From: Pseudonocardia hydrocarbonoxydans
GTDB taxonomy: Bacteria > Actinomycetota > Actinomycetes > Mycobacteriales > Pseudonocardiaceae
Assembly (NCBI RefSeq): GCF_006539565.1
Contig: NZ_BJNG01000016.1
Coordinates: 1-64,000, forward strand
Length of the DNA: 64,000 nucleotides
Reading direction: 5' to 3'
A program made the translations under genes and the position numbers. The notes beneath the pieces are model-generated. The model did no database searches. It worked only from the letters and a program-made list of their open reading frames with translations, and had not been told where the DNA came from. Of this stretch, positions 1 to 64,000 are shown one piece after another (the stretch's first letter is position 1; each line of letters starts with the position of its first letter).

Positions 1-212
1 TCATCAGGCATGTGGAAGATCGGCTGGAGGCCGTAGGGGTCGGCGTGGGGCGGCTGCCCGTCGGGTGTCGCGACGACGACGTCGACCCCGGCCTCGGTGA
101 ACTTCCGGTACGGGACGGCCGCTTCCTCGGCGAAGAAGCCGGTCTCGTGCGGTGTCCCGTCCGCGAGTCGCATCTCGCGGGCGCTGGTGACCAGGTAGAG
201 CAAGCGCGGCAT
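1..212 (-). CDS. DJ-1/PfpI-like (class I glutamine amidotransferase fold) protein, N-terminal part
   Basis: Only the first 70 codons are present; the gene continues past the left edge. The ATG at 212 is preceded on its strand by GGGAG with a 6-nt spacer. The translation opens MPRLLYLVTSAREM, then has DGTPHETGFFAEEAAVPY and VDVVVATPDGQPP. This is the beta-alpha-beta start and HETGFFAEE helix typical of Hsp31/DJ-1-like proteins of the type-1 glutamine amidotransferase superfamily. These are usually glyoxalase/deglycase or chaperone-like enzymes. The nucleophilic Cys elbow lies outside the window, so activity cannot be judged. It lies 99 bp downstream of the AraC-type regulator gene on the same strand, which may control it. 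Confidence 0.75.
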   Translation of the reverse strand, partial: MPRLLYLVTSAREMRLADGTPHETGFFAEEAAVPYRKFTEAGVDVVVATPDGQPPHADPYGLQPIFHMPD

Positions 213-311
213 GGTGTGCTCCCGGATGGTGGTGTGATCGGGAACACTAGGAGCCGGGCAATGCCGGGGTTAGCTCGATTTCTGCGGAAAAGTTGCGGAT
301 TCCTGCGGACC

Positions 312-1268
312 TCAGACGCGGGACGTCGCGCGGTCCACGCGCAGCGCCACGCCGCCCCGCTGGGCATCGGCGTAGGCCTTCGGGGTCAGCCCGAAGTGGC
401 GCTTGAACTCGGTGATGAACGCCGACAGGCTCGAGTAGCCGACGCTCGTGGCCACCTCGCTGACGTTCAGTTCGCCGTCCACGAGCAGGCCCCGCGCACG
501 GTCGAGACGCAGCCGCTTGACGAACTGGTACGGCGACATCCCCGTGGCGTCCCGGAACAGGTGGGCGAACGTCGACGGGCTCATGCTCACGTGTTCGGCC
601 AGGTCGGCGATCGTGAGCGGTTCGGACATCCGCTGCGTCACGTAATGGATGACGGCGGCCACCGGGTTGCGCCCGCACTCCTCCGATGCTCCCTGGACCA
701 GCCGCTCGCACTCCTGCGACTGCAGCACCCGGTAGACCATCTCCTGCAGGTAGATCGGGGCCAGCACCCTGCGGTCCGCCCCGTGCACCACGGATTTCAC
801 GAAGCGCAGGGCCGCGCCCAGCATGTCGAGGTCGAGGGGTGCCACGTACGCGTCGCGCGGGTCCGGCGCGGCCGGCCGGTGGAACGTCGTCGCCGATCGC
901 TCGAGCATGTCCGCGCAGATCCGCCGGACCATCGCGGGATCGACCTGCAGCACGAACGACAGGTACGGCTTCTCGACGCTGGCCTGCAAGATCTCGGCCT
1001 GGAAGCGGAGCCCACGTTTGAGCACGAGGTAGTGGAACTGGTCGTAGCGGTGGCGCACCCCGTCGACGGTCACGCACTTGCGGCCCTGCGCCACGACGCA
1101 CAGCGAGAGCCCGCCGACGTCGTCCCACTGCGGGAGCGTCGGCTCGACGAAGCGGTAGAACGTGAGACCCGGCCAGTCGGTCGGGTTCGGGCCAGGGGCC
1201 GGTGTGCGGGACACCAGCGTCGCGATGAGGTCGCCGGGGGCCAGTCGCTCCTCGGTGGGCAGTTCCAT
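312..1268 (-). CDS. AraC-family transcriptional regulator
   Basis: A 318-residue regulator with the AraC_N type of N-terminal domain (roughly residues 20-170, beginning LAPGDLIATLVSRTP) and a C-terminal double helix-turn-helix (roughly 215-305). Recognisable pieces are LTIADLAEHVSMSPSTFAHL, then GMSPYQFVKRLRLDRAR and VGYSSLSAFITEFKRHFG. I chose the ATG at 1268 because the N-terminal domain starts there; the open frame continues 98 codons upstream but without plausible protein. Members of this subfamily often sit beside and control oxidoreductase or DJ-1/PfpI genes, and such a gene follows directly. The effector is unknown. Confidence 0.9.
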   Translation of the reverse strand: MELPTEERLAPGDLIATLVSRTPAPGPNPTDWPGLTFYRFVEPTLPQWDDVGGLSLCVVAQGRKCVTVDGVRHRYDQFHYLVLKRGLRFQAEILQASVEKPYLSFVLQVDPAMVRRICADMLERSATTFHRPAAPDPRDAYVAPLDLDMLGAALRFVKSVVHGADRRVLAPIYLQEMVYRVLQSQECERLVQGASEECGRNPVAAVIHYVTQRMSEPLTIADLAEHVSMSPSTFAHLFRDATGMSPYQFVKRLRLDRARGLLVDGELNVSEVATSVGYSSLSAFITEFKRHFGLTPKAYADAQRGGVALRVDRATSRV

Positions 1269-1558
1269 CGCAACCACGGGACCTCCGAACCTCGATCCGG
1301 TGCGCTGCGGCGCTGCGGCGCGACCTGATGGTGAGGGGGCACTCCCCCACCTGACAACATCCGCCTGCACAGTGTGCCGTATAACCCCGACCTGACCCAG
1401 GGCCAGGTGCGCCCGGTCCCGGCCCCGCTTCAGGAAGAGGTCGGCTGCACAGGGCCCGCTCAGCCCTTGTCGTAGGGGTCCAGCCCCCGCTGCGCCCGGC
1501 CCGGGCATCCAAGTGAGCGTGAGGTACCGGTGCAGGAGGCACAGGCTATTTCTTGCCG
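1269..1558. other. Intergenic region upstream of the AraC-type gene; no gene seen
   Basis: About 290 bp between the start of the AraC-type gene and the end of the sigma-factor-associated membrane protein. It holds a short direct repeat (CTGCGGCG twice, near 1301-1318) and a small GGGGG-CACT-CCCCC hairpin near 1335-1348. I see no coding sequence with family resemblance. The promoter of the AraC-type gene must lie here. Confidence 0.5.
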
Positions 1559-2581
1559 TCACCCCACCTCGCAGCTCGTGGCGCCGTCGGGTTGCGTCAC
1601 GCAGGTCATGACGTCCGCCGCGGCAACGACGTCCGCAGGGACGCCGTCGACGACCGTGGTCGTGACCGAGCCGTAGCTGATCGTGCCGTCCGGCGAGACG
1701 TAGCGATCCCCCAGGTAGTCACCGGTGTCCGGGTCGATGACGATCTCCTGACGGTCGCCGCCGAAGAGTTCTACCCGGCCCAGCGCCACCCCGGAGCGGC
1801 CGAACAGCTCGGCGTCCCCGGCCGTCACCTCGACCCCGGGCACGGTCGTGAGCACCCGGTAGAGGGCGACGCGCAGGTCGGGCGGCACGATGCCGCTGCG
1901 CAGGACGTCGGCGACGTAGACGAGCACCTCCCCGTCGGTGGATCGGCCACGCCCCGCACTGTCGGCATAGAGCAGTTCGCGCAGCAGAGCTCGATCGCGC
2001 GGCAGCCCAGCCAGCCAGTCAACGGTGGGCGCCTGCCAGCTAGGGACCACCGGGCCGGTGGTGACGATCTGCAGCACCTGTCGGGTGTCCGGATGCTGCC
2101 GGCGGGCTTCCGTGAGCGGGACGTCGCCGTCGACGAGCTCAATGAAACGGCGGGAGTCGTCCCACCAATGCGGCTGCGCCGGGTCGATTGGGATCCAGGT
2201 CGTGCGGCGCTGCTCCTCCAGGTAGGTCGAGGCGCGGCCACCGTCCACCACGGTTGCTGTGTACACCCCCGCCGTCTCGACCCGCCAGAGCTGCCCGGGG
2301 CCGGGTGCCCCGGTGTCGACGACGGCCGACGCGGCCCGCCCCAGCACCTCGGCCGCCTCGGCCGACGCGGCCCCAGGCCCGCCGAGCAGCGGGACCGCGA
2401 TGAGCGCCGACGCGGCGACAGCAGCCGCCGCCAGGACGGTTCGCGTCCCGCGCCACCAGCGGCGCTGCCGCGCTGGCCGCCAGCGCCGGTCGGCTGCAGC
2501 CAGCACGCGGGCCGGGGCGGGATCGACCCGCCCGGCCGCCACGACCGCGTCCCAACCGGGGATCTCGATGTCTTGTGTCAT
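1559..2581 (-). CDS. Single-pass membrane protein co-transcribed with an ECF sigma factor (CU044_5270-like)
   Basis: 340 residues: a cytoplasmic N-terminus of about 45 residues rich in Arg/Trp, one membrane segment at about 47-68 (TVLAAAAVAASALIAVPLLGG) and a large exported domain. Its ATG overlaps the stop of the upstream sigma factor (ATGA at 2581-2578), so the two are translationally coupled. Proteins of this architecture in actinobacteria (CU044_5270 family) regularly accompany ECF sigma factors and probably sense an envelope signal or act as unconventional anti-sigma factors. No zinc-binding HxxxCxxC motif is visible, so a classical ZAS anti-sigma fold is unlikely. The exported part resembles lipoprotein-type beta-rich domains. 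Exact function unknown. Confidence 0.8.
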   Translation of the reverse strand: MTQDIEIPGWDAVVAAGRVDPAPARVLAAADRRWRPARQRRWWRGTRTVLAAAAVAASALIAVPLLGGPGAASAEAAEVLGRAASAVVDTGAPGPGQLWRVETAGVYTATVVDGGRASTYLEEQRRTTWIPIDPAQPHWWDDSRRFIELVDGDVPLTEARRQHPDTRQVLQIVTTGPVVPSWQAPTVDWLAGLPRDRALLRELLYADSAGRGRSTDGEVLVYVADVLRSGIVPPDLRVALYRVLTTVPGVEVTAGDAELFGRSGVALGRVELFGGDRQEIVIDPDTGDYLGDRYVSPDGTISYGSVTTTVVDGVPADVVAAADVMTCVTQPDGATSCEVG

Positions 2582-3123
2582 GCCCGTTCCCCTGTCCGGT
2601 CGTCGTGGGTGGTGACGTCGGTGAGGTGATCCCGCATCGCCAACCGGGCACGGTGCAGGCGCGACCGAGCCGTCCCGCGTGGGATTCCGACTGCCGTCGC
2701 GGCCTCCTGCGGGGTGAGCTGCTCCCAGGTGACGAGCAGCAGCAGCTCACGTTCGACGGGGGCCAGCGCCGCCAGGGCGGCGCGCAGTCGGGGCGCCGCC
2801 GCGGCCGCGGTCAGCCGCTCGTCCACGGCCGGCCACTCGTCGGGCGCGGCCAGCTCGGTCGGGAACGGCGCCGGGGCCGGCCGTACGGCGCGCCAGTGCG
2901 CGAGCAATACATGCCGAGCCACCCCGAACAGCCAGCCGCGGGCCGGGTCGAACGTCGAGCGAGCCGCGAACGCCCGCACCCACACCTCCCCCAACAGGTC
3001 CGGCGCCGCAGGGGGCGCGCGGCGGACCAGGTAACCGTGGACGGCCGCCTGATGGCGCCCGACGAGCGTCGCGAACGCGCCCGGGTCCTGCACCGACCGG
3101 AGCAGCAGGCTGTCGTCGTCCAC
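2578..3123 (-). CDS. ECF-type RNA polymerase sigma factor
   Basis: 181 residues. Region 2 runs from about LLLRSVQDPGAFATLVGRH to FDPARGWLFGVARHVLLAHW. Region 4 contains LAALAPVERELLLLVTWEQL and the recognition helix GIPRGTARSRLHRARLAM. I chose the GTG at 3123: GGGAGG lies 6 nt upstream and the protein then begins VDDDSLLLRSV, the usual ECF start. An in-frame ATG at 3180 would add 19 residues without homology and lacks a ribosome site. It is translationally coupled to the membrane protein that follows. The target promoter is unknown; autoregulation is usual for this class. Confidence 0.9.
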   Translation of the reverse strand: MDDDSLLLRSVQDPGAFATLVGRHQAAVHGYLVRRAPPAAPDLLGEVWVRAFAARSTFDPARGWLFGVARHVLLAHWRAVRPAPAPFPTELAAPDEWPAVDERLTAAAAAPRLRAALAALAPVERELLLLVTWEQLTPQEAATAVGIPRGTARSRLHRARLAMRDHLTDVTTHDDRTGERA

Positions 3124-3217
3124 CGGGTTCCTCCCCACCTCACCCGAGTACTTGCCAATCCTGCCGCTCCTGTTCGCCAAGGGGGCAGGTTGTCGGTGGG
3201 CGACCTACCGTGGATCC

Positions 3218-3345
3218 GTGCCCGACGCCCCCTCCCGGCTGGGTCCGCCGGCCCGCGCGTGCTTCGCACACCGCGGCGTCGCGGTCGCCGTCATGGTCGC
3301 GTCGGTGCTCCGACGTCAGCCTGGGCCCCGCCGGCCCGGCGTGGT
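3218..3345 (+). pseudogene. Possible 5' stub of a gene cut off by the adjoining segment
   Basis: A GTG at 3218 follows a sequence resembling an actinobacterial -10 element (TACCGT just upstream), as in leaderless transcripts. The frame reads MPDAPSRLGPPARACF, then VAVAVMVASVLRRQPG, a plausible protein start with a short hydrophobic stretch. After about 3340 the frame runs antisense through the HTH gene and makes no sense. It may be a gene whose 3' part was removed when the 3.3-6.0 kb segment arrived, but chance is a real alternative. Low confidence. Confidence 0.25.
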
Positions 3346-4184
3346 CAGTTCGGCGCGGCGGCCGCGTTGCTGTTCTCGCATCGCGCCAGAAGTTCAGCCA
3401 TTCTCGTGGCGCCGAAGCACTGCCGTTCTACCGTCGCTCCACATTCGAGGTTGCGGGAGCGGTGGCGGCGGTGCACGAGCCCGAGCTGCTGGAGCCGGAT
3501 TCCGGCGGGTCCGATGACGTGGTGCCGCTCGGTGTAGTGGCTGTCGGGCTGGGCGATCGCGTACAGCGCCCGGAGCGCGTCGAGGTCGAGACGCTCGTCG
3601 GCGTGGGCGAGGCGGTGCAGCGCCTCGCGCTGGGTCGGGGTGAGGAGCCCGCTTCGGGGCTGTAGGTCGTGCACCGTCCTGCCGTCACCGACGACGTCGT
3701 TGTTGATGCGGACACCGCGCGCAGCCAGCGTGTCCTCCAGCGCGGCCACGGCGGCGGCCAGCCGGTGCAGCGGCCATCCGAGCGCGTCGGCCAGCTCGGC
3801 TCGCCCGACCGGCGCCGGGTGTTGTCCGGCGGCCACCGTCGGCGCGGCGCCGCTGGTGGCCAGCGCGGCTTCGAGGACCTGGTCGTCGGCCGGGCGGTGG
3901 GCTGGCCGCACGGCGCGGCGCTGCCGGACCCGGGTGGGTGCGGTGAACAACTCCACCGGGTGCAGGTCCAGGACCTGACACAGCCGCTCCAGCAGCCCGA
4001 GGCGCACCGTGTCGTGGTCGCGGTCGCCCCAGAGCCGGACCGGGCCGGTCACCGCGGCCACCCCGACCCGCTGCGCGAGCTGGGCGTGGGACATCCCCGC
4101 GGCGACCCGTCGTTGCTCCACCAGCGCCCAGTCGATGACCAGCCGCCGCGCCGGCCGGGACGCAGCCCCGTGTCCTCGGGTCAC
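3345..4184 (-). CDS. Helix-turn-helix protein of the ATPase/integrase-like cassette
   Basis: 279 residues from a GTG at 4184 that overlaps the TGA of the upstream gene (GTGA). An N-terminal Xre/Cro-like HTH spans about residues 16-70: VIDWALVEQRRVAAGMSHAQ, then LAQRVGVAAVTGPVRLW and LERLCQVLDLHPVELF. A second winged-helix-like part around 110-160 (GRAELADALGWPLHRL, LEDTLAARGVRINND) could be another DNA- or partner-binding domain. The last 50 or so residues are less organised and may be replaced sequence. It is the third gene of a tightly coupled cassette. No function is established; a DNA-binding accessory of a mobile element is my inference. Confidence 0.6.
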   Translation of the reverse strand: MTRGHGAASRPARRLVIDWALVEQRRVAAGMSHAQLAQRVGVAAVTGPVRLWGDRDHDTVRLGLLERLCQVLDLHPVELFTAPTRVRQRRAVRPAHRPADDQVLEAALATSGAAPTVAAGQHPAPVGRAELADALGWPLHRLAAAVAALEDTLAARGVRINNDVVGDGRTVHDLQPRSGLLTPTQREALHRLAHADERLDLDALRALYAIAQPDSHYTERHHVIGPAGIRLQQLGLVHRRHRSRNLECGATVERQCFGATRMAELLARCENSNAAAAPN

Positions 4185-5449
4185 GCCGTGCCGCACAAGT
4201 CGTGCACCGCGACACCGGGGAACGACGGCGGCGACAACGTGACCCCGGCGTACGCGGCGGCGCGGTCGAGGACCTGCTGCACCGCCCGCCTGGTCACCGA
4301 CGTGTCCGGGCTGCTCCCGGTGAACAATGCGACCTCGCCCGGGCCGGGACCCGGCGCGGGCGAGGGTTCGCCCGCGAGCTGGGCGTGCCGTTCGATGACC
4401 GCCGCCCGGACCGACCCGGCCACTGACTTGGGCAGCCGGTAGAGCGTGCCGTCGGCGACGAGATGGACGAGATGCTGGTCGGGACCGGTGCCGGACAGCA
4501 CGTCGCGCAGCCGCACCGACGCCAAGGCGCCGGAGCGCAGCCCGGTCGCGGCGGCGATGGCCAGCACGGCGGCGGCGGACGGGGAGCACAACCCGCGGAT
4601 CCGGTCGATGTCGGTCGGGTCGAGCCGCGGCGTCAGGTTGACCCGCACCGCGGACAGACCCGGTCGCGGCGGTAGCTGCAGGAACAGCCCTGCGGTGAAG
4701 AACCCGGCCTGGACCGCCCGCACGCGGGTGAGGACCTCGGCGGTGCTGGTCGCGTCGATGGTGTGGCGCTGCAGCACCGCGGCCGCGTGCTGGGCGTCGA
4801 CCGGCCGCCCCACGGTGCCGGGGCGGGTCCAGCGGCGGGCGACGTCGTGGGCCTGGGCCAGGGTGGTGCGGTACACGTCGTCGACGCGGGCGAACCCGGC
4901 CGGGTCGAGCAGCCGCCGCGCGGCCGCGCGGAACAGCGGGAACTCCACGTCGGGCACTTCGGGGAACCCGCCGTCGACCGTCGTTCGTGGTGTCGGCAGC
5001 AACGCCAGCGCCACCCGCCACGGGCGCCCGCGCTCACCGATGTCACGGCCGGGCTCGTTGGTGACAAGCCACAACCGCGTGCCGGCGGCTGCGGTGAGCC
5101 CGGCCAGCTCGCGCCACCGCGGCGTGGGCAGCAGTTGCGCGCGCAGCACGACCAGATGGCGGACCTGTTCGGCGCGTAGCCACAGCCCCGCGAGTTCCCA
5201 CGCGCGGCGGCTCACACCCTCCGCGGCGGGGCCGCCGGGGCGTTTCCCCAGCGCGACCAGCACGTCCTCGCCCAGCACCGACAACCCCGCCGGGCCGGGA
5301 GTGGGATGACACACCACCACGCCGTGGCTCAGGTCGTGCCGGGCACCGAGCGCGGCCACGCACTCCGCGGTGTCGTCGGCGTCGATCAGCACCTCGGCCC
5401 CATGCCACGAGCCGCTGCGGGGGGCCGCGGTGGCCAAGGGCGTGGTCAT
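4181..5449 (-). CDS. Integrase-like protein with a degenerate tyrosine-recombinase core
   Basis: 422 residues; the ATG at 5449 overlaps the stop of the ATPase remnant (ATGA). The first 160 residues look like an alpha/beta nucleotide-binding-like fold without a P-loop (SHGVVVCHPTPGPAGLSVL, VRHLVVLRAQLLPTPRWREL, GTRLWLVTNEPG). After a helical middle, residues about 290-422 resemble a tyrosine-recombinase catalytic domain: LDPTDIDRIRGLCSPSAAAV, then AIAAATGLRSGALASVRLRD, which places the first catalytic Arg. The expected HxxR box and nucleophilic Tyr are not recognisable; the chain ends VHDLCGTA. It may be truncated, inactive, or a member of a family that uses this fold only for binding. Function unknown. 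Confidence 0.55.
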   Translation of the reverse strand: MTTPLATAAPRSGSWHGAEVLIDADDTAECVAALGARHDLSHGVVVCHPTPGPAGLSVLGEDVLVALGKRPGGPAAEGVSRRAWELAGLWLRAEQVRHLVVLRAQLLPTPRWRELAGLTAAAGTRLWLVTNEPGRDIGERGRPWRVALALLPTPRTTVDGGFPEVPDVEFPLFRAAARRLLDPAGFARVDDVYRTTLAQAHDVARRWTRPGTVGRPVDAQHAAAVLQRHTIDATSTAEVLTRVRAVQAGFFTAGLFLQLPPRPGLSAVRVNLTPRLDPTDIDRIRGLCSPSAAAVLAIAAATGLRSGALASVRLRDVLSGTGPDQHLVHLVADGTLYRLPKSVAGSVRAAVIERHAQLAGEPSPAPGPGPGEVALFTGSSPDTSVTRRAVQQVLDRAAAYAGVTLSPPSFPGVAVHDLCGTA

Positions 5450-6000
5450 CAGTGGGTGGCGGCCGCGGCGCGGGTGCCGCCGTGCAGGGCGAACGCGTTG
5501 CGCGCGAGCGTCTCGTCGATCCGGTCCCGCCCGGCGGCCCGGCACAGCTCGACCGCGGTGGCGGTGAACGCCGCCCAGTCGCGCAGGTTGCCGTGCGCGA
5601 AGTGGTCATCGACGAACAGCAGTAGCTCGGGTGGGGCGTCGGCGTAGACCGGATGGAACCGTGGTATCAGCTCGCACACCTGATCTCCGGTCAGCGCCCG
5701 GAATACCACCCGGCGGTAGATCCGCGAGCGCAGCATCGGCTCCTTGGCCAGCACCTTCCAGGCGCCGTCCCCACCGACCAGCAGCAACGCGAACCGGGTC
5801 AGCCGGTGATCGTGCAGGTAGCGCAGGAACTCGATGCACTCCCGGTTGAGCTGCTGCGCCTCGTCGACCACCAGCAGCCGTTCCCGCGGGTCGCGGCCGC
5901 GGTGATCGGCCAGCTCCTCGAGCAGCTCGGCGGTCAGCGCGAACCGGTCGCGGCGCCCCGACACCGGCACCCGGGTCAGCTCGTGCAGCAGGGTGGCCCC
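5449..6000 (-). pseudogene. TniB/TnsC-type AAA+ ATPase, N-terminally truncated
   Basis: About 183 residues of an AAA+ ATPase of the transposition-helper type. Visible are TLLHELTRVPVS just after where a Walker A lysine should be, Walker B LLVVDEAQQLNRECIEFLRY, sensor-1-like FALLLVGGDGAW, and an arginine-rich LRSRIYRRVVFRAL. The P-loop and everything N-terminal to it are missing: at about 5997-6005 the sequence changes to a flavoprotein gene in another reading frame. The remnant has no proper start codon in context, although it is still coupled to the downstream gene by ATGA. ATPases of this kind (MuB, TniB, TnsC) direct transposase to target DNA. Without Walker A it cannot bind ATP normally. 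Confidence 0.65.
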
Positions 6001-6002
6001 CC

Positions 6003-6463
6003 GGGACGACCGGGTCGGACCCGGTGGCGACCAGCGCCTGCCGGAACCGCACGGCGGCCCCGTCGACGGCGGCCGTCGCGGGCCCGGTGAACGTCGCCGT
6101 CCCGGCCGCGAAGGCGACGCCCGCCGCGCGCACCGCCTCGGCCGAGTCGACGGGCTCGATGGCCGCGACGGCGGCCCGCACGTGCGCCATGACCTGGTCG
6201 AACTCCACCCGGATCCGGTCGGCGTGCACGCCGAGGCGGGTCGCGGCACGGGCGTCGGCGGCGGCCGACGCCGCGGCGAGCAGCGCCTTGCTGGGGACGC
6301 AGCCCGTCCACAGGCAGTCCCCGCCGGGCCGGTCGCGCTCCACCATCAGCACCGACGCCCCGAACGAGGCCGCGGTGCGCGCCCCGACCAGGCCGGCGCT
6401 CCCCCCGCCGACGACGAGCAGGTCCCAGGCCCGCCCGTCGGGGGGCGGCGCCACGGCGGTCAC
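6003..6463 (-). pseudogene. FAD-dependent pyridine nucleotide-disulfide oxidoreductase, truncated after about 150 residues
   Basis: The GTG at 6463 overlaps the stop of the HAD gene (GTGA). It starts a normal mercuric reductase/dihydrolipoamide dehydrogenase-like protein: FAD-binding LLVVGGGSAGLVGARTA (about 15-31), redox disulfide CLWTGC with C50 and C55 followed by VPSKALL, and ALVATGSDPVVP at about 140-152, the usual end of the first FAD lobe. There homology stops abruptly; the NAD domain and the dimerisation domain are absent (full-length relatives have about 460-480 residues). The frame then reads meaninglessly through the ATPase remnant to a stop at 5606. The gene is broken and presumably non-functional. 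Confidence 0.75.
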
Positions 6464-7137
6464 CGGGGTGCGGGCAGGGCGACGAGACCCCTCGCCACCT
6501 CGACCAGGTCGTCGCCGACGACGTCGGCCCGGGTGAAGACCTCCGTGTAGTGCCGCTCCAGCCGCCCCGCCCACCCGGTGGTCAGGCCGGCGGCGTGGGC
6601 CCCGTGGCAGTCGAAGGCGTGCACCGCCACCAGCGCCACGTCGGGGGCCGGACGGCCGATGCGCGACAGCGCGTGGTCGTAGACCGCGCGCGGCGGCTTC
6701 CACATCCGCACCTCGGACGTGGCGATCACCTGGTCGACGAACCGGTCGAGGCCGCTGCGGCCCAGGAACGCCTCGGTCGTCTCCCGGGCGCCGTTGCTCA
6801 GGCACACCACGGCCACGCCGGCGTCGGTGAGGACCCGCATCGCCTGCTCCGCGTCGGGCTGCGCGGGCAGCTCCGCGAACCCGTCGAGCACGTGGGCGAC
6901 GTCGTCGTCGGACAGCCGTCCCCCGCCGATCACCCGCAGCGCCGCGGCCGCCACGGCGGGGAACGGCTCGTAGTCCCCGGCCAGCGTCAACGCCATGCCG
7001 TCGCGCTGCATGCGGTCGAACCAGCGCTCCAGGGTGAGGTCGGGCAGGCCGACGTCGACGAACCGGGCTCGGAGCGGTTCCAGCGAGATCAGGGTCTCCA
7101 CGACGTCGAACGCGACGGTGTGCGGGCGGTGGACCAC
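6460..7137 (-). CDS. HAD-superfamily hydrolase (haloacid dehalogenase type II-like)
   Basis: 225 residues from a GTG at 7137 with GAAGGAG 5 nt upstream. HAD motifs are visible: I, TVAFDVVETL (nucleophile Asp); II, VVCLSNGARET (Ser); III, Lys in MWKPPRAVYDHAL; IV, VAVHAFDCHGAHAAGL. The overall layout is that of type II haloacid dehalogenases and related small phosphatases. Motif I is atypical (VVET in place of AYGT), so the substrate may not be a halo-acid. It is translationally coupled to the truncated flavoprotein gene behind it and divergent from an ECF sigma gene 104 bp away. Confidence 0.8.
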   Translation of the reverse strand: MVHRPHTVAFDVVETLISLEPLRARFVDVGLPDLTLERWFDRMQRDGMALTLAGDYEPFPAVAAAALRVIGGGRLSDDDVAHVLDGFAELPAQPDAEQAMRVLTDAGVAVVCLSNGARETTEAFLGRSGLDRFVDQVIATSEVRMWKPPRAVYDHALSRIGRPAPDVALVAVHAFDCHGAHAAGLTTGWAGRLERHYTEVFTRADVVGDDLVEVARGLVALPAPR

Positions 7138-7241
7138 GGGGGCTCCTTCGGACACGGGCAGGGGCGGGCACGAGCATCCATGCCGATCACCGGATCCGCC
7201 GAACCGGGGAATCACCGGACGCCGCCCGGGGTTCCGACGGC

Positions 7242-7808
7242 GTGGACGACCACGCCGTCGCGGTGCCCGACCCCGGCCGCCGCGCGACGGCGTTCGCCCG
7301 CTACGTCGAGCCGGAGGTCGCGGTCCTGCACCGGGTGGCGCTGACGATGACGGGCCAGCCCGCCGACGCCGAGGACCTCGTCCAGGACACGTTGGTGCGC
7401 GCCTACCGCGCCGTCGACCGTTTCGACGGTGCGCACCCCCGCGCCTGGCTCCTGACGATCCTGCGCAACACCCACCGCAACCGCGCCCGGACCCGGATCC
7501 CGGCGCTGCTGCACGGCGACGAGCAGGCGACGGGGCTGCTCGACCGCGGCGGCGACGCCCGCAGCGCGGAGGACGTCGTGGTCGACGCCCGGTTCGAGGG
7601 CGTCGTCGCCGACGCACTGGCCGCCCTGCCCGCCGCGCACCGCACCGTGGTGCAGCTGGTCGACGTCGACGGACTCACCTACGCCGAGGCCGCCCTCGCA
7701 CTCGGGGTGCCGCGGGGCACGGTGATGAGCCGGCTGCACCGCGCCCGCGCCCGTATCCGCACCCGCCTGGTCGCCGCCGGGCTCGTCCCCCGCCGGAGCC
7801 GGTCATGA
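7242..7808 (+). CDS. ECF-type RNA polymerase sigma factor (SigR/SigE-like organisation)
   Basis: 188 residues from GTG 7242. Region 2: AFARYVEPEVAVLHRVAL, AEDLVQDTLVRAYRAVDRF, HPRAWLLTILRNTHRNRAR. Region 4: LAALPAAHRTVVQLVDVDGL, YAEAALALGVPRGTVMSRLH. The next gene starts at 7805, overlapping this one by 4 nt, and encodes a small HxxxCxxC protein, the usual anti-sigma partner. Sigma factors with such zinc-binding partners often respond to oxidative or thiol stress. The regulon cannot be read from the sequence. The direct repeat ATCACCGGA (7185 and 7211) lies in the divergent promoter region. Confidence 0.9.
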   Translation: MDDHAVAVPDPGRRATAFARYVEPEVAVLHRVALTMTGQPADAEDLVQDTLVRAYRAVDRFDGAHPRAWLLTILRNTHRNRARTRIPALLHGDEQATGLLDRGGDARSAEDVVVDARFEGVVADALAALPAAHRTVVQLVDVDGLTYAEAALALGVPRGTVMSRLHRARARIRTRLVAAGLVPRRSRS

Positions 7809-8104
7809 CGCCGAACAGGAGGTCGCCGGACGGGATGTCACCGAGGAGGATGTCGCCCGCGGAGATCGCGCGCTGCTACCGCACCTCCCGCGCGCTGCAG
7901 CGCTACCTCGACGGCGAGGTCGACGACCCCACCGCCGCCCGGGTCGCGCGGCACCTGCAGCGGTGCCGCCGCTGCGGCCTGCAGGCCCGCACCTACCGCG
8001 CCATCCAGCAGGCCCTGCGCTCCGGCTCGCGCGACGTCGACGAGCTCGCCCTGCGCCGCCTGCGCGCCTTCACCCGCTCCCTGGCCGAGCCCGACGACGC
8101 CTGA
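7805..8104 (+). CDS. Small zinc-finger anti-sigma factor
   Basis: 99 residues from ATG 7805, overlapping the sigma gene by 4 nt. The core is RALQRYLDGEVDDPTAARVA followed by RHLQRCRRCGLQ, an HxxxCxxC zinc-binding anti-sigma (ZAS) motif. The protein is soluble (no membrane segment), as in RsrA-type redox-sensing anti-sigma factors. The length fits the family. Its stop codon lies inside the first copy of a perfect 36-bp tandem repeat. Confidence 0.8.
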   Translation: MTPNRRSPDGMSPRRMSPAEIARCYRTSRALQRYLDGEVDDPTAARVARHLQRCRRCGLQARTYRAIQQALRSGSRDVDELALRRLRAFTRSLAEPDDA

Positions 8105-8161
8105 CGGCGTCCGCGCCGTGGCGGGCCCGACGACGCCTGACGGCGTCCGCGCCGTGGCGGG
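8090..8161 (+). repeat. 36-bp perfect tandem duplication across the anti-sigma stop codon
   Basis: Two exact head-to-tail copies, 8090-8125 and 8126-8161, beginning CCCGACGACGCC. Each contains a GACGCC-TGAC-GGCGTC hairpin with the TGA stop in its loop. The unit equals 12 codons, so the second copy repeats the stop in frame. The tandem hairpins could act as a terminator or stabilise the mRNA end, but no U-tract follows. Confidence 0.85.
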
Positions 8162-8238
8162 CCCGGTGGGTGCGGGACACCGGGCTATCCTCGACGGCAC
8201 CGGAGACCCCCGGATGCCCACCGGAGGAGATCCCGACC

Positions 8239-8613
8239 ATGCCCCCCGTGCCCCGCGGTGGCTCCGCCGTCGTCGCGACGACGTGGGCCGTCGCCGGCGT
8301 CGTCCACCTCGTGATCGCGCTCCGCGCCGACGGTGCCGGCGCCGTGCTCGGGTTCGCCCTGTCCGCGGTGGCCCTGGCCGGGGCGGTCGCGCTGCTGGTG
8401 GACCCCCGTCCCGAGCTGCTGGTGGTGGCCGCGGTGGCCGGAGTCGTGGGGGTGGCCGCGTTCGCGGTGCCGCTGATCCTGCCGCTGCTGGGGATCGGGG
8501 CTCCGGCCGCCGATGCCCTGGACGGGTGGCGGATCGGCGGCTTCGTGGTCGACGCGCTGACGGTCCGGCTCGCCGCGTTCACCCTGCGGCGGGCCGGCCG
8601 CGCGCGGGCCTGA
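8239..8613 (+). CDS. Small four-helix integral membrane protein
   Basis: 124 residues from ATG 8239, preceded by GGAGGAG at 9 nt. Four hydrophobic segments are apparent (VVATTWAVAGVVHLVIALRA; VLGFALSAVALAGAVALLV; LLVVAAVAGVVGVAAFAVPL; a weaker fourth near IGGFVVDALTVRLAAFTL). The C-terminus is basic (RRAGRARA). I do not recognise a named family. It follows the sigma/anti-sigma pair on the same strand but is separated from it by the repeated hairpins, so it may be a separate transcript. Confidence 0.65.
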   Translation: MPPVPRGGSAVVATTWAVAGVVHLVIALRADGAGAVLGFALSAVALAGAVALLVDPRPELLVVAAVAGVVGVAAFAVPLILPLLGIGAPAADALDGWRIGGFVVDALTVRLAAFTLRRAGRARA

Positions 8614-8826
8614 CCGGCACGGAGGTTGCCGGGGGCACCGGTGCGGTGGTCGAATGGCGACGTGACCCCGGCGACCCGCCCCCCGCGCCACACGTTCCGC
8701 GTGTGCCTGCTGGCGACGGATCAGCTCTCGGTCGACGACCGCCGGTGTCGGGCGTGGCCCACCGCCCACTGACCCGGCCCGTACGTCCTCGGCTCGGGTC
8801 GCCCGACCACCCGGGAGCGCACGCCC

Positions 8827-8967
8827 ATGAGCCCCACCGACGGCCCGGCACCGGCCGAGCCCGAGTGCCCCCGCACACCCGACACCGACACCCCGTCCCC
8901 GCGCCGCCTGCTGGAACGGTTCGCCGAGGTGGTGCGCGACGCGCACACCGCCGCCGTGCCGTTCTGA
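8827..8967 (+). CDS. Small hypothetical protein, 46 residues
   Basis: The frame from ATG 8827 (GGGAG 9 nt upstream) encodes an acidic Pro-rich start (MSPTDGPAPAEPECPRTPDT) and an amphipathic end, RRLLERFAEVVRDAH. It ends 6 nt before the convergent mycothione reductase gene. The composition is protein-like but I know no family. The stretch 8614-8826 before it contains nothing I can call; a 36-codon GTG frame at 8662-8772 is not convincing. Confidence 0.35.
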   Translation: MSPTDGPAPAEPECPRTPDTDTPSPRRLLERFAEVVRDAHTAAVPF

Positions 8968-8973
8968 CGGCGG

Positions 8974-10344
8974 TCAGACCGCGCGCAGGGCGTTCTCGAC
9001 GACCTCGGTGAGCGCCGGGTGGATCCAGTACGGCCGCTCGGCGAGGGTGCGGGCGTCGATGCCGCAGGACAGGGCGACGACGAGGGGCTGGACCAGGATC
9101 GACGCGTGCGGCCCCAGCAGGTGCGCGCCCAGCAGCCGGCCGGTGCCGCGCTCGGCGAGGACCTTGACGAACCCGGGCGGGTCCTCCATCGCCCAGCCGT
9201 AGGCGGTGTCGCGGTACTCGGTGGCCCCCGCCGTCCAGTCCAGGCCGGCGTCGCGGCAGTCCTGCTCGGTCATCCCCACGCTCGCGACCTGCGGGTCGGT
9301 GAACACCGCGGCCGGCACCGGGGTGTCGTCGGTCTCCCGCGGGTCGTCGGGGTGCAGCAGGTTGTGCGCGACGATCGCGGCCTCCCGGTTGGCCACGTGC
9401 TTGAGCGGCACCGCCGTGCTCACGTCGCCGAGCGCCCAGACGCCGTCGGCGGTGGTCCGCAGCTGCGCGTCGACGACGATCCGGCCGTCCTCGTGGGTGT
9501 CGATGCCGGCCTTCGGCAGGTCCATGGTGTCGCCGTTGGGCACCCGCCCGACGGCGACGAGCAGCGTGTCGGCCTCGACGGTGGCGCCGTCGTCGAGGGT
9601 GAGCCGGACCCCGTCCCCGGCCGCCTCGACGGCGGTGAGCTCGCGCCCGGTGCGGACGTCCCAGCGCTCGCGGGCCAGCTCGGTGAACCGCCGGGCGACG
9701 TCCTCGTCCTGCCCGCCGAGCAGGGTGTCGGCCACGTCGACGACGGTGACCTGCGCGCCGAGGGAGCCGAACACGTGCGCGAGCTCCACCGCGATGTAGC
9801 CCCCGCCCAGCACCGCGAGCCGCTCCGGGAGCCGCGGCATCCGCATGACGGTGTCGGAGGTCTCGAACGCGACCCCCGAGGACGCCACCGGCTCGGGCAC
9901 CACGGGCCGGCCGCCGGTGGCGATCACGATCCGGTCGGCCGAGACGTCGTCGGCGCCCGTCCCGTCGGTGCGCTCGATCCGCAGCGTGCGCGGACCGGTG
10001 AACCGCGCGTCGCCCTCGTAGACGGTGACGTGGTCGCAGTCCTGCTCGCGGAAGCGCCGGCCGTCGCGGGCCTGGGGGTCGAGCCGGCCGAACACGCGGT
10101 CCCGCACGTCGGGCCAGCGGACGCCGTCGAGCCGGGCGTCGACGTCGAACCGCGCGCTGCCCCGCACGGCCTGCGCCACGTCGGCGGTGTGGGCCAGCAT
10201 CTTGGTGGGGATGCACCCGGCGTTGAGGCAGGTGCCACCGAAGCGCCCCCGCTCCACGATCGCGACGTCGAGGTGGGCGAAGGAGTCGTCGACGACGGTG
10301 TTGCCCGATCCGGTCCCGACGACAACGAGGTCGTGATGGCGCAT
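8974..10344 (-). CDS. mtr: Mycothione reductase
   Basis: 456-residue flavoprotein disulfide reductase that uses NADPH to reduce mycothiol disulfide. FAD site VVVGTGSGNTVVDD at the N-terminus; redox-active pair C39 and C44 in GGTCLNAGCIPTKML; NAD(P) site AVLGGGYIAVELAHVFGSLG; second FAD contact VWALGDVSTAVPLKHVAN; C-terminal dimer interface with the catalytic His in PYWIHPALTEVVENAL. The GNTVVDD and NAGCIPTKM variants and the length are those of actinobacterial Mtr rather than glutathione or mercuric reductase. It is monocistronic by position, with a 46-bp gap to the next gene on its strand. Confidence 0.9.
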   Translation of the reverse strand: MRHHDLVVVGTGSGNTVVDDSFAHLDVAIVERGRFGGTCLNAGCIPTKMLAHTADVAQAVRGSARFDVDARLDGVRWPDVRDRVFGRLDPQARDGRRFREQDCDHVTVYEGDARFTGPRTLRIERTDGTGADDVSADRIVIATGGRPVVPEPVASSGVAFETSDTVMRMPRLPERLAVLGGGYIAVELAHVFGSLGAQVTVVDVADTLLGGQDEDVARRFTELARERWDVRTGRELTAVEAAGDGVRLTLDDGATVEADTLLVAVGRVPNGDTMDLPKAGIDTHEDGRIVVDAQLRTTADGVWALGDVSTAVPLKHVANREAAIVAHNLLHPDDPRETDDTPVPAAVFTDPQVASVGMTEQDCRDAGLDWTAGATEYRDTAYGWAMEDPPGFVKVLAERGTGRLLGAHLLGPHASILVQPLVVALSCGIDARTLAERPYWIHPALTEVVENALRAV

Positions 10345-10390
10345 GGCGCCAGGCTAGGTCGGGCACGACCGGCCGGCAGGGCGGGCGGGA

Positions 10391-12142
10391 TCAGCCCCGC
10401 GGGTCGCGCCACACCGCGACGTCGCCGACGTGCTCCGGCGGGGCGCCCAGCAGCGCCGTGGCCTGCGCGAGCAGGGCGTCGCGGTGGCGGGCCGGGCCGA
10501 GCACGACCGAGCAGGTGCCCCAGCGGGCGAGGTCGGCGCGCAGGTTGCGGGCCACGGCCGGGGTGACCTCGCGGACCACGCCGTCGGCCTCGACGTCGCG
10601 CAGCAGGCGGCCGGTGGGCGTCGGCTGCCCGCCGAGGGTGGCGCGGCCGGCCGCCGACGGGCCGATGAAGTAGCCGCCGGGCATCGCGAAGGACATGCCC
10701 GCGGCCTGCTGCCAGGCCATCGCGTCGGTGTCGGGCGTGACCGGGAAGGGCAGCACCAGCACGCTCCCGCCCGGGCAGTCCAGCGCCGGGTCGTCGGAGA
10801 GCAGGAACGCCGGGGTCGGCGGGGCGTCGCGGGCGGGCAGCGGCGCGGGCACCAGCGGCAGCAGCGCCACCGCCACGGCGACGCCCGCGACGGCACGGAC
10901 CCCGGCGGTCTCGCCCCGCACCCGGTGCAGCGCCAGCGCCAGCGCCGCCCCGGCCAGGCCCGCGGTGAACAGCGGCAGCCGCGTGGAGATGACGTGCTCG
11001 AACCCGGGCAGCGGCAGCAGCAGCGCCCACGGCAGCGGCACGCCGGTGCGCACGCCGTCGACGACCAGCTCGGGCCCCAGGCCCAGCACCGCCGTGCCCG
11101 CCGCCACCGCCAGGACGGTGCGCAGCGCGGCGTCGGCGCGGTAGCGCACCAGCGCGGCGAGCAGCACCACCAGCAGCGGCAGCCCCAGCAGCGCGGTGTG
11201 CTCCTCCGGGCCGCCGGCGAACCCCGCCGAGCGGGCGACGTCGGCGTCGGTGGTGAGCAGCTGCAGCCCGGTGCCGACGACGAACCCCGCGAGGTCGGTG
11301 GAGTAGTAGCCCGGGAGGAACGGGCTGCCCTCCTGCGGGAGCGGCCCCAGCAGTTGGTAGGCCAGGCCCGGGCCGCCCACCAGCGCGAACACCCCCAGCG
11401 CCAGCAGCGCCCGCCCGGCGACGGGACCCGCCCTCCGCGCCGCCTCGCGCGGCGCGGAGGCCACCAGCACCAGCACGAACAGGGCGACGACGACACCGGC
11501 GAGGAACAGGATCTCCTCCCCCACGTACACCTGCGCCCCCGCGGTGACCCCCAGCAGCACGGCGGTGGACCGCGCGGGCCGTTCCGCGGTGAGCAGCCGC
11601 ACCGACAGCAGCACGAGCACCGGCGCGAGGGGGTCGAGCACCAGGTTGGGGTGCCCGCCCGCGGCCTGCGCCACCATGGCCGGGGAGAACCCGGCGAGCA
11701 GCCCCCCGACGGCCGCGGGCCCGGTGGCGACGGGCAGCGCGCGCAGGCAGAGGTACGTCGCCGTCGCCGTCGTGGCCAGGCCGAGGGTGGTGACGACGGT
11801 GACGGTGCCGAGCCCGCCGAACGCCGCGGTGACCGGGGCCAGCAGCAGCCCCGGGAGCAGCATCCCGTTGTTCCACATCAGGTTGATGCCGTCGGGGTGG
11901 TTGAGCGCGTCGGAGAACAGCGGCATCCGGCCCTGGCCCACCGCGTACGGGGTCCAGGTGAACAGCCAGCCGAACAGCACCGCGTCGGGCTCGTTGACGG
12001 CCGTGACCCGCCGCCCGAGCGGCGCCCACCACGACGCGGTGACGGCCACCGCGAGCGCCAGGTAGCCCAGCGGGACACCGGCGAGGGCGGCGGCGCGCCG
12101 CCGGCCCCGGGGCCGGGCCACCGGGACGGTCAGCACGGCCAT
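10391..12142 (-). CDS. Polytopic membrane protein, possible GT-C-type glycosyltransferase
   Basis: 583 residues with about ten to twelve membrane segments up to residue about 430 and an exported C-terminal domain (SVLVLPFPVTPDTDAMAWQQ, MPGGYFIGPSAAGRA). The first loop carries NEPDAVLFGWLFTW and ALNHPDGINLMWNNG, the conserved first-loop pattern seen in actinobacterial GT-C-like proteins that transfer sugars from lipid-linked donors. The donor and acceptor are unknown. The ATG at 12142 opens a basic N-terminus leading into the first helix; frame upstream of it is antisense to the next gene. It is divergent from the acyl-CoA dehydrogenase pair (106 bp). Confidence 0.65.
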   Translation of the reverse strand: MAVLTVPVARPRGRRRAAALAGVPLGYLALAVAVTASWWAPLGRRVTAVNEPDAVLFGWLFTWTPYAVGQGRMPLFSDALNHPDGINLMWNNGMLLPGLLLAPVTAAFGGLGTVTVVTTLGLATTATATYLCLRALPVATGPAAVGGLLAGFSPAMVAQAAGGHPNLVLDPLAPVLVLLSVRLLTAERPARSTAVLLGVTAGAQVYVGEEILFLAGVVVALFVLVLVASAPREAARRAGPVAGRALLALGVFALVGGPGLAYQLLGPLPQEGSPFLPGYYSTDLAGFVVGTGLQLLTTDADVARSAGFAGGPEEHTALLGLPLLVVLLAALVRYRADAALRTVLAVAAGTAVLGLGPELVVDGVRTGVPLPWALLLPLPGFEHVISTRLPLFTAGLAGAALALALHRVRGETAGVRAVAGVAVAVALLPLVPAPLPARDAPPTPAFLLSDDPALDCPGGSVLVLPFPVTPDTDAMAWQQAAGMSFAMPGGYFIGPSAAGRATLGGQPTPTGRLLRDVEADGVVREVTPAVARNLRADLARWGTCSVVLGPARHRDALLAQATALLGAPPEHVGDVAVWRDPRG

Positions 12143-12248
12143 GATCCTTCCACGACGGCCCGGGCCCCCGGCTGCACGGGACCCCGGACAAGTCCTACTC
12201 TCGGGTAGGCCGGGCGCCCGCCCGTCGCGGAAGGGAAGGTGGAGCGCG

Positions 12249-13421
<1,173 letters not shown>

Positions 13422-13427
13422 GCAGAC

Positions 13428-14579
13428 ATGGACTTCACCTTCGACACCGAGCAGGACGACCTGCGCGACGCAGTTCGGGGCATGCTCGAGCGCGCCTACG
13501 GCGCCATCGACCAGCGGCGCAAGGCCGTCGCCCAGGACCCCGGGTTCGACGAGCGGCTGTGGGGGCAGCTGGCCGAGATGGGCCTGCTGGGCCTGCCGTT
13601 CGACGAGTCCGTCGGCGGCACCGGCGCAGGCCCTGTGGAGGTCGCGATCGTGGCCGAGGAGATCGGGCGCGTGCTGGCCCCCGAGCCGTTCGTGGAGGCC
13701 GTCGTCCTCGCCGGCGGCCTCGTCGACGCCGTCGGCACCGACGCCCAGCGCGGCGAGATCCTCGCCGGCATCTCCGACGGCAGCGTGCTGGCCGCGTTCG
13801 CGCACGCCGAGCCGGGCACCCGGTGGAGCCCCGCCGCCGCGCAGGTCACCGCGACGGAGGCCGACGGCGGCTGGCGGCTCACCGGCGTCAAGGAGCCGGT
13901 GCCGAACGGCGCGCGGGCCGACGTGCTGGTCGTCAGCGCCGTGGCCGACGGCGTCACCCGGCTGTTCCTGGTGCGCGGCGACGCCGAGGGCGTGGCCCGG
14001 CACGGGTACCGCACCCACGACGGCGCCCGCGCCGCCCGGATCCGACTGGACGGCGCCGTCGCCGAGCCGCTGGGCGAGGACGCCGGCGACCGCCGGGCCG
14101 ACGTCGAGCGGGCGCTGGCCGTGGCCCGCATCGCCTACGCGCACGAGTCGGTCGGCGCGATGAGCACCGCGCTCACCACCACGACCGAGTACCTCAAGAC
14201 GCGCAAGCAGTTCGGCGTCACCCTCAACACGTTCCAGGCGCTGACGTTCCGGGCCGCGGACATGTACGTGTCGCTGGAGCTCGCCCGCAGCATCGCGCTG
14301 TGGGCCGTGCTCGTCGTCGACGCGGGCGGTGACGTCGTCACCGCGGCGGCCCGCGCCCGGCTGCAGACCGCCCGCGCCGCCCGGCACGTCGGGCAGGAGG
14401 CGATCCAGCTGCACGGCGGGATCGGCATGACGGCCGAGTACGCGGTGGGCCACTACACGAGCCGGCTCACCGCGATCGACCACCTGCACGGCGACGGCGA
14501 CTGGGCGCTGGCCCGCCTGGCCGCCGACGTCGCCGACCGCGACGTCGTCGACCCCCTCGGGGCGCCGTACACCGGCTGA
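13428..14579 (+). CDS. Acyl-CoA dehydrogenase family protein, second subunit
   Basis: 383 residues starting at ATG 13428. Recognisable are LAEMGLLGLPFDESVGGTGA, VEVAIVAEEIGRVLAPEPF, YLKTRKQFGVTLNTFQALTF and IQLHGGIGMTAEYAVGHY. It lacks both the SEPEAGSD-type loop and a YEGT-like Glu, which is typical of the accessory partner in heteromeric acyl-CoA dehydrogenases. It is immediately downstream of, and surely co-transcribed with, the first subunit. Confidence 0.85.
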   Translation: MDFTFDTEQDDLRDAVRGMLERAYGAIDQRRKAVAQDPGFDERLWGQLAEMGLLGLPFDESVGGTGAGPVEVAIVAEEIGRVLAPEPFVEAVVLAGGLVDAVGTDAQRGEILAGISDGSVLAAFAHAEPGTRWSPAAAQVTATEADGGWRLTGVKEPVPNGARADVLVVSAVADGVTRLFLVRGDAEGVARHGYRTHDGARAARIRLDGAVAEPLGEDAGDRRADVERALAVARIAYAHESVGAMSTALTTTTEYLKTRKQFGVTLNTFQALTFRAADMYVSLELARSIALWAVLVVDAGGDVVTAAARARLQTARAARHVGQEAIQLHGGIGMTAEYAVGHYTSRLTAIDHLHGDGDWALARLAADVADRDVVDPLGAPYTG

Positions 14580-14621
14580 GCCCCTCCTCGTCGGCACCCG
14601 GGCCCCGGTTACGGTGTCCGG

Positions 14622-15242
14622 GTGCCGATGACCGCGAAGTACGCCACCACCTGCGGCGTCTGCTCCTCCCGCGTCTCCCCCGGTGAGGAGATCGCCCGCG
14701 CCGGCACCGGGTGGGGGCACGTGGCCTGCGCCGACGCGACCCCGTCGACGAAGGCATCCCCGGCGAAGGCCCCCGCACGGGCGAAGAAGCCGTCCCGCCC
14801 CGACATGCCCGCCCCCGACGGCGCGCTGGAGGTCTGGACCGACGGCGCCTGCTCGGGCAACCCCGGCCCGGGCGGCTGGGCGTGGGCCACCCGCGACGGG
14901 CGGCGCGGCGCGGGCGGGGAGTCCCCCACCACCAACCAGCGGATGGAGATCCGGGCCGCACTGGAGGCGGTGCGCGCGCTGGAGGGCCCGCTGGTCGTCG
15001 TCAGCGACTCGACCTACGTCGTCAACTGCTTCCGCGACCGCTGGTGGAAGGGCTGGATCGACCGCGGCTGGGTCACCAGCGCGCGCAAGCCCGTCGTCAG
15101 CCGGGACCTGTGGGAGCCGCTCATCACGCTGGTCAACGAGCGCGGCGACGTGTCCTTCCGCTGGGTGAAGGGCCACTCCGGGGACGAGATGAACGACCTG
15201 GTCGACGCCCTGGCCGTGGAGCAGGCCCAGGCCGTCGCCTGA
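14622..15242 (+). CDS. Ribonuclease H family protein with an N-terminal Cys/His motif
   Basis: 206 residues. The RNase H1-type domain spans about 68-203: TDGACSGNPGPGGW (D74), TTNQRMEIRAAL (E109), VVSDSTYVVN (D129), WVKGHSGDEMNDLVDALAV (D195), so all four metal-binding acids are present. It removes RNA from RNA-DNA hybrids. Before it, residues 8-37 contain C11-x2-C14 and H33-x2-C36 (TTCGVCSSRV, WGHVACA), a possible zinc ribbon, joined by a Lys/Pro/Ala linker. Bacterial RNase HI normally lacks such a module. The GTG at 14622 is used; an ATG two codons later is equally possible. Confidence 0.85.
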   Translation: MPMTAKYATTCGVCSSRVSPGEEIARAGTGWGHVACADATPSTKASPAKAPARAKKPSRPDMPAPDGALEVWTDGACSGNPGPGGWAWATRDGRRGAGGESPTTNQRMEIRAALEAVRALEGPLVVVSDSTYVVNCFRDRWWKGWIDRGWVTSARKPVVSRDLWEPLITLVNERGDVSFRWVKGHSGDEMNDLVDALAVEQAQAVA

Positions 15243-15245
15243 GCG

Positions 15246-16277
15246 CTAGCGCAGCTCGGCCCGGAGCAGCGCCGCGGCGCCCGACATCGCCCGCATCTTG
15301 CCCTCCGCGGACGCGCGCGGCAGGTACTTCATGCCGCAGTCGGTGGCGATCACCACGCGCTCCGGTGTGGTGTGCGCGAACGCGCGGCGCGTCCGGGCGG
15401 CCACCACCTCGGCAGTCTCGACGGCCGGGTCGGACAGGTCGATCACGCCCAGGATGATCGTCTTGCCGGACAGGTCGGCCAGCACGCCCAGGTCCAGGCC
15501 GGACTGCGCGGTCTCGATCGACACCTGGTCCACGGGGCAGCCGGCCAGCTCGGGCAGGAACGAGTAGCCCTCCGGCCGCTCGTGGATGATCGCGGCGTAG
15601 CCGAAGCAGATGTGCACCGCGGTCGTGCCGGTGACGCCGTCGAGTGCGGCGTTCAGCGCGGCGAGGCCGTAGGCGCGGGCGGCGTCCGGGCGGGCCTGCA
15701 TGTACGGCTCGTCGATCTGGACGATGTCGGCGCCCGCCGCGTGCAGGTCGCGGATCTCGGCGTTGACGGCCGCGGCGTAGTCCATCGCGGCGGCCTCGGC
15801 GTCGGGGTAGTGGTCGTTCTGGGCCTGCTGGCTCATCGTGAACGGGCCGGGCACCGTCATCTTGATCGTGCGGTCGGTGTGCGCGCGCAGGAACCGCATG
15901 TCGTCGACCTCGACGGGGTGGGGCCGCCGGATCGGGCCGGTGATCCGCGGGACCGGGTTGGGGTGGCCGCTGCGGTCCAGCGCCGTGCCGGGGTTGTCGA
16001 CGTCGACGCCGTCGAGCGCGGTGGCGAAGTGGTTGGAGTAGCTCTCGCGGCGGATCTCCCCGTCGGTGACGATGTCGAGCCCGGCGTCCTCCTGGGCGCG
16101 GATCGCGAGCCGGGTGGCGTCGTCCTGGGCCTCCGCGAGGTGCTCGGGGGCCGGGCGCCACAGCTCCCTGGCCCGTACCCGCGGCGGGAAGCGCCCCGCC
16201 AGCTTCGCGCGGTCGATCAGCCACTCGGGCTGGGCGTAGGACCCGACCAGCGACGTGGGCAGCAGGGGGAGCGACAT
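15246..16277 (-). CDS. Cobalamin-independent methionine synthase-like (MetE C-terminal domain) protein
   Basis: 343 residues forming a single MetE-like barrel: LPTSLVGSYAQPEWLIDRAK, GLDIVTDGEIRRESYSNHF, DIVQIDEPYMQARPD, VHICFGYAAI, and the zinc-site end VVIATDCGMKYLPR. Stand-alone barrels of this kind (epoxyalkane:CoM transferase/MetE-like II) are often methyl- or alkyl-transferases in catabolic operons rather than methionine synthases. It is the last gene of the five-gene operon that begins with the CoA-transferase, 15 bp after the MDR gene. A role in demethylating or thiol-adducting the pathway substrate is possible but unproven. Confidence 0.8.
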   Translation of the reverse strand: MSLPLLPTSLVGSYAQPEWLIDRAKLAGRFPPRVRARELWRPAPEHLAEAQDDATRLAIRAQEDAGLDIVTDGEIRRESYSNHFATALDGVDVDNPGTALDRSGHPNPVPRITGPIRRPHPVEVDDMRFLRAHTDRTIKMTVPGPFTMSQQAQNDHYPDAEAAAMDYAAAVNAEIRDLHAAGADIVQIDEPYMQARPDAARAYGLAALNAALDGVTGTTAVHICFGYAAIIHERPEGYSFLPELAGCPVDQVSIETAQSGLDLGVLADLSGKTIILGVIDLSDPAVETAEVVAARTRRAFAHTTPERVVIATDCGMKYLPRASAEGKMRAMSGAAALLRAELR

Positions 16278-16292
16278 GGAAGGCCTCCGGGA

Positions 16293-17231
16293 TCAGGGGA
16301 CGAGCACGACGCGGCCCCGTGCGGAGCCGTCGCCCTGGCGGGTCCAGGCGTCGGCGGCGTCGGCGAGGGGCACGCGCTCGTGGCGGACGGTGAGCTCGCC
16401 CGCCGCGGCGAACCGGGCGACCGCCTGCACGGCGTCGCGACGGCGGTCGGGGTCGAGCGAGTTGTTGGTGTAGCCGAGCACGTCGAGCGAGCGGCTGCGC
16501 AGCGTCGCCGAGTCGACCTCGACGGCCGGTGCGGCCGAGCCCCCGAGGTTCACCAGCCGCCCGCCGGGGCGCAGCGTCGACAGCGCGGCGGCGGCCGGGG
16601 CGCCCGCCAGCGGGTCGATCACCAGGTCCGCCCCGTCGCCGGTGGCGGCCGCCAGGCGCGCGGCCACGTCGTCGCCGTCGAGGACGACGGTCGCGTCGGC
16701 GCCGTGCGCGCGGGCCCGCTCCAGCGCGTCGCCCGACCGGGCGCAGGCGACGACCCGCCCCGCCCCGGCGAGCCGGGCGAGCTGCACGGCCGCCTCGCCG
16801 ACGACCCCGCCCGCCCCCAGCACGACCACCGTCTCCCCCGGCGCCAGCCGCCCGCGCCAGGTCAGGCACATCCAGGCCGCGACGGCGGACAGCCCCAGCG
16901 CGGCGACGAGCACCGGGTCGACGCCGGTCGGCAGCGCGACCACGTCGTCGGCGGTGACGCCCGCGCGCTGCGCCATGCTGCCGTCTCCGGGCGCCATGCC
17001 GGCCGGGGTCGCGAACCAGACCGGCGTGCCGTCGGCGAGCGCTCCCACGCCCTGCACCCCCGGGACGTAGGGCGTGGCGGGCGTCCCGAAGTACGACGTG
17101 CCGGTGGCGCAGAGCAGGTCGAGCGGGGTGATCGGCGCCGCGGTGACGTCGACGACGACCGCGCCCGCCGGCTCGGCCCGCTCCGCCACGACCGGCGACG
17201 AGCCCGGCGTGCGGATCTCCGCGGCCCGCAT
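16293..17231 (-). CDS. Zinc-less MDR-family oxidoreductase (quinone oxidoreductase-like)
   Basis: 312 residues; the ATG at 17231 overlaps the stop of the dioxygenase gene (ATGA). The GroES-like N-terminal part (ITPLDLLCATGTSYFG, VPGVQGVGALADGTPVWF) and the Rossmann part (TVVVLGAGGVVGEAAVQLAR, with Arg/Ser near CARSGDALERARAHGAD favouring NADPH) are complete. Catalytic and structural zinc ligands are absent, as in quinone or enoyl reductases. In this operon it may reduce the maleylacetate-like product of the ring-cleavage enzyme or another enone intermediate; this is inference. Confidence 0.8.
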   Translation of the reverse strand: MRAAEIRTPGSSPVVAERAEPAGAVVVDVTAAPITPLDLLCATGTSYFGTPATPYVPGVQGVGALADGTPVWFATPAGMAPGDGSMAQRAGVTADDVVALPTGVDPVLVAALGLSAVAAWMCLTWRGRLAPGETVVVLGAGGVVGEAAVQLARLAGAGRVVACARSGDALERARAHGADATVVLDGDDVAARLAAATGDGADLVIDPLAGAPAAAALSTLRPGGRLVNLGGSAAPAVEVDSATLRSRSLDVLGYTNNSLDPDRRRDAVQAVARFAAAGELTVRHERVPLADAADAWTRQGDGSARGRVVLVP

Positions 17232-18088
17232 CAGCCCGGCTGGAGCACGAAGTCGTAGCGGGCCTCCAGCCACGGCACGTCGCTGCGGCCGCCGTCCGGC
17301 GTGGGGCCGGGCCCGCGCTCGTCGAACGCCACCACCAGCTCGGGCTTGGTGCCGAACACCACGTCGCTGTCGAGGTACTGCGCGCCGTCCTGGAACAGGT
17401 GCGTGATCAGCGGCTCGAAGCCGGGCACGGCGAGCAGGAAGTGCACGTGGGCGGGCCGGTAGTGACTGATCGCGGTCTGCGAGATCAGCTCGCCGACGGG
17501 GCCGTCCATCGGGATCGCGTAGCCCAGCGGCGCGATCGTGCGCAGGCAGTAGCTGCCGTCGGCGCGGGAGGTGTACTTCGCGCGCAGCCGGGCCTCGTCG
17601 ACGGGCAGCTGGGCCTCGTAGGCGCCGTCGGAGTCGGCCTGCCACACGTCGAGCACCGCGCCGCCGACCGGCGAGCCGTCCAGCGACCGGACCTTGCCGT
17701 GGACGTAGAGCGGCGTGCCCGGCAGGCCCTGCGACATGTCCCCGCCGAACCCCAGCTCGGGCGAGCCGTCGATGTGGAACGGGCCGAGCACCGTCGCCGG
17801 GGTGGCGGCCGCGTCGAGGTCGTGGTTCATCTGCACGACCAGCATCGAGAGCCCGAGCACGTCGGAGGCCAGGATGAACTCCTCGCGCTTGTCGTCGCTG
17901 ATCTGCCCGGTGGCGGTGAGCCACTGCACCGCGGCCATCCACTCGGCCTCGGTGAGCCGCACCTCGCGGGCGAAGTCGTGCAGGTGCCGGACCAGCGCCG
18001 TGAGGATCTCGCCGGTGCGCGGGTCCTTCGCGGTGCCCCAGCGGGAGACGGCCAGGTCGGTGATGGTGTCCTCGGTGACGGCGTCCAT
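17231..18088 (-). CDS. Intradiol ring-cleavage dioxygenase, hydroxyquinol 1,2-dioxygenase type
   Basis: 285 residues. The N-terminal helical linker domain (to about 100) is followed by the catalytic beta-sandwich: GTPLYVHGKVRSLDGSPVGG, VLDVWQADSDGAYEAQ, ISHYRPAHVHFLLAVPGFEP. The non-haem Fe(III) ligands would be Y157, Y190, H214 and H216, which matches the spacing of characterised hydroxyquinol dioxygenases. The reaction is insertion of O2 between vicinal hydroxyls of an aromatic ring, here most likely hydroxyquinol to maleylacetate. It is the third gene of the operon, 1 bp after the lyase gene. A maleylacetate reductase of the usual iron-ADH type is not present nearby. Confidence 0.85.
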   Translation of the reverse strand: MDAVTEDTITDLAVSRWGTAKDPRTGEILTALVRHLHDFAREVRLTEAEWMAAVQWLTATGQISDDKREEFILASDVLGLSMLVVQMNHDLDAAATPATVLGPFHIDGSPELGFGGDMSQGLPGTPLYVHGKVRSLDGSPVGGAVLDVWQADSDGAYEAQLPVDEARLRAKYTSRADGSYCLRTIAPLGYAIPMDGPVGELISQTAISHYRPAHVHFLLAVPGFEPLITHLFQDGAQYLDSDVVFGTKPELVVAFDERGPGPTPDGGRSDVPWLEARYDFVLQPG

Positions 18089-18089
18089 C

Positions 18090-18878
18090 TCAGCTTCCTC
18101 GGTAGGGGTCGGGGTCGACGGAGGTGTTGTTCAGGTCCACCGACAGGAAGATGTCGTTCCCGACGGGGTGGCGCAGCTCCTCGGCGAGCTGCCCGATCAG
18201 CCCGGCCGTGCGGGCCAGCAGCGCGAACCCGCGCAGCAGCTCCAGCGGCAGCCCGAGGTCGGCGAGCGCGGCGCCGCAGACGCCCGCGCCGTTGAGCGGC
18301 AGGGTCTTCCCCAGCACCTCGGGGTGCACGCGCCCGATCGCGGCGAACAGCGACAGGTGCGGGCCGTAGAGCCCCTCCTCGGCCGCGATGGCGAACAGCC
18401 GCGGGGTGCGCGGGTCGCCCTGCTTGTGCACGTGGTGGCCCAGGCCCGGCACGAACCGCTTCGCCGCCCGCTGCGCGCGCACGATCTCCAGCGCCAGCGC
18501 GTCCCAGCCCGCGTCGTCGACGGGATGCTCGGCGGGGAGGTGGGAGTGCAGGAACCGGCCGCAGTCCTCGGTGACGCCCAGGAACCGGGAGCCGCCGCCG
18601 AGCAGGCCCGCGGCGAGCGCGCCCTGCACGGAGTCCGGGGCGCTGAGGTAGGTCAGCCGGGTGACGATGGCGGTCGGGGTGAACCCGTGGTCGGCCAGCG
18701 CGGCCAGCACGGCCTCGAACACGCGCGTCTCGCCCGGCGTCGGGCGGCGCTGGGTGGCCAGCCAGAACGCCAGCTCGCCGAACCCGACGGTGCCCATGAC
18801 GTCCTCGGCGAGGTCGTGGCCGAGCAGGGTGATCGTGTTCAGGGACGAGGCGCCGAGCGCGGTGGGGTACTCAGGCAT
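18090..18878 (-). CDS. Citrate synthase-like protein, citryl-CoA lyase type
   Basis: 262 residues, much shorter than citrate synthase (about 430) and corresponding to its core. Visible are NTITLLGHDLAEDVMGTVGF, VPGLGHHVHKQGDPRTPRLF with the His/Asp cluster, and PLNGAGVCGAALADLGLPLE. Such short forms are annotated citryl-CoA lyases and cleave or form a C-C bond between a 3-hydroxy-3-carboxyacyl-CoA and acetyl-CoA. It overlaps the CoA-transferase gene by 8 nt. Together they suggest activation of a tertiary hydroxy-acid or tricarboxylate to its CoA ester and cleavage to acetyl-CoA plus an oxo-acid. Confidence 0.75.
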   Translation of the reverse strand: MPEYPTALGASSLNTITLLGHDLAEDVMGTVGFGELAFWLATQRRPTPGETRVFEAVLAALADHGFTPTAIVTRLTYLSAPDSVQGALAAGLLGGGSRFLGVTEDCGRFLHSHLPAEHPVDDAGWDALALEIVRAQRAAKRFVPGLGHHVHKQGDPRTPRLFAIAAEEGLYGPHLSLFAAIGRVHPEVLGKTLPLNGAGVCGAALADLGLPLELLRGFALLARTAGLIGQLAEELRHPVGNDIFLSVDLNNTSVDPDPYRGS

Positions 18879-20025
18879 CGGTGTCTCCCGGCGACGACAG
18901 CCACTTCCGCAGCTCCGCGCCGTGCTCGTCCAGCTCCGGCGGGGGCAGGCGGTAGGACGCCGGGGTGGCCGAGAAGCGGATCGGGTGCCGGGTCGTCGGC
19001 ACCGCGCGGTCGCCCTCGCCCACCTCGACGACCGGGTCGAGCCCGAAGCGCTGCGCCATCGCGAACCCGCCGTCGATGCTCTGGATCGGCCCGCACGGCA
19101 CCCCGACCGCGGTGAGCGCCTCGAACCAGTCGACGGCGCCGCGGGTGGCCAGGCGCTCCTCCAGCAGCGGCCGCAGCTCCTCGCGGTTGCGCGTCCGGTC
19201 GGCGTTGCGGGCGAAGCGCGGGTCGTCGGGCACCTCGGGGATGCCCAGCACCTCGCAGAGCCTGCGGAACTGCCCGTCGTTGGCCGCGGCGACGATCAGG
19301 TCGTCGTCGGCGGTGGGCAGCGGTTCGTAGGGGAAGACGCTGGGGTGCGCGTTGCCCATCCGCGTCGGCACCACCCCGCCCGCGACGTAGGCCGAGCTGT
19401 GGTTGACCAGGCCGGTGAGCGCCGAGGACAGCAGGTTGACCTCGACGTGCTGGCCCTCCCCCGTCGCGTCCCGGTGCCGCAGCGCGGCCAGGATGCCGAT
19501 GACGGCGTGGTTGCCGGCCATCACGTCGAACACCGAGATGCCCGCGCGGTAGGCCGGTCCGTCCGGGGAGCCGGTGAGGCTCATCAGGCCCGAGATCGCC
19601 TGCACCATGAGGTCGTAGCCGGGCACGTGGGCGCCCGCGCCCGAGCCGAAGCCGGTGATCGAGGCGTACACGACCGCCGGGTTCACCGCGCTGACGCCGG
19701 CGTGGTCGAGCCCGTACTTCGCCAGCCCGCCCGGCTTGAAGTTCTCGATCACGACGTCGGCGCGGCGGGTCAGCTCGCGGGCCACGGCGGCGTCGGCCTC
19801 GTCACGCAGGTCGAGCGCGATCGACCGCTTCCCGCGGTTGATCCCGAGGTAGTAGGTGGAGGTCTCGCCGCGGACCGGCGGCATCCAGGTGCGCGTCTCG
19901 TCGCCCTGGGGACTCTCGACCTTGACGACCTCGGCCCCCATGTCGGCCAGCAGCATCGTGGCGTACGGCCCGGCGAGCACCCGGGAGAGGTCGGCGACCA
20001 GCACCCCCGCCAACGGTCCCGTCAT
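18871..20025 (-). CDS. CaiB/BaiF family (class III) CoA-transferase
   Basis: 384 residues. Family features: VLVADLSRVLAGPYATMLLA, DMGAEVVKVESPQGDETR, NRGKRSIALDL, VVIENFKPGGLAKYGL and VPGYDLMVQAISGLMSLTG. The catalytic Asp that forms the acyl anhydride is probably D167 in AGISVFDVMAGNHAV. It moves CoA from a donor thioester to the pathway acid. It is the first gene of the operon. Its start at 20025 lies 22 bp from a CGGACA-TG-TGTCCG dyad that also occurs, with other spacing, beside the IclR gene, so IclR control is likely. Confidence 0.9.
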   Translation of the reverse strand: MTGPLAGVLVADLSRVLAGPYATMLLADMGAEVVKVESPQGDETRTWMPPVRGETSTYYLGINRGKRSIALDLRDEADAAVARELTRRADVVIENFKPGGLAKYGLDHAGVSAVNPAVVYASITGFGSGAGAHVPGYDLMVQAISGLMSLTGSPDGPAYRAGISVFDVMAGNHAVIGILAALRHRDATGEGQHVEVNLLSSALTGLVNHSSAYVAGGVVPTRMGNAHPSVFPYEPLPTADDDLIVAAANDGQFRRLCEVLGIPEVPDDPRFARNADRTRNREELRPLLEERLATRGAVDWFEALTAVGVPCGPIQSIDGGFAMAQRFGLDPVVEVGEGDRAVPTTRHPIRFSATPASYRLPPPELDEHGAELRKWLSSPGDTDA

Positions 20026-20046
20026 GCACCCTCCTCGTCCGTTGAG

Positions 20047-20060
20047 CGGACATGTGTCCG
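20047..20060. promoter_or_regulatory. Putative IclR operator before the CoA-transferase operon
   Basis: CGGACA-TG-TGTCCG, a dyad with 6-bp arms, 22 bp upstream of the CoA-transferase start. A second GTCCG half-site precedes it at 20037. The same half-site word recurs at 20935-20951 and 21048-21061 around the IclR gene. Confidence 0.55.
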
Positions 20061-20100
20061 ATCGATCGTGAGTCTGCGCCGGGCCCCCGGTCCGGTCAAG

Positions 20101-20901
20101 TCAGGAGACCGCGACGTGCGGGACGTCCTGCACGCGTGCGAAGTCGGCGCTGATGTCGCCCGCCGCCTGCAGCAGCAGCGGGAGGTGGTGCTCGAGCAGG
20201 CGCTCCACCGGCGTCTCGGCCGCGTGGCAGTTGACGTTGACCCCGGCGATCACGCGCCCGGACCCGTCGCGCAGCGGGGCGGCGACGGAGCGGATGCCGA
20301 GCGCGAGCTGCTCGTCGGTGAGCGCCCAGCCGCGGGCCCGGACCTCGCGCAGCGCGGCGTCGCGCTCGGCGCGGTCGGGCTGCCAGCGCGGCACCAGCCC
20401 GGAGCGGGTCGGCTGCGCGAGCACGGCGTCGAGCTCGTCGGGGGCCAGCGCCGCGAGCTGCACCTTGCCCAGCGACGTCGACAGCGCCGGGAACCGGGTG
20501 CCGATCTGCACGGTCAGGGAGACGATCTTGGGCACCGAGACCCGGGCGACGTAGACGATGTCGGAGCCGTCGAGCTGGGCGATCGAGCACGACTCGCGGG
20601 TGCGCGCGACCAGCCGCTCCAGGTGCGGCCGGGCGACCTCCCACAGGCCCGTCGACCGCACGTAGGCGACACCGAGGTCGAGCACCCGCGGCGTCAGGGC
20701 GTACCCCCGCTCGCCCGCGCGCACGTAGCCGAGCTCCTCGAGCGTCAGCAGGATCCGCCGCGCGGTCGGCCGGGCGAGCCCGGTGGCCGTCGCGACCTCG
20801 GCGAGCGTCATCGACGGGTGGTGCGGGCGGAAGGCGGCGATGACCTCCAGCCCGCGGGCGAGGGCCTCGATGAAGTCCGGGCCGGTTCCCTCACGGGGCA
20901 T
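20101..20901 (-). CDS. IclR-family transcriptional regulator (PcaR/PobR-like)
   Basis: 266 residues from ATG 20901. The winged HTH (about 8-75) reads FIEALARGLEVIAAF, then MTLAEVATATGLARPTARRI and LGYVRAGERGYALTPR. The effector domain includes VARPHLERLVARTRESCSIA and SLGKVQLAALAPDELD, and ends with GRVIAGVNVNCHAAETPVER. The DFIEALARGLEVIAAF start is that of aromatic-pathway regulators such as PcaR/PobR. It sits between the catabolic operon (same strand) and the divergent amidohydrolase. The shared dyads suggest that it controls both and itself. Confidence 0.9.
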   Translation of the reverse strand: MPREGTGPDFIEALARGLEVIAAFRPHHPSMTLAEVATATGLARPTARRILLTLEELGYVRAGERGYALTPRVLDLGVAYVRSTGLWEVARPHLERLVARTRESCSIAQLDGSDIVYVARVSVPKIVSLTVQIGTRFPALSTSLGKVQLAALAPDELDAVLAQPTRSGLVPRWQPDRAERDAALREVRARGWALTDEQLALGIRSVAAPLRDGSGRVIAGVNVNCHAAETPVERLLEHHLPLLLQAAGDISADFARVQDVPHVAVS

Positions 20902-20934
20902 GCGACACCTCCTGTGCAGCAGCGTAGCCTCCGC

Positions 20935-20951
20935 TGTCCGCGATGCGGACA
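20935..20951. promoter_or_regulatory. Putative IclR operator in the regulator's own promoter
   Basis: TGTCCGC-GAT-GCGGACA, a perfect dyad with 7-bp arms, 33 bp upstream of the IclR start codon and in the divergent control region shared with the amidohydrolase gene. It is probably an autoregulatory site. Confidence 0.6.
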
Positions 20952-21047
20952 CCCTGCACCGGATCGGCGCAGCGCGGCGCCCGAATCGCCGATTGACACC
21001 GGAACGAGCCTGGGTGAAGGTGGCGATCAACGCAGAAGACCGTCATC

Positions 21048-21061
21048 CGGACACTCGTCCG
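21048..21061. promoter_or_regulatory. Putative IclR operator before the amidohydrolase
   Basis: CGGAC-ACTC-GTCCG, 22 bp upstream of the amidohydrolase start. The distance is the same as for the site in front of the CoA-transferase on the other side of the regulator. The half-site word is shared with the other two dyads; the spacing differs by 1-2 bp. Confidence 0.5.
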
Positions 21062-21083
21062 CATGCACAGAGGAGTGCCGTCG

Positions 21084-22520
21084 ATGAGCGACCCCACCGA
21101 GCGCCGCCCGGTCGTCCTGCGGGGCGGCACCGTGCTCACCGTCGACGCGGGCCGCACCGTGCTCACCGGCCACGACGTGCTCGCCGTCGACGGCCGGATC
21201 GCCGCGGTCGGCCCGGGCCTGGAGGTGCCCGCCGGCACCGAGGAGATCGACGCGGCCGGTGGCGTCGTCATGCCCGGCATGATCGACACCCACCGGCACA
21301 TGTGGCAGACGGCCATGCGCGGCTACGGCGCCGACTGGACGCTCACGCAGTACTTCGTCTGGTACTACCTCGAGCACGGCCGGACCTTCCGGCCCGAGGA
21401 CGTCCACGCGGGCAACGTGCTCGCCGCCTGGGAGGCCCTCGACGCGGGCGTCACCACCACCGTCGACTGGTCGCACGGGCTGCAGACCACCGACCACGCC
21501 GAGGCCGCCGTCGACGCGCTGCGGTCGGTGCCGGGCCGGTTCGTCCTGGCCTACGGCAACATCCAGGACGCCCCCGCGAACTGGACGGCGGCCCCGGAGT
21601 TCCGCGACTTCGTCGCCCGCCACAGCGGCGGCGACATGCTCGGTGTCCAGCTCGCGTTCGACGTCACCGGCGACCCGGCGTTCCCGGAGAAGCCCGCCTT
21701 CGAGGTGGCCCGCGAGCTGGGCCTGCCGGTCTCCACGCACGCGGGCGTCTGGGGCGCCACCAACGACGACGGCATCCGGCTCATGCACGACCACGGCTTC
21801 ATGACCCCGGAGACGGTGTACGTGCACGCGGCCACGCTCTCGGCCGACTCCTACCACCGGATCGCCGCCACCGGCGGGTCGGTCTCGGTGTCGACCGAGA
21901 GCGAACAGAGCGCCGGGCAGGGCTACCCGCCCACCTGGGCGCTGCGCGCGCACGGCATCCCGGTGTCGCTGTCGATGGACACCAGCGTGTGGTGGAGCGG
22001 CGACCTGTTCTCCGCCATGCGCTCCACGCTGGGCGCCGACCGCTCCCGCGAGCACCTGGAGGCGCACGCGGCGGGCGAGACCGTCACCCACTCCTCACTG
22101 CGCGCCGACCAGGTGGTCGAGTGGGCCACCCGCGGCGGGGCGACGGCGCTGGGCCGCGAGTCGGAGCTGGGCAGCGTCGAGGTCGGCAAGAAGGCCGATC
22201 TCGTGCTGATCCGCAACGACCACTCCCCCGTGTCGTTCCCGCTGCTCAACCCGCACGGGCACGTCGCCTTCCAGGCCCAGCGCGCCGACGTCCACACCGT
22301 GCTGGTGGACGGGCGCGTCGTGAAGCGCGACGGCCGGCTCGTCGGCGCCGACCTGCCCGCTGTGCGCCGCAGCGTCGAGGCGACGGTGGAGCACCTGCGG
22401 TCCACGATGGGCGAGGACGCCTGGCGCCAGGGCATGAACCCCGACGTCCCGGAGACGAAGGTGCTGGACAACCCCTACACCTACACCGACTACCGGAGCG
22501 CCGGGACCCACGGCGGCTGA
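21084..22520 (+). CDS. Amidohydrolase-superfamily deaminase/hydrolase (TrzN/SsnA/AtzB-like)
   Basis: 478 residues from ATG 21084 with AGGAG 8 nt upstream. Metal and fold markers: GMIDTHRHMWQTAMRG (H70, H72), ELGLPVSTHAGVWG, YVHAATLSADSYHR, VSLSMDTSVWWSGDLF (Asp near 299), and the C-terminal beta-sandwich SVEVGKKADLVLIRND with HTVLVDGRVVKRDG. This subtype hydrolyses C-N bonds of heterocycles (triazines, purines, cytosine-like rings) with one metal. No substrate can be read off. The shared IclR-type operator suggests that it feeds the neighbouring catabolic operon. Confidence 0.85.
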   Translation: MSDPTERRPVVLRGGTVLTVDAGRTVLTGHDVLAVDGRIAAVGPGLEVPAGTEEIDAAGGVVMPGMIDTHRHMWQTAMRGYGADWTLTQYFVWYYLEHGRTFRPEDVHAGNVLAAWEALDAGVTTTVDWSHGLQTTDHAEAAVDALRSVPGRFVLAYGNIQDAPANWTAAPEFRDFVARHSGGDMLGVQLAFDVTGDPAFPEKPAFEVARELGLPVSTHAGVWGATNDDGIRLMHDHGFMTPETVYVHAATLSADSYHRIAATGGSVSVSTESEQSAGQGYPPTWALRAHGIPVSLSMDTSVWWSGDLFSAMRSTLGADRSREHLEAHAAGETVTHSSLRADQVVEWATRGGATALGRESELGSVEVGKKADLVLIRNDHSPVSFPLLNPHGHVAFQAQRADVHTVLVDGRVVKRDGRLVGADLPAVRRSVEATVEHLRSTMGEDAWRQGMNPDVPETKVLDNPYTYTDYRSAGTHGG

Positions 22521-22534
22521 TCCGTGCTGCCGGG

Positions 22535-22807
22535 CTATCTGTTCTGCTTGCGGCCGGTGACCCGGTTGTAGATCACCAGCACGATCACCGCGCCGATGAT
22601 CGAGCCGATCCAGCCGGCGGGCTGGAAACCGCGGAACCCACCGGTGAGCAGCCCGAAGATCAGCCCGCCCAGCACCGACCCGACCACGCCGACGGCGATC
22701 GTGCGCGGGATGCCGATGTGGTCCTTGCCCGGCACGATCGCGCGCGCGATGAAGCCCGCGATCAGGCCGAAGACGACCCACCCGATGATGGTCCCGATGA
22801 CTCCCAT
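22535..22807 (-). CDS. GlsB/YeaQ/YmgE-family small membrane protein
   Basis: 90 residues with three membrane helices and glycine zippers: IGTIIGWVVFGLIAGFIARA, GIPRTIAVGVVGSVLGGLIF, GWIGSIIGAVIVLVIYNR. This matches the transglycosylase-associated/GlsB stress-response family. These proteins are induced by envelope or general stress; their biochemical role is not known. A perfect 20-bp palindrome lies 27 bp upstream of its start and is a candidate operator. Confidence 0.9.
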   Translation of the reverse strand: MGVIGTIIGWVVFGLIAGFIARAIVPGKDHIGIPRTIAVGVVGSVLGGLIFGLLTGGFRGFQPAGWIGSIIGAVIVLVIYNRVTGRKQNR

Positions 22808-22833
22808 GTGCGCCGGCTCCTCCGTCGTGACAG

Positions 22834-22853
22834 CGGCACGTGATCACGTGCCG
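22834..22853. promoter_or_regulatory. Perfect 20-bp palindrome upstream of the GlsB-family gene
   Basis: Both strands read CGGCACGTGA-TCACGTGCCG with no spacer, 27 bp upstream of the GlsB-type start codon. The length, the perfection and the CACGTG cores point to a dimeric regulator binding near the promoter. Confidence 0.6.
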
Positions 22854-22892
22854 TGTCCGTTCTACCCGTTCCCGACCGGCCGGCGCATGCGA

Positions 22893-22924
22893 CGGCCCCG
22901 GGGTCGGTGAGGACCCCGGGGCCG
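22893..22924. other. 13-bp perfect GC hairpin in a divergent intergenic region
   Basis: Arms CGGCCCCGGGGTC (22893-22905) and GACCCCGGGGCCG (22912-22924) with loop GGTGAG. It lies between two divergent starts, so it terminates neither gene's end. It could end an antisense or upstream transcript, or shape the leader of either gene. No U-tract follows on either strand. Confidence 0.6.
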
Positions 22925-23024
22925 CGCAGGTGGCGCGTCCGCTCCCCAGCGACGCGCAAGTGGTTGCCGCAGGACCATTCGCTCGCCGTTGCCCGTTCGT
23001 TACACCGGCGGCCAGACTGGCGTG

Positions 23025-24041
23025 ATGGCCGACCCGATCCCCGTCCTGTCGCTCGCCGGTGCGCGTGGCGCCGACGGCCGCTTCGACCCCGCCTTCCTCG
23101 ACGGGCTCCGCGGTGCCCTGCACGAGGTGGGCTTCGCCCAGCTCACCGACTACGGTTCGGCGCCGGGCCAGGTCGAGGACCTCACGGCGCTGTGCGACCG
23201 GTTCTTCGCGCTGCCCGCGGCCGACCGGCTGGCCCTGGACAACCGACGGTCACCGCACTTCCGCGGCTACACCCGGCTCGGCCACGAGATCACCGCGGGG
23301 CACCCGGACGCCCGCGAGCAGCTCGACTTCGCCCCCGAACAGGCGCCGCGCCCCGCCGGATCGTGGGACGCGCCGTTCCGGTTGCTGGAGGGCCCGAACC
23401 AGTGGCCCGCGGCCCTGCCCGAGCTGCGGCCGGCGGTGCTCGCGTGGACCGACCTGCTCGGGCGCGTCGGCACCGAGCTGACCCGCGCGATCGCCGCCTG
23501 TCTCGGGCTCGCCGAGGACCACTTCGACCCGCAGTTCCGCGGCGGCCCGCACTGGTTCGGCAAGATCATCCGGTACGTCGGGGCCCACGGTGACCGGCAG
23601 GGGGTCGGCCCGCACGCCGACTGGGGCTTCCTCACCCTGCTGCTGCAGGACACGACGGGCGGGCTGCAGGCGCGCCTGCCGCGGACGCACGAGTGGGTGG
23701 ACGTGCCGCCCCTGCCCGGGGCGCTCGTCGTCAACATCGGGGAGATGCTGGAGGTCGCCACCCACGGCTACCTCGCCGCCACCGTGCACCGGGTGCTGCC
23801 CTGCCCGCCGGGCGGCACCCGGCAGTCGGTCGGGTTCTTCTGGTCACCCCGGCTCGACGCCACGCTGGAGCCCGTCCCCCTGCCCCCCGAGCTCGCGGCC
23901 GAGGCGCCGGGCGTCACGGAGAGCGAGCACAACGCCCTGCTCCCCCGGTTCGGCGACAACGCCCTCAAGGGCTGGTTCCGGTCCCACCCCGAGGTGGCGG
24001 CGCGGCACCACGCGGAGCTCATGGAGGAGCTGGGCCGGTAG
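23025..24041 (+). CDS. Isopenicillin N synthase-family Fe(II)/2-oxoglutarate-type oxygenase
   Basis: 338 residues. The N-terminal DIOX_N part (PIPVLSLAGARGAD, GALHEVGFAQLTDYG, LPAADRLALDNRRSPHFRGY) and the double-stranded beta-helix core are present. The iron triad is H197 and D199 in GVGPHADWGFLTLLLQD plus H255 in ATVHRVLP. R266 in GGTRQSVGFFW is placed to bind 2-oxoglutarate. Bacterial members oxidise diverse small molecules and are not restricted to beta-lactam biosynthesis; no beta-lactam genes are nearby. It is probably monocistronic, ending in a convergent repeat-filled junction. Confidence 0.85.
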   Translation: MADPIPVLSLAGARGADGRFDPAFLDGLRGALHEVGFAQLTDYGSAPGQVEDLTALCDRFFALPAADRLALDNRRSPHFRGYTRLGHEITAGHPDAREQLDFAPEQAPRPAGSWDAPFRLLEGPNQWPAALPELRPAVLAWTDLLGRVGTELTRAIAACLGLAEDHFDPQFRGGPHWFGKIIRYVGAHGDRQGVGPHADWGFLTLLLQDTTGGLQARLPRTHEWVDVPPLPGALVVNIGEMLEVATHGYLAATVHRVLPCPPGGTRQSVGFFWSPRLDATLEPVPLPPELAAEAPGVTESEHNALLPRFGDNALKGWFRSHPEVAARHHAELMEELGR

Positions 24042-24152
24042 TGGTTTCGCGCGCGTTCCCGGGCTTCGCGCACGATCTCGGGCTTCGCGCGGCCCCGGAG
24101 GCGCGCGAGACCCGGGAACGCGCGCGAGACGCCCGCGCCCGGCGGCCGTCCG
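24042..24152. repeat. Convergent-junction inverted repeat with inner direct repeats
   Basis: A 17-bp perfect inverted repeat, TCGCGCGCGTTCCCGGG at 24047-24063 and its complement at 24111-24127, separated by 47 bp that contain CGGGCTTCGCGC twice. It fills the gap between two convergent genes and could terminate both. It is one of four such junctions in the window. Confidence 0.75.
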
Positions 24153-25118
24153 TCAGCCCAGCACCTCCCGCAGCCGCTCGTCACGGGCCCGGCGCTCGGC
24201 CCGCAGCGCGAGCGCGCCGTCGAGGTCGACCTCCACGAACCGGGTGCGGGTGCCGGGGGCGGACTGGGCGACCACGTCGAGGTCACCGGACAGCACCGTG
24301 GCCACCATCATGTAGCCGCCGCCGGAGACCGCGTCGCGGTGCAGCACGATCGGCTCCACGCTGCCCGGCACCTGGATGGAGCCGATCGGGTAGGGCGCGT
24401 CGACGATGTTGGACGGGTCCTGCCCGGCCCCGAACGGCGGCTCCCGGTCCACCGTCTCCAGCGTCGCGCCGGAGTAGCGGAACCCGATCCGGTCGGCCAC
24501 GGGGGTGAGCTTCCAGGTGGTGTCGAGGAACGTGGCCCGGCCGTCGCGGGACAGGCGGTGGTCGTAGAGGCCCATCATCACCCGGACCTCGACGTCCTTG
24601 GAGTAGGTCGTGCGGAGGTCGGCGGGCACGCTGCGCCCCGCGGTGCCCGTGCCGGAGCCGACCGGCAGGACGTCGCCCTCGGCGAGCGGGCGCCCGGAGA
24701 ACCCGCCCAGCGCGCCGAGACCGTAGGTGGAGCGGCTGCCCAGCACCACCGGCACGTCGACGCCGCCGGACACCGCGACGTAGGCGCGGGCGCCGCCGGT
24801 GAGGTAGGCGAACGACAGCACGTCACCGGCGTCGACGGCGAAGGACTCCCACTGCGGGCGCTCCTCGCCGTTGACCTTCGGCACCATGGCCGCGCCCGTC
24901 ACCGCGACGACGGCGGCCTCGGTGAACAGCAGCTCGGGTCCCATGTAGACGCACTCCAGGACCGCGTCGCCCTCGGCGTTGCCGACGAGCAGGTTGGCCG
25001 CGCGTAGGGAGTACTGGTCGAGCGCGCCCGACGGCGGGATGCCCAGGTCGTAGTAGCCGGTGCGGCCGGCGTCCTGGACGGTGGTGGAGAGACCGGGCTT
25101 GCGCACCTCGATGGTCAT
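24153..25118 (-). CDS. pxpC: PxpC-like biotin-dependent carboxyltransferase-family protein (5-oxoprolinase subunit C)
   Basis: 321 residues: IEVRKPGLSTTVQDAGRTGY, GIPPSGALDQYSLRAANLLV, VAVTGAAMVPKVNGEE, GGARAYVAVSGGVDVPVVLG and VLHRDAVSGGGYMMVATVLS are the KipA/PxpC signature. With PxpA and PxpB it forms the prokaryotic ATP-dependent 5-oxoprolinase, which opens pyroglutamate to glutamate. The start overlaps the pxpB stop (ATGA). It is the last gene of a six-gene operon that also carries a biotin carboxylase and carrier, so the substrate may be another lactam or amide. Confidence 0.85.
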   Translation of the reverse strand: MTIEVRKPGLSTTVQDAGRTGYYDLGIPPSGALDQYSLRAANLLVGNAEGDAVLECVYMGPELLFTEAAVVAVTGAAMVPKVNGEERPQWESFAVDAGDVLSFAYLTGGARAYVAVSGGVDVPVVLGSRSTYGLGALGGFSGRPLAEGDVLPVGSGTGTAGRSVPADLRTTYSKDVEVRVMMGLYDHRLSRDGRATFLDTTWKLTPVADRIGFRYSGATLETVDREPPFGAGQDPSNIVDAPYPIGSIQVPGSVEPIVLHRDAVSGGGYMMVATVLSGDLDVVAQSAPGTRTRFVEVDLDGALALRAERRARDERLREVLG

Positions 25119-25990
25119 GCGAGCACCTCCAGCAGGCGGGCGTTGTAGCCGTCGGGGTCGTCGAGGAACGGGGCCAGCGCGAACTCCACCGGCGCCTGCC
25201 GGATCCGGAACTCCTTCGCCTCCACCGAGGCGAGCAGGGTGTCGTACTCGTCGCGGTCGACGGGTCGGAACTTCACGATGTCACCGGGCCGGAAGAACAC
25301 CATGAAGTCGGTGAAGTCCGGCAGCGACTGCGTGGGGTCGTAGATCGGGGCGGGGGTGATGCCGAACATCTGGTAGCCACCCGCGCCGCGCACGGAGTAG
25401 ATGCAGGAGAAGCAGCCGCCGTAGCCGACCGTCTGCTTCGGGGTGTCGGTGCGCGGGCGCAGGTACTTCGGCACCACGATCTGCCGGTCGCGGGGCACCA
25501 TCTGGTACTTGAACGGCAGTCCCGCGACGAACCCGACCATCGAGGTGAACCACGGCGACCCGGAGTGCGCGGCGATGAACTCGTCCTCGGAGCCGTACCC
25601 GTTGATCCGCGCGGCGTAGGAGATGTCGGTGCCGTCGGGGTCCTGGTGGCGGTCGCGGAACCGCATCAGGGTCTCGGTGGTCCACGGGTCGCGGTAGAGC
25701 ACCGGGATCTCCAGGACGCGGGTGGGCAGCGCGACGTCGGTGGCGTCGCCGACCTGCTTCTCCAGGTCCTTCAGCTGCGCCATCAGCGCGTGCGGGTCGA
25801 GCACGTCGGGGTCGTAGCGCACCTGGTAGGACGCGTTGGCCGGGCAGATGTCGACCAGCCCGTCGGGGCGCTGCTCGCGCAGCGCGTTCGTGATCGCCAT
25901 GGCCCGGAAGTTGGCCTGCAGGCTCATCTCCTCGGCGAGCTCGACGAAGACGAACTCGTCACCGCCCCAGCTGTAGCGCGCTTCCGTCAT
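25115..25990 (-). CDS. pxpB: PxpB-like (5-oxoprolinase subunit B / KipI-like) protein
   Basis: 291 residues from ATG 25990, overlapping the biotin carboxylase stop. The second half has the family core: WFTSMVGFVAGLPFKYQMVP, TPKQTVGYGGCFSCIYSVRG and AGGYQMFGITPAPIYDPTQS. The N-terminal part (YSWGGDEFVFVELAEEMSLQ) follows the same family. It is longer than typical KipI/PxpB proteins of about 220-240 residues, with an insertion around residues 90-150 (VLYRDPWTTETLMRFRDR). That form is associated with the biotin-carboxylase-linked clusters. Confidence 0.8.
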   Translation of the reverse strand: MTEARYSWGGDEFVFVELAEEMSLQANFRAMAITNALREQRPDGLVDICPANASYQVRYDPDVLDPHALMAQLKDLEKQVGDATDVALPTRVLEIPVLYRDPWTTETLMRFRDRHQDPDGTDISYAARINGYGSEDEFIAAHSGSPWFTSMVGFVAGLPFKYQMVPRDRQIVVPKYLRPRTDTPKQTVGYGGCFSCIYSVRGAGGYQMFGITPAPIYDPTQSLPDFTDFMVFFRPGDIVKFRPVDRDEYDTLLASVEAKEFRIRQAPVEFALAPFLDDPDGYNARLLEVLA

Positions 25991-27321
25991 AGCCACTCCT
26001 CCAGCGTCCCGGTGTGGAACTCCCCCGCGGCGAACCACGGCTCGTCCAGCAGTGCCCGGTGCATCGACGTCGTCGTCGGCACCCCTTCGACCTCCAGCTC
26101 GGCCAGCGCGCGGCGCGAGCGGCGGATCGCCTCGTCGCGGTCGGCGCCCCAGACGATCACCTTGGCCAGCAGCGAGTCGTAGTACGGCGACACGGCCGAG
26201 TCGGACTCCAGCCAGGTGTCGCTGCGCACCCACGGCCCGGCCGGCAGGTGCACCCGCCCGACCTTCCCGGGCTGCGGCATGAAGCCCTTGTCCGGGTCCT
26301 CGGCGCAGATCCGGAACTCGATCGCGTGCCCGCGCGCGGCGATGTCGCCCTGCGCGAGCCGCAGCGGCTCCCCCGCGGCGATCCGCAGCTGCTCGGCCAC
26401 CAGGTCGACGCCCGTGACCAGCTCGGTGGTCGGGTGCTCCACCTGGATGCGGGTGTTCATCTCGATGAAGAAGTACTCGCCGGTCTCGTCGTCGACGAGG
26501 AACTCGACGGTGCCCGCACTGCGGTAGCCGCACTCCTGCGCCAGCCGCACCGCGGCGGCGGTCATCGCCTCGCGCACCTGCGAGCCGATCCCGGGGGCGG
26601 TGGCCTCCTCCACGACCTTCTGCCTGCGGCGCTGCAGCGAGCACTCCCGCTCGAACAGGTGCACGGCGTCGGACCCGTCGCCCAGCACCTGCACCTCGAC
26701 GTGCCGGGCCCGGCGGACGAACCGCTCCAGGTACATGCGGCCGTCGCCGAACGCGGTGGACGCCTCGCGCGAGGCCTGCGGGAACCCCTTCCGGAGCGCC
26801 GCCTCGTCCTCGACGACGCGGATCCCGCGCCCACCACCGCCCGCGGCGGCCTTGAGCATCACCGGGTAGCCGACCTCGTCCGCGGCCGCGACGGCCGCGT
26901 CGACGTCCTCGACACCGCCCGCCGTACCCGGCACGGTCGGGACGCCGGCGTCGCGCGCCACCTCCCGTGCGGCGACCTTGTCGCCCATCCGTTCGATCGT
27001 GGCGGCGTCCGGGCCGACGAAGGTGAGCCCGGCGTCGGCGACGGCCGCCGCGAACGACGCCCGCTCGGAGAGGAACCCGTAGCCGGGGTGCACGGCGTCG
27101 GCGCCGGCGTCCTTCGCCGCCGCGACCAGCGTGTCGACGACGAGGTAGCTCTTCGTCGCCTGCGACGGCCCGATGTGCACGACGTGGTCGGCGAGGCGCA
27201 CGTGCGGCGCGTCGACGTCGGCGTCGCTGTGCACGGCCACGGTCTCGATGCCCAGGTCGCGGGCGGCGCGGACGATCCGGACGGCGATCTCGCCGCGGTT
27301 GGCGACGAGCAGACGCCTCAT
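25987..27321 (-). CDS. Biotin carboxylase (AccC-like) in the Pxp operon
   Basis: 444 residues. N-terminal MRRLLVANRGEIAVRIVRAA; ATP-grasp loop MLKAAAGGGGRGIRVV (about 155-170); catalytic ECSLQRRRQKVVEEATAPG; FIEMNTRIQVEHPTTELVTG; C-terminal AIEFRICAEDPDKGFMPQPG. It carboxylates biotin on the carrier protein using ATP and bicarbonate. The start overlaps the carrier stop by 4 nt. No acyl-CoA carboxyltransferase gene follows; the positions are filled by PxpB and PxpC instead. The likely role is to pass activated carboxylate to that complex rather than to make malonyl-CoA. Confidence 0.85.
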   Translation of the reverse strand: MRRLLVANRGEIAVRIVRAARDLGIETVAVHSDADVDAPHVRLADHVVHIGPSQATKSYLVVDTLVAAAKDAGADAVHPGYGFLSERASFAAAVADAGLTFVGPDAATIERMGDKVAAREVARDAGVPTVPGTAGGVEDVDAAVAAADEVGYPVMLKAAAGGGGRGIRVVEDEAALRKGFPQASREASTAFGDGRMYLERFVRRARHVEVQVLGDGSDAVHLFERECSLQRRRQKVVEEATAPGIGSQVREAMTAAAVRLAQECGYRSAGTVEFLVDDETGEYFFIEMNTRIQVEHPTTELVTGVDLVAEQLRIAAGEPLRLAQGDIAARGHAIEFRICAEDPDKGFMPQPGKVGRVHLPAGPWVRSDTWLESDSAVSPYYDSLLAKVIVWGADRDEAIRRSRRALAELEVEGVPTTTSMHRALLDEPWFAAGEFHTGTLEEWL

Positions 27322-27563
27322 CCGGCCTCGATCACCGCGAGGACCTGCCCGGCGTCGACCTCGTCCTCGTTCTCGACGAGGAACTCCACGACCGTGCCCG
27401 CCTCCCCGGCCGGCACCTCGTGGAAGGACTTCATCACCTCGACCAGCCCGACGGTGTCGTCGGCGGCGACGGTCTGGCCGGCGTCGGTGAACAGGGGGCT
27501 GTCGGGGTCGGGGCGGCGGTAGAAGACACCGGGGATGGGCGAGACGACCTCGTGGCGGGCCAT
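27318..27563 (-). CDS. Biotin carboxyl carrier domain protein
   Basis: 81 residues, a single biotinyl/lipoyl beta-sandwich. The biotinylated lysine is K45 in GLVEVMKSFHEV, preceded by PGVFYRRPDPDSPLF as in short AccB-type carriers. The protein lacks the long N-terminal region of fatty-acid-synthesis AccB, in keeping with a dedicated carrier for the adjoining biotin carboxylase. It lies 9 bp after pxpA. Confidence 0.9.
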   Translation of the reverse strand: MARHEVVSPIPGVFYRRPDPDSPLFTDAGQTVAADDTVGLVEVMKSFHEVPAGEAGTVVEFLVENEDEVDAGQVLAVIEAG

Positions 27564-27572
27564 GCAGGACTC

Positions 27573-28295
27573 CTAGGACATGTGGGGGGCGAGTGCGGAC
27601 CGGACGGCCGTGGCCAGCTCGACCGCGTTGGGGGTGTCGGAATGCACGCAGACGCAGTCGGCGCGGACCGGGATCTCCGTGCCGTCGACGGCCGTGGCGA
27701 CGCCGTCGGTGACCGCCCGCACCGCCCGCTCGGCGGAGCGCTGCGGGTCGAAGGCCTCGTGCTTCCGGGTGATGATCAGCGAACCGTCGGGGCGGTAGTC
27801 GAGATCGGCGTAGTACTCGGAGATGAAACCGGCGTCCCGGGAGCCCCAGACCTGCTCGTGCACGGTGCCGGCCATGCCCATCAGCGGCACGCCGAACACG
27901 TCGGCGGCGTCGGCGATCGCGCCCGCCACCTCCTCGTCGCGCGCGGCCATGCCGTAGAGCGAGCCGTGCGCCTTGACGTGGTTGAGCTCCATGCCCTCCG
28001 AGCGCAGGAACGCCGCCAGCGCCCCCACCTGGTAGAGCACGGCCGCGGTCAGCTCGTCGCGGTCCATCTTCATCTCGCGGCGGCCGAAGCCCTCGCGGTC
28101 GGGCAGCGACGGGTGCGCGCCCACCCGCACCCCGTTGGCCTTGGCCAGCTTCACCGTGGAGGCCATCACCGTCGGGTCCGACGCGTGGAACCCGCAGGCC
28201 ACGTTGGCCAGCGTGATCAGCGGCATGAGGCCCTCGTCGTCGCCGCAGCGGTAGATCGAGAACGCCTCGCCCATGTCGCAGTTGATGTCGACCAT
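27573..28295 (-). CDS. pxpA: PxpA-like (LamB/YcsF family) 5-oxoprolinase subunit A
   Basis: 240 residues with the complete YcsF signature: [80 protein letters not shown] and [20 protein letters not shown]. The acidic and His residues in these motifs probably form the hydrolytic site for lactam opening. It starts 4 nt after the stop of the molybdenum hydroxylase gene, so it is co-transcribed with it. Confidence 0.9.
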
Positions 28296-28299
28296 CGCC

Positions 28300-30657
28300 C
28301 TATCCCCTGGCCTCCCGGATCGCGCGCCACACCCGCTGCGGCGTCGTCGGCATGTCGAGGTGCGTCACCCCGAGGTGGGCCACCGCGTCGATCACGGCGT
28401 TGACCACCGCGGGTGACGAACCGATCGCCCCCGACTCCCCGATGCCCTTGACGCCCATCGGGTTCGTCGGCGACGGCGTGACCGTAGCGCCGAGCTCGAT
28501 GTGCGGCAGGTCGGAGGCGGCGGCGAACTGGTAGTCGGCCAGCGTGGCGGTCGTGGGGTTGCCCTCGGCGTCGAACGTGGCCTCCTCGAACATGGCCTGC
28601 CCGATGCCCTGCGCGATGCCCCCGTGCAGCTGCCCGGCCACGATCTCGGGGTTGACGACGTGCCCGCAGTCGTCGACGGCGACGAACCGGCGGATCGTCG
28701 AGAACCCGGTCTCGGTGTCGACCTCCATCATGCAGATGTGGGTGCCGAAGGGCCAGGTGAAGTTGGGCGGGTCGAACGTGTTGTCCGCCGAGAGCAGCGG
28801 TTCCATGCCCTCGGGCAGGTTGTCGGCCAGGTAGGCGGCCATCGCCACCTCCTGGATCGTCACGCCCGCCTCGGTGCCGCCGACGGAGAACCGGCCGTTC
28901 TCGAAGGTCAGGTCGTCCTCGGAGGCCTCCAGCAGGTGCGCGGCGATCGCCCGCGCCTTGTCGACGACCTTGTGCGCGGCCAGGTGCACCGACACGCCCC
29001 CGACGGGCAGGCTGCGCGAGCCGTAGGTGTCCCGCCCGAAGGGGGCGACCGCGGTGTCGGAGTGCAGCACCTCGACGTCGTCGGGGTGCACGCCCAGCGC
29101 GTCGGCGGCGATCTGCGACCACGCCGTCTCGTGGCCCTGCCCGTGCGGCGACGTGCCCGTCACGACCTCGACCTTGCCGCTGACCAGCATCCGGACCGTC
29201 GCGGCCTCCCAGCCGCCGCTCTGCAGCCGCACGCCGGCCGCCACCTTCGACGGCGAGAGCCCGCCGCTCTCGGTGAAGTTGCCGATGCCGATGCCGAGCT
29301 GGACGACGTCGCCGGACTCGCGGCGCTGCTTCTGCTCGGCGCGCACGGCGTCGTAGTCGACCAGGCGCATCGCCTCGCGCATGCACGGCTCGTAGTCGCC
29401 GGAGTCGTACATGACCCCGGACGGGACGGTGCGGTTGTCCAGGAACTTCGGGTGCAGGTTGATCAGCCGGACCTCGGCGGCGTCCATGCCCAGCTCGCGC
29501 GCCAGGTCGTCCATGATCCGCTCGTGGGCGTAGGCCGCCTCGGAGCGCCCGGCGCCGCGGTAGGCGTCGGTGGGGGTGAGGTTGGTGAACACGCCCTTGC
29601 AGTCGAAGGAGTACGACCCGAAGTCGTAGAGCCCGCAGTAGGTGAACGCCCCGAACACCGCGATGCCCGGCGTGAGCAGCTGCAGGTAGGCGCCCATGTC
29701 GGCGAGCAGCTCCACCTTCATCCCGAGGATCTTGCCCTCGCTCGTTGCGGCCACCGCCATCTTCTGCACCTGGCCGCGGCCGTGGGTGGTGGCGACGTGG
29801 TGGTCCGAGCGGGTCTCGGTCCACTTGACCGGCTTCTTCAGCCGCCGGGCCAGCGCGAGGGCCAGCGCCTCCTCGGCGTAGACGTTGAGCTTGGCGCCGA
29901 ACCCGCCGCCGACGTCGGGCGCGATCACGCGCAGCTTGGAGTCGGGGATGCCGACGACCATCGCGCCGATGTCACGCAGGAAGTGCGGCACCTGGGTGGA
30001 GGAGTAGATCGTGAAGCCGCCGCCCACCGGGTCGGGGTTGACGAGCACCGCGCGCGGCTCCATCGGCGAGGGCAGCACCCGCTGCTGCAGGTACCGCCCC
30101 TCCACGACGACGTCGGCCTGCGCGAACGCCGCGTCGACGTCGCCGGTGGCCAGCGGCCAGGTGTAGCAGTGGTTGGTGCCCAGTCCCTCGTGGACCAGCG
30201 GCGCACCCGGCTCCAGCGCGGCCTCGACGTCGAACACGGCGGGCAGCGCCTCGTACTCGACCTCGATCAGCCCGATCGCATCCTCCGCCGTCGCCGCGTC
30301 GGTGGCCAGCACGACCGCCACCCCGTCGCCGACGTGGTTGACCTCGTCGACGGCCAGCGGCGGGTGGTCGGGGATCTTGATGTCCTCGGTGACCGGCCAG
30401 CCGCAGGGCAGCCCGATGGCGAACTCGGAGGCGAGGTCGGCGCCGGAGAACGCGGCCACGACACCCGGGAGCGCCAGCGCGGCCGTGAGGTCGACCCCGG
30501 TGATCCGGGCGTGCGCGAGCGGGCTGCGCAGCACGGCGAGGTGCAGCGCTCCGGGGATCGCGATCCCGTCGGTGAACGTGCCCTGACCGGTGATCAGTGC
30601 GGCGTCCTCGCGCCGGGGGATGCTCTGTCCGACGAACTTCTCGGCTGTCGCGGTCAC
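28300..30657 (-). CDS. Molybdopterin-binding large subunit of a xanthine dehydrogenase/CO dehydrogenase-family hydroxylase (form II)
   Basis: 785 residues. The active-site loop [18 protein letters not shown] (about 366) is the form II type, not the AYRCSFR of true CO dehydrogenase. The catalytic Glu lies in [13 protein letters not shown] (about 739). [18 protein letters not shown] and [13 protein letters not shown] supply the cofactor contacts. Such enzymes hydroxylate an electron-poor carbon, often next to nitrogen in heterocycles, using water and a Mo=O/S centre. Neither the 2Fe-2S nor the FAD subunit is encoded beside it, so partners must come from elsewhere. It heads the operon with pxpA, the biotin genes, pxpB and pxpC. 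Confidence 0.85.
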
Positions 30658-30769
30658 GTGTGCGGCTCCCTCGGACGAGGCGGCGGGCGGAGGCGGTGCG
30701 GGATGGTCCCCGACGCTAGACCCGTCGGGCCGAAGTCCGGAATAGTCCGATCAGTCGGAAGATCACCCC

Positions 30770-31288
30770 GTGCGTGGCGGGGACCGCGCCGCTACCGTCG
30801 AGGAGGTGACGTCGGGGGACGGAGCACCGCAGCCGTACGAGTCGGCCGTCGACCGGGCCGTGCGCGAGGCCGCGGAGCGGGGCGCGTTCGACGACCTTCC
30901 GGGCCGCGGCAAGCCGCTGCCGCACCTCGAGGACACCTCGGAGGACTGGTGGCTGCGCGGCTACCTCGACCGCGAGGGCATCTCCCGGGAGCTGCTGCTG
31001 CCGCCGTCGGTGCAGCTGCGCAAGGAGCTCGACCGGCTGCCCGCCACGCTCGACGCGCTGCGCACCGAGGCCGAGGTGCGCGCGCACGTGCGGGAGGTGA
31101 ACCGCCGGGTCGTCGAGCACCTGCGCTTCCCCAGCGGCCCCCGGGTCCCGGTCCACCGGGTCGACGTCGACGAGGCCGTGGCGGGGTGGGCCGCACGCCG
31201 TGCCCCCGCGACGCCCGAACCACCCGGCACCGCCGACGCCCCCGCGGACCCGCCGCGGCGCCGTTGGTGGCCGTGGCGCCGCCGCTGA
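30770..31288 (+). CDS. DUF1992 (DnaJ-homologue subfamily C member 28-like) protein
   Basis: 172 residues from a GTG at 30770. The DUF1992 core is clear: YESAVDRAVREAAERGAF, DDLPGRGKPLPHLED, WWLRGYLDREGISRELLLPP and LRKELDRLPATLDALRTEAE. The C-terminus is Pro/Arg/Trp-rich. Function unknown; the domain accompanies DnaJ-like chaperones in eukaryotes. A later GTG at 30806 would trim 12 residues without touching the domain. Divergent from the molybdenum hydroxylase operon (112 bp). Confidence 0.85.
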   Translation: MRGGDRAATVEEVTSGDGAPQPYESAVDRAVREAAERGAFDDLPGRGKPLPHLEDTSEDWWLRGYLDREGISRELLLPPSVQLRKELDRLPATLDALRTEAEVRAHVREVNRRVVEHLRFPSGPRVPVHRVDVDEAVAGWAARRAPATPEPPGTADAPADPPRRRWWPWRRR

Positions 31289-31600
31289 CCGCTCCCCCAC
31301 CTCCCACGCGCACCCTCGCGGCCCGCGCGCACGCTCGATGGTGCGCGCGGGGGCGGGCGGTGCGCGCGGGGCCGGACGGGCAGCGGGACCGGACGTGCAC
31401 CTGGACCGGACGTGCGCGGGGGGCCTGGACGTGCCCCGCGCGCACCTTCGTACCCCCACGCGCTCCCTCGACGATGCGCGCGGGGCCGGACAGTGCGCGC
31501 GGGGCCGGACGGTGCGCGCGGACCGAACGTGCGACCGGGACCGGACCGCGCCCGGACACGCAATGCGCGGGCCGGTCGACCCGTGGACCGGCCGGGCGGG
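31289..31600. repeat. Convergent-junction repeat field, 312 bp without a gene
   Basis: An 11-bp inverted repeat (CCCGCGCGCAC at 31322-31332, complement at 31341-31351, loop GCTCGATG) and three exact copies of TGCGCGCGGGGCCGGAC at 31361, 31475 and 31494, plus many near-copies of GCGCAC/GTGCGC and CCGGAC. No coding sequence is credible. It lies between convergent genes and probably contains their terminators. Confidence 0.75.
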
Positions 31601-32038
31601 TCAGTCCTCCGCGCCGGTACGGGCGACGAGCCCGGCCGCCGCGATGCCGGCCAGCGCGGCCGCCTCGTCGCTGGACGAGGCGTCGCCGGTGACCCCGACG
31701 GCGCCGAGCAGGGCGCCGTCCGTGTCGTGCACGAACACGCCTCCGGGCGCCGCCACGACCTTGCCACCGGTGAGGGTCGCAAGGGTGGTGAAGAAGTCGG
31801 AGTCGTCGGCGACGCGGGCGGAGATCGCGCGGTTGGTCATGCCCAGGGCGAGCACGCCGGACGCCTTGGCCGTGGCCAGGTCGGGGCGCAGGAACCCGGA
31901 GCCGTCCTGGCGACCGAGCGCCACGAGCGCCCCGCCCGGGTCGAGCACCGCCACCGTCAGCGGCTTGAAACCCGCCTCGGTGCCGTGCGCGAGCGCGGCG
32001 TCGACGATGGTGCGGGCCTGGTCGAGAGTGATCGTCAC
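31601..32038 (-). CDS. GlcG/HbpS-family heme-binding-type protein
   Basis: 145 residues: TLDQARTIVDAALAHGTEAG, LTVAVLDPGGALVALGRQDG, LATAKASGVLALGMTNRAIS and GGVFVHDTDGALLGAVGVTG, ending with SSDEAAALAGIAAAG. This is the complete GlcG/HbpS domain. No signal peptide is present, unlike secreted HbpS. Relatives bind haem or cobalamin or occur as accessory proteins in diol and glycolate pathways; the ligand here is unknown. Its start overlaps the stop of the deazaflavin-dependent reductase gene upstream by 4 nt. Confidence 0.85.
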   Translation of the reverse strand: MTITLDQARTIVDAALAHGTEAGFKPLTVAVLDPGGALVALGRQDGSGFLRPDLATAKASGVLALGMTNRAISARVADDSDFFTTLATLTGGKVVAAPGGVFVHDTDGALLGAVGVTGDASSSDEAAALAGIAAAGLVARTGAED

Positions 32039-32475
32039 GCGGCGGAGTCTAGGCGCGCGAGCAGGATCAGGGGGATCGTGCGGTCGGTCTTGCGCTCGTA
32101 CTCGGCGAAACCGGGGTTCTTGGCCTTGATCGCCTCCCAGACCTCCGTGCGCTCGTCACCGACGATCTCGGTGGCGTCGACGGGGAAGGTCTCGGTGCCC
32201 ACCTCGACCGCGAGCCGCGGGTTGGCCTTGACGTTGTGGTACCAGTCGGGGTTGGTCGGCGCGCCCGCCTTCGACGCGACGATGACCGTGCGGCCCTCAC
32301 CCTGCGGGAAGTGCACCAGCGGCGTCACCCGCTCGGTGCCGCTGCGGGCCCCGACGTGGTGCACCAGGATCATGTCCGCGCCCTCGAACGGGCCGCCGAC
32401 CCGGCCCTCGTTGGCCCGGAACTCCTCGATGATCTTCGCGTTCCAGTCGTTCATGTCGCTCACGCCGTCCCTCAT
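32035..32475 (-). CDS. Deazaflavin (F420)-dependent nitroreductase-family (DDN) protein
   Basis: 146 residues. DDN features: WNAKIIEEFRANEGRVGGPF, MILVHHVGARSGTERVTPLV, VIVASKAGAPTNPDWYHNVK and ANPRLAVEVGTETFPVDATE. The family binds F420 or flavin in a split beta-barrel and reduces quinones or nitro compounds. The ATG at 32475 overlaps the M50 gene stop (ATGA); an ATG at 32454 matches the usual family start MNDWN and is equally plausible. Confidence 0.85.
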   Translation of the reverse strand: MRDGVSDMNDWNAKIIEEFRANEGRVGGPFEGADMILVHHVGARSGTERVTPLVHFPQGEGRTVIVASKAGAPTNPDWYHNVKANPRLAVEVGTETFPVDATEIVGDERTEVWEAIKAKNPGFAEYERKTDRTIPLILLARLDSAA

Positions 32476-33170
32476 CCCAGTAGTACCCACGCCGCGGTGA
32501 TCACCGCCACGCCGGAGATCAACCAGAACAGCCCGGCCCACATTCCGCCCGCGACGCCCGTCAGCCGGGCGAGCATGTCGGCGTCGGAGGCGCCGCGGCG
32601 GCCGCGCCCGCGGCTGCGCTGCAGCTCCCGCACCGCCCGCAGGCCCCCCAGCAGCAGGAACCAGACCAGCGCGGCGGCGAACCCGTCCTGCAGCCGCGGC
32701 GAGCCGCCGAACGCGACGCCCGCGACCAGCGCCCCGGTCGCCACCACGGAGACCACCCCGAAGAGGTTGCGGACGTGCACGAGCGTGGCCGCGAGCAGCA
32801 CCAGCGCGATCCACAGCGCCCACTCGGCGCGGTCGGCGGCCACCAGGACCGCCCCACCCAGCCCGAGCAGCCCCGGCGCCGGGTAGCCGCCCAGGAACGT
32901 GAGGACCAGGCCGGGCCCGGCGGGCGCGCCGGTGGACACGGTGAGCCCGGAGGTGTCGGCGTGCAGCCGGATGCCGGTCAGCCCCCGCCCGGCCAGCACC
33001 GCGACGATCGCGTGGCCGCCCTCGTGCGCGATCGTCACGACCGTCCGCGTCCAGCGCCACGACGTCGACCACGAGACCGCGACCACCGCCAGCACCAGCG
33101 CGAGGAGCTCGGACCGGCGCTCGTCGAGCAGCCGCGTGAGGACCGCGCCGGCCTGGTCGATCAGCTCCAT
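32472..33170 (-). CDS. M50-family (site-2-protease-like) integral membrane zinc peptidase
   Basis: 232 residues with about five membrane segments. The zinc site HEGGH (H49, E50, H53) lies at the end of the second helix in VVTIAHEGGHAIVAVLAGRG, and the family loop LTFLGGYPAPGLLGLGG follows. This is the M50B-like group common in actinobacteria, without PDZ domains. Substrates are unknown. It is divergent from the MerR gene; the 61-bp gap contains the MerR-type promoter dyad, so the peptidase could share MerR control. Confidence 0.85.
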   Translation of the reverse strand: MELIDQAGAVLTRLLDERRSELLALVLAVVAVSWSTSWRWTRTVVTIAHEGGHAIVAVLAGRGLTGIRLHADTSGLTVSTGAPAGPGLVLTFLGGYPAPGLLGLGGAVLVAADRAEWALWIALVLLAATLVHVRNLFGVVSVVATGALVAGVAFGGSPRLQDGFAAALVWFLLLGGLRAVRELQRSRGRGRRGASDADMLARLTGVAGGMWAGLFWLISGVAVITAAWVLLG

Positions 33171-33193
33171 GCGGCCATCCTGCCGAATCGGGT

Positions 33194-33224
33194 TTGACCC
33201 TCCACCGGGTGGAGGGTCCAGGCT
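33194..33224 (+). promoter_or_regulatory. MerR-type promoter with dyad operator in a 19-bp spacer
   Basis: The -35 TTGACC (33194-33199) and a -10-like CAGGCT (33219-33224, A at position 2 and T at position 6) are 19 bp apart. The dyad GACCCTCCAC-CGG-GTGGAGGGTC (33196-33218) has perfect 10-bp arms. The long spacer and the central dyad are the hallmark of MerR-activated promoters. Transcription would begin at or just before the ATG at 33232, giving a leaderless mRNA. Confidence 0.8.
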
Positions 33225-33231
33225 CACCGGC

Positions 33232-34116
33232 ATGACGAAGCTGACCATCGGGCAGCTCGCCGCCCGGTCGGGCGTGCCCGTGCGCACGATCCGGTTCTGG
33301 TCCGACGAGGGCGTGCTGCCCGAGACCGACCGGTCCGGCGGCGGCTACCGCCGCTACGACGCCCACGCCGTCGCCCGCCTCGACCTGGTCCGGACGCTGC
33401 GCGAGCTGGGCATGGGCCTCGACGAGGTGCGGCTGGTGCTGGAGCACCGCCGCAGCGTCGAGGACGTGGCCGCCGCGCACGTCGCCGCCATCGACGACCG
33501 CATCCGCGTCCTGCGGACCCAGCGCGCCGTGTGCACGCTGCTCGCCCGCGGGACCCCCTCACCCCGGAAGGCCGCCCTGATGAACGACCTCGCCCGCCTC
33601 TCCGCCGCGCAGCGCCGCCGGATGATCGACGAGTTCGTCGACGCCGCGTTCGCCGGCACCGACCCCGGCTCCCCCGGCGCCGGCATCGCCGACGCGATGC
33701 GGACCCTGCCCGCCGAGCTGCCCGACGACCCCAGCACCGAGCAGGTGGAGGCGTGGGTGGAGCTCGCCGAGCTGGTCGGCGACCCCGCGTTCCTGGCCCG
33801 GGTGCGCGAGATGACGGTCGCGGGCGCCGCCGCCGACCGGCCGGAGGCCGTCGCGCCCGCGCTGGTCGCCGAGCACGCCGGGGCCGCGCTGGCCGCCGGC
33901 ATCGCCCCGGACTCGCCGCAGGCGCGCGCCGTCGTCGACGAGATCGTGCCGCCCGGCTCCGACCGGGCCGCGCTGGCTGCGGTGATCGACACCTTCGCGG
34001 ACCGCCGCGTCGAGCGCTACTGGACGCTGCTCGGGATCCTCAACGGCTGGGAGCCCTTCCCGCCGACGGTCCCGGCCCACGAGTGGCTGGCCGCGGCCCT
34101 GCGCGCCCACCCCTGA
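33232..34116 (+). CDS. MerR-family transcriptional regulator with a C-terminal effector-type domain
   Basis: 294 residues. N-terminal MerR HTH: TIGQLAARSGVPVRTIRFWS, DEGVLPETDRSGGGYRRYDA, RLDLVRTLRELGMGLDEVRL. A helical linker follows (SVEDVAAAHVAAIDDRIRVL). The remaining 170 or so residues form an all-helical domain (ARLSAAQRRRMIDEFVDAAF, WTLLGILNGWEPFPPTVPAH) like those of multidrug-responsive MerR proteins. There are no metal-binding Cys clusters, so an organic ligand is likely. It presumably acts at the dyad promoter directly in front of its own gene. Confidence 0.85.
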   Translation: MTKLTIGQLAARSGVPVRTIRFWSDEGVLPETDRSGGGYRRYDAHAVARLDLVRTLRELGMGLDEVRLVLEHRRSVEDVAAAHVAAIDDRIRVLRTQRAVCTLLARGTPSPRKAALMNDLARLSAAQRRRMIDEFVDAAFAGTDPGSPGAGIADAMRTLPAELPDDPSTEQVEAWVELAELVGDPAFLARVREMTVAGAAADRPEAVAPALVAEHAGAALAAGIAPDSPQARAVVDEIVPPGSDRAALAAVIDTFADRRVERYWTLLGILNGWEPFPPTVPAHEWLAAALRAHP

Positions 34117-34250
34117 CCCCGCCACCTCAGCGAGTCCCCCGATTCCCGCCCCCGAGTTCGGGTCCGGGAACGGGGACTCGCGAACGGGAAACCGGGGACT
34201 CGCGGACGGGAAACGGGGGACTCGCGAGCGGGAAACGGGGGACTCGCGGG
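34117..34250. repeat. Convergent-junction tandem array with 22-bp period
   Basis: GGGGACTCGCG occurs at 34172, 34194, 34216 and 34238, exactly 22 bp apart; the intervening 11 bp are near-identical (AACGGGAAACC and variants). An inverted partial copy, CGAGTCCCC, lies at 34131. The array ends at the stop codon of the LysE-type gene. It has no unique spacers, so it is not a CRISPR array. Confidence 0.85.
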
Positions 34251-34886
34251 TCAGGACCGGCGACCGGTGAGCACCAGGCCCACGCCCATCGCCACCATCG
34301 TGATCCCCCCGGCCCCGCCGAGGACGCGCAGCCGGGACGGGGAGGTGGCGAACCAGTTCCGGGCCGTGCCGGCGGCGAGGCCCCACAGCGCGTCGAGCCC
34401 GGCGGCGAGCACCGCGAACAGCAGGCCGAGCACGAGCATCTGCGTGGTGGGGTCCCCCGCCCGGGCGTCGACGAACTGCGGGAGCACCGCGGCGAAGAAG
34501 ACCAGCACCTTGGGGTTGGTGGCACCCACGACCACGCCCTGCCAGTAGAGCCTGCGGTCCAGCGTGCCCGGTGCCCCGCCCAGTGCCGCGGCCAGGTCGC
34601 CGCGGTGCCGGAAGGTCTGCACGCCCAGGTACACCAGGTAGGCCGCGCCGAGCAGCTTGAGCACGGTGAACACCGTGGCCGACCGCGCCGCCACCGCCCC
34701 GAACCCCAGCGCCACCAGCACGACGACGAGCGCGGCACCGGTGGTGTTGCCCGCGACGCTGGTCAGCGCGGCCCGGCGGCCGTGGGCCAGCGCCCGGCCG
34801 ACGATGAACAGCACGCTCGGGCCGGGGATCGCGACGAGCACGATCCCCGCGAGGACGAAGGTCAGCAGGGTCTGCGCGGACGGCAC
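34251..34886 (-). CDS. LysE/RhtB-family exporter
   Basis: 211 residues with six predicted membrane helices. The family motif IPGPSVLFIVGRALAHGRRA is near the N-terminus, followed by LLGAAYLVYLGVQTFRHRGD and GATNPKVLVFFAAVLPQFVD. It exports amino acids or related small solutes; the substrate cannot be assigned. It starts 4 nt after the glnE stop and may be co-expressed with it. Confidence 0.9.
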   Translation of the reverse strand: MPSAQTLLTFVLAGIVLVAIPGPSVLFIVGRALAHGRRAALTSVAGNTTGAALVVVLVALGFGAVAARSATVFTVLKLLGAAYLVYLGVQTFRHRGDLAAALGGAPGTLDRRLYWQGVVVGATNPKVLVFFAAVLPQFVDARAGDPTTQMLVLGLLFAVLAAGLDALWGLAAGTARNWFATSPSRLRVLGGAGGITMVAMGVGLVLTGRRS

Positions 34887-34890
34887 GGCG

Positions 34891-37800
34891 TCACCAGCCG
34901 TAGAAGACCCGCTCGACGACCGCCCGCGTGCGCCGGGTGACGCGGCGGTAGTCGTCGAGGAACACCCCGGAGTCCCCGGACGGCGGGTACCCCAGCGCCG
35001 CGGCGACGGCGGCGAGCTCGCGGCCCGAGCGCGGGAGCTGGTCGCCGGGCTTGCCGCGAACCAGCATCACGGCGTTGCGCGCGCGGGTCGCCATCGTCCA
35101 GCCCGCGGTGAGCTCGGAGACGTCCTCGGCGCTGAGCAGGCCCGCCTCCCCCGCCTCGCGCAGCCCCTCCAGCGTGGAGGTGGTCCGCAGCTCGGGCAGG
35201 TCGCCCGCGTGCTGGAGCTGCAGCAGCTGCACCGTCCACTCGACGTCGGCGAGCCCGCCCAGCCCGAGCTTGGTGTGCAGGCTGCGGTCGGCCCCGCGCG
35301 GGAGCCGTTCGGCGTCGACGCGGGACTTGATGCGCCGGATCTCGGTGACCGCGGCGTCGGACAGCCCGTCGGCCGGGTACCGGATGGGGTCGACCAGCTC
35401 GACGAACCGGCGCCCCAGCCCGGCGTCACCGGCGATCGGGCGGGCGCGCAGCAGCGCCTGCGCCTCCCACTGCTCCGACCAGCGCGCGTAGTAGGCGGCG
35501 TAGGAGGCCAGCGTGCGCACCAGCGGCCCCGAGCGGCCCTCGGGCCGCAGGTCGGCGTCGACGACCAGCGCCGGGTCCGGGCTGGGCGCACCGAGCCGGC
35601 GACGGACGGTCTCGGCGACGGTCGTGGCGTACTTGACGGCCTCCTGGTCGGTGACGCCCTCGACCGGCTCGCAGACGAACAGCACGTCGGCGTCGCTGCC
35701 GTACCCCAGCTCCGCGCCGCCCAGGCGCCCCATCCCGATGACCGAGATCCGCGCGGGCGGCCGGGCCGCGCCCATCGCCCGCTGCACCGAGGCCAGCGTC
35801 GCCTCCAGCACCGCGACCCACACGCTCGACAGCGCGGCGCAGACCTGCTCGGTGTTGAGCACCCCGAGCAGGTCGGCGCAGGCGACGCGGAGCATCTCGT
35901 GGCGGCGGGTGGAGCGGGCCGTGGCGGCCGCGGTGTCGGGGTCGTTCTGCCGGGCCACCGTGGCGCGCAGCGACGCGGCCACCTCCGCCGGGTCGCGGGT
36001 CAGCTCGTCGCCCTGGCCCGGTGCGGGCGCGGCGAGCATCCGCAGCACCTCCGGGGCCCGCACCAGCAGGTCCGGGACCAGCGCGGAGGTGCCCAGCAGC
36101 TTCATCAGCCGGGTGACGACCAGCCCCTCGTCGCGCAGCAGGCGCAGGTACCACGGGGTGGCGGCGAGCGCCTCGGACACGCGACGGTAGGCGAGCAGGC
36201 CGCGGTCGGGGTCGGGGCTGCCGGAGAGCTCCTCGAGCAGCACCGGCAGCAGCGTCTGCTGGATCGACGCCGCGCGCGACACCCCGGCGGTGAGCGCCCG
36301 CAGGTGCCCCAGCGCACCCTCCGGCGACGCCCAGCCCAGCGCCGCGAGCCGCGCCTTCGCCGCGGGCTCGGACAGCCGCGCGGTGTCGGCGGGCAGCCGC
36401 GACACCGCCGTCAGCAGGGGGCGGTAGAACAGCTTCTCGTGCAGCCTGCGCACGCGGCGCGCGTTGCGCGTCCACTCCGCGAGCAGCACGCCGACGACGT
36501 CGCGGCGCCCGTCGGGGCGCAGCCGCGCGGCGCGGGCCAGCCACCGCAGCCCGGCGGTGTCGTCCTCGGCCGGCAGTAGGTGGGTGCGGCGCAGCTTCTG
36601 CAGCTGCAGCCGGTGCTCGAGCAGGCGCAGGAAGCGGTAGGAGGCGGCGAGGTTGGCGCCGTCCTCGCGGGCGACGTAGCCGCCGTCGGCCAGCGCCGCC
36701 AGCGCGTCGAGCGTGGTGGGCGAGCGCAGGGCCTCGTCGGTGCGGCCGTGCACGAGCTGGAGCAGCTGCACCGCGAACTCGACGTCGCGCAGCCCGCCGC
36801 GGCCCAGCTTGAGCTCGCGCTCGGCGATCTCGGGCTTGACGTGGTCCTCCACGCGGCGGCGCATCGCCTGCACGTCGGCGACGAAGTCGTCGCGCTCCGC
36901 GGCGTTCCACACCATCGGGGCGACGGCGTCGAGGTAGGCCGCGCCCAGCTCCGGGTCGCCCGCGATCGGGCGGGCCTTGAGCAGCGCCTGGAACTCCCAG
37001 GTCTTGGCCCAGCGGCGGTAGTAGGACACGTGCCCGTCGAGGGTGCGGACGAGCTCGCCGTTGCGGCCCTCCGGGCGCAGGTTGGCGTCGACCTCGAAGC
37101 AGGCCTCCCCCGCGACCCGCATCATCCGGGCCGCGAGCTTCGACGCGCGCGCATCGGCGGGTTCGGCGACGAACACGACGTCGACGTCGCTGACGTAGTT
37201 CAGCTCCCGCCCGCCGCACTTGCCCATCGCGATGACGGCCAGGCGCCCCTCGCCGGCGTCCCCGCGGGTGGGGAACGCCTCGGCCGCGGCGACGGCGATG
37301 GCCGCCTGCAGCGCGGCGGCCGCGAGGTCGGACAGGTGCGCGGCGACCTCGTCGACCTCCAGCACCGCCAGGTCGGGCTCGCCCACGGCCGCGAGGTCGG
37401 CGGAGGCGAGCACCAGCAGCTCGTCACGGTAGGCCGTGCGCAGCGCCTCGACCGCGGCGGCCCCGGTCAGCGTGGCCCGCCCGCCCTCCGCGGCGCCCGC
37501 CGGCGGCACGTCGGGATCGGCGCCGACGGCGGTGAGCAGGGCCGCCGGGTACCCGGCCGGGTCGGGTGCGGCGCCGCCGCGCAGCCGGTGCCAGCGGTCG
37601 GGGTGGGTGATGAGGTGGTCGCCCAGGGCCGTGGAGCTGCCGAGGACCCCGAACAGGCGCCCGCGCAGCGCGGGGTCCTCGCGCAGGGCGGCGTCGAAGG
37701 CGGGTCGGTCGGTGAGCGCGGCGACCAGCCGCTCGGCCGAGCGCAGCGCGAGGTCGGGGTCGGGGCTGCGCGCCAGCGACCACATCACCGGCTCGGCGCC

Positions 37801-37905
37801 GGCCACCGGCCGGTCGCCCGCCCACCACCCCAGCTCGACGAGGGTGGCCTCGGCCCACGGCTCGGTGAGCCCGAGCCGTGCGAGCGAGGTCCCGGTGCGC
37901 GTCAC
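34891..37905 (-). CDS. glnE: Bifunctional glutamine-synthetase adenylyltransferase/adenylyl-removing enzyme
   Basis: 1004 residues, full length for actinobacterial GlnE. Two nucleotidyltransferase domains: the N-terminal one has KCGGRELNYVSDVDVVFVAE (about 230-250), and the C-terminal one has MGRLGGAELGYGSDADVLFV (about 725-745). Each is followed by a helical GlnD-type domain with LGRGGLRDVEFAVQLLQLVH or LGLGGLADVEWTVQLLQLQH. It switches glutamine synthetase activity by adding or removing AMP according to nitrogen status. glnA is not in the window. The gene lies 56 bp after the glutamate-cysteine ligase gene. Confidence 0.95.
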   Translation of the reverse strand: MTRTGTSLARLGLTEPWAEATLVELGWWAGDRPVAGAEPVMWSLARSPDPDLALRSAERLVAALTDRPAFDAALREDPALRGRLFGVLGSSTALGDHLITHPDRWHRLRGGAAPDPAGYPAALLTAVGADPDVPPAGAAEGGRATLTGAAAVEALRTAYRDELLVLASADLAAVGEPDLAVLEVDEVAAHLSDLAAAALQAAIAVAAAEAFPTRGDAGEGRLAVIAMGKCGGRELNYVSDVDVVFVAEPADARASKLAARMMRVAGEACFEVDANLRPEGRNGELVRTLDGHVSYYRRWAKTWEFQALLKARPIAGDPELGAAYLDAVAPMVWNAAERDDFVADVQAMRRRVEDHVKPEIAERELKLGRGGLRDVEFAVQLLQLVHGRTDEALRSPTTLDALAALADGGYVAREDGANLAASYRFLRLLEHRLQLQKLRRTHLLPAEDDTAGLRWLARAARLRPDGRRDVVGVLLAEWTRNARRVRRLHEKLFYRPLLTAVSRLPADTARLSEPAAKARLAALGWASPEGALGHLRALTAGVSRAASIQQTLLPVLLEELSGSPDPDRGLLAYRRVSEALAATPWYLRLLRDEGLVVTRLMKLLGTSALVPDLLVRAPEVLRMLAAPAPGQGDELTRDPAEVAASLRATVARQNDPDTAAATARSTRRHEMLRVACADLLGVLNTEQVCAALSSVWVAVLEATLASVQRAMGAARPPARISVIGMGRLGGAELGYGSDADVLFVCEPVEGVTDQEAVKYATTVAETVRRRLGAPSPDPALVVDADLRPEGRSGPLVRTLASYAAYYARWSEQWEAQALLRARPIAGDAGLGRRFVELVDPIRYPADGLSDAAVTEIRRIKSRVDAERLPRGADRSLHTKLGLGGLADVEWTVQLLQLQHAGDLPELRTTSTLEGLREAGEAGLLSAEDVSELTAGWTMATRARNAVMLVRGKPGDQLPRSGRELAAVAAALGYPPSGDSGVFLDDYRRVTRRTRAVVERVFYGW

Positions 37906-37961
37906 GGACCTGATCCTGCCTCACCGCGGCGCGGCCCGCCCCGCCCCCGCGCGGCGGGACC

Positions 37962-39050
37962 TCAGGACGGGCGCCGCAGCCCGACCACCGGCTCGCCCGC
38001 GTCGTACCGGGCCAGCAGGTCGGTCGCCGGGCACCAGTGGCGCTCCCAGCGCTCCCGCAGCGACGCCAGCCGGTCGAGGTCCTCCGCCCGGCCCGCCAGC
38101 GCGTTCGCGGCCGCGGTGAGCAGCGCGCCGGTGCCGGCGTGCACCTCGTCGTCGGCCAGCCCGGCGCGGGCGACGTGGCGGTGCGCGTCGGCGTCGGGGG
38201 TGGTGCGGCGGCCGGGGAGGGTGTCGTCCAGGGCGAGGCCGGTGAGCAGGCTGAGCAGCTCGCCGTAGAGCTCGGGGTCGGGGCAGGCGTCGAAGGCCTT
38301 GAACTCGATCCGGCCCACCTCCGCGGGCAGGCGTGCCACCTGCGTCAGCGACGGGTCGCTCGGGACGTGCCCGCGCTCGGAGGCCAGGAACACCAGCACC
38401 GCGGGTCGCGCCCCGGTGCGCAGGTGGGTGCGCGCGGACAGCCCGCCCCACGGCGCGCCGTCGCGGAACGGCGAGGAGAACGACAGCGGCACCAGCCACG
38501 GGCTGTAGTGGGTGAGCTTGCGGCCCACGTCGACGGGGTCGGGCAGGGCGTCGCAGGACAGGTTGAGATCGGGACCGTAGGTGAGCATGTGCAGGTGCGC
38601 GGTGCGCTCCTCGGGCGAGCCCTGCCGGTGCTTCTCCTCCCACGCATTGAGCGGGGGCTCGATCACGTAGTCCGAGCGCAGCGGGTTGAACGCGACGACG
38701 CAGGTGCGCAGGTCGGTGTGCGACAGCGCGTCGTCGAGCGCCTCCTGGTCGAGCCTCAGCGCGTCGACGGCGTCGCGGACCGAGTCGTGGATGCGGGTGC
38801 GGATCTCCAGGCCCTTGGGGTCGCAGCGGACCAGCGCGCCGTCGTCGTCGAAGCGTTCGTAGCCCTCGACGTACCAGCGCTTGCGCTTGATCCCCTGGTC
38901 GCCGATCCGCAGGCCCGGGTAGTCGGCGGCGTCCTCGGGCAGCGCGTCGACGACGTCCTGCAGCTCCTGGAACCCCACGTCGGTGAAGTCGGCGAAGCGG
39001 CCGTCGGTGCGCAGCAGCGCCACCTCGTGCTCGATGCCGTAGCGGAACAC
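37962..39050 (-). CDS. Glutamate-cysteine ligase family (GCS2-type) protein
   Basis: 362 residues. MFRYGIEHEVALLRTDGRFA is the substrate/ATP-binding start of the family. RCDPKGLEIRTRIHDS, PPLNAWEEKHRQGSPEERTA, YGPDLNLSCDALPDP and EVGRIEFKAFDACPDPELYG follow. It is an ATP-dependent carboxylate-amine ligase likely to join glutamate to an amine such as cysteine. As actinobacteria use mycothiol, the product may serve ergothioneine synthesis or another peptide; no egt genes are nearby. Same strand as glnE and possibly in one transcript. Confidence 0.8.
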   Translation of the reverse strand: MFRYGIEHEVALLRTDGRFADFTDVGFQELQDVVDALPEDAADYPGLRIGDQGIKRKRWYVEGYERFDDDGALVRCDPKGLEIRTRIHDSVRDAVDALRLDQEALDDALSHTDLRTCVVAFNPLRSDYVIEPPLNAWEEKHRQGSPEERTAHLHMLTYGPDLNLSCDALPDPVDVGRKLTHYSPWLVPLSFSSPFRDGAPWGGLSARTHLRTGARPAVLVFLASERGHVPSDPSLTQVARLPAEVGRIEFKAFDACPDPELYGELLSLLTGLALDDTLPGRRTTPDADAHRHVARAGLADDEVHAGTGALLTAAANALAGRAEDLDRLASLRERWERHWCPATDLLARYDAGEPVVGLRRPS

Positions 39051-39116
39051 GTGCGGACCTCCGGATCCCGGCGGGACCCGTCGTCCGCCGCCGGTGAGGG
39101 TACCCTCAGTGACCGG

Positions 39117-40532
39117 TCAACCACGCACGGCCGTGAACACGATGCGCCCGGTGGCGGGGTCGGCCTCCGCGAGCCGGACGGTCGCGGTGCCGCCCGCGGC
39201 CAGCGGCCCCTCGCAGCGCGCCAGCACCGGCGGGTCGACGAGGTACACCTCGCCGGGCGGGCCGTCCGCCTCGGCCGGTCGCAGCACGACGACCTCGAAG
39301 TCCTGCCCGACCCGTCCGGCCAGCAGCGCGGCCTCGGTGCGGTCGACGCACGCGCGGTCGACCGCCGCGGCCGTCGCGTCCGAGGCGCCCATGACCTCCG
39401 GCAGCGTCGGCAGCACCGCCCGCAGCCCGGAGGGCGGCTGCTCCCCCGCGGCGAGCGCGAGGCAGACCTCGGCGCCGAACCGGTCGACGAGGCGCCGCAG
39501 CGGCGCCGTGACGTGCGCGTACGGCGCCCCGATCCCGCCGTGGCCGGAGTCCGCGGGCGGGGCGACGCCGTCGCCGAACGCGGTGTAGCCGGCACCGCGC
39601 AGCAACGTGGTGGCCGCCCGGCGCAGGGCCAGCGCGGGGGCACCGTCCGGCAGCCCGGCCAGCAGGGCCGCGACCGCGTGCACGGTCGGCTCCACGGCGA
39701 AGCCCAGGCCGTCCGCCGTGCGCGCGAACTCCTCCAGCGCGCCCGGCTCCGGCGCGGGCAGCGTCCGCAGCAGCCCGATCCCGCCGCGCAGCATCATCGC
39801 GCCGGCCGCCATGCCCGTGAGCAGGGAGATCTCCGCGTTCCACGCCTCGACGTCCAGGCGCCTGCGCACCCGGACGGTCCATCCGCCGTCGCCGTCGGGC
39901 AGGACCTCCTGCTCGGGCAGCTCCAGCTCGATCGCCCCCCGCGCCACGGCGAGCCCGCGGCGCAACCGCCCCAGCTCGGGCAGCGCGGCGATCGCCGGGT
40001 GGACGTCCCCGCCGTCGACGTCGGCCTGCACGCCTGCGTAGTCCAGCCGCGCCGCGGAGCGGACGACGGCGCGCCGCACGTCGACCGAGGTGACCTCGCC
40101 GGCGGCGTCGAGGCCGATGGTCCACAGCACCGCGGCGCGCGGCCCGTCGGGCAGCAGGCTCGCGGCGCCCTCGGACAGGACGGTCGGGTGCAGCGGCACC
40201 GACCCGTCGGGCAGGTAGACGGTCTGGCCGCGGCGCAGCACCTCGGTGTCGAGGGCGCCGCCGGGCTCCACCACCGCGCCGAGGTCGGCGATCGCGTAGT
40301 GCACGCGGAAGCCGTCGCCGTCGCGGGAGACGCCGACGGCCTGGTCGAGGTCCTTGGACCCGGGCGGGTCGATGGTGACCAGCGGCAGGTCGGTCGCGTC
40401 GAGCCGGCCGGGTGACGGGGGGCGCGCCGCGGCCCGTGCGGCCTCGGCGAGCACCTCGGGCGGGAACTCCGCCGGGAGGTCGAACTCGGCGCGGACGGCG
40501 GCGAAGTCGGGACGGGTGGCACGGTCGGGCAC
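39117..40532 (-). CDS. RNB-domain ribonuclease (RNase II/R-like, shortened)
   Basis: 471 residues from a GTG at 40532. The RNB catalytic core begins at about 60: VTIDPPGSKDLDQAVGVSRD and FRVHYAIADLGAVVEPGGAL, with the clustered Asp residues for Mg2+. YLPDGSVPLHPTVLSEGAAS and APYAHVTAPLRRLVDRFGAE follow. The cold-shock and S1 RNA-binding domains of RNase II/R are reduced or absent, as in the short actinobacterial form. It is a 3'-to-5' exoribonuclease. An upstream GTG at 40559 adds 9 residues and is less likely. Confidence 0.85.
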   Translation of the reverse strand: MPDRATRPDFAAVRAEFDLPAEFPPEVLAEAARAAARPPSPGRLDATDLPLVTIDPPGSKDLDQAVGVSRDGDGFRVHYAIADLGAVVEPGGALDTEVLRRGQTVYLPDGSVPLHPTVLSEGAASLLPDGPRAAVLWTIGLDAAGEVTSVDVRRAVVRSAARLDYAGVQADVDGGDVHPAIAALPELGRLRRGLAVARGAIELELPEQEVLPDGDGGWTVRVRRRLDVEAWNAEISLLTGMAAGAMMLRGGIGLLRTLPAPEPGALEEFARTADGLGFAVEPTVHAVAALLAGLPDGAPALALRRAATTLLRGAGYTAFGDGVAPPADSGHGGIGAPYAHVTAPLRRLVDRFGAEVCLALAAGEQPPSGLRAVLPTLPEVMGASDATAAAVDRACVDRTEAALLAGRVGQDFEVVVLRPAEADGPPGEVYLVDPPVLARCEGPLAAGGTATVRLAEADPATGRIVFTAVRG

Positions 40533-40584
40533 CCGCGCAGCCTGCCACGGGCCCCTCACGGACGCGGGACGGCGACCCGCGGCG

Positions 40585-41301
40585 TCAGAGCCAGCGCGGC
40601 AGGACCGGGGGCCGGTGGCCCTCGGAGGTGCGCATGTCCTTGCCCCGGGACCGGCCCAGCGCCCAGGCCGCGAGCGAGGCGGCGGGGCCGCGCAGCTCGG
40701 GCCCGCTGCCGTCGCCCAGGACCCAGGAGTGCTCGGCGTCGGAGGCCACCAGGCGCAGCGGCGGGCAGTCCGGGTGCGCCCCGACGACGCGGACGACGTC
40801 GCCGATCAGCTCGACGAGCATCGGCACCGGCAGGTCGGCCAGCGAGGCGCCGACGTCGAGGTCGACGGCGTGGATCCACATCTCCCGTGCCCGGATCCAC
40901 GGGATGTCGGTGGCCGGGATCGCCGTCCCCTGCACGTTGCGCACCTGCGCCGACCAGGCCTTCTCCGGCATCTCGCGCACGGCGACGGCGAGCCGGTCGG
41001 AGGAGTCGACGACGTCGTCGCGGATCGCCGCGGGGGGGCGCGTGGCACCGGCCTCGATGTCGGCGTCGCGGGCCTCCACGCTCGCGTACGCCGGGGTGGG
41101 CTCGCCGGTGCGCGCCCAGCGCAGGAGGTTGATCATGGCGTCGGCGTTGCGGGCCACGTGCGACAGGACGTGCGCGCGGCTCCAGCCGGGCAGGCCCGAC
41201 GGCGCCGCGAACGCGTCGTCGCCCATCCGCGCCATCAGGCCGCGCAGGTGCGCCGCCCCGTCGCCCGCCCAGGCCAGCGTCTCGTCGAGCGAGCGGGTCA
41301 C
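40585..41301 (-). CDS. Mycothiol-dependent maleylpyruvate isomerase-family protein
   Basis: 238 residues from a GTG that overlaps the FAH gene stop (GTGA). The DinB-like helical bundle has its metal ligands at H48 (VLSHVARNADAM) and at E140 and H144 (ARAREMWIHAVDLDV). The spacing is the same as the H52/E144/H148 set of the corynebacterial enzyme. The enzyme isomerises maleylpyruvate to fumarylpyruvate in gentisate degradation using mycothiol. Coupling to a fumarylacetoacetate hydrolase-family gene supports that pathway. No gentisate dioxygenase is in the window. Confidence 0.85.
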   Translation of the reverse strand: MTRSLDETLAWAGDGAAHLRGLMARMGDDAFAAPSGLPGWSRAHVLSHVARNADAMINLLRWARTGEPTPAYASVEARDADIEAGATRPPAAIRDDVVDSSDRLAVAVREMPEKAWSAQVRNVQGTAIPATDIPWIRAREMWIHAVDLDVGASLADLPVPMLVELIGDVVRVVGAHPDCPPLRLVASDAEHSWVLGDGSGPELRGPAASLAAWALGRSRGKDMRTSEGHRPPVLPRWL

Positions 41302-42125
41302 CGCTTCTCCTTGCGGCAGGTGTTGCGCAGCTCCCCGACGCCGGCGATCGAGGTCACGAGCTCGGCGCCGTCGGTCAGGTAGCGCGGGGGCGTGCGCGCG
41401 TGACCGACGCCGCCGGGGGTGCCGGTGGCGATGACGTCGCCGGGGTTCAGCGTGAGGATCGCCGAGAGGTAGACGACCAGGTCGACCGCGCCGAAGACCA
41501 GCTCCGAGGTCGACGAGTGCTGCACCGTCTCGCCGTCGAGGGTCGTGGAGATCTCCCAGCCGCCCTCGGGCAGCTCGTCGGGGGTGACCAGCCACGGCCC
41601 GAGCGGCGTGGAGTGCTCGAACGTCTTGCCCTGCAGGAACTGCCCGGTGCGGCGCTGGAAGTCGCGCACGCTGACGTCGTTGAGGACGGTGTAGCCGGCG
41701 ATGGCGGCCTCGGCCTGCGCGCGGTCGGCGTGGCGCACCGGCGTGCCGATGACGACCGTCAGCTCGGCCTCCCAGTCGACCTTGTCCGAGGCCTCGGGCA
41801 GCACGATGTCGTCGTGCGCGCCGACCAGCGCGGGCGCGTACTTGCCGAACAGCGTCGGGTACTCGGGCATCTCGTTGCCCATCTCCAGGACGTGGTCGCG
41901 GTAGTTGAGGCCGACGCAGACGATCTTCTCCGGGGACGGGACGAGCGGGGCGTAGTCCAGCCCCGCCACGTCGTGGGTCGGTCCGGCGGCCGCGGCGGCG
42001 TGCGCGGCCCAGTCGGGGCGCTCCAGCAACGCGCGGACGTCGGCGTCGCCGGTCTCCACGGCCGTCGTGTCGTCCACCCGCACCGCACGGTGTCCCGTGG
42101 CGGTCCGGATCGTGGCCAGCCTCAT
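41298..42125 (-). CDS. Fumarylacetoacetate hydrolase-family protein (likely fumarylpyruvate hydrolase)
   Basis: 275 residues. FAH core: EKIVCVGLNYRDHVLEMGNE, PTLFGKYAPALVGAHDDIVL, DWEAELTVVIGTPVRHADRA (metal-binding acids), YTVLNDVSVRDFQRRTGQFL, GKTFEHSTPLGPWLV and ATGTPGGVGHARTPP. In gentisate pathways this enzyme cleaves fumarylpyruvate to fumarate and pyruvate. It is translationally coupled to the isomerase gene and 93 bp downstream of the marR gene. Confidence 0.9.
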   Translation of the reverse strand: MRLATIRTATGHRAVRVDDTTAVETGDADVRALLERPDWAAHAAAAAGPTHDVAGLDYAPLVPSPEKIVCVGLNYRDHVLEMGNEMPEYPTLFGKYAPALVGAHDDIVLPEASDKVDWEAELTVVIGTPVRHADRAQAEAAIAGYTVLNDVSVRDFQRRTGQFLQGKTFEHSTPLGPWLVTPDELPEGGWEISTTLDGETVQHSSTSELVFGAVDLVVYLSAILTLNPGDVIATGTPGGVGHARTPPRYLTDGAELVTSIAGVGELRNTCRKEKR

Positions 42126-42218
42126 CGATCCTCCTCCGTCGTCGGCCCGGTCGGGAGCCGTCGCAGGGGAAGTCTCGCCCAGCCCACCCGCCGCGCGCAC
42201 CCGGGGGCGCCACCCGCG

Positions 42219-42695
42219 TCAGGGTGCGCTGAACCGGCGCATCGCCCCCGCGACCGCGCGCAGGTAGCCGATGACGACGGCGGCCTCCTCGGAGGACAGC
42301 CCGTCGGCGATCGCGTCGACGTCGGCCAGCAGCGGGGCGAGGGCGGCGAGCACGTCGCGCCGCGCCGAGTCGGTGGTCTCCACGATCAGCCGACGGCGGT
42401 CCGTGGGGTGCCGCACGCGCCGGACGTGACCCGACGCCTCCAGCCGGTCGACCAGTGCGGTCGCCGACGCCGAGCGGATGCCGAGATGGTTGCCCAGCTC
42501 CACCGGACCCATCCCCACCGGCGACTGCATCAGGATGTCCAGCGCGAGCGTCTCGTTGTGGCCGACACCCAGCCGGCGGGTCACCGCGTCGTCCACCGCG
42601 CCGCTGAGCCGGTTGACCTCGCGCAGCGCCCAGGACACCTCGCTGAGGTCGGGAGAGTCCCTGCGCTCCGCGGCCTCGACGTCGTCGTACGGCAT
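42219..42695 (-). CDS. MarR-family transcriptional regulator
   Basis: 158 residues. Winged HTH: LALDILMQSPVGMGPVELGN, HLGIRSASATALVDRLEASG and HVRRVRHPTDRRRLIVETTD, flanked by the N- and C-terminal dimer helices. It is divergent from an MFS drug-exporter gene, the classic arrangement for MarR control of efflux by a ligand. It also precedes the FAH/isomerase genes on its own strand and might respond to aromatic acids. Dyads rich in CTAGC in the 90-bp gap are probable binding sites. Confidence 0.9.
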   Translation of the reverse strand: MPYDDVEAAERRDSPDLSEVSWALREVNRLSGAVDDAVTRRLGVGHNETLALDILMQSPVGMGPVELGNHLGIRSASATALVDRLEASGHVRRVRHPTDRRRLIVETTDSARRDVLAALAPLLADVDAIADGLSSEEAAVVIGYLRAVAGAMRRFSAP

Positions 42696-42713
42696 GTCGG
42701 CCCCTTCCCCATG

Positions 42714-42770
42714 TAGCTAGCTTGCCTGGTGACCAGACAGCCTTACTCTTCGATCGCTAGATGAACTAGC
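42714..42770. promoter_or_regulatory. Putative MarR operators in the marR/MFS divergent region
   Basis: TAGCTAGCTT (42714-42723) and the dyad GCTAG-ATGAA-CTAGC (42756-42770) lie near the two divergent starts. Between them is CTGGT-G-ACCAG (42726-42736). The AT-rich, CTAGC-containing words stand out in this GC-rich DNA. Confidence 0.55.
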
Positions 42771-42785
42771 TAACCGGAGGATTCC

Positions 42786-44381
42786 ATGCACCCCTCGCCG
42801 CCGTCCACCGAGCGCCCACCGGCCCGCGACCGGTACCGCTGGTACGGCCTCGTCGCGATCGCGTTCGCGGTGTCGCTGGTCATCATCGACGTCACCATCG
42901 TCAACGTCGCCGTGCCGGCGATCATCACCGACCTCGGGGCGACCGCCACGCAGGCGCAGTGGGTCCAGGAGGCCTACACCCTGGTCTTCGCCGCACTGCT
43001 GCTGACCAGCGGGCGGATCGGCGACCGCATCGGCAGGCGGCGACTGCTCGTCGTCGGCATCGGGGTGTTCGTCGCCGCGAGCGTGCTCGCCGCCCTCGCC
43101 CCCACGCCCGGCCTGCTGATCGCCGCCCGGATGCTCCAGGGCGTCGGCGGGGCGGCGATCTTCCCCGCCACCCTGTCGCTGATCAACGCGACGTTCACCG
43201 GCCGCGAGCGCGGCGTCGCGTTCGCGGTCTGGGGCTCCACGATCGGCGGGATGGCCGCCGTCGGCCCGTTGCTGGGCGGGTGGCTCACCACCGAGGCGTC
43301 GTGGCGCTGGGCGTTCGGCATCAACGTGCCGCTGGGCGCGCTGGTGGTGGCCGGCCTGCTCGCCTTCGTCGTCGAGTCCCGCGACGGCGACGCCCGGCCC
43401 GGAATCGACGTCGGCGGCGCACTGCTGTCCGCCGGCGCGGCCGGGGCACTGGTGTTCGCGCTGATCGAGGGCCGCACCCTGGGCTGGTGGGCGGTGCGCG
43501 AGCCGGTCGGCGACTGGTGGCCCGGGCCGCTGTCCCCGGTGCCCTACCTGCTGGCGCTGTCCGCGGTGCTCGCCGCCGGCTTCGTGGCCCACCAGCGGCG
43601 CCGGGCCGCCGCCGGGCGGGTCGTGCTGCTGGACCTGGCGCTGTTCGCCATACCCAGCTTCCGGCGCGGCAACGTCGCCGCCCTGACGGTCTCGCTCGGC
43701 CAGTTCGGCATCCTCTTCGCGCTGCCGCTGTGGCTGCAGAACGCCCTCGGCTACACCGCGCTGCAGACCGGTGTGGCGCTGCTGCCGCTGGCGCTGGCGT
43801 CCTTCGTCGCGGGCGGGGTGGGCGGGGTGCTCACCGACCGGTTCGGCGCCGCGCGGACCGTGCAGCTCGGGCTGGTCTTCGAGCTGGCCGGGGTCTCCTG
43901 GCTGGCCTCGGTCATCGCCGTCGACACGCCGTGGTGGGCGACGGTCCCGGCGCTGGCGGTGTACGGCTTCGGCGTCGGCCTGGCCACGGCCCAGCTCGGC
44001 AACGTGGTGCTCGCCGACGTGCCGGCGTCCGCGAGCGGGCAGGCCTCCGGCACCGAGACCACCGCGCAGGAGCTCGGGTCCGCCCTCGGGATCGCGGTGC
44101 TGGGGACGGTGCTGTTCACCGAGCTGGGGCGCAGCCTCACCGAACGTCTGGGCGGCGCGCCCGACCTGGTCGACGCCGTGCGGGAGAGCGCGGGCGGGGC
44201 CATCGCCGGGCTCGCCGCGGACCCGGCCACCGCGGCCGTGGCCGACGCCGCCCGGGCCGCCCTCACCGACGGAGCCCGCACCGCGGCCTGGACCGCGAGC
44301 GCGTTCCTGACGCTGGGTCTGCTGGCGAGCCTGCGCCTGCGCACGGCGACGGCCCCCCGGGACGCCACCCCCGTGCGGTGA
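42786..44381 (+). CDS. MFS multidrug exporter, DHA2 (14-TM, EmrB/QacA) family
   Basis: 531 residues; GGAGG lies 5 nt before the ATG at 42786. Fourteen membrane segments are evident. Motifs: LVIIDVTIVNVAVPAIITDL in TM1 (the D and NVALP-like motif of DHA2), QWVQEAYTLVFAALLLTSGR, GDRIGRRRLLVVGIGVFVAA (motif A), RMLQGVGGAAIFPATLSLIN (motif B) and GSTIGGMAAVGPLLGGWLT (motif C of antiporters). It exports drugs or toxic organics against protons and is probably repressed by the divergent MarR protein. Confidence 0.9.
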   Translation: MHPSPPSTERPPARDRYRWYGLVAIAFAVSLVIIDVTIVNVAVPAIITDLGATATQAQWVQEAYTLVFAALLLTSGRIGDRIGRRRLLVVGIGVFVAASVLAALAPTPGLLIAARMLQGVGGAAIFPATLSLINATFTGRERGVAFAVWGSTIGGMAAVGPLLGGWLTTEASWRWAFGINVPLGALVVAGLLAFVVESRDGDARPGIDVGGALLSAGAAGALVFALIEGRTLGWWAVREPVGDWWPGPLSPVPYLLALSAVLAAGFVAHQRRRAAAGRVVLLDLALFAIPSFRRGNVAALTVSLGQFGILFALPLWLQNALGYTALQTGVALLPLALASFVAGGVGGVLTDRFGAARTVQLGLVFELAGVSWLASVIAVDTPWWATVPALAVYGFGVGLATAQLGNVVLADVPASASGQASGTETTAQELGSALGIAVLGTVLFTELGRSLTERLGGAPDLVDAVRESAGGAIAGLAADPATAAVADAARAALTDGARTAAWTASAFLTLGLLASLRLRTATAPRDATPVR

Positions 44382-44421
44382 GCCGCCGCCCGGCCGCGAC
44401 CCGGCGCCCGCGGGCCGCCCG

Positions 44422-44447
44422 GATCTCGCCGCCTAGATCTCGCCGCC
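44422..44447. repeat. 12-bp direct repeat at a stop codon
   Basis: GATCTCGCCGCC occurs at 44422-44433 and 44436-44447, two nucleotides apart, so that the stop codon of the molybdenum hydroxylase gene (44433-44435) sits between the copies. The rest of the 51-bp convergent gap is plain GC-rich sequence. Confidence 0.7.
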
Positions 44448-46778
44448 CTGCGGGGCCGCCGCCCGCGCGCCGCGGACCGGCAGGGTGGCGAAGACCGCGG
44501 GCGGCTCCCGCCATGGGTCCGGCAGCGTGCCGGCCCGCGCGTCGCGGACCGCCCGCCACACCCGCTCGGGGGTGCAGGGCAGGTCGAGGTGCCGGACGCC
44601 GAGCGGGGCGAGGGCGTCGACCACCGCGTTCTGCACGGCCGGGGTGGCCCCGACCGTCGCCGACTCCCCGATCCCCTTGGCCCCCAGCGGGTTGAGCGGG
44701 GTCGGGGTCTCGGTGGTGGCGGTCTCGAAGGTGAACAGGTCGGCCGCGGTCGGCATCCGGTAGTCGGCGAGCGTGGCGGTGAGCGGCTGGCCGTCGGCGT
44801 CGAACACCACCTCCTCGTAGAGCGCCTGCGCGACGCCCTGGGCCAGGCCGCCGTGCTGCTGCCCGGTGACCAGCAGCGGGTTGAGCACCCGCCCGCAGTC
44901 GTCGACGGCGACGTGGCGCAGCGGCGTGACCTTCCCGGTCTCGGTGTCGACCTCCACCACCGAGACGTGCGCGCCGAACGGGAACGTGGCCCCGTCCTGG
45001 CGGAAGTCGAGCCCGGCGTGGATCTCGCGGTCGCCGACCACCTGCGCCCAGGTGAGGGTGACCCCTGGGACGCCGCTGACGCCGAACTCGCCGTCCTCGG
45101 TCAGCTCGACGTCGTCCTCGGCCGCCTCCAGCAGCGCCGCGGCCCGGCGACGGGCCTGCTCCAGCACGTCGTCGGCGGCGACGAGGACGGCGTTGCCGCC
45201 CAGCTGCAGCGACCGCGACCCGCCGGTGCCGCTCCCCCGCGGCACGGCCGCGGTGTCGGACTGGACGAAGGTGAAGCGCTCCATCGGGATGCCGAGGCGG
45301 TCGCTCGCGAGCATCGCGAACGCCGTGGGGTGGCCCTGGCCGTGCCCGGAGGTGCCCGCGGAGATCGTCGCGGTGCCGTCGGCGTGCACCGTGACCGAGC
45401 CGAACTCCGAGCCGCCACCGCCCGCGGTGATCTCGACGTAGACGGACACCCCGACGCCGAGCTGCACCGGGTCGCCGTTCTCGCGGCGGGTGGCCTGCTC
45501 CTCGCGCACCTTCTCGATGCCGACCAGCCGCAGCGCCTCGCGCAGCGGGAGGTCGTAGTCGCCGACGTCGTAGCGCGCGCCCGGGATCGTGGTGTGCGGG
45601 AAGCCGTCGGGGGCCAGCAGGTTGCGGCGGCGCAGCTCGACCGGGTCGATGCCCAGCTCGGCGGCGGCCATGTCCATGATCCGCTCCAGGTGGGCGGTGG
45701 CCTCCGGGCGGCCGGCGCCGCGGAACGCGCCCATCGGGGTGGTGGTCGTCAGCGCGACGGCGGCGTCGTAGCCGAGCTTCGGGATGTCGTAGACGCCCTG
45801 GCTCATCGTGTACGTCGGGCCGAGCGCGAGCGCGCCGCCGAACCCGGCGTAGGCCCCGGAGTCGGCGACGACCCGCGCCCGCAGGCCGGTGATCCGGCCC
45901 GCGCGGGTGAGCCCGAGCTCGTAGTAGGCGATCTGGCCGCGGCCGTGCGGCATCGAGACGAGGTTCTCCGAGCGGGTCTCGACCCAGCGCACCGGCCGCC
46001 CCAGCGCGCGGGCGACGGCGACGGCCGTGGTGTGCTCGGCGAGCATCCCGGCCTTGCCGCCGAAGCCCCCTCCGACGTGCGGGGCGATCACGCGCACCTG
46101 CTCGGGCTCCAGCCCGGACAGCGCGGCGGCCTGGGTGCGGAAGCCGTGCGGCATCTGGGTGGAGACCCAGATCGTGAGCTCGCCGTCCGGTTCGGGTCGC
46201 ACCGCGATCGCGTTGCCCTCCATCGGCATGACGGCGAGGCGCTGGTTGACCATCCGCGCCCGGACCACGACCTCGGCGTCGGCCAGCGGGTCGCCCTCGC
46301 TGCGGACCCCGCCCGCCAGGTTGTCGGAACGGCCCGGGTACTGCACCGGGGCCCCGGGGGCCAGCGCCTCCTCCGGGTCGACGGCGGCGGGCCGCGGGTC
46401 GTAGTCGACCTCGACGAGCTCGGCGGCGTCGACCGCCTCGGCCTGCGTGGACGCCACCACGACCGCGACGGCCTCGCCGACGAACCGCACGCGGTCGGTC
46501 GCCAGCGGGGGCCGCGGCAGATCGGGGTTGAGCACCATCAGCCCGTGGTGCGCGGGGAGGTCGAGGTCGGCCGCGGTGTACACGGCGACGACCCCGGGGG
46601 CGGCGGCCGCGGCGGCGGTGTCGACGCCGGTGACGTGGCCGTGGGCCAGCGGGGAGCGGACGAAGGTGAGGTGCAGCATCCCGTCGAGGCCGAGGTTGCC
46701 GACGTAGGTGCTCGCCCCGGTGATCAGGTCGAGGTCCTCGACCCGGCGGACGGAGGTACCGAGGATCGATCCAGGCAT
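44433..46778 (-). CDS. Second molybdopterin-binding large subunit, xanthine dehydrogenase/CO dehydrogenase family (form II)
   Basis: 781 residues, a paralogue of the hydroxylase encoded at 28300-30657. Active-site loop GAFRGAGRPEATAHLERIMD (about 350), catalytic Glu in LGAKGIGESATVG (about 704), cofactor contacts GGGFGGKAGMLAEHTTAVAV and GTSGHGQGHPTAFAML. The form II motif argues against CO oxidation. No FAD or 2Fe-2S subunit gene adjoins. Its neighbours are a convergent MFS gene and a divergent fumarase gene, so it appears to be transcribed alone and must borrow its electron-transfer subunits. Confidence 0.85.
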   Translation of the reverse strand: MPGSILGTSVRRVEDLDLITGASTYVGNLGLDGMLHLTFVRSPLAHGHVTGVDTAAAAAAPGVVAVYTAADLDLPAHHGLMVLNPDLPRPPLATDRVRFVGEAVAVVVASTQAEAVDAAELVEVDYDPRPAAVDPEEALAPGAPVQYPGRSDNLAGGVRSEGDPLADAEVVVRARMVNQRLAVMPMEGNAIAVRPEPDGELTIWVSTQMPHGFRTQAAALSGLEPEQVRVIAPHVGGGFGGKAGMLAEHTTAVAVARALGRPVRWVETRSENLVSMPHGRGQIAYYELGLTRAGRITGLRARVVADSGAYAGFGGALALGPTYTMSQGVYDIPKLGYDAAVALTTTTPMGAFRGAGRPEATAHLERIMDMAAAELGIDPVELRRRNLLAPDGFPHTTIPGARYDVGDYDLPLREALRLVGIEKVREEQATRRENGDPVQLGVGVSVYVEITAGGGGSEFGSVTVHADGTATISAGTSGHGQGHPTAFAMLASDRLGIPMERFTFVQSDTAAVPRGSGTGGSRSLQLGGNAVLVAADDVLEQARRRAAALLEAAEDDVELTEDGEFGVSGVPGVTLTWAQVVGDREIHAGLDFRQDGATFPFGAHVSVVEVDTETGKVTPLRHVAVDDCGRVLNPLLVTGQQHGGLAQGVAQALYEEVVFDADGQPLTATLADYRMPTAADLFTFETATTETPTPLNPLGAKGIGESATVGATPAVQNAVVDALAPLGVRHLDLPCTPERVWRAVRDARAGTLPDPWREPPAVFATLPVRGARAAAPQGGEI

Positions 46779-46826
46779 GTGCCAACGCTAACTGAATCGC
46801 TCCGTGCCCGTCAGCGGTTGACGGGA

Positions 46827-46862
46827 CCTCCCCGTTCGGGGAGGGTCTCCATCCGGAGACCC
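46827..46862. other. Two overlapping hairpins in the divergent hydroxylase/fumarase region
   Basis: Hairpin 1: CCTCCCC-GTTC-GGGGAGG (46827-46844). Hairpin 2: GGGTCTCC-ATCC-GGAGACCC (46843-46862). They share two bases, so only one can be complete at a time. They lie about 100 bp upstream of the fumarase start and could be leader structures or operator sites. Confidence 0.55.
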
Positions 46863-46960
46863 CGCGCCGGGGGACCTCATGGTCTCCCCGCGCAATCCCC
46901 CGGGGGGCCGGACTGGTCGGGGGCCGGTCCGGCCTCCCGACCACTTGTTACCGTCCCTCC

Positions 46961-48613
<1,653 letters not shown>

Positions 48614-48790
48614 CACTCCGCGCCCGGCACACCGCGCGGCACGCCGGACGCCCCTCCCCGCGGCCCGCGGCCCGCGGCCCGCGGCCCGCGCGCACCGTCG
48701 GGCCCCACGCGCACCGTCGACGGTGCGCGTGGGTACCCGCAGGTGCGCGTGGGTGCCCGGGAGGGGCGCGCCTCGGGCGCCGGGCCCGGA
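48614..48790. repeat. Convergent-junction repeats including a 30-bp perfect palindrome
   Basis: Four tandem CGGCCCG units (48661-48688) are followed by a perfect 30-bp palindrome at 48704-48733. Its half is CCCACGCGCACCGTC, and the centre is GTCGAC without a loop. Partial copies (CGCGCACCGTCG before, GGTGCGCGTGGGTGCCCG after) flank it. It lies between the convergent fumarase and acyltransferase genes and is a likely bidirectional terminator. Confidence 0.8.
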
Positions 48791-51565
48791 TCAGCCCAGC
48801 CGCCGGGGCCCGCCGTCGTTGCGGGTGGGCGGGGGGCCGAGCACGACCCGGGCACCGGTGACGAAGGCGCCGGCCGCCGAGGCCAGCACCGGGTCGAGGG
48901 CGAGGGTGCGCACCTCTGGCAGCTCCTCGGCGATCTTGCCCACCCGCAGCACCAGCTGCTCGAGTGCCGCGAGGTCGGTGGGCTCGCTGCCCCGGTAGCC
49001 GGCGAGCAACGGGGCCGCGCGCGGGCCGCGGACGAGCGCGGCGGCGTCCTGGTCGGACACCGGCACCACCCGGAACGCGCGGTCGCCGAGCAGCTCGGTG
49101 GCCACCCCCGACAGCCCGAAGGACAGCAGGGACCCGAACGACGGGTCCTCGACGACCTCCAGCACGCACGAGGTGCCCCGGGGCGCCATCCGCTGCACGT
49201 AGACCTCGTCGTCACCGGTGAGCGCGACCAGGTCGTCGACGGCGCGGCGGACGTCGTCGCCGGTGCCGATGTCCAGGCGCACCCCGACCAGGTCGGTGCG
49301 GTGCCGCCACCGGTCGCCGACCGCCTTGATCGCCACCGGGTAGCCGAGCTCGTCGGCGGCCTCGGCCGCCTCGGCAGCACCGCGCGCCCGGCGGAACGGT
49401 GTCAGCGTGATGCCGAAGCAGCCGAGCAGGGCCACCGCCGACCCGTCGTCGAGCCGACCCGCGGGCAACCCGGCGACCAGCTCGCGGGCCCGGTCGAGGT
49501 CGATGTCCTCGGGGGTGACGAACTCCCCCACCGGCCGGGCGCGCCACCGCGAGTAGCGCGAGACGCGCGCCAGTGCGGCCACCGCCCGTTCCGGGCTCGG
49601 GAAGCTCGGCACCGAACCGGGCCCCGGCGAGCCGTCCGGGCCCGGTAGGGCGAGCTCGGCCGGCACCCCCTCGACGGCCAGGAACACCGCCACGACCGGC
49701 TTGCCCGACCCGGACACCGCCTCGCGCAGCGCGCGGGCGTACTCGGCGCCGGGGGTGGCGATCGGGGGGACGAACACCGCGACGAGCGCGTCGCACCGGT
49801 CGTCGGCCACCGCGGCCGCCACCGCCGCGGCGAACTCCGCCGGGCCGGCGGCGGCTCCGACGTCGACGGCGTCGCCTGCCGGGTCGAGCCCGGAGTCCAG
49901 GAGGCCGTCGGTGACCAGCAGGCCCAGCGCCGTGGAGTTGCCGACGACCGCCACCCGGGGGCCCTCGGGCAGCGGCTGGTAGGCCAGCAGCAGGGCGGTG
50001 TCGAACAGCTCGGACAGCGTCTCGACCCGGATCACGCCGGCCTGCTCGAACAGCACCTTGACGCTGGCGTCGTCGATCGGGGCGGAGAACTCGGCGTGCG
50101 CCGCGATCGGCGCCGAGTGCCGCCCGCTCTTGACGGCCACGATCGGCTTGGTGCGGGCCAGGCGCCGGGCGAGCCGGGCGAACTTGCGCGGGTTGCCGAA
50201 GGTCTCCAGGTAGAGCAGCACGACGTCGGTGGCCGGGTCGGTCTGCCAGTACTGGAGCAGGTCGTTGCCCGACAGGTCGGCCCGGTTGCCCGCCGAGACG
50301 AACGTCGACAGGCCCAGGCCGCGCTCCTTGGCCGCCGCCAGGATGGCGATGCCCAACGCGCCGGACTGGGAGAAGAACCCGACGCGCCCGCGGCCCGGCA
50401 GGGTCGGGGCCAGGGTGGCGTTGAGCCGCACGTCCAGGTCGGTGTTGGCCACGCCGAGCGCGTTGGGACCGATCACCCGCATGCCGTGCGCGCGGGCCTC
50501 CTCGACGAGGCGGCGCTGGGCCCCCGAACCGTCGACGCCGACGTCGGCGAACCCCGCGCTGACGACGACGAGGGCCTTCACCCCCTTGGCCAGGCAGGAG
50601 TCCATCACCTCGTCGACGCCCGCGGCGGGCACCGCGACCACGGCCAGGTCGACGTCGTCGGGGATGTCGGTGACCGACGGGTACGCCCGGACCCCGCGCA
50701 CCGACCGCGCCTCGGAGTTGACCGGGTACACCGGGCCGGTGAAGTTGCCGCGCAGCAGGTTGGCGAACACCGCGTGGCCGATCTTCGACGGGTCGGTGGA
50801 GGCCCCGATGACCGCCACCGACCGCGGGTGCAGCACGTTGTACACGCTGCGGGCCTCGGCGCGCTGCTCCCGGGAGTCGCGCACGGCCAGCGACTTCTCG
50901 GTGGGGTCGATGTCGAACTCCAGGTGCAGCACGCCGTCGGCGAACGCCCGGCTCACCTGGTAGCCGGCCTGGCGGAACACCCGCACCATCGCGTGGTTCT
51001 CGACCAGCACCTCGGCCTCGAAGCGGCGCAGCCCGTTCTCCCGCGCCGCGGCCGCGAGGTGCTCGAGCAGGATCGACCCGAGCCCGCGGCCCTGGTGGGT
51101 GTCGCGGGCGACGAAGGCGACCTCCGCCGAGTCGATGCCTGCCGTGCCGTCCGTGCCACCCGGCCCGCCGTCGCCGGGCAGGCCCTCGTACCGCCCGACG
51201 GCGATGATCTCGTCACCCAGCAGGCAGATGAACGCGACGCGCGCCCGGTGGTCGACGACGGTGAACCGCTCCAGGTCGCGCGCGGAGATCCGCGGATAGG
51301 GGCCGAAGAAGCGCAGGTACCGGGTGCGTTCGGACAGGCTCTCGTGGAAGCGCAGCAGCGCGTCGGCGTCGGAGGGCAGGATCGGGCGCAGGTGCACGAT
51401 CCCGCCGTCGGAGGCCACCACGTCGGCCTCCCAGTGCCGGGGGTACCCCGGGACCGGCGGGGGCCCCGTGTCGTCGGCGGGGGGCGGGTCGTCGGTCGGG
51501 GGCGGGTCGTCGGTCGGGGGCGGGGCGTCGGCCGGGGTCGGCGGGGCGCCCGGGGAGCGGGTCAT
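48791..51565 (-). CDS. Pat-type protein: N-terminal GNAT acetyltransferase fused to an ADP-forming acyl-CoA-synthetase-like region
   Basis: 924 residues. A Pro/Asp-rich start (repeats of PPPTDD) leads to a GNAT domain (about 45-220; RYLRFFGPYPRISARDLERF, VAFVARDTHQGRGLGSILLE, VENHAMVRVFRQAGYQVSR). Next come a CoA-binding domain (HPRSVAVIGASTDPSKIGHA), succinyl-CoA-ligase-like domains (GFFSQSGALGIAILAAAKER) and a C-terminal ATP-grasp part (ELGYPVAIKAVGDRWRHRTD). The segment KSGRHSAPIAAHAEFSAPID (about 485-500) lacks the SHTG phospho-histidine of active ligases; Glu seems to occupy its place, as expected for a regulatory domain. Such enzymes acetylate and silence acetyl-CoA synthetase. The deacetylase AcuC is encoded just upstream. 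Confidence 0.85.
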   Translation of the reverse strand: MTRSPGAPPTPADAPPPTDDPPPTDDPPPADDTGPPPVPGYPRHWEADVVASDGGIVHLRPILPSDADALLRFHESLSERTRYLRFFGPYPRISARDLERFTVVDHRARVAFICLLGDEIIAVGRYEGLPGDGGPGGTDGTAGIDSAEVAFVARDTHQGRGLGSILLEHLAAAARENGLRRFEAEVLVENHAMVRVFRQAGYQVSRAFADGVLHLEFDIDPTEKSLAVRDSREQRAEARSVYNVLHPRSVAVIGASTDPSKIGHAVFANLLRGNFTGPVYPVNSEARSVRGVRAYPSVTDIPDDVDLAVVAVPAAGVDEVMDSCLAKGVKALVVVSAGFADVGVDGSGAQRRLVEEARAHGMRVIGPNALGVANTDLDVRLNATLAPTLPGRGRVGFFSQSGALGIAILAAAKERGLGLSTFVSAGNRADLSGNDLLQYWQTDPATDVVLLYLETFGNPRKFARLARRLARTKPIVAVKSGRHSAPIAAHAEFSAPIDDASVKVLFEQAGVIRVETLSELFDTALLLAYQPLPEGPRVAVVGNSTALGLLVTDGLLDSGLDPAGDAVDVGAAAGPAEFAAAVAAAVADDRCDALVAVFVPPIATPGAEYARALREAVSGSGKPVVAVFLAVEGVPAELALPGPDGSPGPGSVPSFPSPERAVAALARVSRYSRWRARPVGEFVTPEDIDLDRARELVAGLPAGRLDDGSAVALLGCFGITLTPFRRARGAAEAAEAADELGYPVAIKAVGDRWRHRTDLVGVRLDIGTGDDVRRAVDDLVALTGDDEVYVQRMAPRGTSCVLEVVEDPSFGSLLSFGLSGVATELLGDRAFRVVPVSDQDAAALVRGPRAAPLLAGYRGSEPTDLAALEQLVLRVGKIAEELPEVRTLALDPVLASAAGAFVTGARVVLGPPPTRNDGGPRRLG

Positions 51566-51588
51566 CGCGGGTCTTCTCCGTGGCCGCG

Positions 51589-52758
51589 TCAGTCGCGCGG
51601 GTCGTCGGGGTCGAGTCCGTGCAGCGGGAACACCGCGCGGCGGGTCTCCAGGATCGCGGTGTCGACCCGCTCCGCGACGTCGCCCCACGGGACGAACGCC
51701 GGGTCCTTCCCGTCGGTCATCGCCGTGGGCAGCGCGTGGCGGGTGAGGCCCGCGGTGTGGGCGACCCATTCGGCGGGCAGCGGGCGGGCCGGGTCGACGT
51801 CGCGGTCGAGGGCGGTGGCCAGCAGGTGGGTCCACGAGCGGGGCACGACCCGGAACAGCGAGTAGCCGCCCCCGCCGAGCACCAGCCACTTTCCCCCGGC
51901 CGTGCGCTCGGCCAGGTCGCGCAGGGAGTGGTAGATCGCCCGCTGGCCGTCGACCGACAGCTCGAGGTGGGCCAGCGGGTCGTCGGCGTGGGTGTCGGCC
52001 CCGCACTCGGTGACGAGCACCTGCGGCCGGAACGACTCCAGCAGCGAGGGCACCACGGCGTGGAACGCGCGCAGCCAGCCCGCGTCGCCCGTGCCCGGCG
52101 GCAGCCCGACGTTGACCGCGTAGCCCGCGCCGTCGCCCTTCCCGTACTCCCCCGGCCATCCCGTGCCCGGCCACAGCGTCAGCGGGTGCTGGTGCATCGA
52201 GATCGTCATCACGCGCGGGTCGTCGTAGAAGGCGGCCTGCACGCCGTCGCCGTGGTGGACGTCGACGTCGACGTAGGCGATCCGCTCGTAGCCCTGCTCC
52301 AGCAGCCACGCGATCGCGATCGAGCAGTCGTTGTAGACGCAGAACCCGGCGGCGCGGTCGGCCATGGCGTGGTGCAGCCCGCCGGCAAGGTTGACCGCGC
52401 GGTCGGCCCGGCCCTCGGCGATGGTGCGCGCGGCGAGCAGCGACCCGCCCGCGATCAGCGCACTCGCCTCGTGCATCCCCAGGAAGATCGGGTTGTCGTC
52501 GGTGCCGAGCCCGTGCCCGACACCCCACGGCTCGTGCGGCGCACTGCGCACGGCGGTGAGGTAGGACGGGGTGTGGCAGCGCAGCAGGTCCTCGTCGGCG
52601 GCCGGCTCCGGCACCAGCGTCTCGACCCCGTCGAGGACGCCGAGCTGCTCGGCCAGGCGCATCGTCAGGTCGAGGCGCACGGGGTTGAGGGGGTGGTCGT
52701 CGGAGAGCTGGTAGCTCAGGAAGTCCGGCGTCCAGACCACCGAGGTGCGGGGGCTCAT
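51589..52758 (-). CDS. acuC: AcuC-type class I histone-deacetylase-family protein
   Basis: 389 residues. Deacetylase motifs: DDHPLNPVRLDLTMRLAEQL, NLAGGLHHAMADRAAGFCVY, NDCSIAIAWLLEQGYERIAY, VDVDVHHGDGVQAAFYDD (zinc ligands), VTECGADTHADDPLAHLELS and LVLGGGGYSLFRVVPRSWTH. It removes acetyl groups from protein lysines; in Bacillus AcuC reactivates acetyl-CoA synthetase. The start overlaps the sulfurtransferase stop (ATGA), and the acetyltransferase follows after 23 bp, so opposing activities share one operon. Confidence 0.9.
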   Translation of the reverse strand: MSPRTSVVWTPDFLSYQLSDDHPLNPVRLDLTMRLAEQLGVLDGVETLVPEPAADEDLLRCHTPSYLTAVRSAPHEPWGVGHGLGTDDNPIFLGMHEASALIAGGSLLAARTIAEGRADRAVNLAGGLHHAMADRAAGFCVYNDCSIAIAWLLEQGYERIAYVDVDVHHGDGVQAAFYDDPRVMTISMHQHPLTLWPGTGWPGEYGKGDGAGYAVNVGLPPGTGDAGWLRAFHAVVPSLLESFRPQVLVTECGADTHADDPLAHLELSVDGQRAIYHSLRDLAERTAGGKWLVLGGGGYSLFRVVPRSWTHLLATALDRDVDPARPLPAEWVAHTAGLTRHALPTAMTDGKDPAFVPWGDVAERVDTAILETRRAVFPLHGLDPDDPRD

Positions 52759-53660
52759 GACCGTCGACCGTAGGCGGGTGCGTCGCCGGTGGCCACCGGC
52801 CGCCCGAGCGCGCACCAGTTCGACCACGACCCGACGTAGAGCGCGGCCGGGTCGCCGGCCGGGCGCAGCCCGGCGTGCTCGACGGCGAGCACCAGCGCCG
52901 CGGCCGTGACGCCCGACCCGCAGTAGGCGGCCACCGCGGTGCCGTCGCCGACCCCCAGCGCGGCCAGGAGCTCCGCCATCCGCCCGGGTCCGGGCCAGAA
53001 CCCGTCGGGGCCGGACAGCTCGGCGGCCGGGAGGTTCACCGCGCCGGGGACGTGGCCGGCCACCGGGTCGAGCGGCTCGGTCTCGCCGCGGAAGCGCGGG
53101 CCCGACCGGGCGTCGACGAGCACCCCGCCCGCCTCGACGACGGCCGCGGCCCCGTCGGCGTCGAGCACCGGCATGGCCCCGGGCCGCACCACCACGTCGC
53201 CCGCGACGGGCGGGGTCGGTGCGTCGATGACCGGGAGCCCGGCGGCCACCCATGCCGCCCAGCCCCCGTCGAGCACCTGCACCCGGTCGGCCGGGAGCCC
53301 GGCCCAGCGCAGCAGCCACCAGGCCCGACCGGCCATCGTGACGTCGCCGTGGTCGAGGACGACGACGTGCGAGGAGTCGCGCACCCCGGCGCCGCGCAGC
53401 GCGTCCTGCAGGCGCCCCGGCTCGGGCAGCGGGTGCCTCCCGGCCGGCCCGGGCGCGGACGCGAGGTCGGTGTCGAGGTCGAGGTACACCGACCCGGGGA
53501 CGTGGGAGGCGGCGTACTCCTCGCGCCCCGGAGGTCCGGCGGGGCCCGCCACGGGCGGGCGGCGGACGTCGATCACGACCGGACGCGGCTCCCCGGACGG
53601 CGCGGCGAGGAGGGCGGCCAGCGCGGCGGGACGGATCAGCGGGCTCGTCGGTGCAGGCAC
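52755..53660 (-). CDS. Two-domain thiosulfate/3-mercaptopyruvate sulfurtransferase (rhodanese)
   Basis: 301 residues from a GTG at 53660. The N-terminal inactive rhodanese domain has VVIDVRRPPVAGPAG, EEYAASHVPGSVYLDLDTDL and VVVLDHGDVTMAGRAWWLLR. The C-terminal catalytic domain has LVDARSGPRFRGETEPLDPV, AGHVPGAVNLPAAEL and the loop AAYCGSGVTAAALVLAV, where the Cys (about 247) carries the persulfide. The CGSGVTA loop is the usual variant of the 3-mercaptopyruvate/thiosulfate group. First gene of the operon with acuC and the acetyltransferase; divergent from the IdeR-like gene (90 bp). Confidence 0.9.
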   Translation of the reverse strand: MPAPTSPLIRPAALAALLAAPSGEPRPVVIDVRRPPVAGPAGPPGREEYAASHVPGSVYLDLDTDLASAPGPAGRHPLPEPGRLQDALRGAGVRDSSHVVVLDHGDVTMAGRAWWLLRWAGLPADRVQVLDGGWAAWVAAGLPVIDAPTPPVAGDVVVRPGAMPVLDADGAAAVVEAGGVLVDARSGPRFRGETEPLDPVAGHVPGAVNLPAAELSGPDGFWPGPGRMAELLAALGVGDGTAVAAYCGSGVTAAALVLAVEHAGLRPAGDPAALYVGSWSNWCALGRPVATGDAPAYGRRS

Positions 53661-53750
53661 GACACCATCCTGCCCGCCGCACGGTCCGGGATGCGGGACG
53701 ACCGCGGGTGCGTTGCCCGGATACGATGGACGACGACGAAGGGGCCGAGT

Positions 53751-54458
53751 GTGAACGAGCTCATCGATACCACCGAGATGTACCTCCGCACGATCTACGA
53801 GCTGGAGGAGGAAGGCGTCGTGCCGCTGCGGGCACGGATCGCCGAGCGGCTGGGCCAGAGCGGCCCGACCGTGAGCCAGACCGTCGCGCGCATGGAGCGC
53901 GACGGGTTGGTGGTGGTGGCGGGTGACCGCCACCTGGAGCTGACCGACGCGGGCCGTTCGCGGGCCGTGGCCGTGATGCGCAAGCACCGCCTGGCCGAGC
54001 GCCTGCTCACCGACGTGATCGGTCTGGAGTGGGAGCTGGTGCACGCCGAGGCGTGCCGCTGGGAGCACGTGATGAGCGACGCCGTGGAGCGCAAGCTCGT
54101 GGCCCTGCTCGACAACCCCACGATCTCCCCGTACGGCAACCCCATCCCCGGCCTCGACGAGCTGGCGCAGCACCGCACCGCCCCCGGTGGGCCGCCCACC
54201 CTGGAGGTGGGCCTGCAGCGGCTCGACGAGTTCGCCCGCCGCGGCGGGGGCACCGTGGAGGTGCGGCGGATCGCCGAGCACGTGCAGATGGACGCCACGC
54301 TGATGGCGGAGCTGAAGGGGTCGGGCATCGTGCCCGGCCACGACGTGGAGGTGCACTCCATCTCCCGCTTCGGTGACGCCGTGCCGGTCACCTCCGAGGG
54401 CGAGGGCTCGTCGGTGGCCCCCCTCATCGCGCACGCGGTGCTGGTGCGGGCGAGGTAG
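53751..54458 (+). CDS. ideR: DtxR/IdeR-family metal-dependent transcriptional regulator
   Basis: 235 residues from GTG 53751, reading MNELIDTTEMYLRTIYELEE. HTH: RIAERLGQSGPTVSQTVARM and ERDGLVVVAGDRHLELTDAG. Metal-site and dimer region: AVMRKHRLAERLLTDVIGLE, LVHAEACRWEHVMSDAVERK (Cys, His, Glu ligands as in DtxR). A C-terminal SH3-like domain (about 155-235) is present. It fits IdeR, the iron-dependent repressor/activator of actinobacteria, better than MntR, which lacks the SH3 domain. A TACGAT -10 hexamer occurs at 53722-53727. galE follows 51 bp later on the same strand, the arrangement I associate with related genomes. Confidence 0.9.
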   Translation: MNELIDTTEMYLRTIYELEEEGVVPLRARIAERLGQSGPTVSQTVARMERDGLVVVAGDRHLELTDAGRSRAVAVMRKHRLAERLLTDVIGLEWELVHAEACRWEHVMSDAVERKLVALLDNPTISPYGNPIPGLDELAQHRTAPGGPPTLEVGLQRLDEFARRGGGTVEVRRIAEHVQMDATLMAELKGSGIVPGHDVEVHSISRFGDAVPVTSEGEGSSVAPLIAHAVLVRAR

Positions 54459-54509
54459 TCCGGTCGTGGGACGGTGTGCTCGCCCCCACCCCGTCCCCTG
54501 AGGAGTCCT

Positions 54510-55472
54510 GTGAAGCTGCTCGTCACCGGCGGCGCCGGCTACATCGGCAGCGTGTGCGCCGCCCACCTGCTCGCCGCGGGCCACGACGTCACCGTGCTCG
54601 ACGACCTGTCGACCGGCCACCGCGACGCCGTGCCCGACGGCGCGGAGTTCGTGGAGGGCGAGGTCGGCGAGGCGTCCGGTGACGTGCTCGCGGCCGGCTT
54701 CGACGGCGTGCTGCACTTCGCCGCGCGCTCGCTGGTGGGCGAGTCCGTGCAGCACCCCGAGCGCTACTGGACCGGCAACGTGGTGGCCTCGCTGCGGCTG
54801 CTGGAGGCGATCCGCGCCCACCGCACCCCGCGGCTGGTGTTCTCCTCCACCGCCGCCACCTACGGCGAGCCCGAGCAGGTGCCGATCCGGGAGGACGCGC
54901 CTGCGCGCCCGACCAACCCCTACGGCGCGAGCAAGCTGGCCATCGACCACGCCATCACCTCCTACGCCGACGCCCACGGGCTGGCCGCGGTGAGCCTGCG
55001 GTACTTCAACGTGGGCGGCGCGCACGGGCGCTACGGCGAGCGGCACCGCACCGAGACCCACCTCATCCCGATCGTGCTGCAGGTGGCCGCCGGGCAACGC
55101 GAGTCGGTGCAGGTCTACGGCGAGGACTGGCCCACCCCCGACGGCACGTGCATCCGCGACTACGTGCACGTCGACGACCTGGCCTCGGCGCACCTGCTCG
55201 CGCTCGCCCACGCCACGCCCGGCACCCACGCGATCTACAACCTGGGCAGCGGCACCGGCTTCTCGGTGCGCGAGGTCATCGACGCCTGCCGCGAGGTGAC
55301 CGGGCACCCGATCCCCGCGGTGGCCGCACCCCGCCGCGACGGCGACCCGGCCGTGCTCGTGGCCTCCAGCGACGCGATCTCCGCCACGCTGGGCTGGTCG
55401 CGGGCGCACACCGGGCTGCACTCGATCGTGGCCGACGCCTGGCGCTTCGCCCAGGAGCGGCTCCCCGTCTGA
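54510..55472 (+). CDS. galE: UDP-glucose 4-epimerase
   Basis: 320 residues from a GTG with AGGAG 4 nt upstream. Extended short-chain dehydrogenase: NAD-binding [40 protein letters not shown], catalytic Ser/Thr in [28 protein letters not shown] (YxxxK), and the epimerase-specific [19 protein letters not shown] and [20 protein letters not shown]. It interconverts UDP-glucose and UDP-galactose for cell-wall arabinogalactan and galactose use. Confidence 0.95.
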
Positions 55473-55477
55473 GCCGC

Positions 55478-56476
55478 TCACCGGCCGGTGCCCAGCAGGT
55501 GCGCCCGGAGCTCCTCGGGCCGCACCGGAACCGACGCGGCCGACCGCAGCAGCCGTGCCAGCCGGTGCCCGGGCCAGGCGCGCTCGGCCCGGTCGAGCGC
55601 GACGTTGGCCAGCGCGCCCTCCCCGCGCAGCAGCGCGCAGGCGGCGAGCAACGCGGCGGGCTCGGCGGCCTCGGGGTCGGGCAGCTCCCGGCACAGCGCC
55701 GCCCACAGCGTCTCCCCGCCGGCGAGACCGGGGTGGGCCTCCCGGGCGCAGCGCAGCAGCACCGCGTCGCGCACGGTCGGGCGGGTGAGCGCCGCGGCCA
55801 GGGCGAGCGCGCGGGGGTCGTCGATCACGCACCGGCCCGCGGCGGCGTCGGCGAGGGCGGTGTCGAGCACCGCGAGATGGCGGGCGTCGTCATCGGGGAG
55901 GGCGGCGTCGAAAGGGTCGGCGGCCAGCAGCCGCTCGCGGCGGCGGATCCGTACCCCGTCGACGGGCTCGACGAGCCGTTCGAGCTCCGCACGGCTCCCG
56001 CGCAGGACGCTGCCCGCCACCACCGCGGCGGCGGCGAACTCGGTGCCCGCCGGATCGGCCAGCACCCCGGTGCACGCGCACTCCCCGAAGCAGCCCCACC
56101 GGCCTCCCGCGTCGGTGTGCTCGGCCCACAGCGCCGTGTGCAGCGTGATCCCGTGGTCGTCGAGCAGGTCGGCCGCCGCGTCGAGCACGTCGGTGCGCCC
56201 CCGCGCCCGGGCCCCCACGACGACGACCGCGGCACCGGCCGGGTCGTCGGAGCAGAGCGTGGCCACGGCGTGCGCGACGACGTCGTGGACGTGCGCCGGG
56301 GGCGGCAGGTCGACGCGCAGCGTCAACCCGATGCGGCGGCCCGACGGGCCCCCGGTGGCGACGAGCACGAGCGACTCGCGGGGCCGGAAGCCCAAGACGA
56401 CGGGCACGGCGGCGACGAGGTCGGCCGGGTGGCCCAGGCGCAGCAGGGTCGGTGCGGTGGCGGGGGTGGAGGTCAT
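55478..56476 (-). CDS. DUF4192 family protein
   Basis: 332 residues. The actinobacterial DUF4192 pattern is visible from the start: LLRLGHPADLVAAVPVVLGF, RPRESLVLVATGGPSGRRIG and VVVVGARARGRTDVLDAAAD, then WGCFGECACTGVLADPAGTE and the C-terminal helical half with CALLRGEGALANVALDRAER. Function unknown; soluble. It is convergent with galE (5-bp gap) and divergent from sthA. Confidence 0.85.
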   Translation of the reverse strand: MTSTPATAPTLLRLGHPADLVAAVPVVLGFRPRESLVLVATGGPSGRRIGLTLRVDLPPPAHVHDVVAHAVATLCSDDPAGAAVVVVGARARGRTDVLDAAADLLDDHGITLHTALWAEHTDAGGRWGCFGECACTGVLADPAGTEFAAAAVVAGSVLRGSRAELERLVEPVDGVRIRRRERLLAADPFDAALPDDDARHLAVLDTALADAAAGRCVIDDPRALALAAALTRPTVRDAVLLRCAREAHPGLAGGETLWAALCRELPDPEAAEPAALLAACALLRGEGALANVALDRAERAWPGHRLARLLRSAASVPVRPEELRAHLLGTGR

Positions 56477-56662
56477 GGCGCCAGCGTCGGGACCGGCCCG
56501 GCCCGACGCCACCGCATGATCGACATCCTGTGGACGGCGGGGCGGCCCGGGCGCCGGGAGCCCCCGATGTGGACAGCCGCACCTCGCCGGCGCGGAACTG
56601 TCGCCGCGCACTGTTAACCTCCCGCGCTTGCCCGCCGCGCGCCGGGCCGCGACGCTGGCCCG

Positions 56663-58087
56663 GTGAGCGAGCGGACTGGTGCCTACGACTACGACCTGCT
56701 GGTGATCGGATCCGGACCGGGAGGCCAGAAAGCCGCCATCGCGGCGGCCAAGCTGGGCAAACGGGTCTGTGTGGCCGAGCGGCGGCACATGATGGGCGGG
56801 GTGTGCGTCAACACCGGCACCATCCCGTCGAAGACGCTGCGCGAGGCCGTCCTCTACCTCACCGGGTTCGCCCAGCGCGACATGTACGGCGCGAGCTACC
56901 GCGTGAAGTCCGAGATCACCATCTCCGACCTGCTGGCCCGCACCCAGCACGTCGTCGGCCGCGAGGTCGAGGTCATCCGCAACCAGCTGATGCGCAACCA
57001 CGTCGACCTGCTCGGGGGCACCGCGCGGTTCGTCGACGCGCACACCGTCGCCGTCGAGGGCGAGGCCCGCGGCGACCACAACACCGTCACCGCCGAGAAC
57101 ATCGTCATCGCCACCGGCACCCGCCCGGCGCGGCCCGCGGAGGTGGAGTTCGACGCCGACCACGTGATGGACTCCGACGGCGTGCTGGACATGAAGCGGG
57201 TCCCCGGGTCGATGGTCGTGGTCGGGGCGGGGGTCATCGGCATCGAGTACGCGTCGATGTTCGCCGCGCTCGGCACGCGCGTCACGGTCGTCGAGAAGCG
57301 GCCGCGGATGCTCGAGTTCTGCGATCCCGAGGTCGTCGAGTCGCTGAAGTTCCACCTGCGCGACCAGGCCGTCACCTTCCGCTTCGGCGAGGAGGTGGAG
57401 AAGGTCGAGATCACGCCGAAGGGCACCGTCACGAGCCTGGCCAGCGGGAAGCGGATCGCCGCCGACATGGTCATGTACTCGGCGGGGCGCCAGGGCGTCA
57501 CCGACGAGCTCGACCTGGAGAAGGCCGGGCTGCAGGCCGACCGGCGCGGCCGCATCAGCGTCGACGGCCGGTACCGCACCTCGGTGCCGCACATCTTCGC
57601 GGTCGGCGACGTCATCGGGTTCCCCGCGCTGGCCGCCACGAGCATGGACCAGGGCCGCCTCGCCGCCTACCACGCGTTCGACGAACCGGTCCGCGAGCTG
57701 CAGGAGCTGCAGCCGATCGGCATCTACACCGTCCCCGAGATCTCCTACTGCGGCCGGACCGAGGAGGAGCTGACGGCGGGCTCGGTGCCCTACGAGGTCG
57801 GTGTCTCGCGCTACCGCGAGCTCGCACGGGGCGCCATCGTCGGCGACTCCTACGGGATGCTCAAGCTGCTGGTCTCGACGCAGGACCGCACGCTGCTCGG
57901 CGTGCACGTGTTCGGCTCCGGCGCCACCGACCTCGTGCACATCGGCCAGGCGATCATGGGGTGCGGCGGCACCGTCGACTATCTGGTGGACACGGTGCTC
58001 AACTACCCGACGCTGTCGGAGGCCTACAAGGTGGCGGCGCTCGACGTCACCAACAAGATCCGGGCGCTGGAGGCGTTCTCGGGCTAG
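56663..58087 (+). CDS. sthA: Soluble (Si-specific) NAD(P) transhydrogenase
   Basis: 474 residues from GTG 56663. FAD site [20 protein letters not shown]; the usual redox motif reads [15 protein letters not shown], so C48 is kept but the second Cys is Thr (T53). That is characteristic of SthA, which passes hydride between NADPH and NAD without a disulfide. NAD(P) site [23 protein letters not shown] contact [21 protein letters not shown]-terminal dimer domain [20 protein letters not shown]. It balances NADPH and NADH. Its stop overlaps the convergent M23 gene by 4 nt. Confidence 0.9.
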
Positions 58088-58971
58088 GTCAGGCCGATCC
58101 CGCGCTCGTCGAGCCACGGGCGGGGGTTGACCTTCGTGCCGCCCGGGGTGACGACCTCGAAGTGCAGGTGGGGGCCGGTGGAACGGCCCTCGTTGCCGAC
58201 CTCGGCGATGACCTCGCCCGCCGACACCGACTCGCCCACGCTCACCAGCGAGCGGCTGATGTGGCCGTAGACGGTGACCGTGCCGTCGTCGTGGCGCACC
58301 CGGACCCACTGGCCGAAGCCGCTGGCCGGGCCGGAGTCGATCACGGTGCCGTCGAGCGGCACCCGGATCGGGGTGCCGATCGGGGCGGCGATGTCGAGGC
58401 CCTGGTGGGAGGTGCCCCAGCGGGCGCCGAACCCGGAGGTGATCCGGCCGACGACCATCTGCACGCCCCCGGCGACCGACGCGACGGCCGACTCGGCGAG
58501 GCGCGCCTCCTCGGCGACCCTGGCCTCCTCGGCCAGCCGCGCCTCCTCCGCGGCCCGCGCGGCCTGCTCGGCGGCGACGCGCTGCACCTCGGCGGCCTTC
58601 ACCAGGTCGGCCGCGCCGACCACCTGCGGTTCGGGCGCCACCGGGGCGACGGCCGGGACCGGCTGGGCGACCAGCGGGAGGGCCGCCTGCGCGACGGGCG
58701 CACCGGGCGTCAGCAGCTCGCCGAGGCCGACGCGCAGGACGTTGGCCCCGTCGGCGGCGGCGGGCAGGGCCTGGGACAGCGCCATCTGCCCGGCCGCGGC
58801 GAGCGCGCTGCCGGCGACGGCGAGCGCGACGAGCCGGGTGGGGCCGGACACGGAGTCGGGCAGGGCGAGGGAGCGACCCGCCGCCACACCGGCTCCCGCT
58901 GCCGCCGGGGAGCTCGGCAGCGGGAGCGCGAGGTGTGTGCGACGGCGCTGGGGGGAGCGGTGCCGAGACAC
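58084..58971 (-). CDS. M23-family (LytM-type) peptidoglycan endopeptidase
   Basis: 295 residues: a basic N-terminus, a membrane-anchor or signal segment at about 44-70 ([19 protein letters not shown]), a Pro/Ala/Val-rich spacer, a coiled coil of (E/A)EARLAE repeats (about 130-160), and the LytM domain (about 170-285). Zinc ligands lie in [15 protein letters not shown] and [13 protein letters not shown]; all are present, so it should be an active glycine/DAP-peptide cross-link hydrolase. The coiled coil suggests control by a partner, as for EnvC or RipA types. Confidence 0.9.
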
Positions 58972-59402
58972 AACCTTTTCCTTCCGGATCGTCGCGGCCC
59001 GGGGACGTTCCCGTCGGGGGGCGGGCGGACCGCTGGGGAGTGCGGTCCGTCGTCCGGTGCTGTGACCGGGCCGTTATCGATCCGAGACGACGTTAACCGA
59101 GCCCGGCCGCCCGGAACCCCGGGCGGTGCGGAACTGAGGTCGTCGGCCCACGGGGCGCGCCGAGCGGCAGGAACGGCGTGTCCGGCCCGACACGCCGGGT
59201 GAACCCCCGTCCGTTCACCGCAGCGACCCGGCCCGTCCCCCGTCGGCGTCACCCGGTGACCGGTCCGGACGGCGCGCGGAGGCCGCGGTACCGGCGAACG
59301 GAGCAGCCCCGGCGGTCACCCGTCGTGCCCGGCGCGGCGGGCGGCCGTCCACCGGTGATCCGGAGTGCCGCGCCCGCCCGCGTCAAGCCGACGCGGGCGG
59401 GG
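58972..59402. other. 431-bp intergenic region with several hairpins
   Basis: Lies upstream of the M23 gene and downstream of the ferredoxin oxidoreductase gene. It holds CCGCCCGG-AACC-CCGGGCGG (59107-59126), CGGCGTGTC-CGGCCC-GACACGCCG (59174-59197), GTCACC-C-GGTGAC (about 59249-59261) and the terminator at 59373-59401. I see no coding sequence. Actinobacterial cell-wall hydrolase genes often have a ydaO-type (cyclic-di-AMP) riboswitch; its conserved GGTGAATC-type core was not found here. Confidence 0.5.
59373..59401 (-). terminator. Probable intrinsic terminator of the ferredoxin oxidoreductase gene
   Basis: A perfect 12-bp stem, CCCGCCCGCGTC (59373-59384) and GACGCGGGCGGG (59390-59401), with loop AAGCC, starts one nucleotide after the stop codon at 59403-59405. 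The short U-tract of classical terminators is missing, as is common in actinobacteria. Confidence 0.7.
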
Positions 59403-62400
59403 TCACAGGCCGAGCTCGGCCAGCCGCTCCCGGTAGCGCGCCACGTTCGCCAGCTTGACGTCCTCGTAGCCGCGGACCAGGTCGGCCGCCTGCGCCGCGG
59501 CGACGGCGGTGGCGTGGTTGTCGGCCGTCAGACCGGCCGCGAGGCGCAGGACCATGGCGCGGTAGCCGTCGCGCAGCTCGCGCTCCAGGCGGCGGACCTC
59601 CGTGCGGCCGAACGGGTCGAGCGGGGTGCCGCGCAGCACCCGGCCACGGGCCAGCGTGGCGAGCACCGGCCGCATCCACGGCCCGAACGCGATCTTGCGC
59701 TGCCGACCCAGCGACTTGAGGACCGGCGGGTGCAGCCGGTAGCGCCGCCGCTCGCCGCCGGGGACCTCGGCGGCGAGTGCCGCCTCGAAGGCCGGGTCGG
59801 TGAGCAGCCGGGCCACCTCGTACTCGTCCTTGTAGGCGGTGAGCTTGTGCAACCCGCGGGCGACGGCCTCGCTGAAGGCGGTGTCGTCGCCGAGCGCGCG
59901 CTCGGCCCGCCACGCCGTCTGCACGTCGCGGACGTAGGCCCGCGCGGTGCGGACGCCCTGGTAGCCGACGAGCTGCGCCGCCCGGATCCCGGTCAGGCGG
60001 CGGGTCTCCCCCGCGAGCTCGCCCAGGTCCTCGAACACGGCCGGGGCGGGCGCTGCCACCGAACCGGTGGCGGCCGCGAACGCCGCCGGGTCGGCGACGG
60101 CGACGCGCCCCCAGCGGAACGCCGCGGTGTTCACCGCGACCGCCACGCCGTTGAGCTCGATCGCCCACTCGATCGACGCGGCCGTGAGCGGCAGCGCGCC
60201 GGACTGGTACGCCGCGCCGACGACGAGCAGGTTGGCCGGCATGGCGTCGCCGAACAGGGCGTTCGCGGCGGCCTGGGCGTCGAGCGCCACCACTGCACGG
60301 GACGTGCCGGCGATCCGGGCCACCAGCGCGTCGACGTCGGGGGCGGCGACCGAGGCGTCGCGCACCATCGCGCCGGTGGGCACCGCGCCGGTGGAGACGA
60401 CGGCCAGCGTGTGCTCGGGCGAGGCGTAGCCGAGGTGGCGGCCGTCGGCGCCGACCAGGGCGTCGAAGGCCAGGTAGGCGCCCGCGGTGCCCGCGCCGAC
60501 GCGGTTGGCCGGTCCGAGCGCCGCGGCGTCGGCGGCGATCCGCAGGTGCGAGGTGACGGGGCCGGCCTTCTGGGAGAGCCCGGTCTGGTCGACGCCGTGC
60601 ACCGCGCGCCCGTCGCGGACCGCGGCCGAGGCCAGCACCTGGTTGACGGTGACGATGCCGGTGCCGCCGATGCCGGCGAGGAACAGGTCGCCGGAGGTCG
60701 GGGAATCGACGTCGGGGACCGCCGGGGGTTCGCGCCGCTCCGGGCGGGTGGCCGAGACCCCCGGCGGCAGCTCCACCGTGACGAACGACGGGCAGTCGCC
60801 GTCGAGGCAGGAGTAGTCGGTGTTGCAGGAGGTCTGGTCGATGCGGGTCTTGCGCCCGAACTCGGTGTCGACGGGCTGCACCGACAGGCAGTTGCTCTTC
60901 ACCCCGCAGTCGCCGCAGCCCTCGCAGACCGCCTCGTTGATGACGACGCGGGTCGGCCGGACCGCGAGCGTCCCGCGCTTGCGCAGCCGCCGGGACTCCG
61001 CGGCGCAGCGCTGGTCGTAGACCAGCACGGACACGCCCTCGACCGACGCCAGCACGCGCTGCGCCTCGTCGAACCGGTCGCGGTGCCACAGGTCGACCCC
61101 GGCCGGCAGTGGGGACAGGGCCCGGTAGCGCTCCGGCTCGTCGGCGCACACGATGATCTTCCGGACGCCCTCGGCCAGCAGCTTGGTGGCCAGCTGCGGC
61201 ACCTCCAGGCCGCCCTCGGCGTCCTGTCCGCCGGTCATCGCGACGGCGCGGTTGTAGAGCAGCTTGTAGGTGATCGAGACACCGGCGGCGACGCAGGCCT
61301 GGATCGCGAGCTGCCCGGAGTGGGCGAACGTGCCGTCGCCCATGTTCTGGTACATGTGCCCGGCCTCGGTGAACGGCGACTGGCCGATCCACTGCGCGCC
61401 CTCGCCGCCCATCTGGGTGATCGAGGTGACCTCGCTGGCCGGCCGGTGCGTCAGCGCCACCATCGCGTGGCAGCCGATCCCGCCGCCCGCGACCGCGCCG
61501 TCGGGCACCACCGTCGAGCGGTTGTGCGGGCAGCCGGAGCAGAAGTACGGCGTGCGGGCGACGGGCAGCAGCTCCAGCTTCGGCGGCTCGCGCCGCTCCG
61601 GGGCCAGCTCGACCCGCCCGGCCAGCACGCGGCGCAGCGGCCCGGCCAGCGCGCCCGCCGTCAGCTCCCCCGCCTCGGGGACGAGCGGTCGCCCGTCGGC
61701 GTCGGTCGAGCCCAGGACGGCGGGGGCGTCGGGCTGCCCGTAGAGGGCGTCCCGCACCGCGGCCTCGACGAACGACGACTTCTCCTCGACGACGAGCACC
61801 GTGTCCAGCCCGCGCGCGAACCCGCGCAGCCGCCCGCGGTCCAGCGGGTGCACCATGCCCAGGCGCAGCAGCGAGATCCCCGCGCGGCGGCAGCCGTCGT
61901 CGTCGAGCCCGAGGTCGGCGAGCGCCTGGCGGACGTCGGTGAACGCCTTGCCCGCGGCCACCACACCGATCCGCGCGTCCGGCGCCGCCACCTCCACGAC
62001 GTCGATCGGGTTCGCCGCCAGGAACGCCCGCAACATCGCCCAGCGCGGCCCGTACATCTGCGCCTCGGCCTCCAGCGAGCCGGGCGGGGCGAGCATCGGG
62101 AACTGCCGGTACTCCCACGGCCTCCCGTCCCACTCGATCTCCGGGACGGTGATGTCGACGTCGCCGCACGACCCGTCGACGGTGAACAGGCCGTCGGCGA
62201 CGTCGGCGGTGATTTTCATGCCCACCCACATGCCCGACGCCCGCGACATCGCCACGCCGTAGCGGCCCAGCCGCACGATCTCCTCCGCCGTGCCCGGGTA
62301 GAGGACGGGCAGGCCGAACCCGGCCAGGGTGCGCTCGCTAATGCACGGGATGGTCGAGGACTTGCAGCTCGGGTCGTCACCGGCCAGGACCAGGACGCCG

Positions 62401-62828
62401 CCGCGGGGGTGCGCGCCGCACATGTTGCCGTGCCGCAGCGGGTCGCCCGCCCGGTCGACGCCGGGCGCCTTGCCGTACCAGACGCCGACGGCCCCGTCGA
62501 CGGTGCGCGGGTGGCCGGGCACCTCGACCTGGCTGCCCCAGACCGCCGTGGCGGCCAGCTCCTCGTTGACGCCCGGGACCAGCGTCAGCCCGGCGTTCTC
62601 GCGCAGCTCCGCCGCGCGGGCGAGGGTCTGGTCGAGCCCGCCGAGCGGGCTGCCCTGGTAGCCGGAGACGAACGACGCGGTGCGCAAGCCCGCCGCGGCG
62701 TCGGCGGCGTGCTGCTCCACGAGCATCCGCGCGATGGCCTGGACACCCGTCAGCAGGACGGGCCCGGCCCCGGCGCGGTACCGCGAGGCGAGCTCGAAGT
62801 CGACGGGGCGGGAGTCCTGCAGCGTCAT
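59403..62828 (-). CDS. Indolepyruvate:ferredoxin oxidoreductase-family protein (single-chain 2-oxoacid oxidoreductase)
   Basis: 1141 residues joining all catalytic parts. N-terminal pyrimidine-binding/PFOR-like region: LLTGVQAIARMLVEQHAADA, FVSGYQGSPLGGLDQTLARA. Thiamine-diphosphate domain: YFCSGCPHNRSTVVPDGAV, AGGGIGCHAMVALTHRPASE, MGDGTFAHSGQLAIQACV (GDG motif near 494). Cys-rich stretch CEGCGDCGVKSNC and a further Cys set SCNTDYSCLDGDC (about 630-675), likely for an iron-sulfur cluster. C-terminal gamma-type domain: FLAGIGGTGIVTVNQVLASA. It oxidatively decarboxylates aryl or branched 2-oxoacids to acyl-CoA with ferredoxin as acceptor. The IclR-type gene just upstream (8 bp) probably controls it. 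Confidence 0.9.
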   Translation of the reverse strand: MTLQDSRPVDFELASRYRAGAGPVLLTGVQAIARMLVEQHAADAAAGLRTASFVSGYQGSPLGGLDQTLARAAELRENAGLTLVPGVNEELAATAVWGSQVEVPGHPRTVDGAVGVWYGKAPGVDRAGDPLRHGNMCGAHPRGGVLVLAGDDPSCKSSTIPCISERTLAGFGLPVLYPGTAEEIVRLGRYGVAMSRASGMWVGMKITADVADGLFTVDGSCGDVDITVPEIEWDGRPWEYRQFPMLAPPGSLEAEAQMYGPRWAMLRAFLAANPIDVVEVAAPDARIGVVAAGKAFTDVRQALADLGLDDDGCRRAGISLLRLGMVHPLDRGRLRGFARGLDTVLVVEEKSSFVEAAVRDALYGQPDAPAVLGSTDADGRPLVPEAGELTAGALAGPLRRVLAGRVELAPERREPPKLELLPVARTPYFCSGCPHNRSTVVPDGAVAGGGIGCHAMVALTHRPASEVTSITQMGGEGAQWIGQSPFTEAGHMYQNMGDGTFAHSGQLAIQACVAAGVSITYKLLYNRAVAMTGGQDAEGGLEVPQLATKLLAEGVRKIIVCADEPERYRALSPLPAGVDLWHRDRFDEAQRVLASVEGVSVLVYDQRCAAESRRLRKRGTLAVRPTRVVINEAVCEGCGDCGVKSNCLSVQPVDTEFGRKTRIDQTSCNTDYSCLDGDCPSFVTVELPPGVSATRPERREPPAVPDVDSPTSGDLFLAGIGGTGIVTVNQVLASAAVRDGRAVHGVDQTGLSQKAGPVTSHLRIAADAAALGPANRVGAGTAGAYLAFDALVGADGRHLGYASPEHTLAVVSTGAVPTGAMVRDASVAAPDVDALVARIAGTSRAVVALDAQAAANALFGDAMPANLLVVGAAYQSGALPLTAASIEWAIELNGVAVAVNTAAFRWGRVAVADPAAFAAATGSVAAPAPAVFEDLGELAGETRRLTGIRAAQLVGYQGVRTARAYVRDVQTAWRAERALGDDTAFSEAVARGLHKLTAYKDEYEVARLLTDPAFEAALAAEVPGGERRRYRLHPPVLKSLGRQRKIAFGPWMRPVLATLARGRVLRGTPLDPFGRTEVRRLERELRDGYRAMVLRLAAGLTADNHATAVAAAQAADLVRGYEDVKLANVARYRERLAELGL

Positions 62829-62836
62829 GGCGCTCC

Positions 62837-63691
62837 TTATTCCTGTGACCGCTCCAGGGCCGCGGACACCGACGCCGCCGCCCTCCGGACACTCTGCACG
62901 ACCGCGACCTTGCGCGCTCCGAGCACGCGCGAGGTCCCGCCGACCACGGAGATCGCCGCGACGGCCACCGTCCGCTCGCCGCGGCGCAGCACGATCGGCG
63001 CCGCGATCGACGACATCCCCATCGTGTGCTCCTCGCGCGAGGCCGCGTAGCCGTCGACGAGCACCTGGTGCAGCACCTGCCGGTACCGGTTCGGGTCGAC
63101 GATGGTGAACGGCGTGCGCCGCACGAACCCGCGGTCCAGGATCGCCTGCGCCATCGACGGGTTGTACGCCGCGATCGCCTTCGCCGAGCTGGACGAGTGC
63201 CCCGGCCCGCGGCGGTAGAGCTCGGTGTGGAACAGCGTGCCCGCGCCGCTGGCCTCCAGCCGGTCGACGAACAGCACGTCGGCGCCCACCGGCACCGCGA
63301 GCTGGGCGGTCTCGCGCAGCACCTCCCGCAGCTCACCGAGCACCGGCAGGGCCAGCTCGCGCAGCATCAGCCGGTCGACGGCCAGCTGCCCGATCTCGAA
63401 CAGTCGCAGGCCCAGCCGGTAACGCCCGGCGCGCGAGCGCTCCAGCATCCCCGACGCCGCCAGCGCGGCCAGCATCCGCGACGCCGTGCTCTTCGCGACG
63501 CCCAGCTCCGCCGCCACCCGCGTGGCGCCCAGCTCCCGTTCCCGCTCGAAGCAGCCGAGCACGGCCATCGCTATGGACACCGAGCGCAGCGGGCCGTCGC
63601 CCACCGCGTCGCCGTCGACCTCCGGGACCGGGACCTCGGGCGCGAGCGCGGCCGGGTCCAGGATCGCCTCGTCGAGATCCAGGATCGTCAT
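62837..63691 (-). CDS. IclR-family transcriptional regulator
   Basis: 284 residues. After an acidic 35-residue start the winged HTH reads RSVSIAMAVLGCFERERELG, then VAAELGVAKSTASRMLAALA and SGMLERSRAGRYRLGLRLFE. The effector domain has LPVLGELREVLRETAQLAVP and VGADVLFVDRLEASGAGTLF. It lies 8 bp upstream of the oxidoreductase gene on the same strand, so they form an operon. Local activation or repression by a 2-oxoacid or aromatic acid is likely. Confidence 0.9.
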   Translation of the reverse strand: MTILDLDEAILDPAALAPEVPVPEVDGDAVGDGPLRSVSIAMAVLGCFERERELGATRVAAELGVAKSTASRMLAALAASGMLERSRAGRYRLGLRLFEIGQLAVDRLMLRELALPVLGELREVLRETAQLAVPVGADVLFVDRLEASGAGTLFHTELYRRGPGHSSSSAKAIAAYNPSMAQAILDRGFVRRTPFTIVDPNRYRQVLHQVLVDGYAASREEHTMGMSSIAAPIVLRRGERTVAVAAISVVGGTSRVLGARKVAVVQSVRRAAASVSAALERSQE

Positions 63692-63701
63692 CTGCCCAGG
63701 G

Positions 63702-63738
63702 CTCCCACCGTCACGACTCCCACCGTCACGACTCCCAC
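63702..63738. repeat. 15-bp tandem repeat across the histidine phosphatase stop codon
   Basis: CTCCCACCGTCACGA occurs at 63702-63716 and 63717-63731 and is followed by the start of a third copy (CTCCCACTG). On the minus strand each full unit contains TGA in the gene's frame, because 15 bp equals five codons. Confidence 0.75.
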
Positions 63739-64000
63739 TGCGGGAACTCGTCCGGCGGCGGCACGTTCACCTCGGTGACCCGGTTGCGGTAGGACACGAA
63801 CGCGGTCTGCCCGCCCTCGCGCAGCTTCACCCGGATCTCCTCGGTGTTGAGCGGCTCGCCCGGGTCGTAACCGTGCGCCCAGGTGGCGAACGCGCGCATC
63901 GGCCCGGAGTGGGTGGCCGCGAGGATCCGCTGGTCGCCCGGGTTCTCCGCGATGAGCCGGTGGAACCCGCGCCAGAACCGGCGCACGCACAGCGCGGGCG
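63726..64000 (-). CDS. Histidine phosphatase-superfamily protein, C-terminal part
   Basis: The last 90 or so residues of a gene that enters from the right edge. RRFWRGFHRLIAENPGDQRI and LAATHSGPMRAFATWAHGYD match the end of phosphoglycerate-mutase-like phosphatases, with the second catalytic His in ATHSGPMRAF. The tail TAFVSYRNRVTEVNVPPPDE resembles the usual closing strands. The RHG nucleophile motif lies outside the window. Its stop is in a 15-bp tandem repeat, 34 bp before the IclR start. Confidence 0.7.
   Translation of the reverse strand, partial: PALCVRRFWRGFHRLIAENPGDQRILAATHSGPMRAFATWAHGYDPGEPLNTEEIRVKLREGGQTAFVSYRNRVTEVNVPPPDEFPQWES

Follow-up and report, generated by a model that had tools for sequence, protein, structure and literature searches.

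We identified a six-gene operon on the minus strand of Pseudonocardia hydrocarbonoxydans contig NZ_BJNG01000016.1 (24153-30657 of the window, the 64,000-nucleotide stretch of DNA that was analyzed) that has an even chance, in our estimate, of being a two-stage catabolic module for oxidation followed by biotin-driven opening of a cyclic amide. More tentatively, and with a probability that we place a little short of even, we propose a general and as yet undescribed route by which stable lactam-like rings would be opened: carboxybiotin from a dedicated biotin carboxylase (BC)/biotin carboxyl carrier protein (BCCP) pair would activate the amide via a third type of KipI/KipA-like carboxyltransferase, PxpA would cleave it, and interchangeable front ends (an orphan Mo hydroxylase or a diiron monooxygenase) would form this amide from heterocycles of different kinds.

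Operon layout

Using the ORF list and family models, we verified all six ORFs with the order, families and tight spacing assigned to them in a previous sequence-only reading of the window. The operon starts with a CoxL-type Mo-hydroxylase large subunit (28300..30657; 785 aa), followed by a PxpA-like (LamB/YcsF) putative amide hydrolase (27573..28295; 240 aa), the BCCP (27318..27563; 81 aa) with an EVMKSF biotin site, the BC (25987..27321; 444 aa), and the PxpB-like (CT_C_D; 25115..25990; 291 aa) and PxpC-like (CT_A_B; 24153..25118; 321 aa) carboxyltransferase subunits. The junctions comprise one 4-nt gap, one 9-nt gap and three 4-nt overlaps. The PxpB-like gene starts in an ATGA overlap with the BC gene; searches with its product used a start at 25993, which is one codon longer. 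At 17-21 kb there is also a CoA-transferase/dioxygenase group; since a single one (L021) of 65 related loci retains it as a group, we treated it as unlinked and dropped it from the system.

The biotin unit

PxpA-BCCP-BC-PxpB-PxpC is complete on one strand in 54 of the 65 related loci, arguing that this gene order is not due to chance; among the 11 incomplete loci, six are cut by contig ends, four lack BC, and one is of the ordinary pxpABC type. The five-gene unit is common to actinobacteria, proteobacteria and haloarchaea. BC and BCCP score above the cut-offs of PRK12833 (697.8 versus 686) and PRK07051 (124 versus 87), respectively, and the biotin lysine is conserved in 87/87 carrier rows. Judged by sequence, BC, BCCP with its biotin lysine and a carboxyltransferase occur together as in a biotin-dependent carboxylase, and the carrier/carboxylase pair described as dedicated in the sequence-only reading belongs to the conserved unit. 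A true bioB adjoins some units, and some relatives have biotin synthesis genes next to them. In the annotated loci that we read, the genes of the unit are labeled acetyl-CoA carboxylase, 5-oxoprolinase or allophanate hydrolase. Among the matches listed from the open-licence literature, there was no bench test of such a biotin/Pxp unit, and the same holds for the matches listed in searches for indoleacetate and N-methylpyrrolidone precedents.

Classification of the carboxyltransferase

The names PxpB and PxpC, as used in the sequence-only reading, do not hold at the level of curated 5-oxoprolinase models: the PxpB-like subunit scores 78.1 bits on TIGR00370 (cut-off, 145.55) and the PxpC-like subunit 190.7 bits on NF045499 (cut-off, 500), a cut-off that is strict since the PxpC of Limosilactobacillus likewise falls below it. 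The wider domain model TIGR00724 is passed (251.5 versus 230.2). PxpA is above the cut-off of the subfamily model NF003814 (278.3 versus 226) and below those of the equivalog PxpA models. Nor is the arrangement that of a urea carboxylase, because BC, carboxyltransferase and BCCP are separate genes, each scoring below the TIGR02712 cut-off of 1303.85 bits; moreover, PxpA stands in place of allophanate hydrolase. Among the matches listed, the PxpB-like subunit is 52-68 percent identical to its own group, 23.5-30.1 percent to plasmid genes annotated pxpB and 26.8-30.9 percent to annotated uca genes. The carboxyltransferase forms a group apart from those of 5-oxoprolinase and urea carboxylase.

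In a carboxyltransferase tree (109 rows, of which 101 were kept after near-copies were dropped; "quick" method, no bootstraps), partner types cluster, with 25 CoxL, five none and two MO in one clade and 13 MO and two none in a neighboring clade; here, "none" includes rows unlabeled for partner (L144-L149 and L160-L162, of which L147 nevertheless has HyuA/HyuB), L151, L085 and two extra carboxyltransferase pairs, and two rows that end at contig ends (L045 and L048). The tree is unrooted with three groups and therefore cannot prove kinship with urea carboxylase; accordingly, we rejected placement beside urea carboxylase as proof, and the test of group-specific residues is split as well (PxpB, eight urea-carboxylase versus six 5-oxoprolinase sites; PxpC, three versus four).

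The urea carboxylase model outscores the Pxp models for both PxpB (116.7 versus 78.1 bits) and PxpC (238.1 versus 190.7), as would be expected if the substrate were not a simple lactam but a cyclic urea or an imide, such as hydantoin, imidazolone or an allantoin-like compound, whose ureido nitrogen is carboxylated as by urea carboxylase before PxpA cuts the ring. PucR-like regulators near 40 of the 65 units, HyuB near 10 of the 65 and HyuA/HyuB near two of 13 annotated proteobacterial units point in the same direction, as do a membrane protein 43 percent like an annotated allantoin permease in several of these and a second, more urea-carboxylase-like carboxyltransferase pair in several diiron clusters. 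However, aminotransferase and GABA genes adjoin other units, and together with the split residue test they lead us to regard a cyclic urea or imide as an unlikely substrate.

The hydroxylase and its replacement

The operon supplies only the large subunit of the hydroxylase, a point missing from the sequence-only reading. None of the 10 FAD-subunit and 10 Fe-S-subunit matches in the genome lies on the 303-kb contig of the window, and neither subunit is present in any of the 28 CoxL stretches (25 distinct) fetched from relatives; thus, the FAD and 2Fe-2S subunits that, with the large subunit, make up a three-subunit Mo hydroxylase do not accompany it on the contig or in these stretches. The two subunits could be supplied in trans, and the foremost candidate source is the C25 operon, which has a large subunit 54 percent identical to this one. 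The best PDB matches of the large subunit are 8uem, 1ffu, 1n5w and 1t3q, with homology over the whole length. We rejected its identification as a CO dehydrogenase because it scores 698.9 bits on TIGR02416 (cut-off, 991.15) and its active-site loop is AYRGAGR, which stands where CO dehydrogenases carry their Cys loop. The runner-up among the models, at 626 bits and below its cut-off of 790, is glyceraldehyde dehydrogenase alpha.

In a survey of 60 genomes of the genus, a hydroxylase orthologue (threshold, at least 76 percent) is present in 29 of the 40 genomes with this PxpB and in none of the 20 without it (Fisher P = 2e-8, uncorrected for kinship), and in 28 of these 29 the two genes are on the same strand and at most 5 kb apart. 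The remaining 11 of the 40 have the unit without a hydroxylase match at this threshold. The link of the hydroxylase to the unit within the genus is, therefore, one-way. Across the 65 related loci, the hydroxylase is missing at 48 and is restricted, among the loci examined, to Pseudonocardia and close kin. Its slot is occupied by a TMO-type diiron monooxygenase set at 13 of the 65 loci, all but one of which lie outside the genus. The alpha subunit of this set scores 734 bits against ToMO, and three genomes have one hydroxylase module and one diiron module each. The tie between hydroxylase and Pxp set proposed in the sequence-only reading, which was to fall if relatives lacked the hydroxylase beside this set, thus has a mixed outcome and is borne out within the genus.

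A class III aminotransferase of the omega-aminotransferase type adjoins nine of the 25 distinct CoxL loci fetched and is located 81-134 nt upstream in three of them. It scores below every curated cut-off, and we rejected its identification as BioA (376 bits on PRK07480 versus 291 on bioA, all under cut-off); the aminotransferase at the Acidimicrobiia locus L055 is a true BioA. The omega-type aminotransferase does not adjoin the operon in the window, and its nearest relative in the genome is a distant one (39 percent). GABA transaminase and SSADH adjoin the unit in two of the 13 annotated proteobacterial loci read and class III aminotransferases in two of three haloarchaeal loci; such GABA and aminotransferase neighbors accompany a minority of units. 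For the SSADH-like genes of two diiron loci (L125 and L128) and of Cryobacterium L058, SSADH is the highest-scoring model, with scores under its cut-off, and we take these genes as weak evidence. Altogether, the diiron replacement and the aminotransferase beside nine of 25 hydroxylase loci favor a sequence in which a lactam-like ring is made by oxidation and then opened.

The Mo enzyme might also act after ring opening, oxidizing the aldehyde that an aminotransferase would form from the omega-amino acid. The glyceraldehyde dehydrogenase score and the aminotransferases directly upstream in three distinct loci are consistent with such a role; however, we consider it improbable, because the enzyme that takes the place of the hydroxylase is a diiron monooxygenase, and we know of no diiron monooxygenase that oxidizes aldehydes, and two diiron modules come instead with SSADH-like genes, which score under cut-off. 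Still less probable is a biotin-assisted 5-oxoprolinase with the hydroxylase as a passenger, which would fit the family names and the PxpABC of Limosilactobacillus (its PxpB passes the curated model and it, too, comes with BC and BCCP) but sits poorly with the separate pxpABC elsewhere in the genome, the curated PxpB and PxpC cut-offs that are missed and the one-way hydroxylase link.

Proposed mechanism and significance

In the oxidize-then-open mechanism that we favor, the Mo hydroxylase would oxygenate the carbon beside the ring nitrogen of an N-heteroaromatic compound or a cyclic imine to generate a cyclic amide, probably borrowing FAD and Fe-S subunits encoded elsewhere in the genome. Homology suggests that, in the second stage, BC would use bicarbonate and ATP to load the biotin on BCCP, the PxpB/PxpC-like carboxyltransferase would carboxylate the amide in the way that urea carboxylase acts on urea, and PxpA would hydrolyze the activated amide with loss of CO2 to yield an omega-amino acid. 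The oxygenase swap, the tie within the genus, the conserved five-gene unit, the clustering of partner types on the tree, the kept biotin lysine and the biotin genes, the aminotransferase and GABA neighbors and the separate pxpABC argue for this conversion of a heterocycle to a cyclic amide and its opening, much as the sequence-only reading had it; the absence of partner subunits of the hydroxylase, the 11 genus genomes and 48 loci without a hydroxylase match, the minority of units with aminotransferase or GABA neighbors and the split residue test argue against it.

Five- and six-membered lactams resist hydrolysis. According to one report, OplAB is ineffective on gamma-butyrolactam, which is left to future biological tools (PMC11033972). 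If our proposal is correct, many gene names would be corrected, omega-amino acids would become accessible by a new enzymatic route, and ring amides would join the substrates of biotin carboxylases. The pairing of the biotin unit elsewhere with an unrelated oxidizing enzyme hints at a putative way of breaking N-rings.

Comparison with known systems

Like the PxpABC 5-oxoprolinases of E. coli, B. subtilis and C. glutamicum, the operon combines PxpA, PxpB and PxpC homologues; unlike them, it has its own BC and BCCP, and its carboxyltransferase subunits miss the curated cut-offs. With urea carboxylase/urea amidolyase it shares BC, BCCP, a homologous carboxyltransferase and an expected N-carboxylation followed by hydrolysis, whereas its genes are split and PxpA replaces allophanate hydrolase. 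OplAB and CapAB, as described in two reports, open lactams in dependence on ATP and bicarbonate (PMC11033972, PMC8453981); however, they belong to the unrelated hydantoinase/oxoprolinase family and work without biotin. The large subunit is homologous over its whole length to Mo hydroxylases of the CoxL type, such as CO dehydrogenase and quinoline 2-oxidoreductase; it has the AYRGAGR loop in place of the Cys loop of CO dehydrogenases, and no FAD and Fe-S subunit genes adjoin it. Toluene/o-xylene monooxygenase resembles the alpha subunit of the alternative module, which precedes the biotin unit in other lineages and not in the window. In the anaerobic indoleacetate pathway, Mo hydroxylation to a lactam is followed by ATP-driven opening by a hydantoinase-like enzyme, i.e., the same plan with a ring-opening enzyme of another family and without biotin. 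The general plan of the proposed two-step system thus has a precedent, although the sequence-only reading, which is partly supported, knew of none; what would be new here is a putatively biotin-dependent variant with a swappable oxidase.

Results

The sequence-only reading, in which a model proposed oxidation of a heterocycle to a cyclic amide followed by biotin-dependent opening, described six genes whose order and families were borne out by ORF and family searches. All lie on the minus strand (24153-30657) and encode a CoxL-type Mo-hydroxylase large subunit (CoxL), PxpA (LamB/YcsF), an 81-aa biotin carboxyl carrier protein (BCCP), a biotin carboxylase (BC), and both halves of a KipI/KipA-type carboxyltransferase (CT), PxpB and PxpC; we refer to the last five as the unit. 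Junctions range from three 4-nt overlaps to a gap of 9 nt. The contig is 303 kb of a 5.29-Mb genome, and, of the named organisms among the related loci, Pseudonocardia oceani is the closest, at 91 percent for BCCP and 92-94 percent for the other five proteins. Facing the operon is a 2OG-Fe(II) oxygenase gene (22989-24041, plus strand), also near the operon in three close relatives (L022, L124, and L130). At 17231-20934 (minus strand), genes for a PcaR/PobR-type IclR regulator, a class III CoA-transferase, a 262-aa protein, and an intradiol-dioxygenase-like protein, the last named by reading and not from the scan, stand together as they also do in L021.

Among 60 genomes of the genus, operon-type PxpB is present in 40 and a CoxL orthologue (at least 76 percent, E ≤ 1e-280) in 29. 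CoxL orthologues were found in 29 of the 40 genomes with PxpB and in 0 of the 20 without (Fisher p 2e-8, kinship ignored), and 28 of the 29 have the two genes on the same strand and at most 5 kb apart, the exception being G035, where they fall on separate contigs. In eleven genomes, PxpB occurs without a CoxL above this threshold. G001 is of the diiron type. In G002 (L132), PucR stands next to the remainder of BC with PxpB and PxpC, while CoxL, PxpA, BCCP, and the beginning of BC have been lost. A contig end cuts CoxL in G005 and truncates G057. PxpB is divergent (52-54 percent) in G009, G011, G025, and G051, and lies in two pieces in G051. No partner was recognised in G007, G034, and G045. 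One PxpC scan of genome contigs yielded 65 loci, and CoxL is found in 17 of them (fifteen Pseudonocardia, L022, and L024 from a Pseudonocardiaceae bin). One of the 13 proteobacterial loci, from the betaproteobacterium Diaphorobacter, has a Mo hydroxylase with its full set of three genes downstream of the unit; this enzyme belongs to another subfamily and is at 29 percent to the operon CoxL.

The complete, ordered PxpA-BCCP-BC-PxpB-PxpC unit is present in 54 of the 65 loci; the remaining 11 comprise six truncated by contig ends, four Acidimicrobiia-type loci without BC, and one of the ordinary pxpABC type. The biotin lysine is present in 87/87 carrier rows, which include some genomes fetched repeatedly. 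A plasmid tblastn search with PxpB matched 568 records; among the 60 best and 60 spread rows examined, a group at 52-68 percent consists of alpha- and betaproteobacteria and haloarchaea, the next matches are only at 33 percent, and annotated uca and pxpB genes are at 26.8-30.9 and 23.5-30.1 percent, respectively, to the operon PxpB. A divergent LysR gene precedes the unit in all 13 annotated proteobacterial loci that were read, and genes for a TorT-like protein and a sugar-type ABC transporter follow it in seven (six annotated; L092 by tblastn). Haloarchaeal gene order differs: in L160 and L162, all five are present, BC lying on the opposite strand, and the L161 stretch holds PxpB, PxpC, and one BCCP only. 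In the Acidimicrobiia-type loci without BC (L053-L056), BioB follows PxpC in 4/4, with BioA- and BioF-like genes next in L053, L055, and L056 (model-tested in L055 only, where BioF is under the cut-off). True bioB adjoins several units, as does bioA in L055, which would fit a requirement for biotin.

A soluble diiron monooxygenase set occupies the slot before PxpA in 13 of the 65 loci, from Amycolatopsis, Streptomyces, Saccharopolyspora, Haloechinothrix, one Pseudonocardia, and one Acidimicrobiia bin. It comprises alpha, TmoB, effector, beta, reductase, and Rieske genes, although L051 and L053 yielded no reductase gene, and the set ends 22-107 nt ahead of PxpA. The alpha subunit is nearest to toluene/o-xylene monooxygenase. 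A CoxL module and a diiron module, one of each, coexist in three genomes (G013, G047, and G056); L125, the diiron module of G056, has its sole PxpA beyond PxpC, and this PxpA is more divergent. When the CT tree is labelled by the oxidising enzyme beside the unit, one clade holds 25 CoxL rows, 5 labelled none, and 2 monooxygenase rows, and its neighbour holds 13 monooxygenase rows and 2 labelled none; taken together, all partner labels require 19 changes versus a shuffled mean of 50. The strongest argument for placing oxidation and the biotin unit in one pathway is that two unrelated oxidising enzymes occupy the same slot. Diiron-type loci L043, L047, L051, L125, L127, and L128 also have a second, more urea-carboxylase-like CT pair near a PucR gene, in some only partial at the stretch's end, arranged as if one BC/BCCP served two carboxylations.

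Discussion

The most likely pathway, of which we infer every chemical step, begins with CoxL, which would hydroxylate the position beside a ring nitrogen to give a cyclic amide. Carboxybiotin would be formed on BCCP by BC with ATP, and the PxpB/PxpC-like enzyme would N-carboxylate the cyclic amide on the model of urea carboxylase, which yields allophanate (PMC3199775, accessible part). PxpA would then hydrolyse the N-carboxylated amide with loss of CO2.

Neighbouring genes bear on the product. Of 25 distinct CoxL loci retrieved, 9 have a class III aminotransferase gene alongside, directly upstream in three; its best score is of the omega-aminotransferase type, below every curated cut-off. No such gene lies beside this operon, and the closest relative in the genome is at 39 percent. 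The unit is flanked by GABA transaminase and SSADH genes in two of the 13 proteobacterial loci (Ruegeria and Aestuarium) and by class III aminotransferase genes in two of three haloarchaeal loci. These genes point to an omega-amino acid as the product. Against this, other neighbours point instead, or also, to a hydantoin- or allantoin-like ring: PucR-like regulators (near 40/65 units), HyuB (near 10/65), HyuA/HyuB (near 2/13 proteobacterial units), and a permease-like protein. These latter neighbours favour the rival in which the substrate is a cyclic urea, and the aminotransferases favour a cyclic amide.

The 785-aa CoxL has CO dehydrogenase CoxL as its best PDB match, followed by quinoline 2-oxidoreductase, and scores below the CODH cut-off (698.9 versus 991.15). 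The protein has AYRGAGR in its active-site loop, where CODH chains have Cys, and retains the GIGES-motif Glu. In a less likely alternative, the Mo enzyme would oxidise an aldehyde after ring opening. Genome-wide, ten FAD-subunit and ten Fe-S-subunit matches were found, with none on this contig, and ten large-subunit loci elsewhere have both subunits. Both large subunits in the window stand without them, as do three weaker matches (contigs C43, C54, and C73). With 14 FAD and Fe-S domains from the genome's own operons as tblastn queries, the window and all 28 CoxL stretches, which come from 25 distinct genomes, gave no match, while three controls were positive; in L023, the contig stops within CoxL. 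The second solitary CoxL-type gene (44433-46778, minus strand), 46 percent identical to the operon CoxL, sits between EmrB-type transporter and class I fumarase genes, and no FAD or Fe-S subunits for it were found on the contig.

In a further, less likely alternative, the unit would be a 5-oxoprolinase and the hydroxylase a passenger. The operon PxpA passes a subfamily model for PxpA, but both PxpB and PxpC are below the curated 5-oxoprolinase cut-offs, the urea carboxylase model scores higher for both, and a separate pxpA-pxpB-pxpC is present on contig C37. Corynebacterium glutamicum grows on 5-oxoproline with pxpTABC (PMC13274462, accessible part). In a 101-row tree, the unit CTs form one 92-row group (SH-aLRT 100), separate from urea carboxylase and canonical PxpBC; with three groups and no root, the tree gives no nearer relative, and group-specific residues are split. 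Limosilactobacillus (L165) has a biotin-linked PxpABC whose PxpB passes the canonical model; thus, association with BC/BCCP occurs in two CT groups and is not limited to that of the unit.

The general plan proposed here, Mo hydroxylation followed by ATP-driven lactam opening, has a precedent in anaerobic indoleacetate degradation. The component families are already known, and the biotin-Pxp arrangement is common among the loci read. In the accessible parts of the open-licence literature searched, we found no experimental test of a biotin-Pxp unit; split carboxyltransferase genes were noted earlier, without functional data, in the accessible part of PMC3199775. The ATP-dependent lactamases described in the accessible parts of PMC8453981 and PMC11033972 belong to a different family from the enzymes of the unit.
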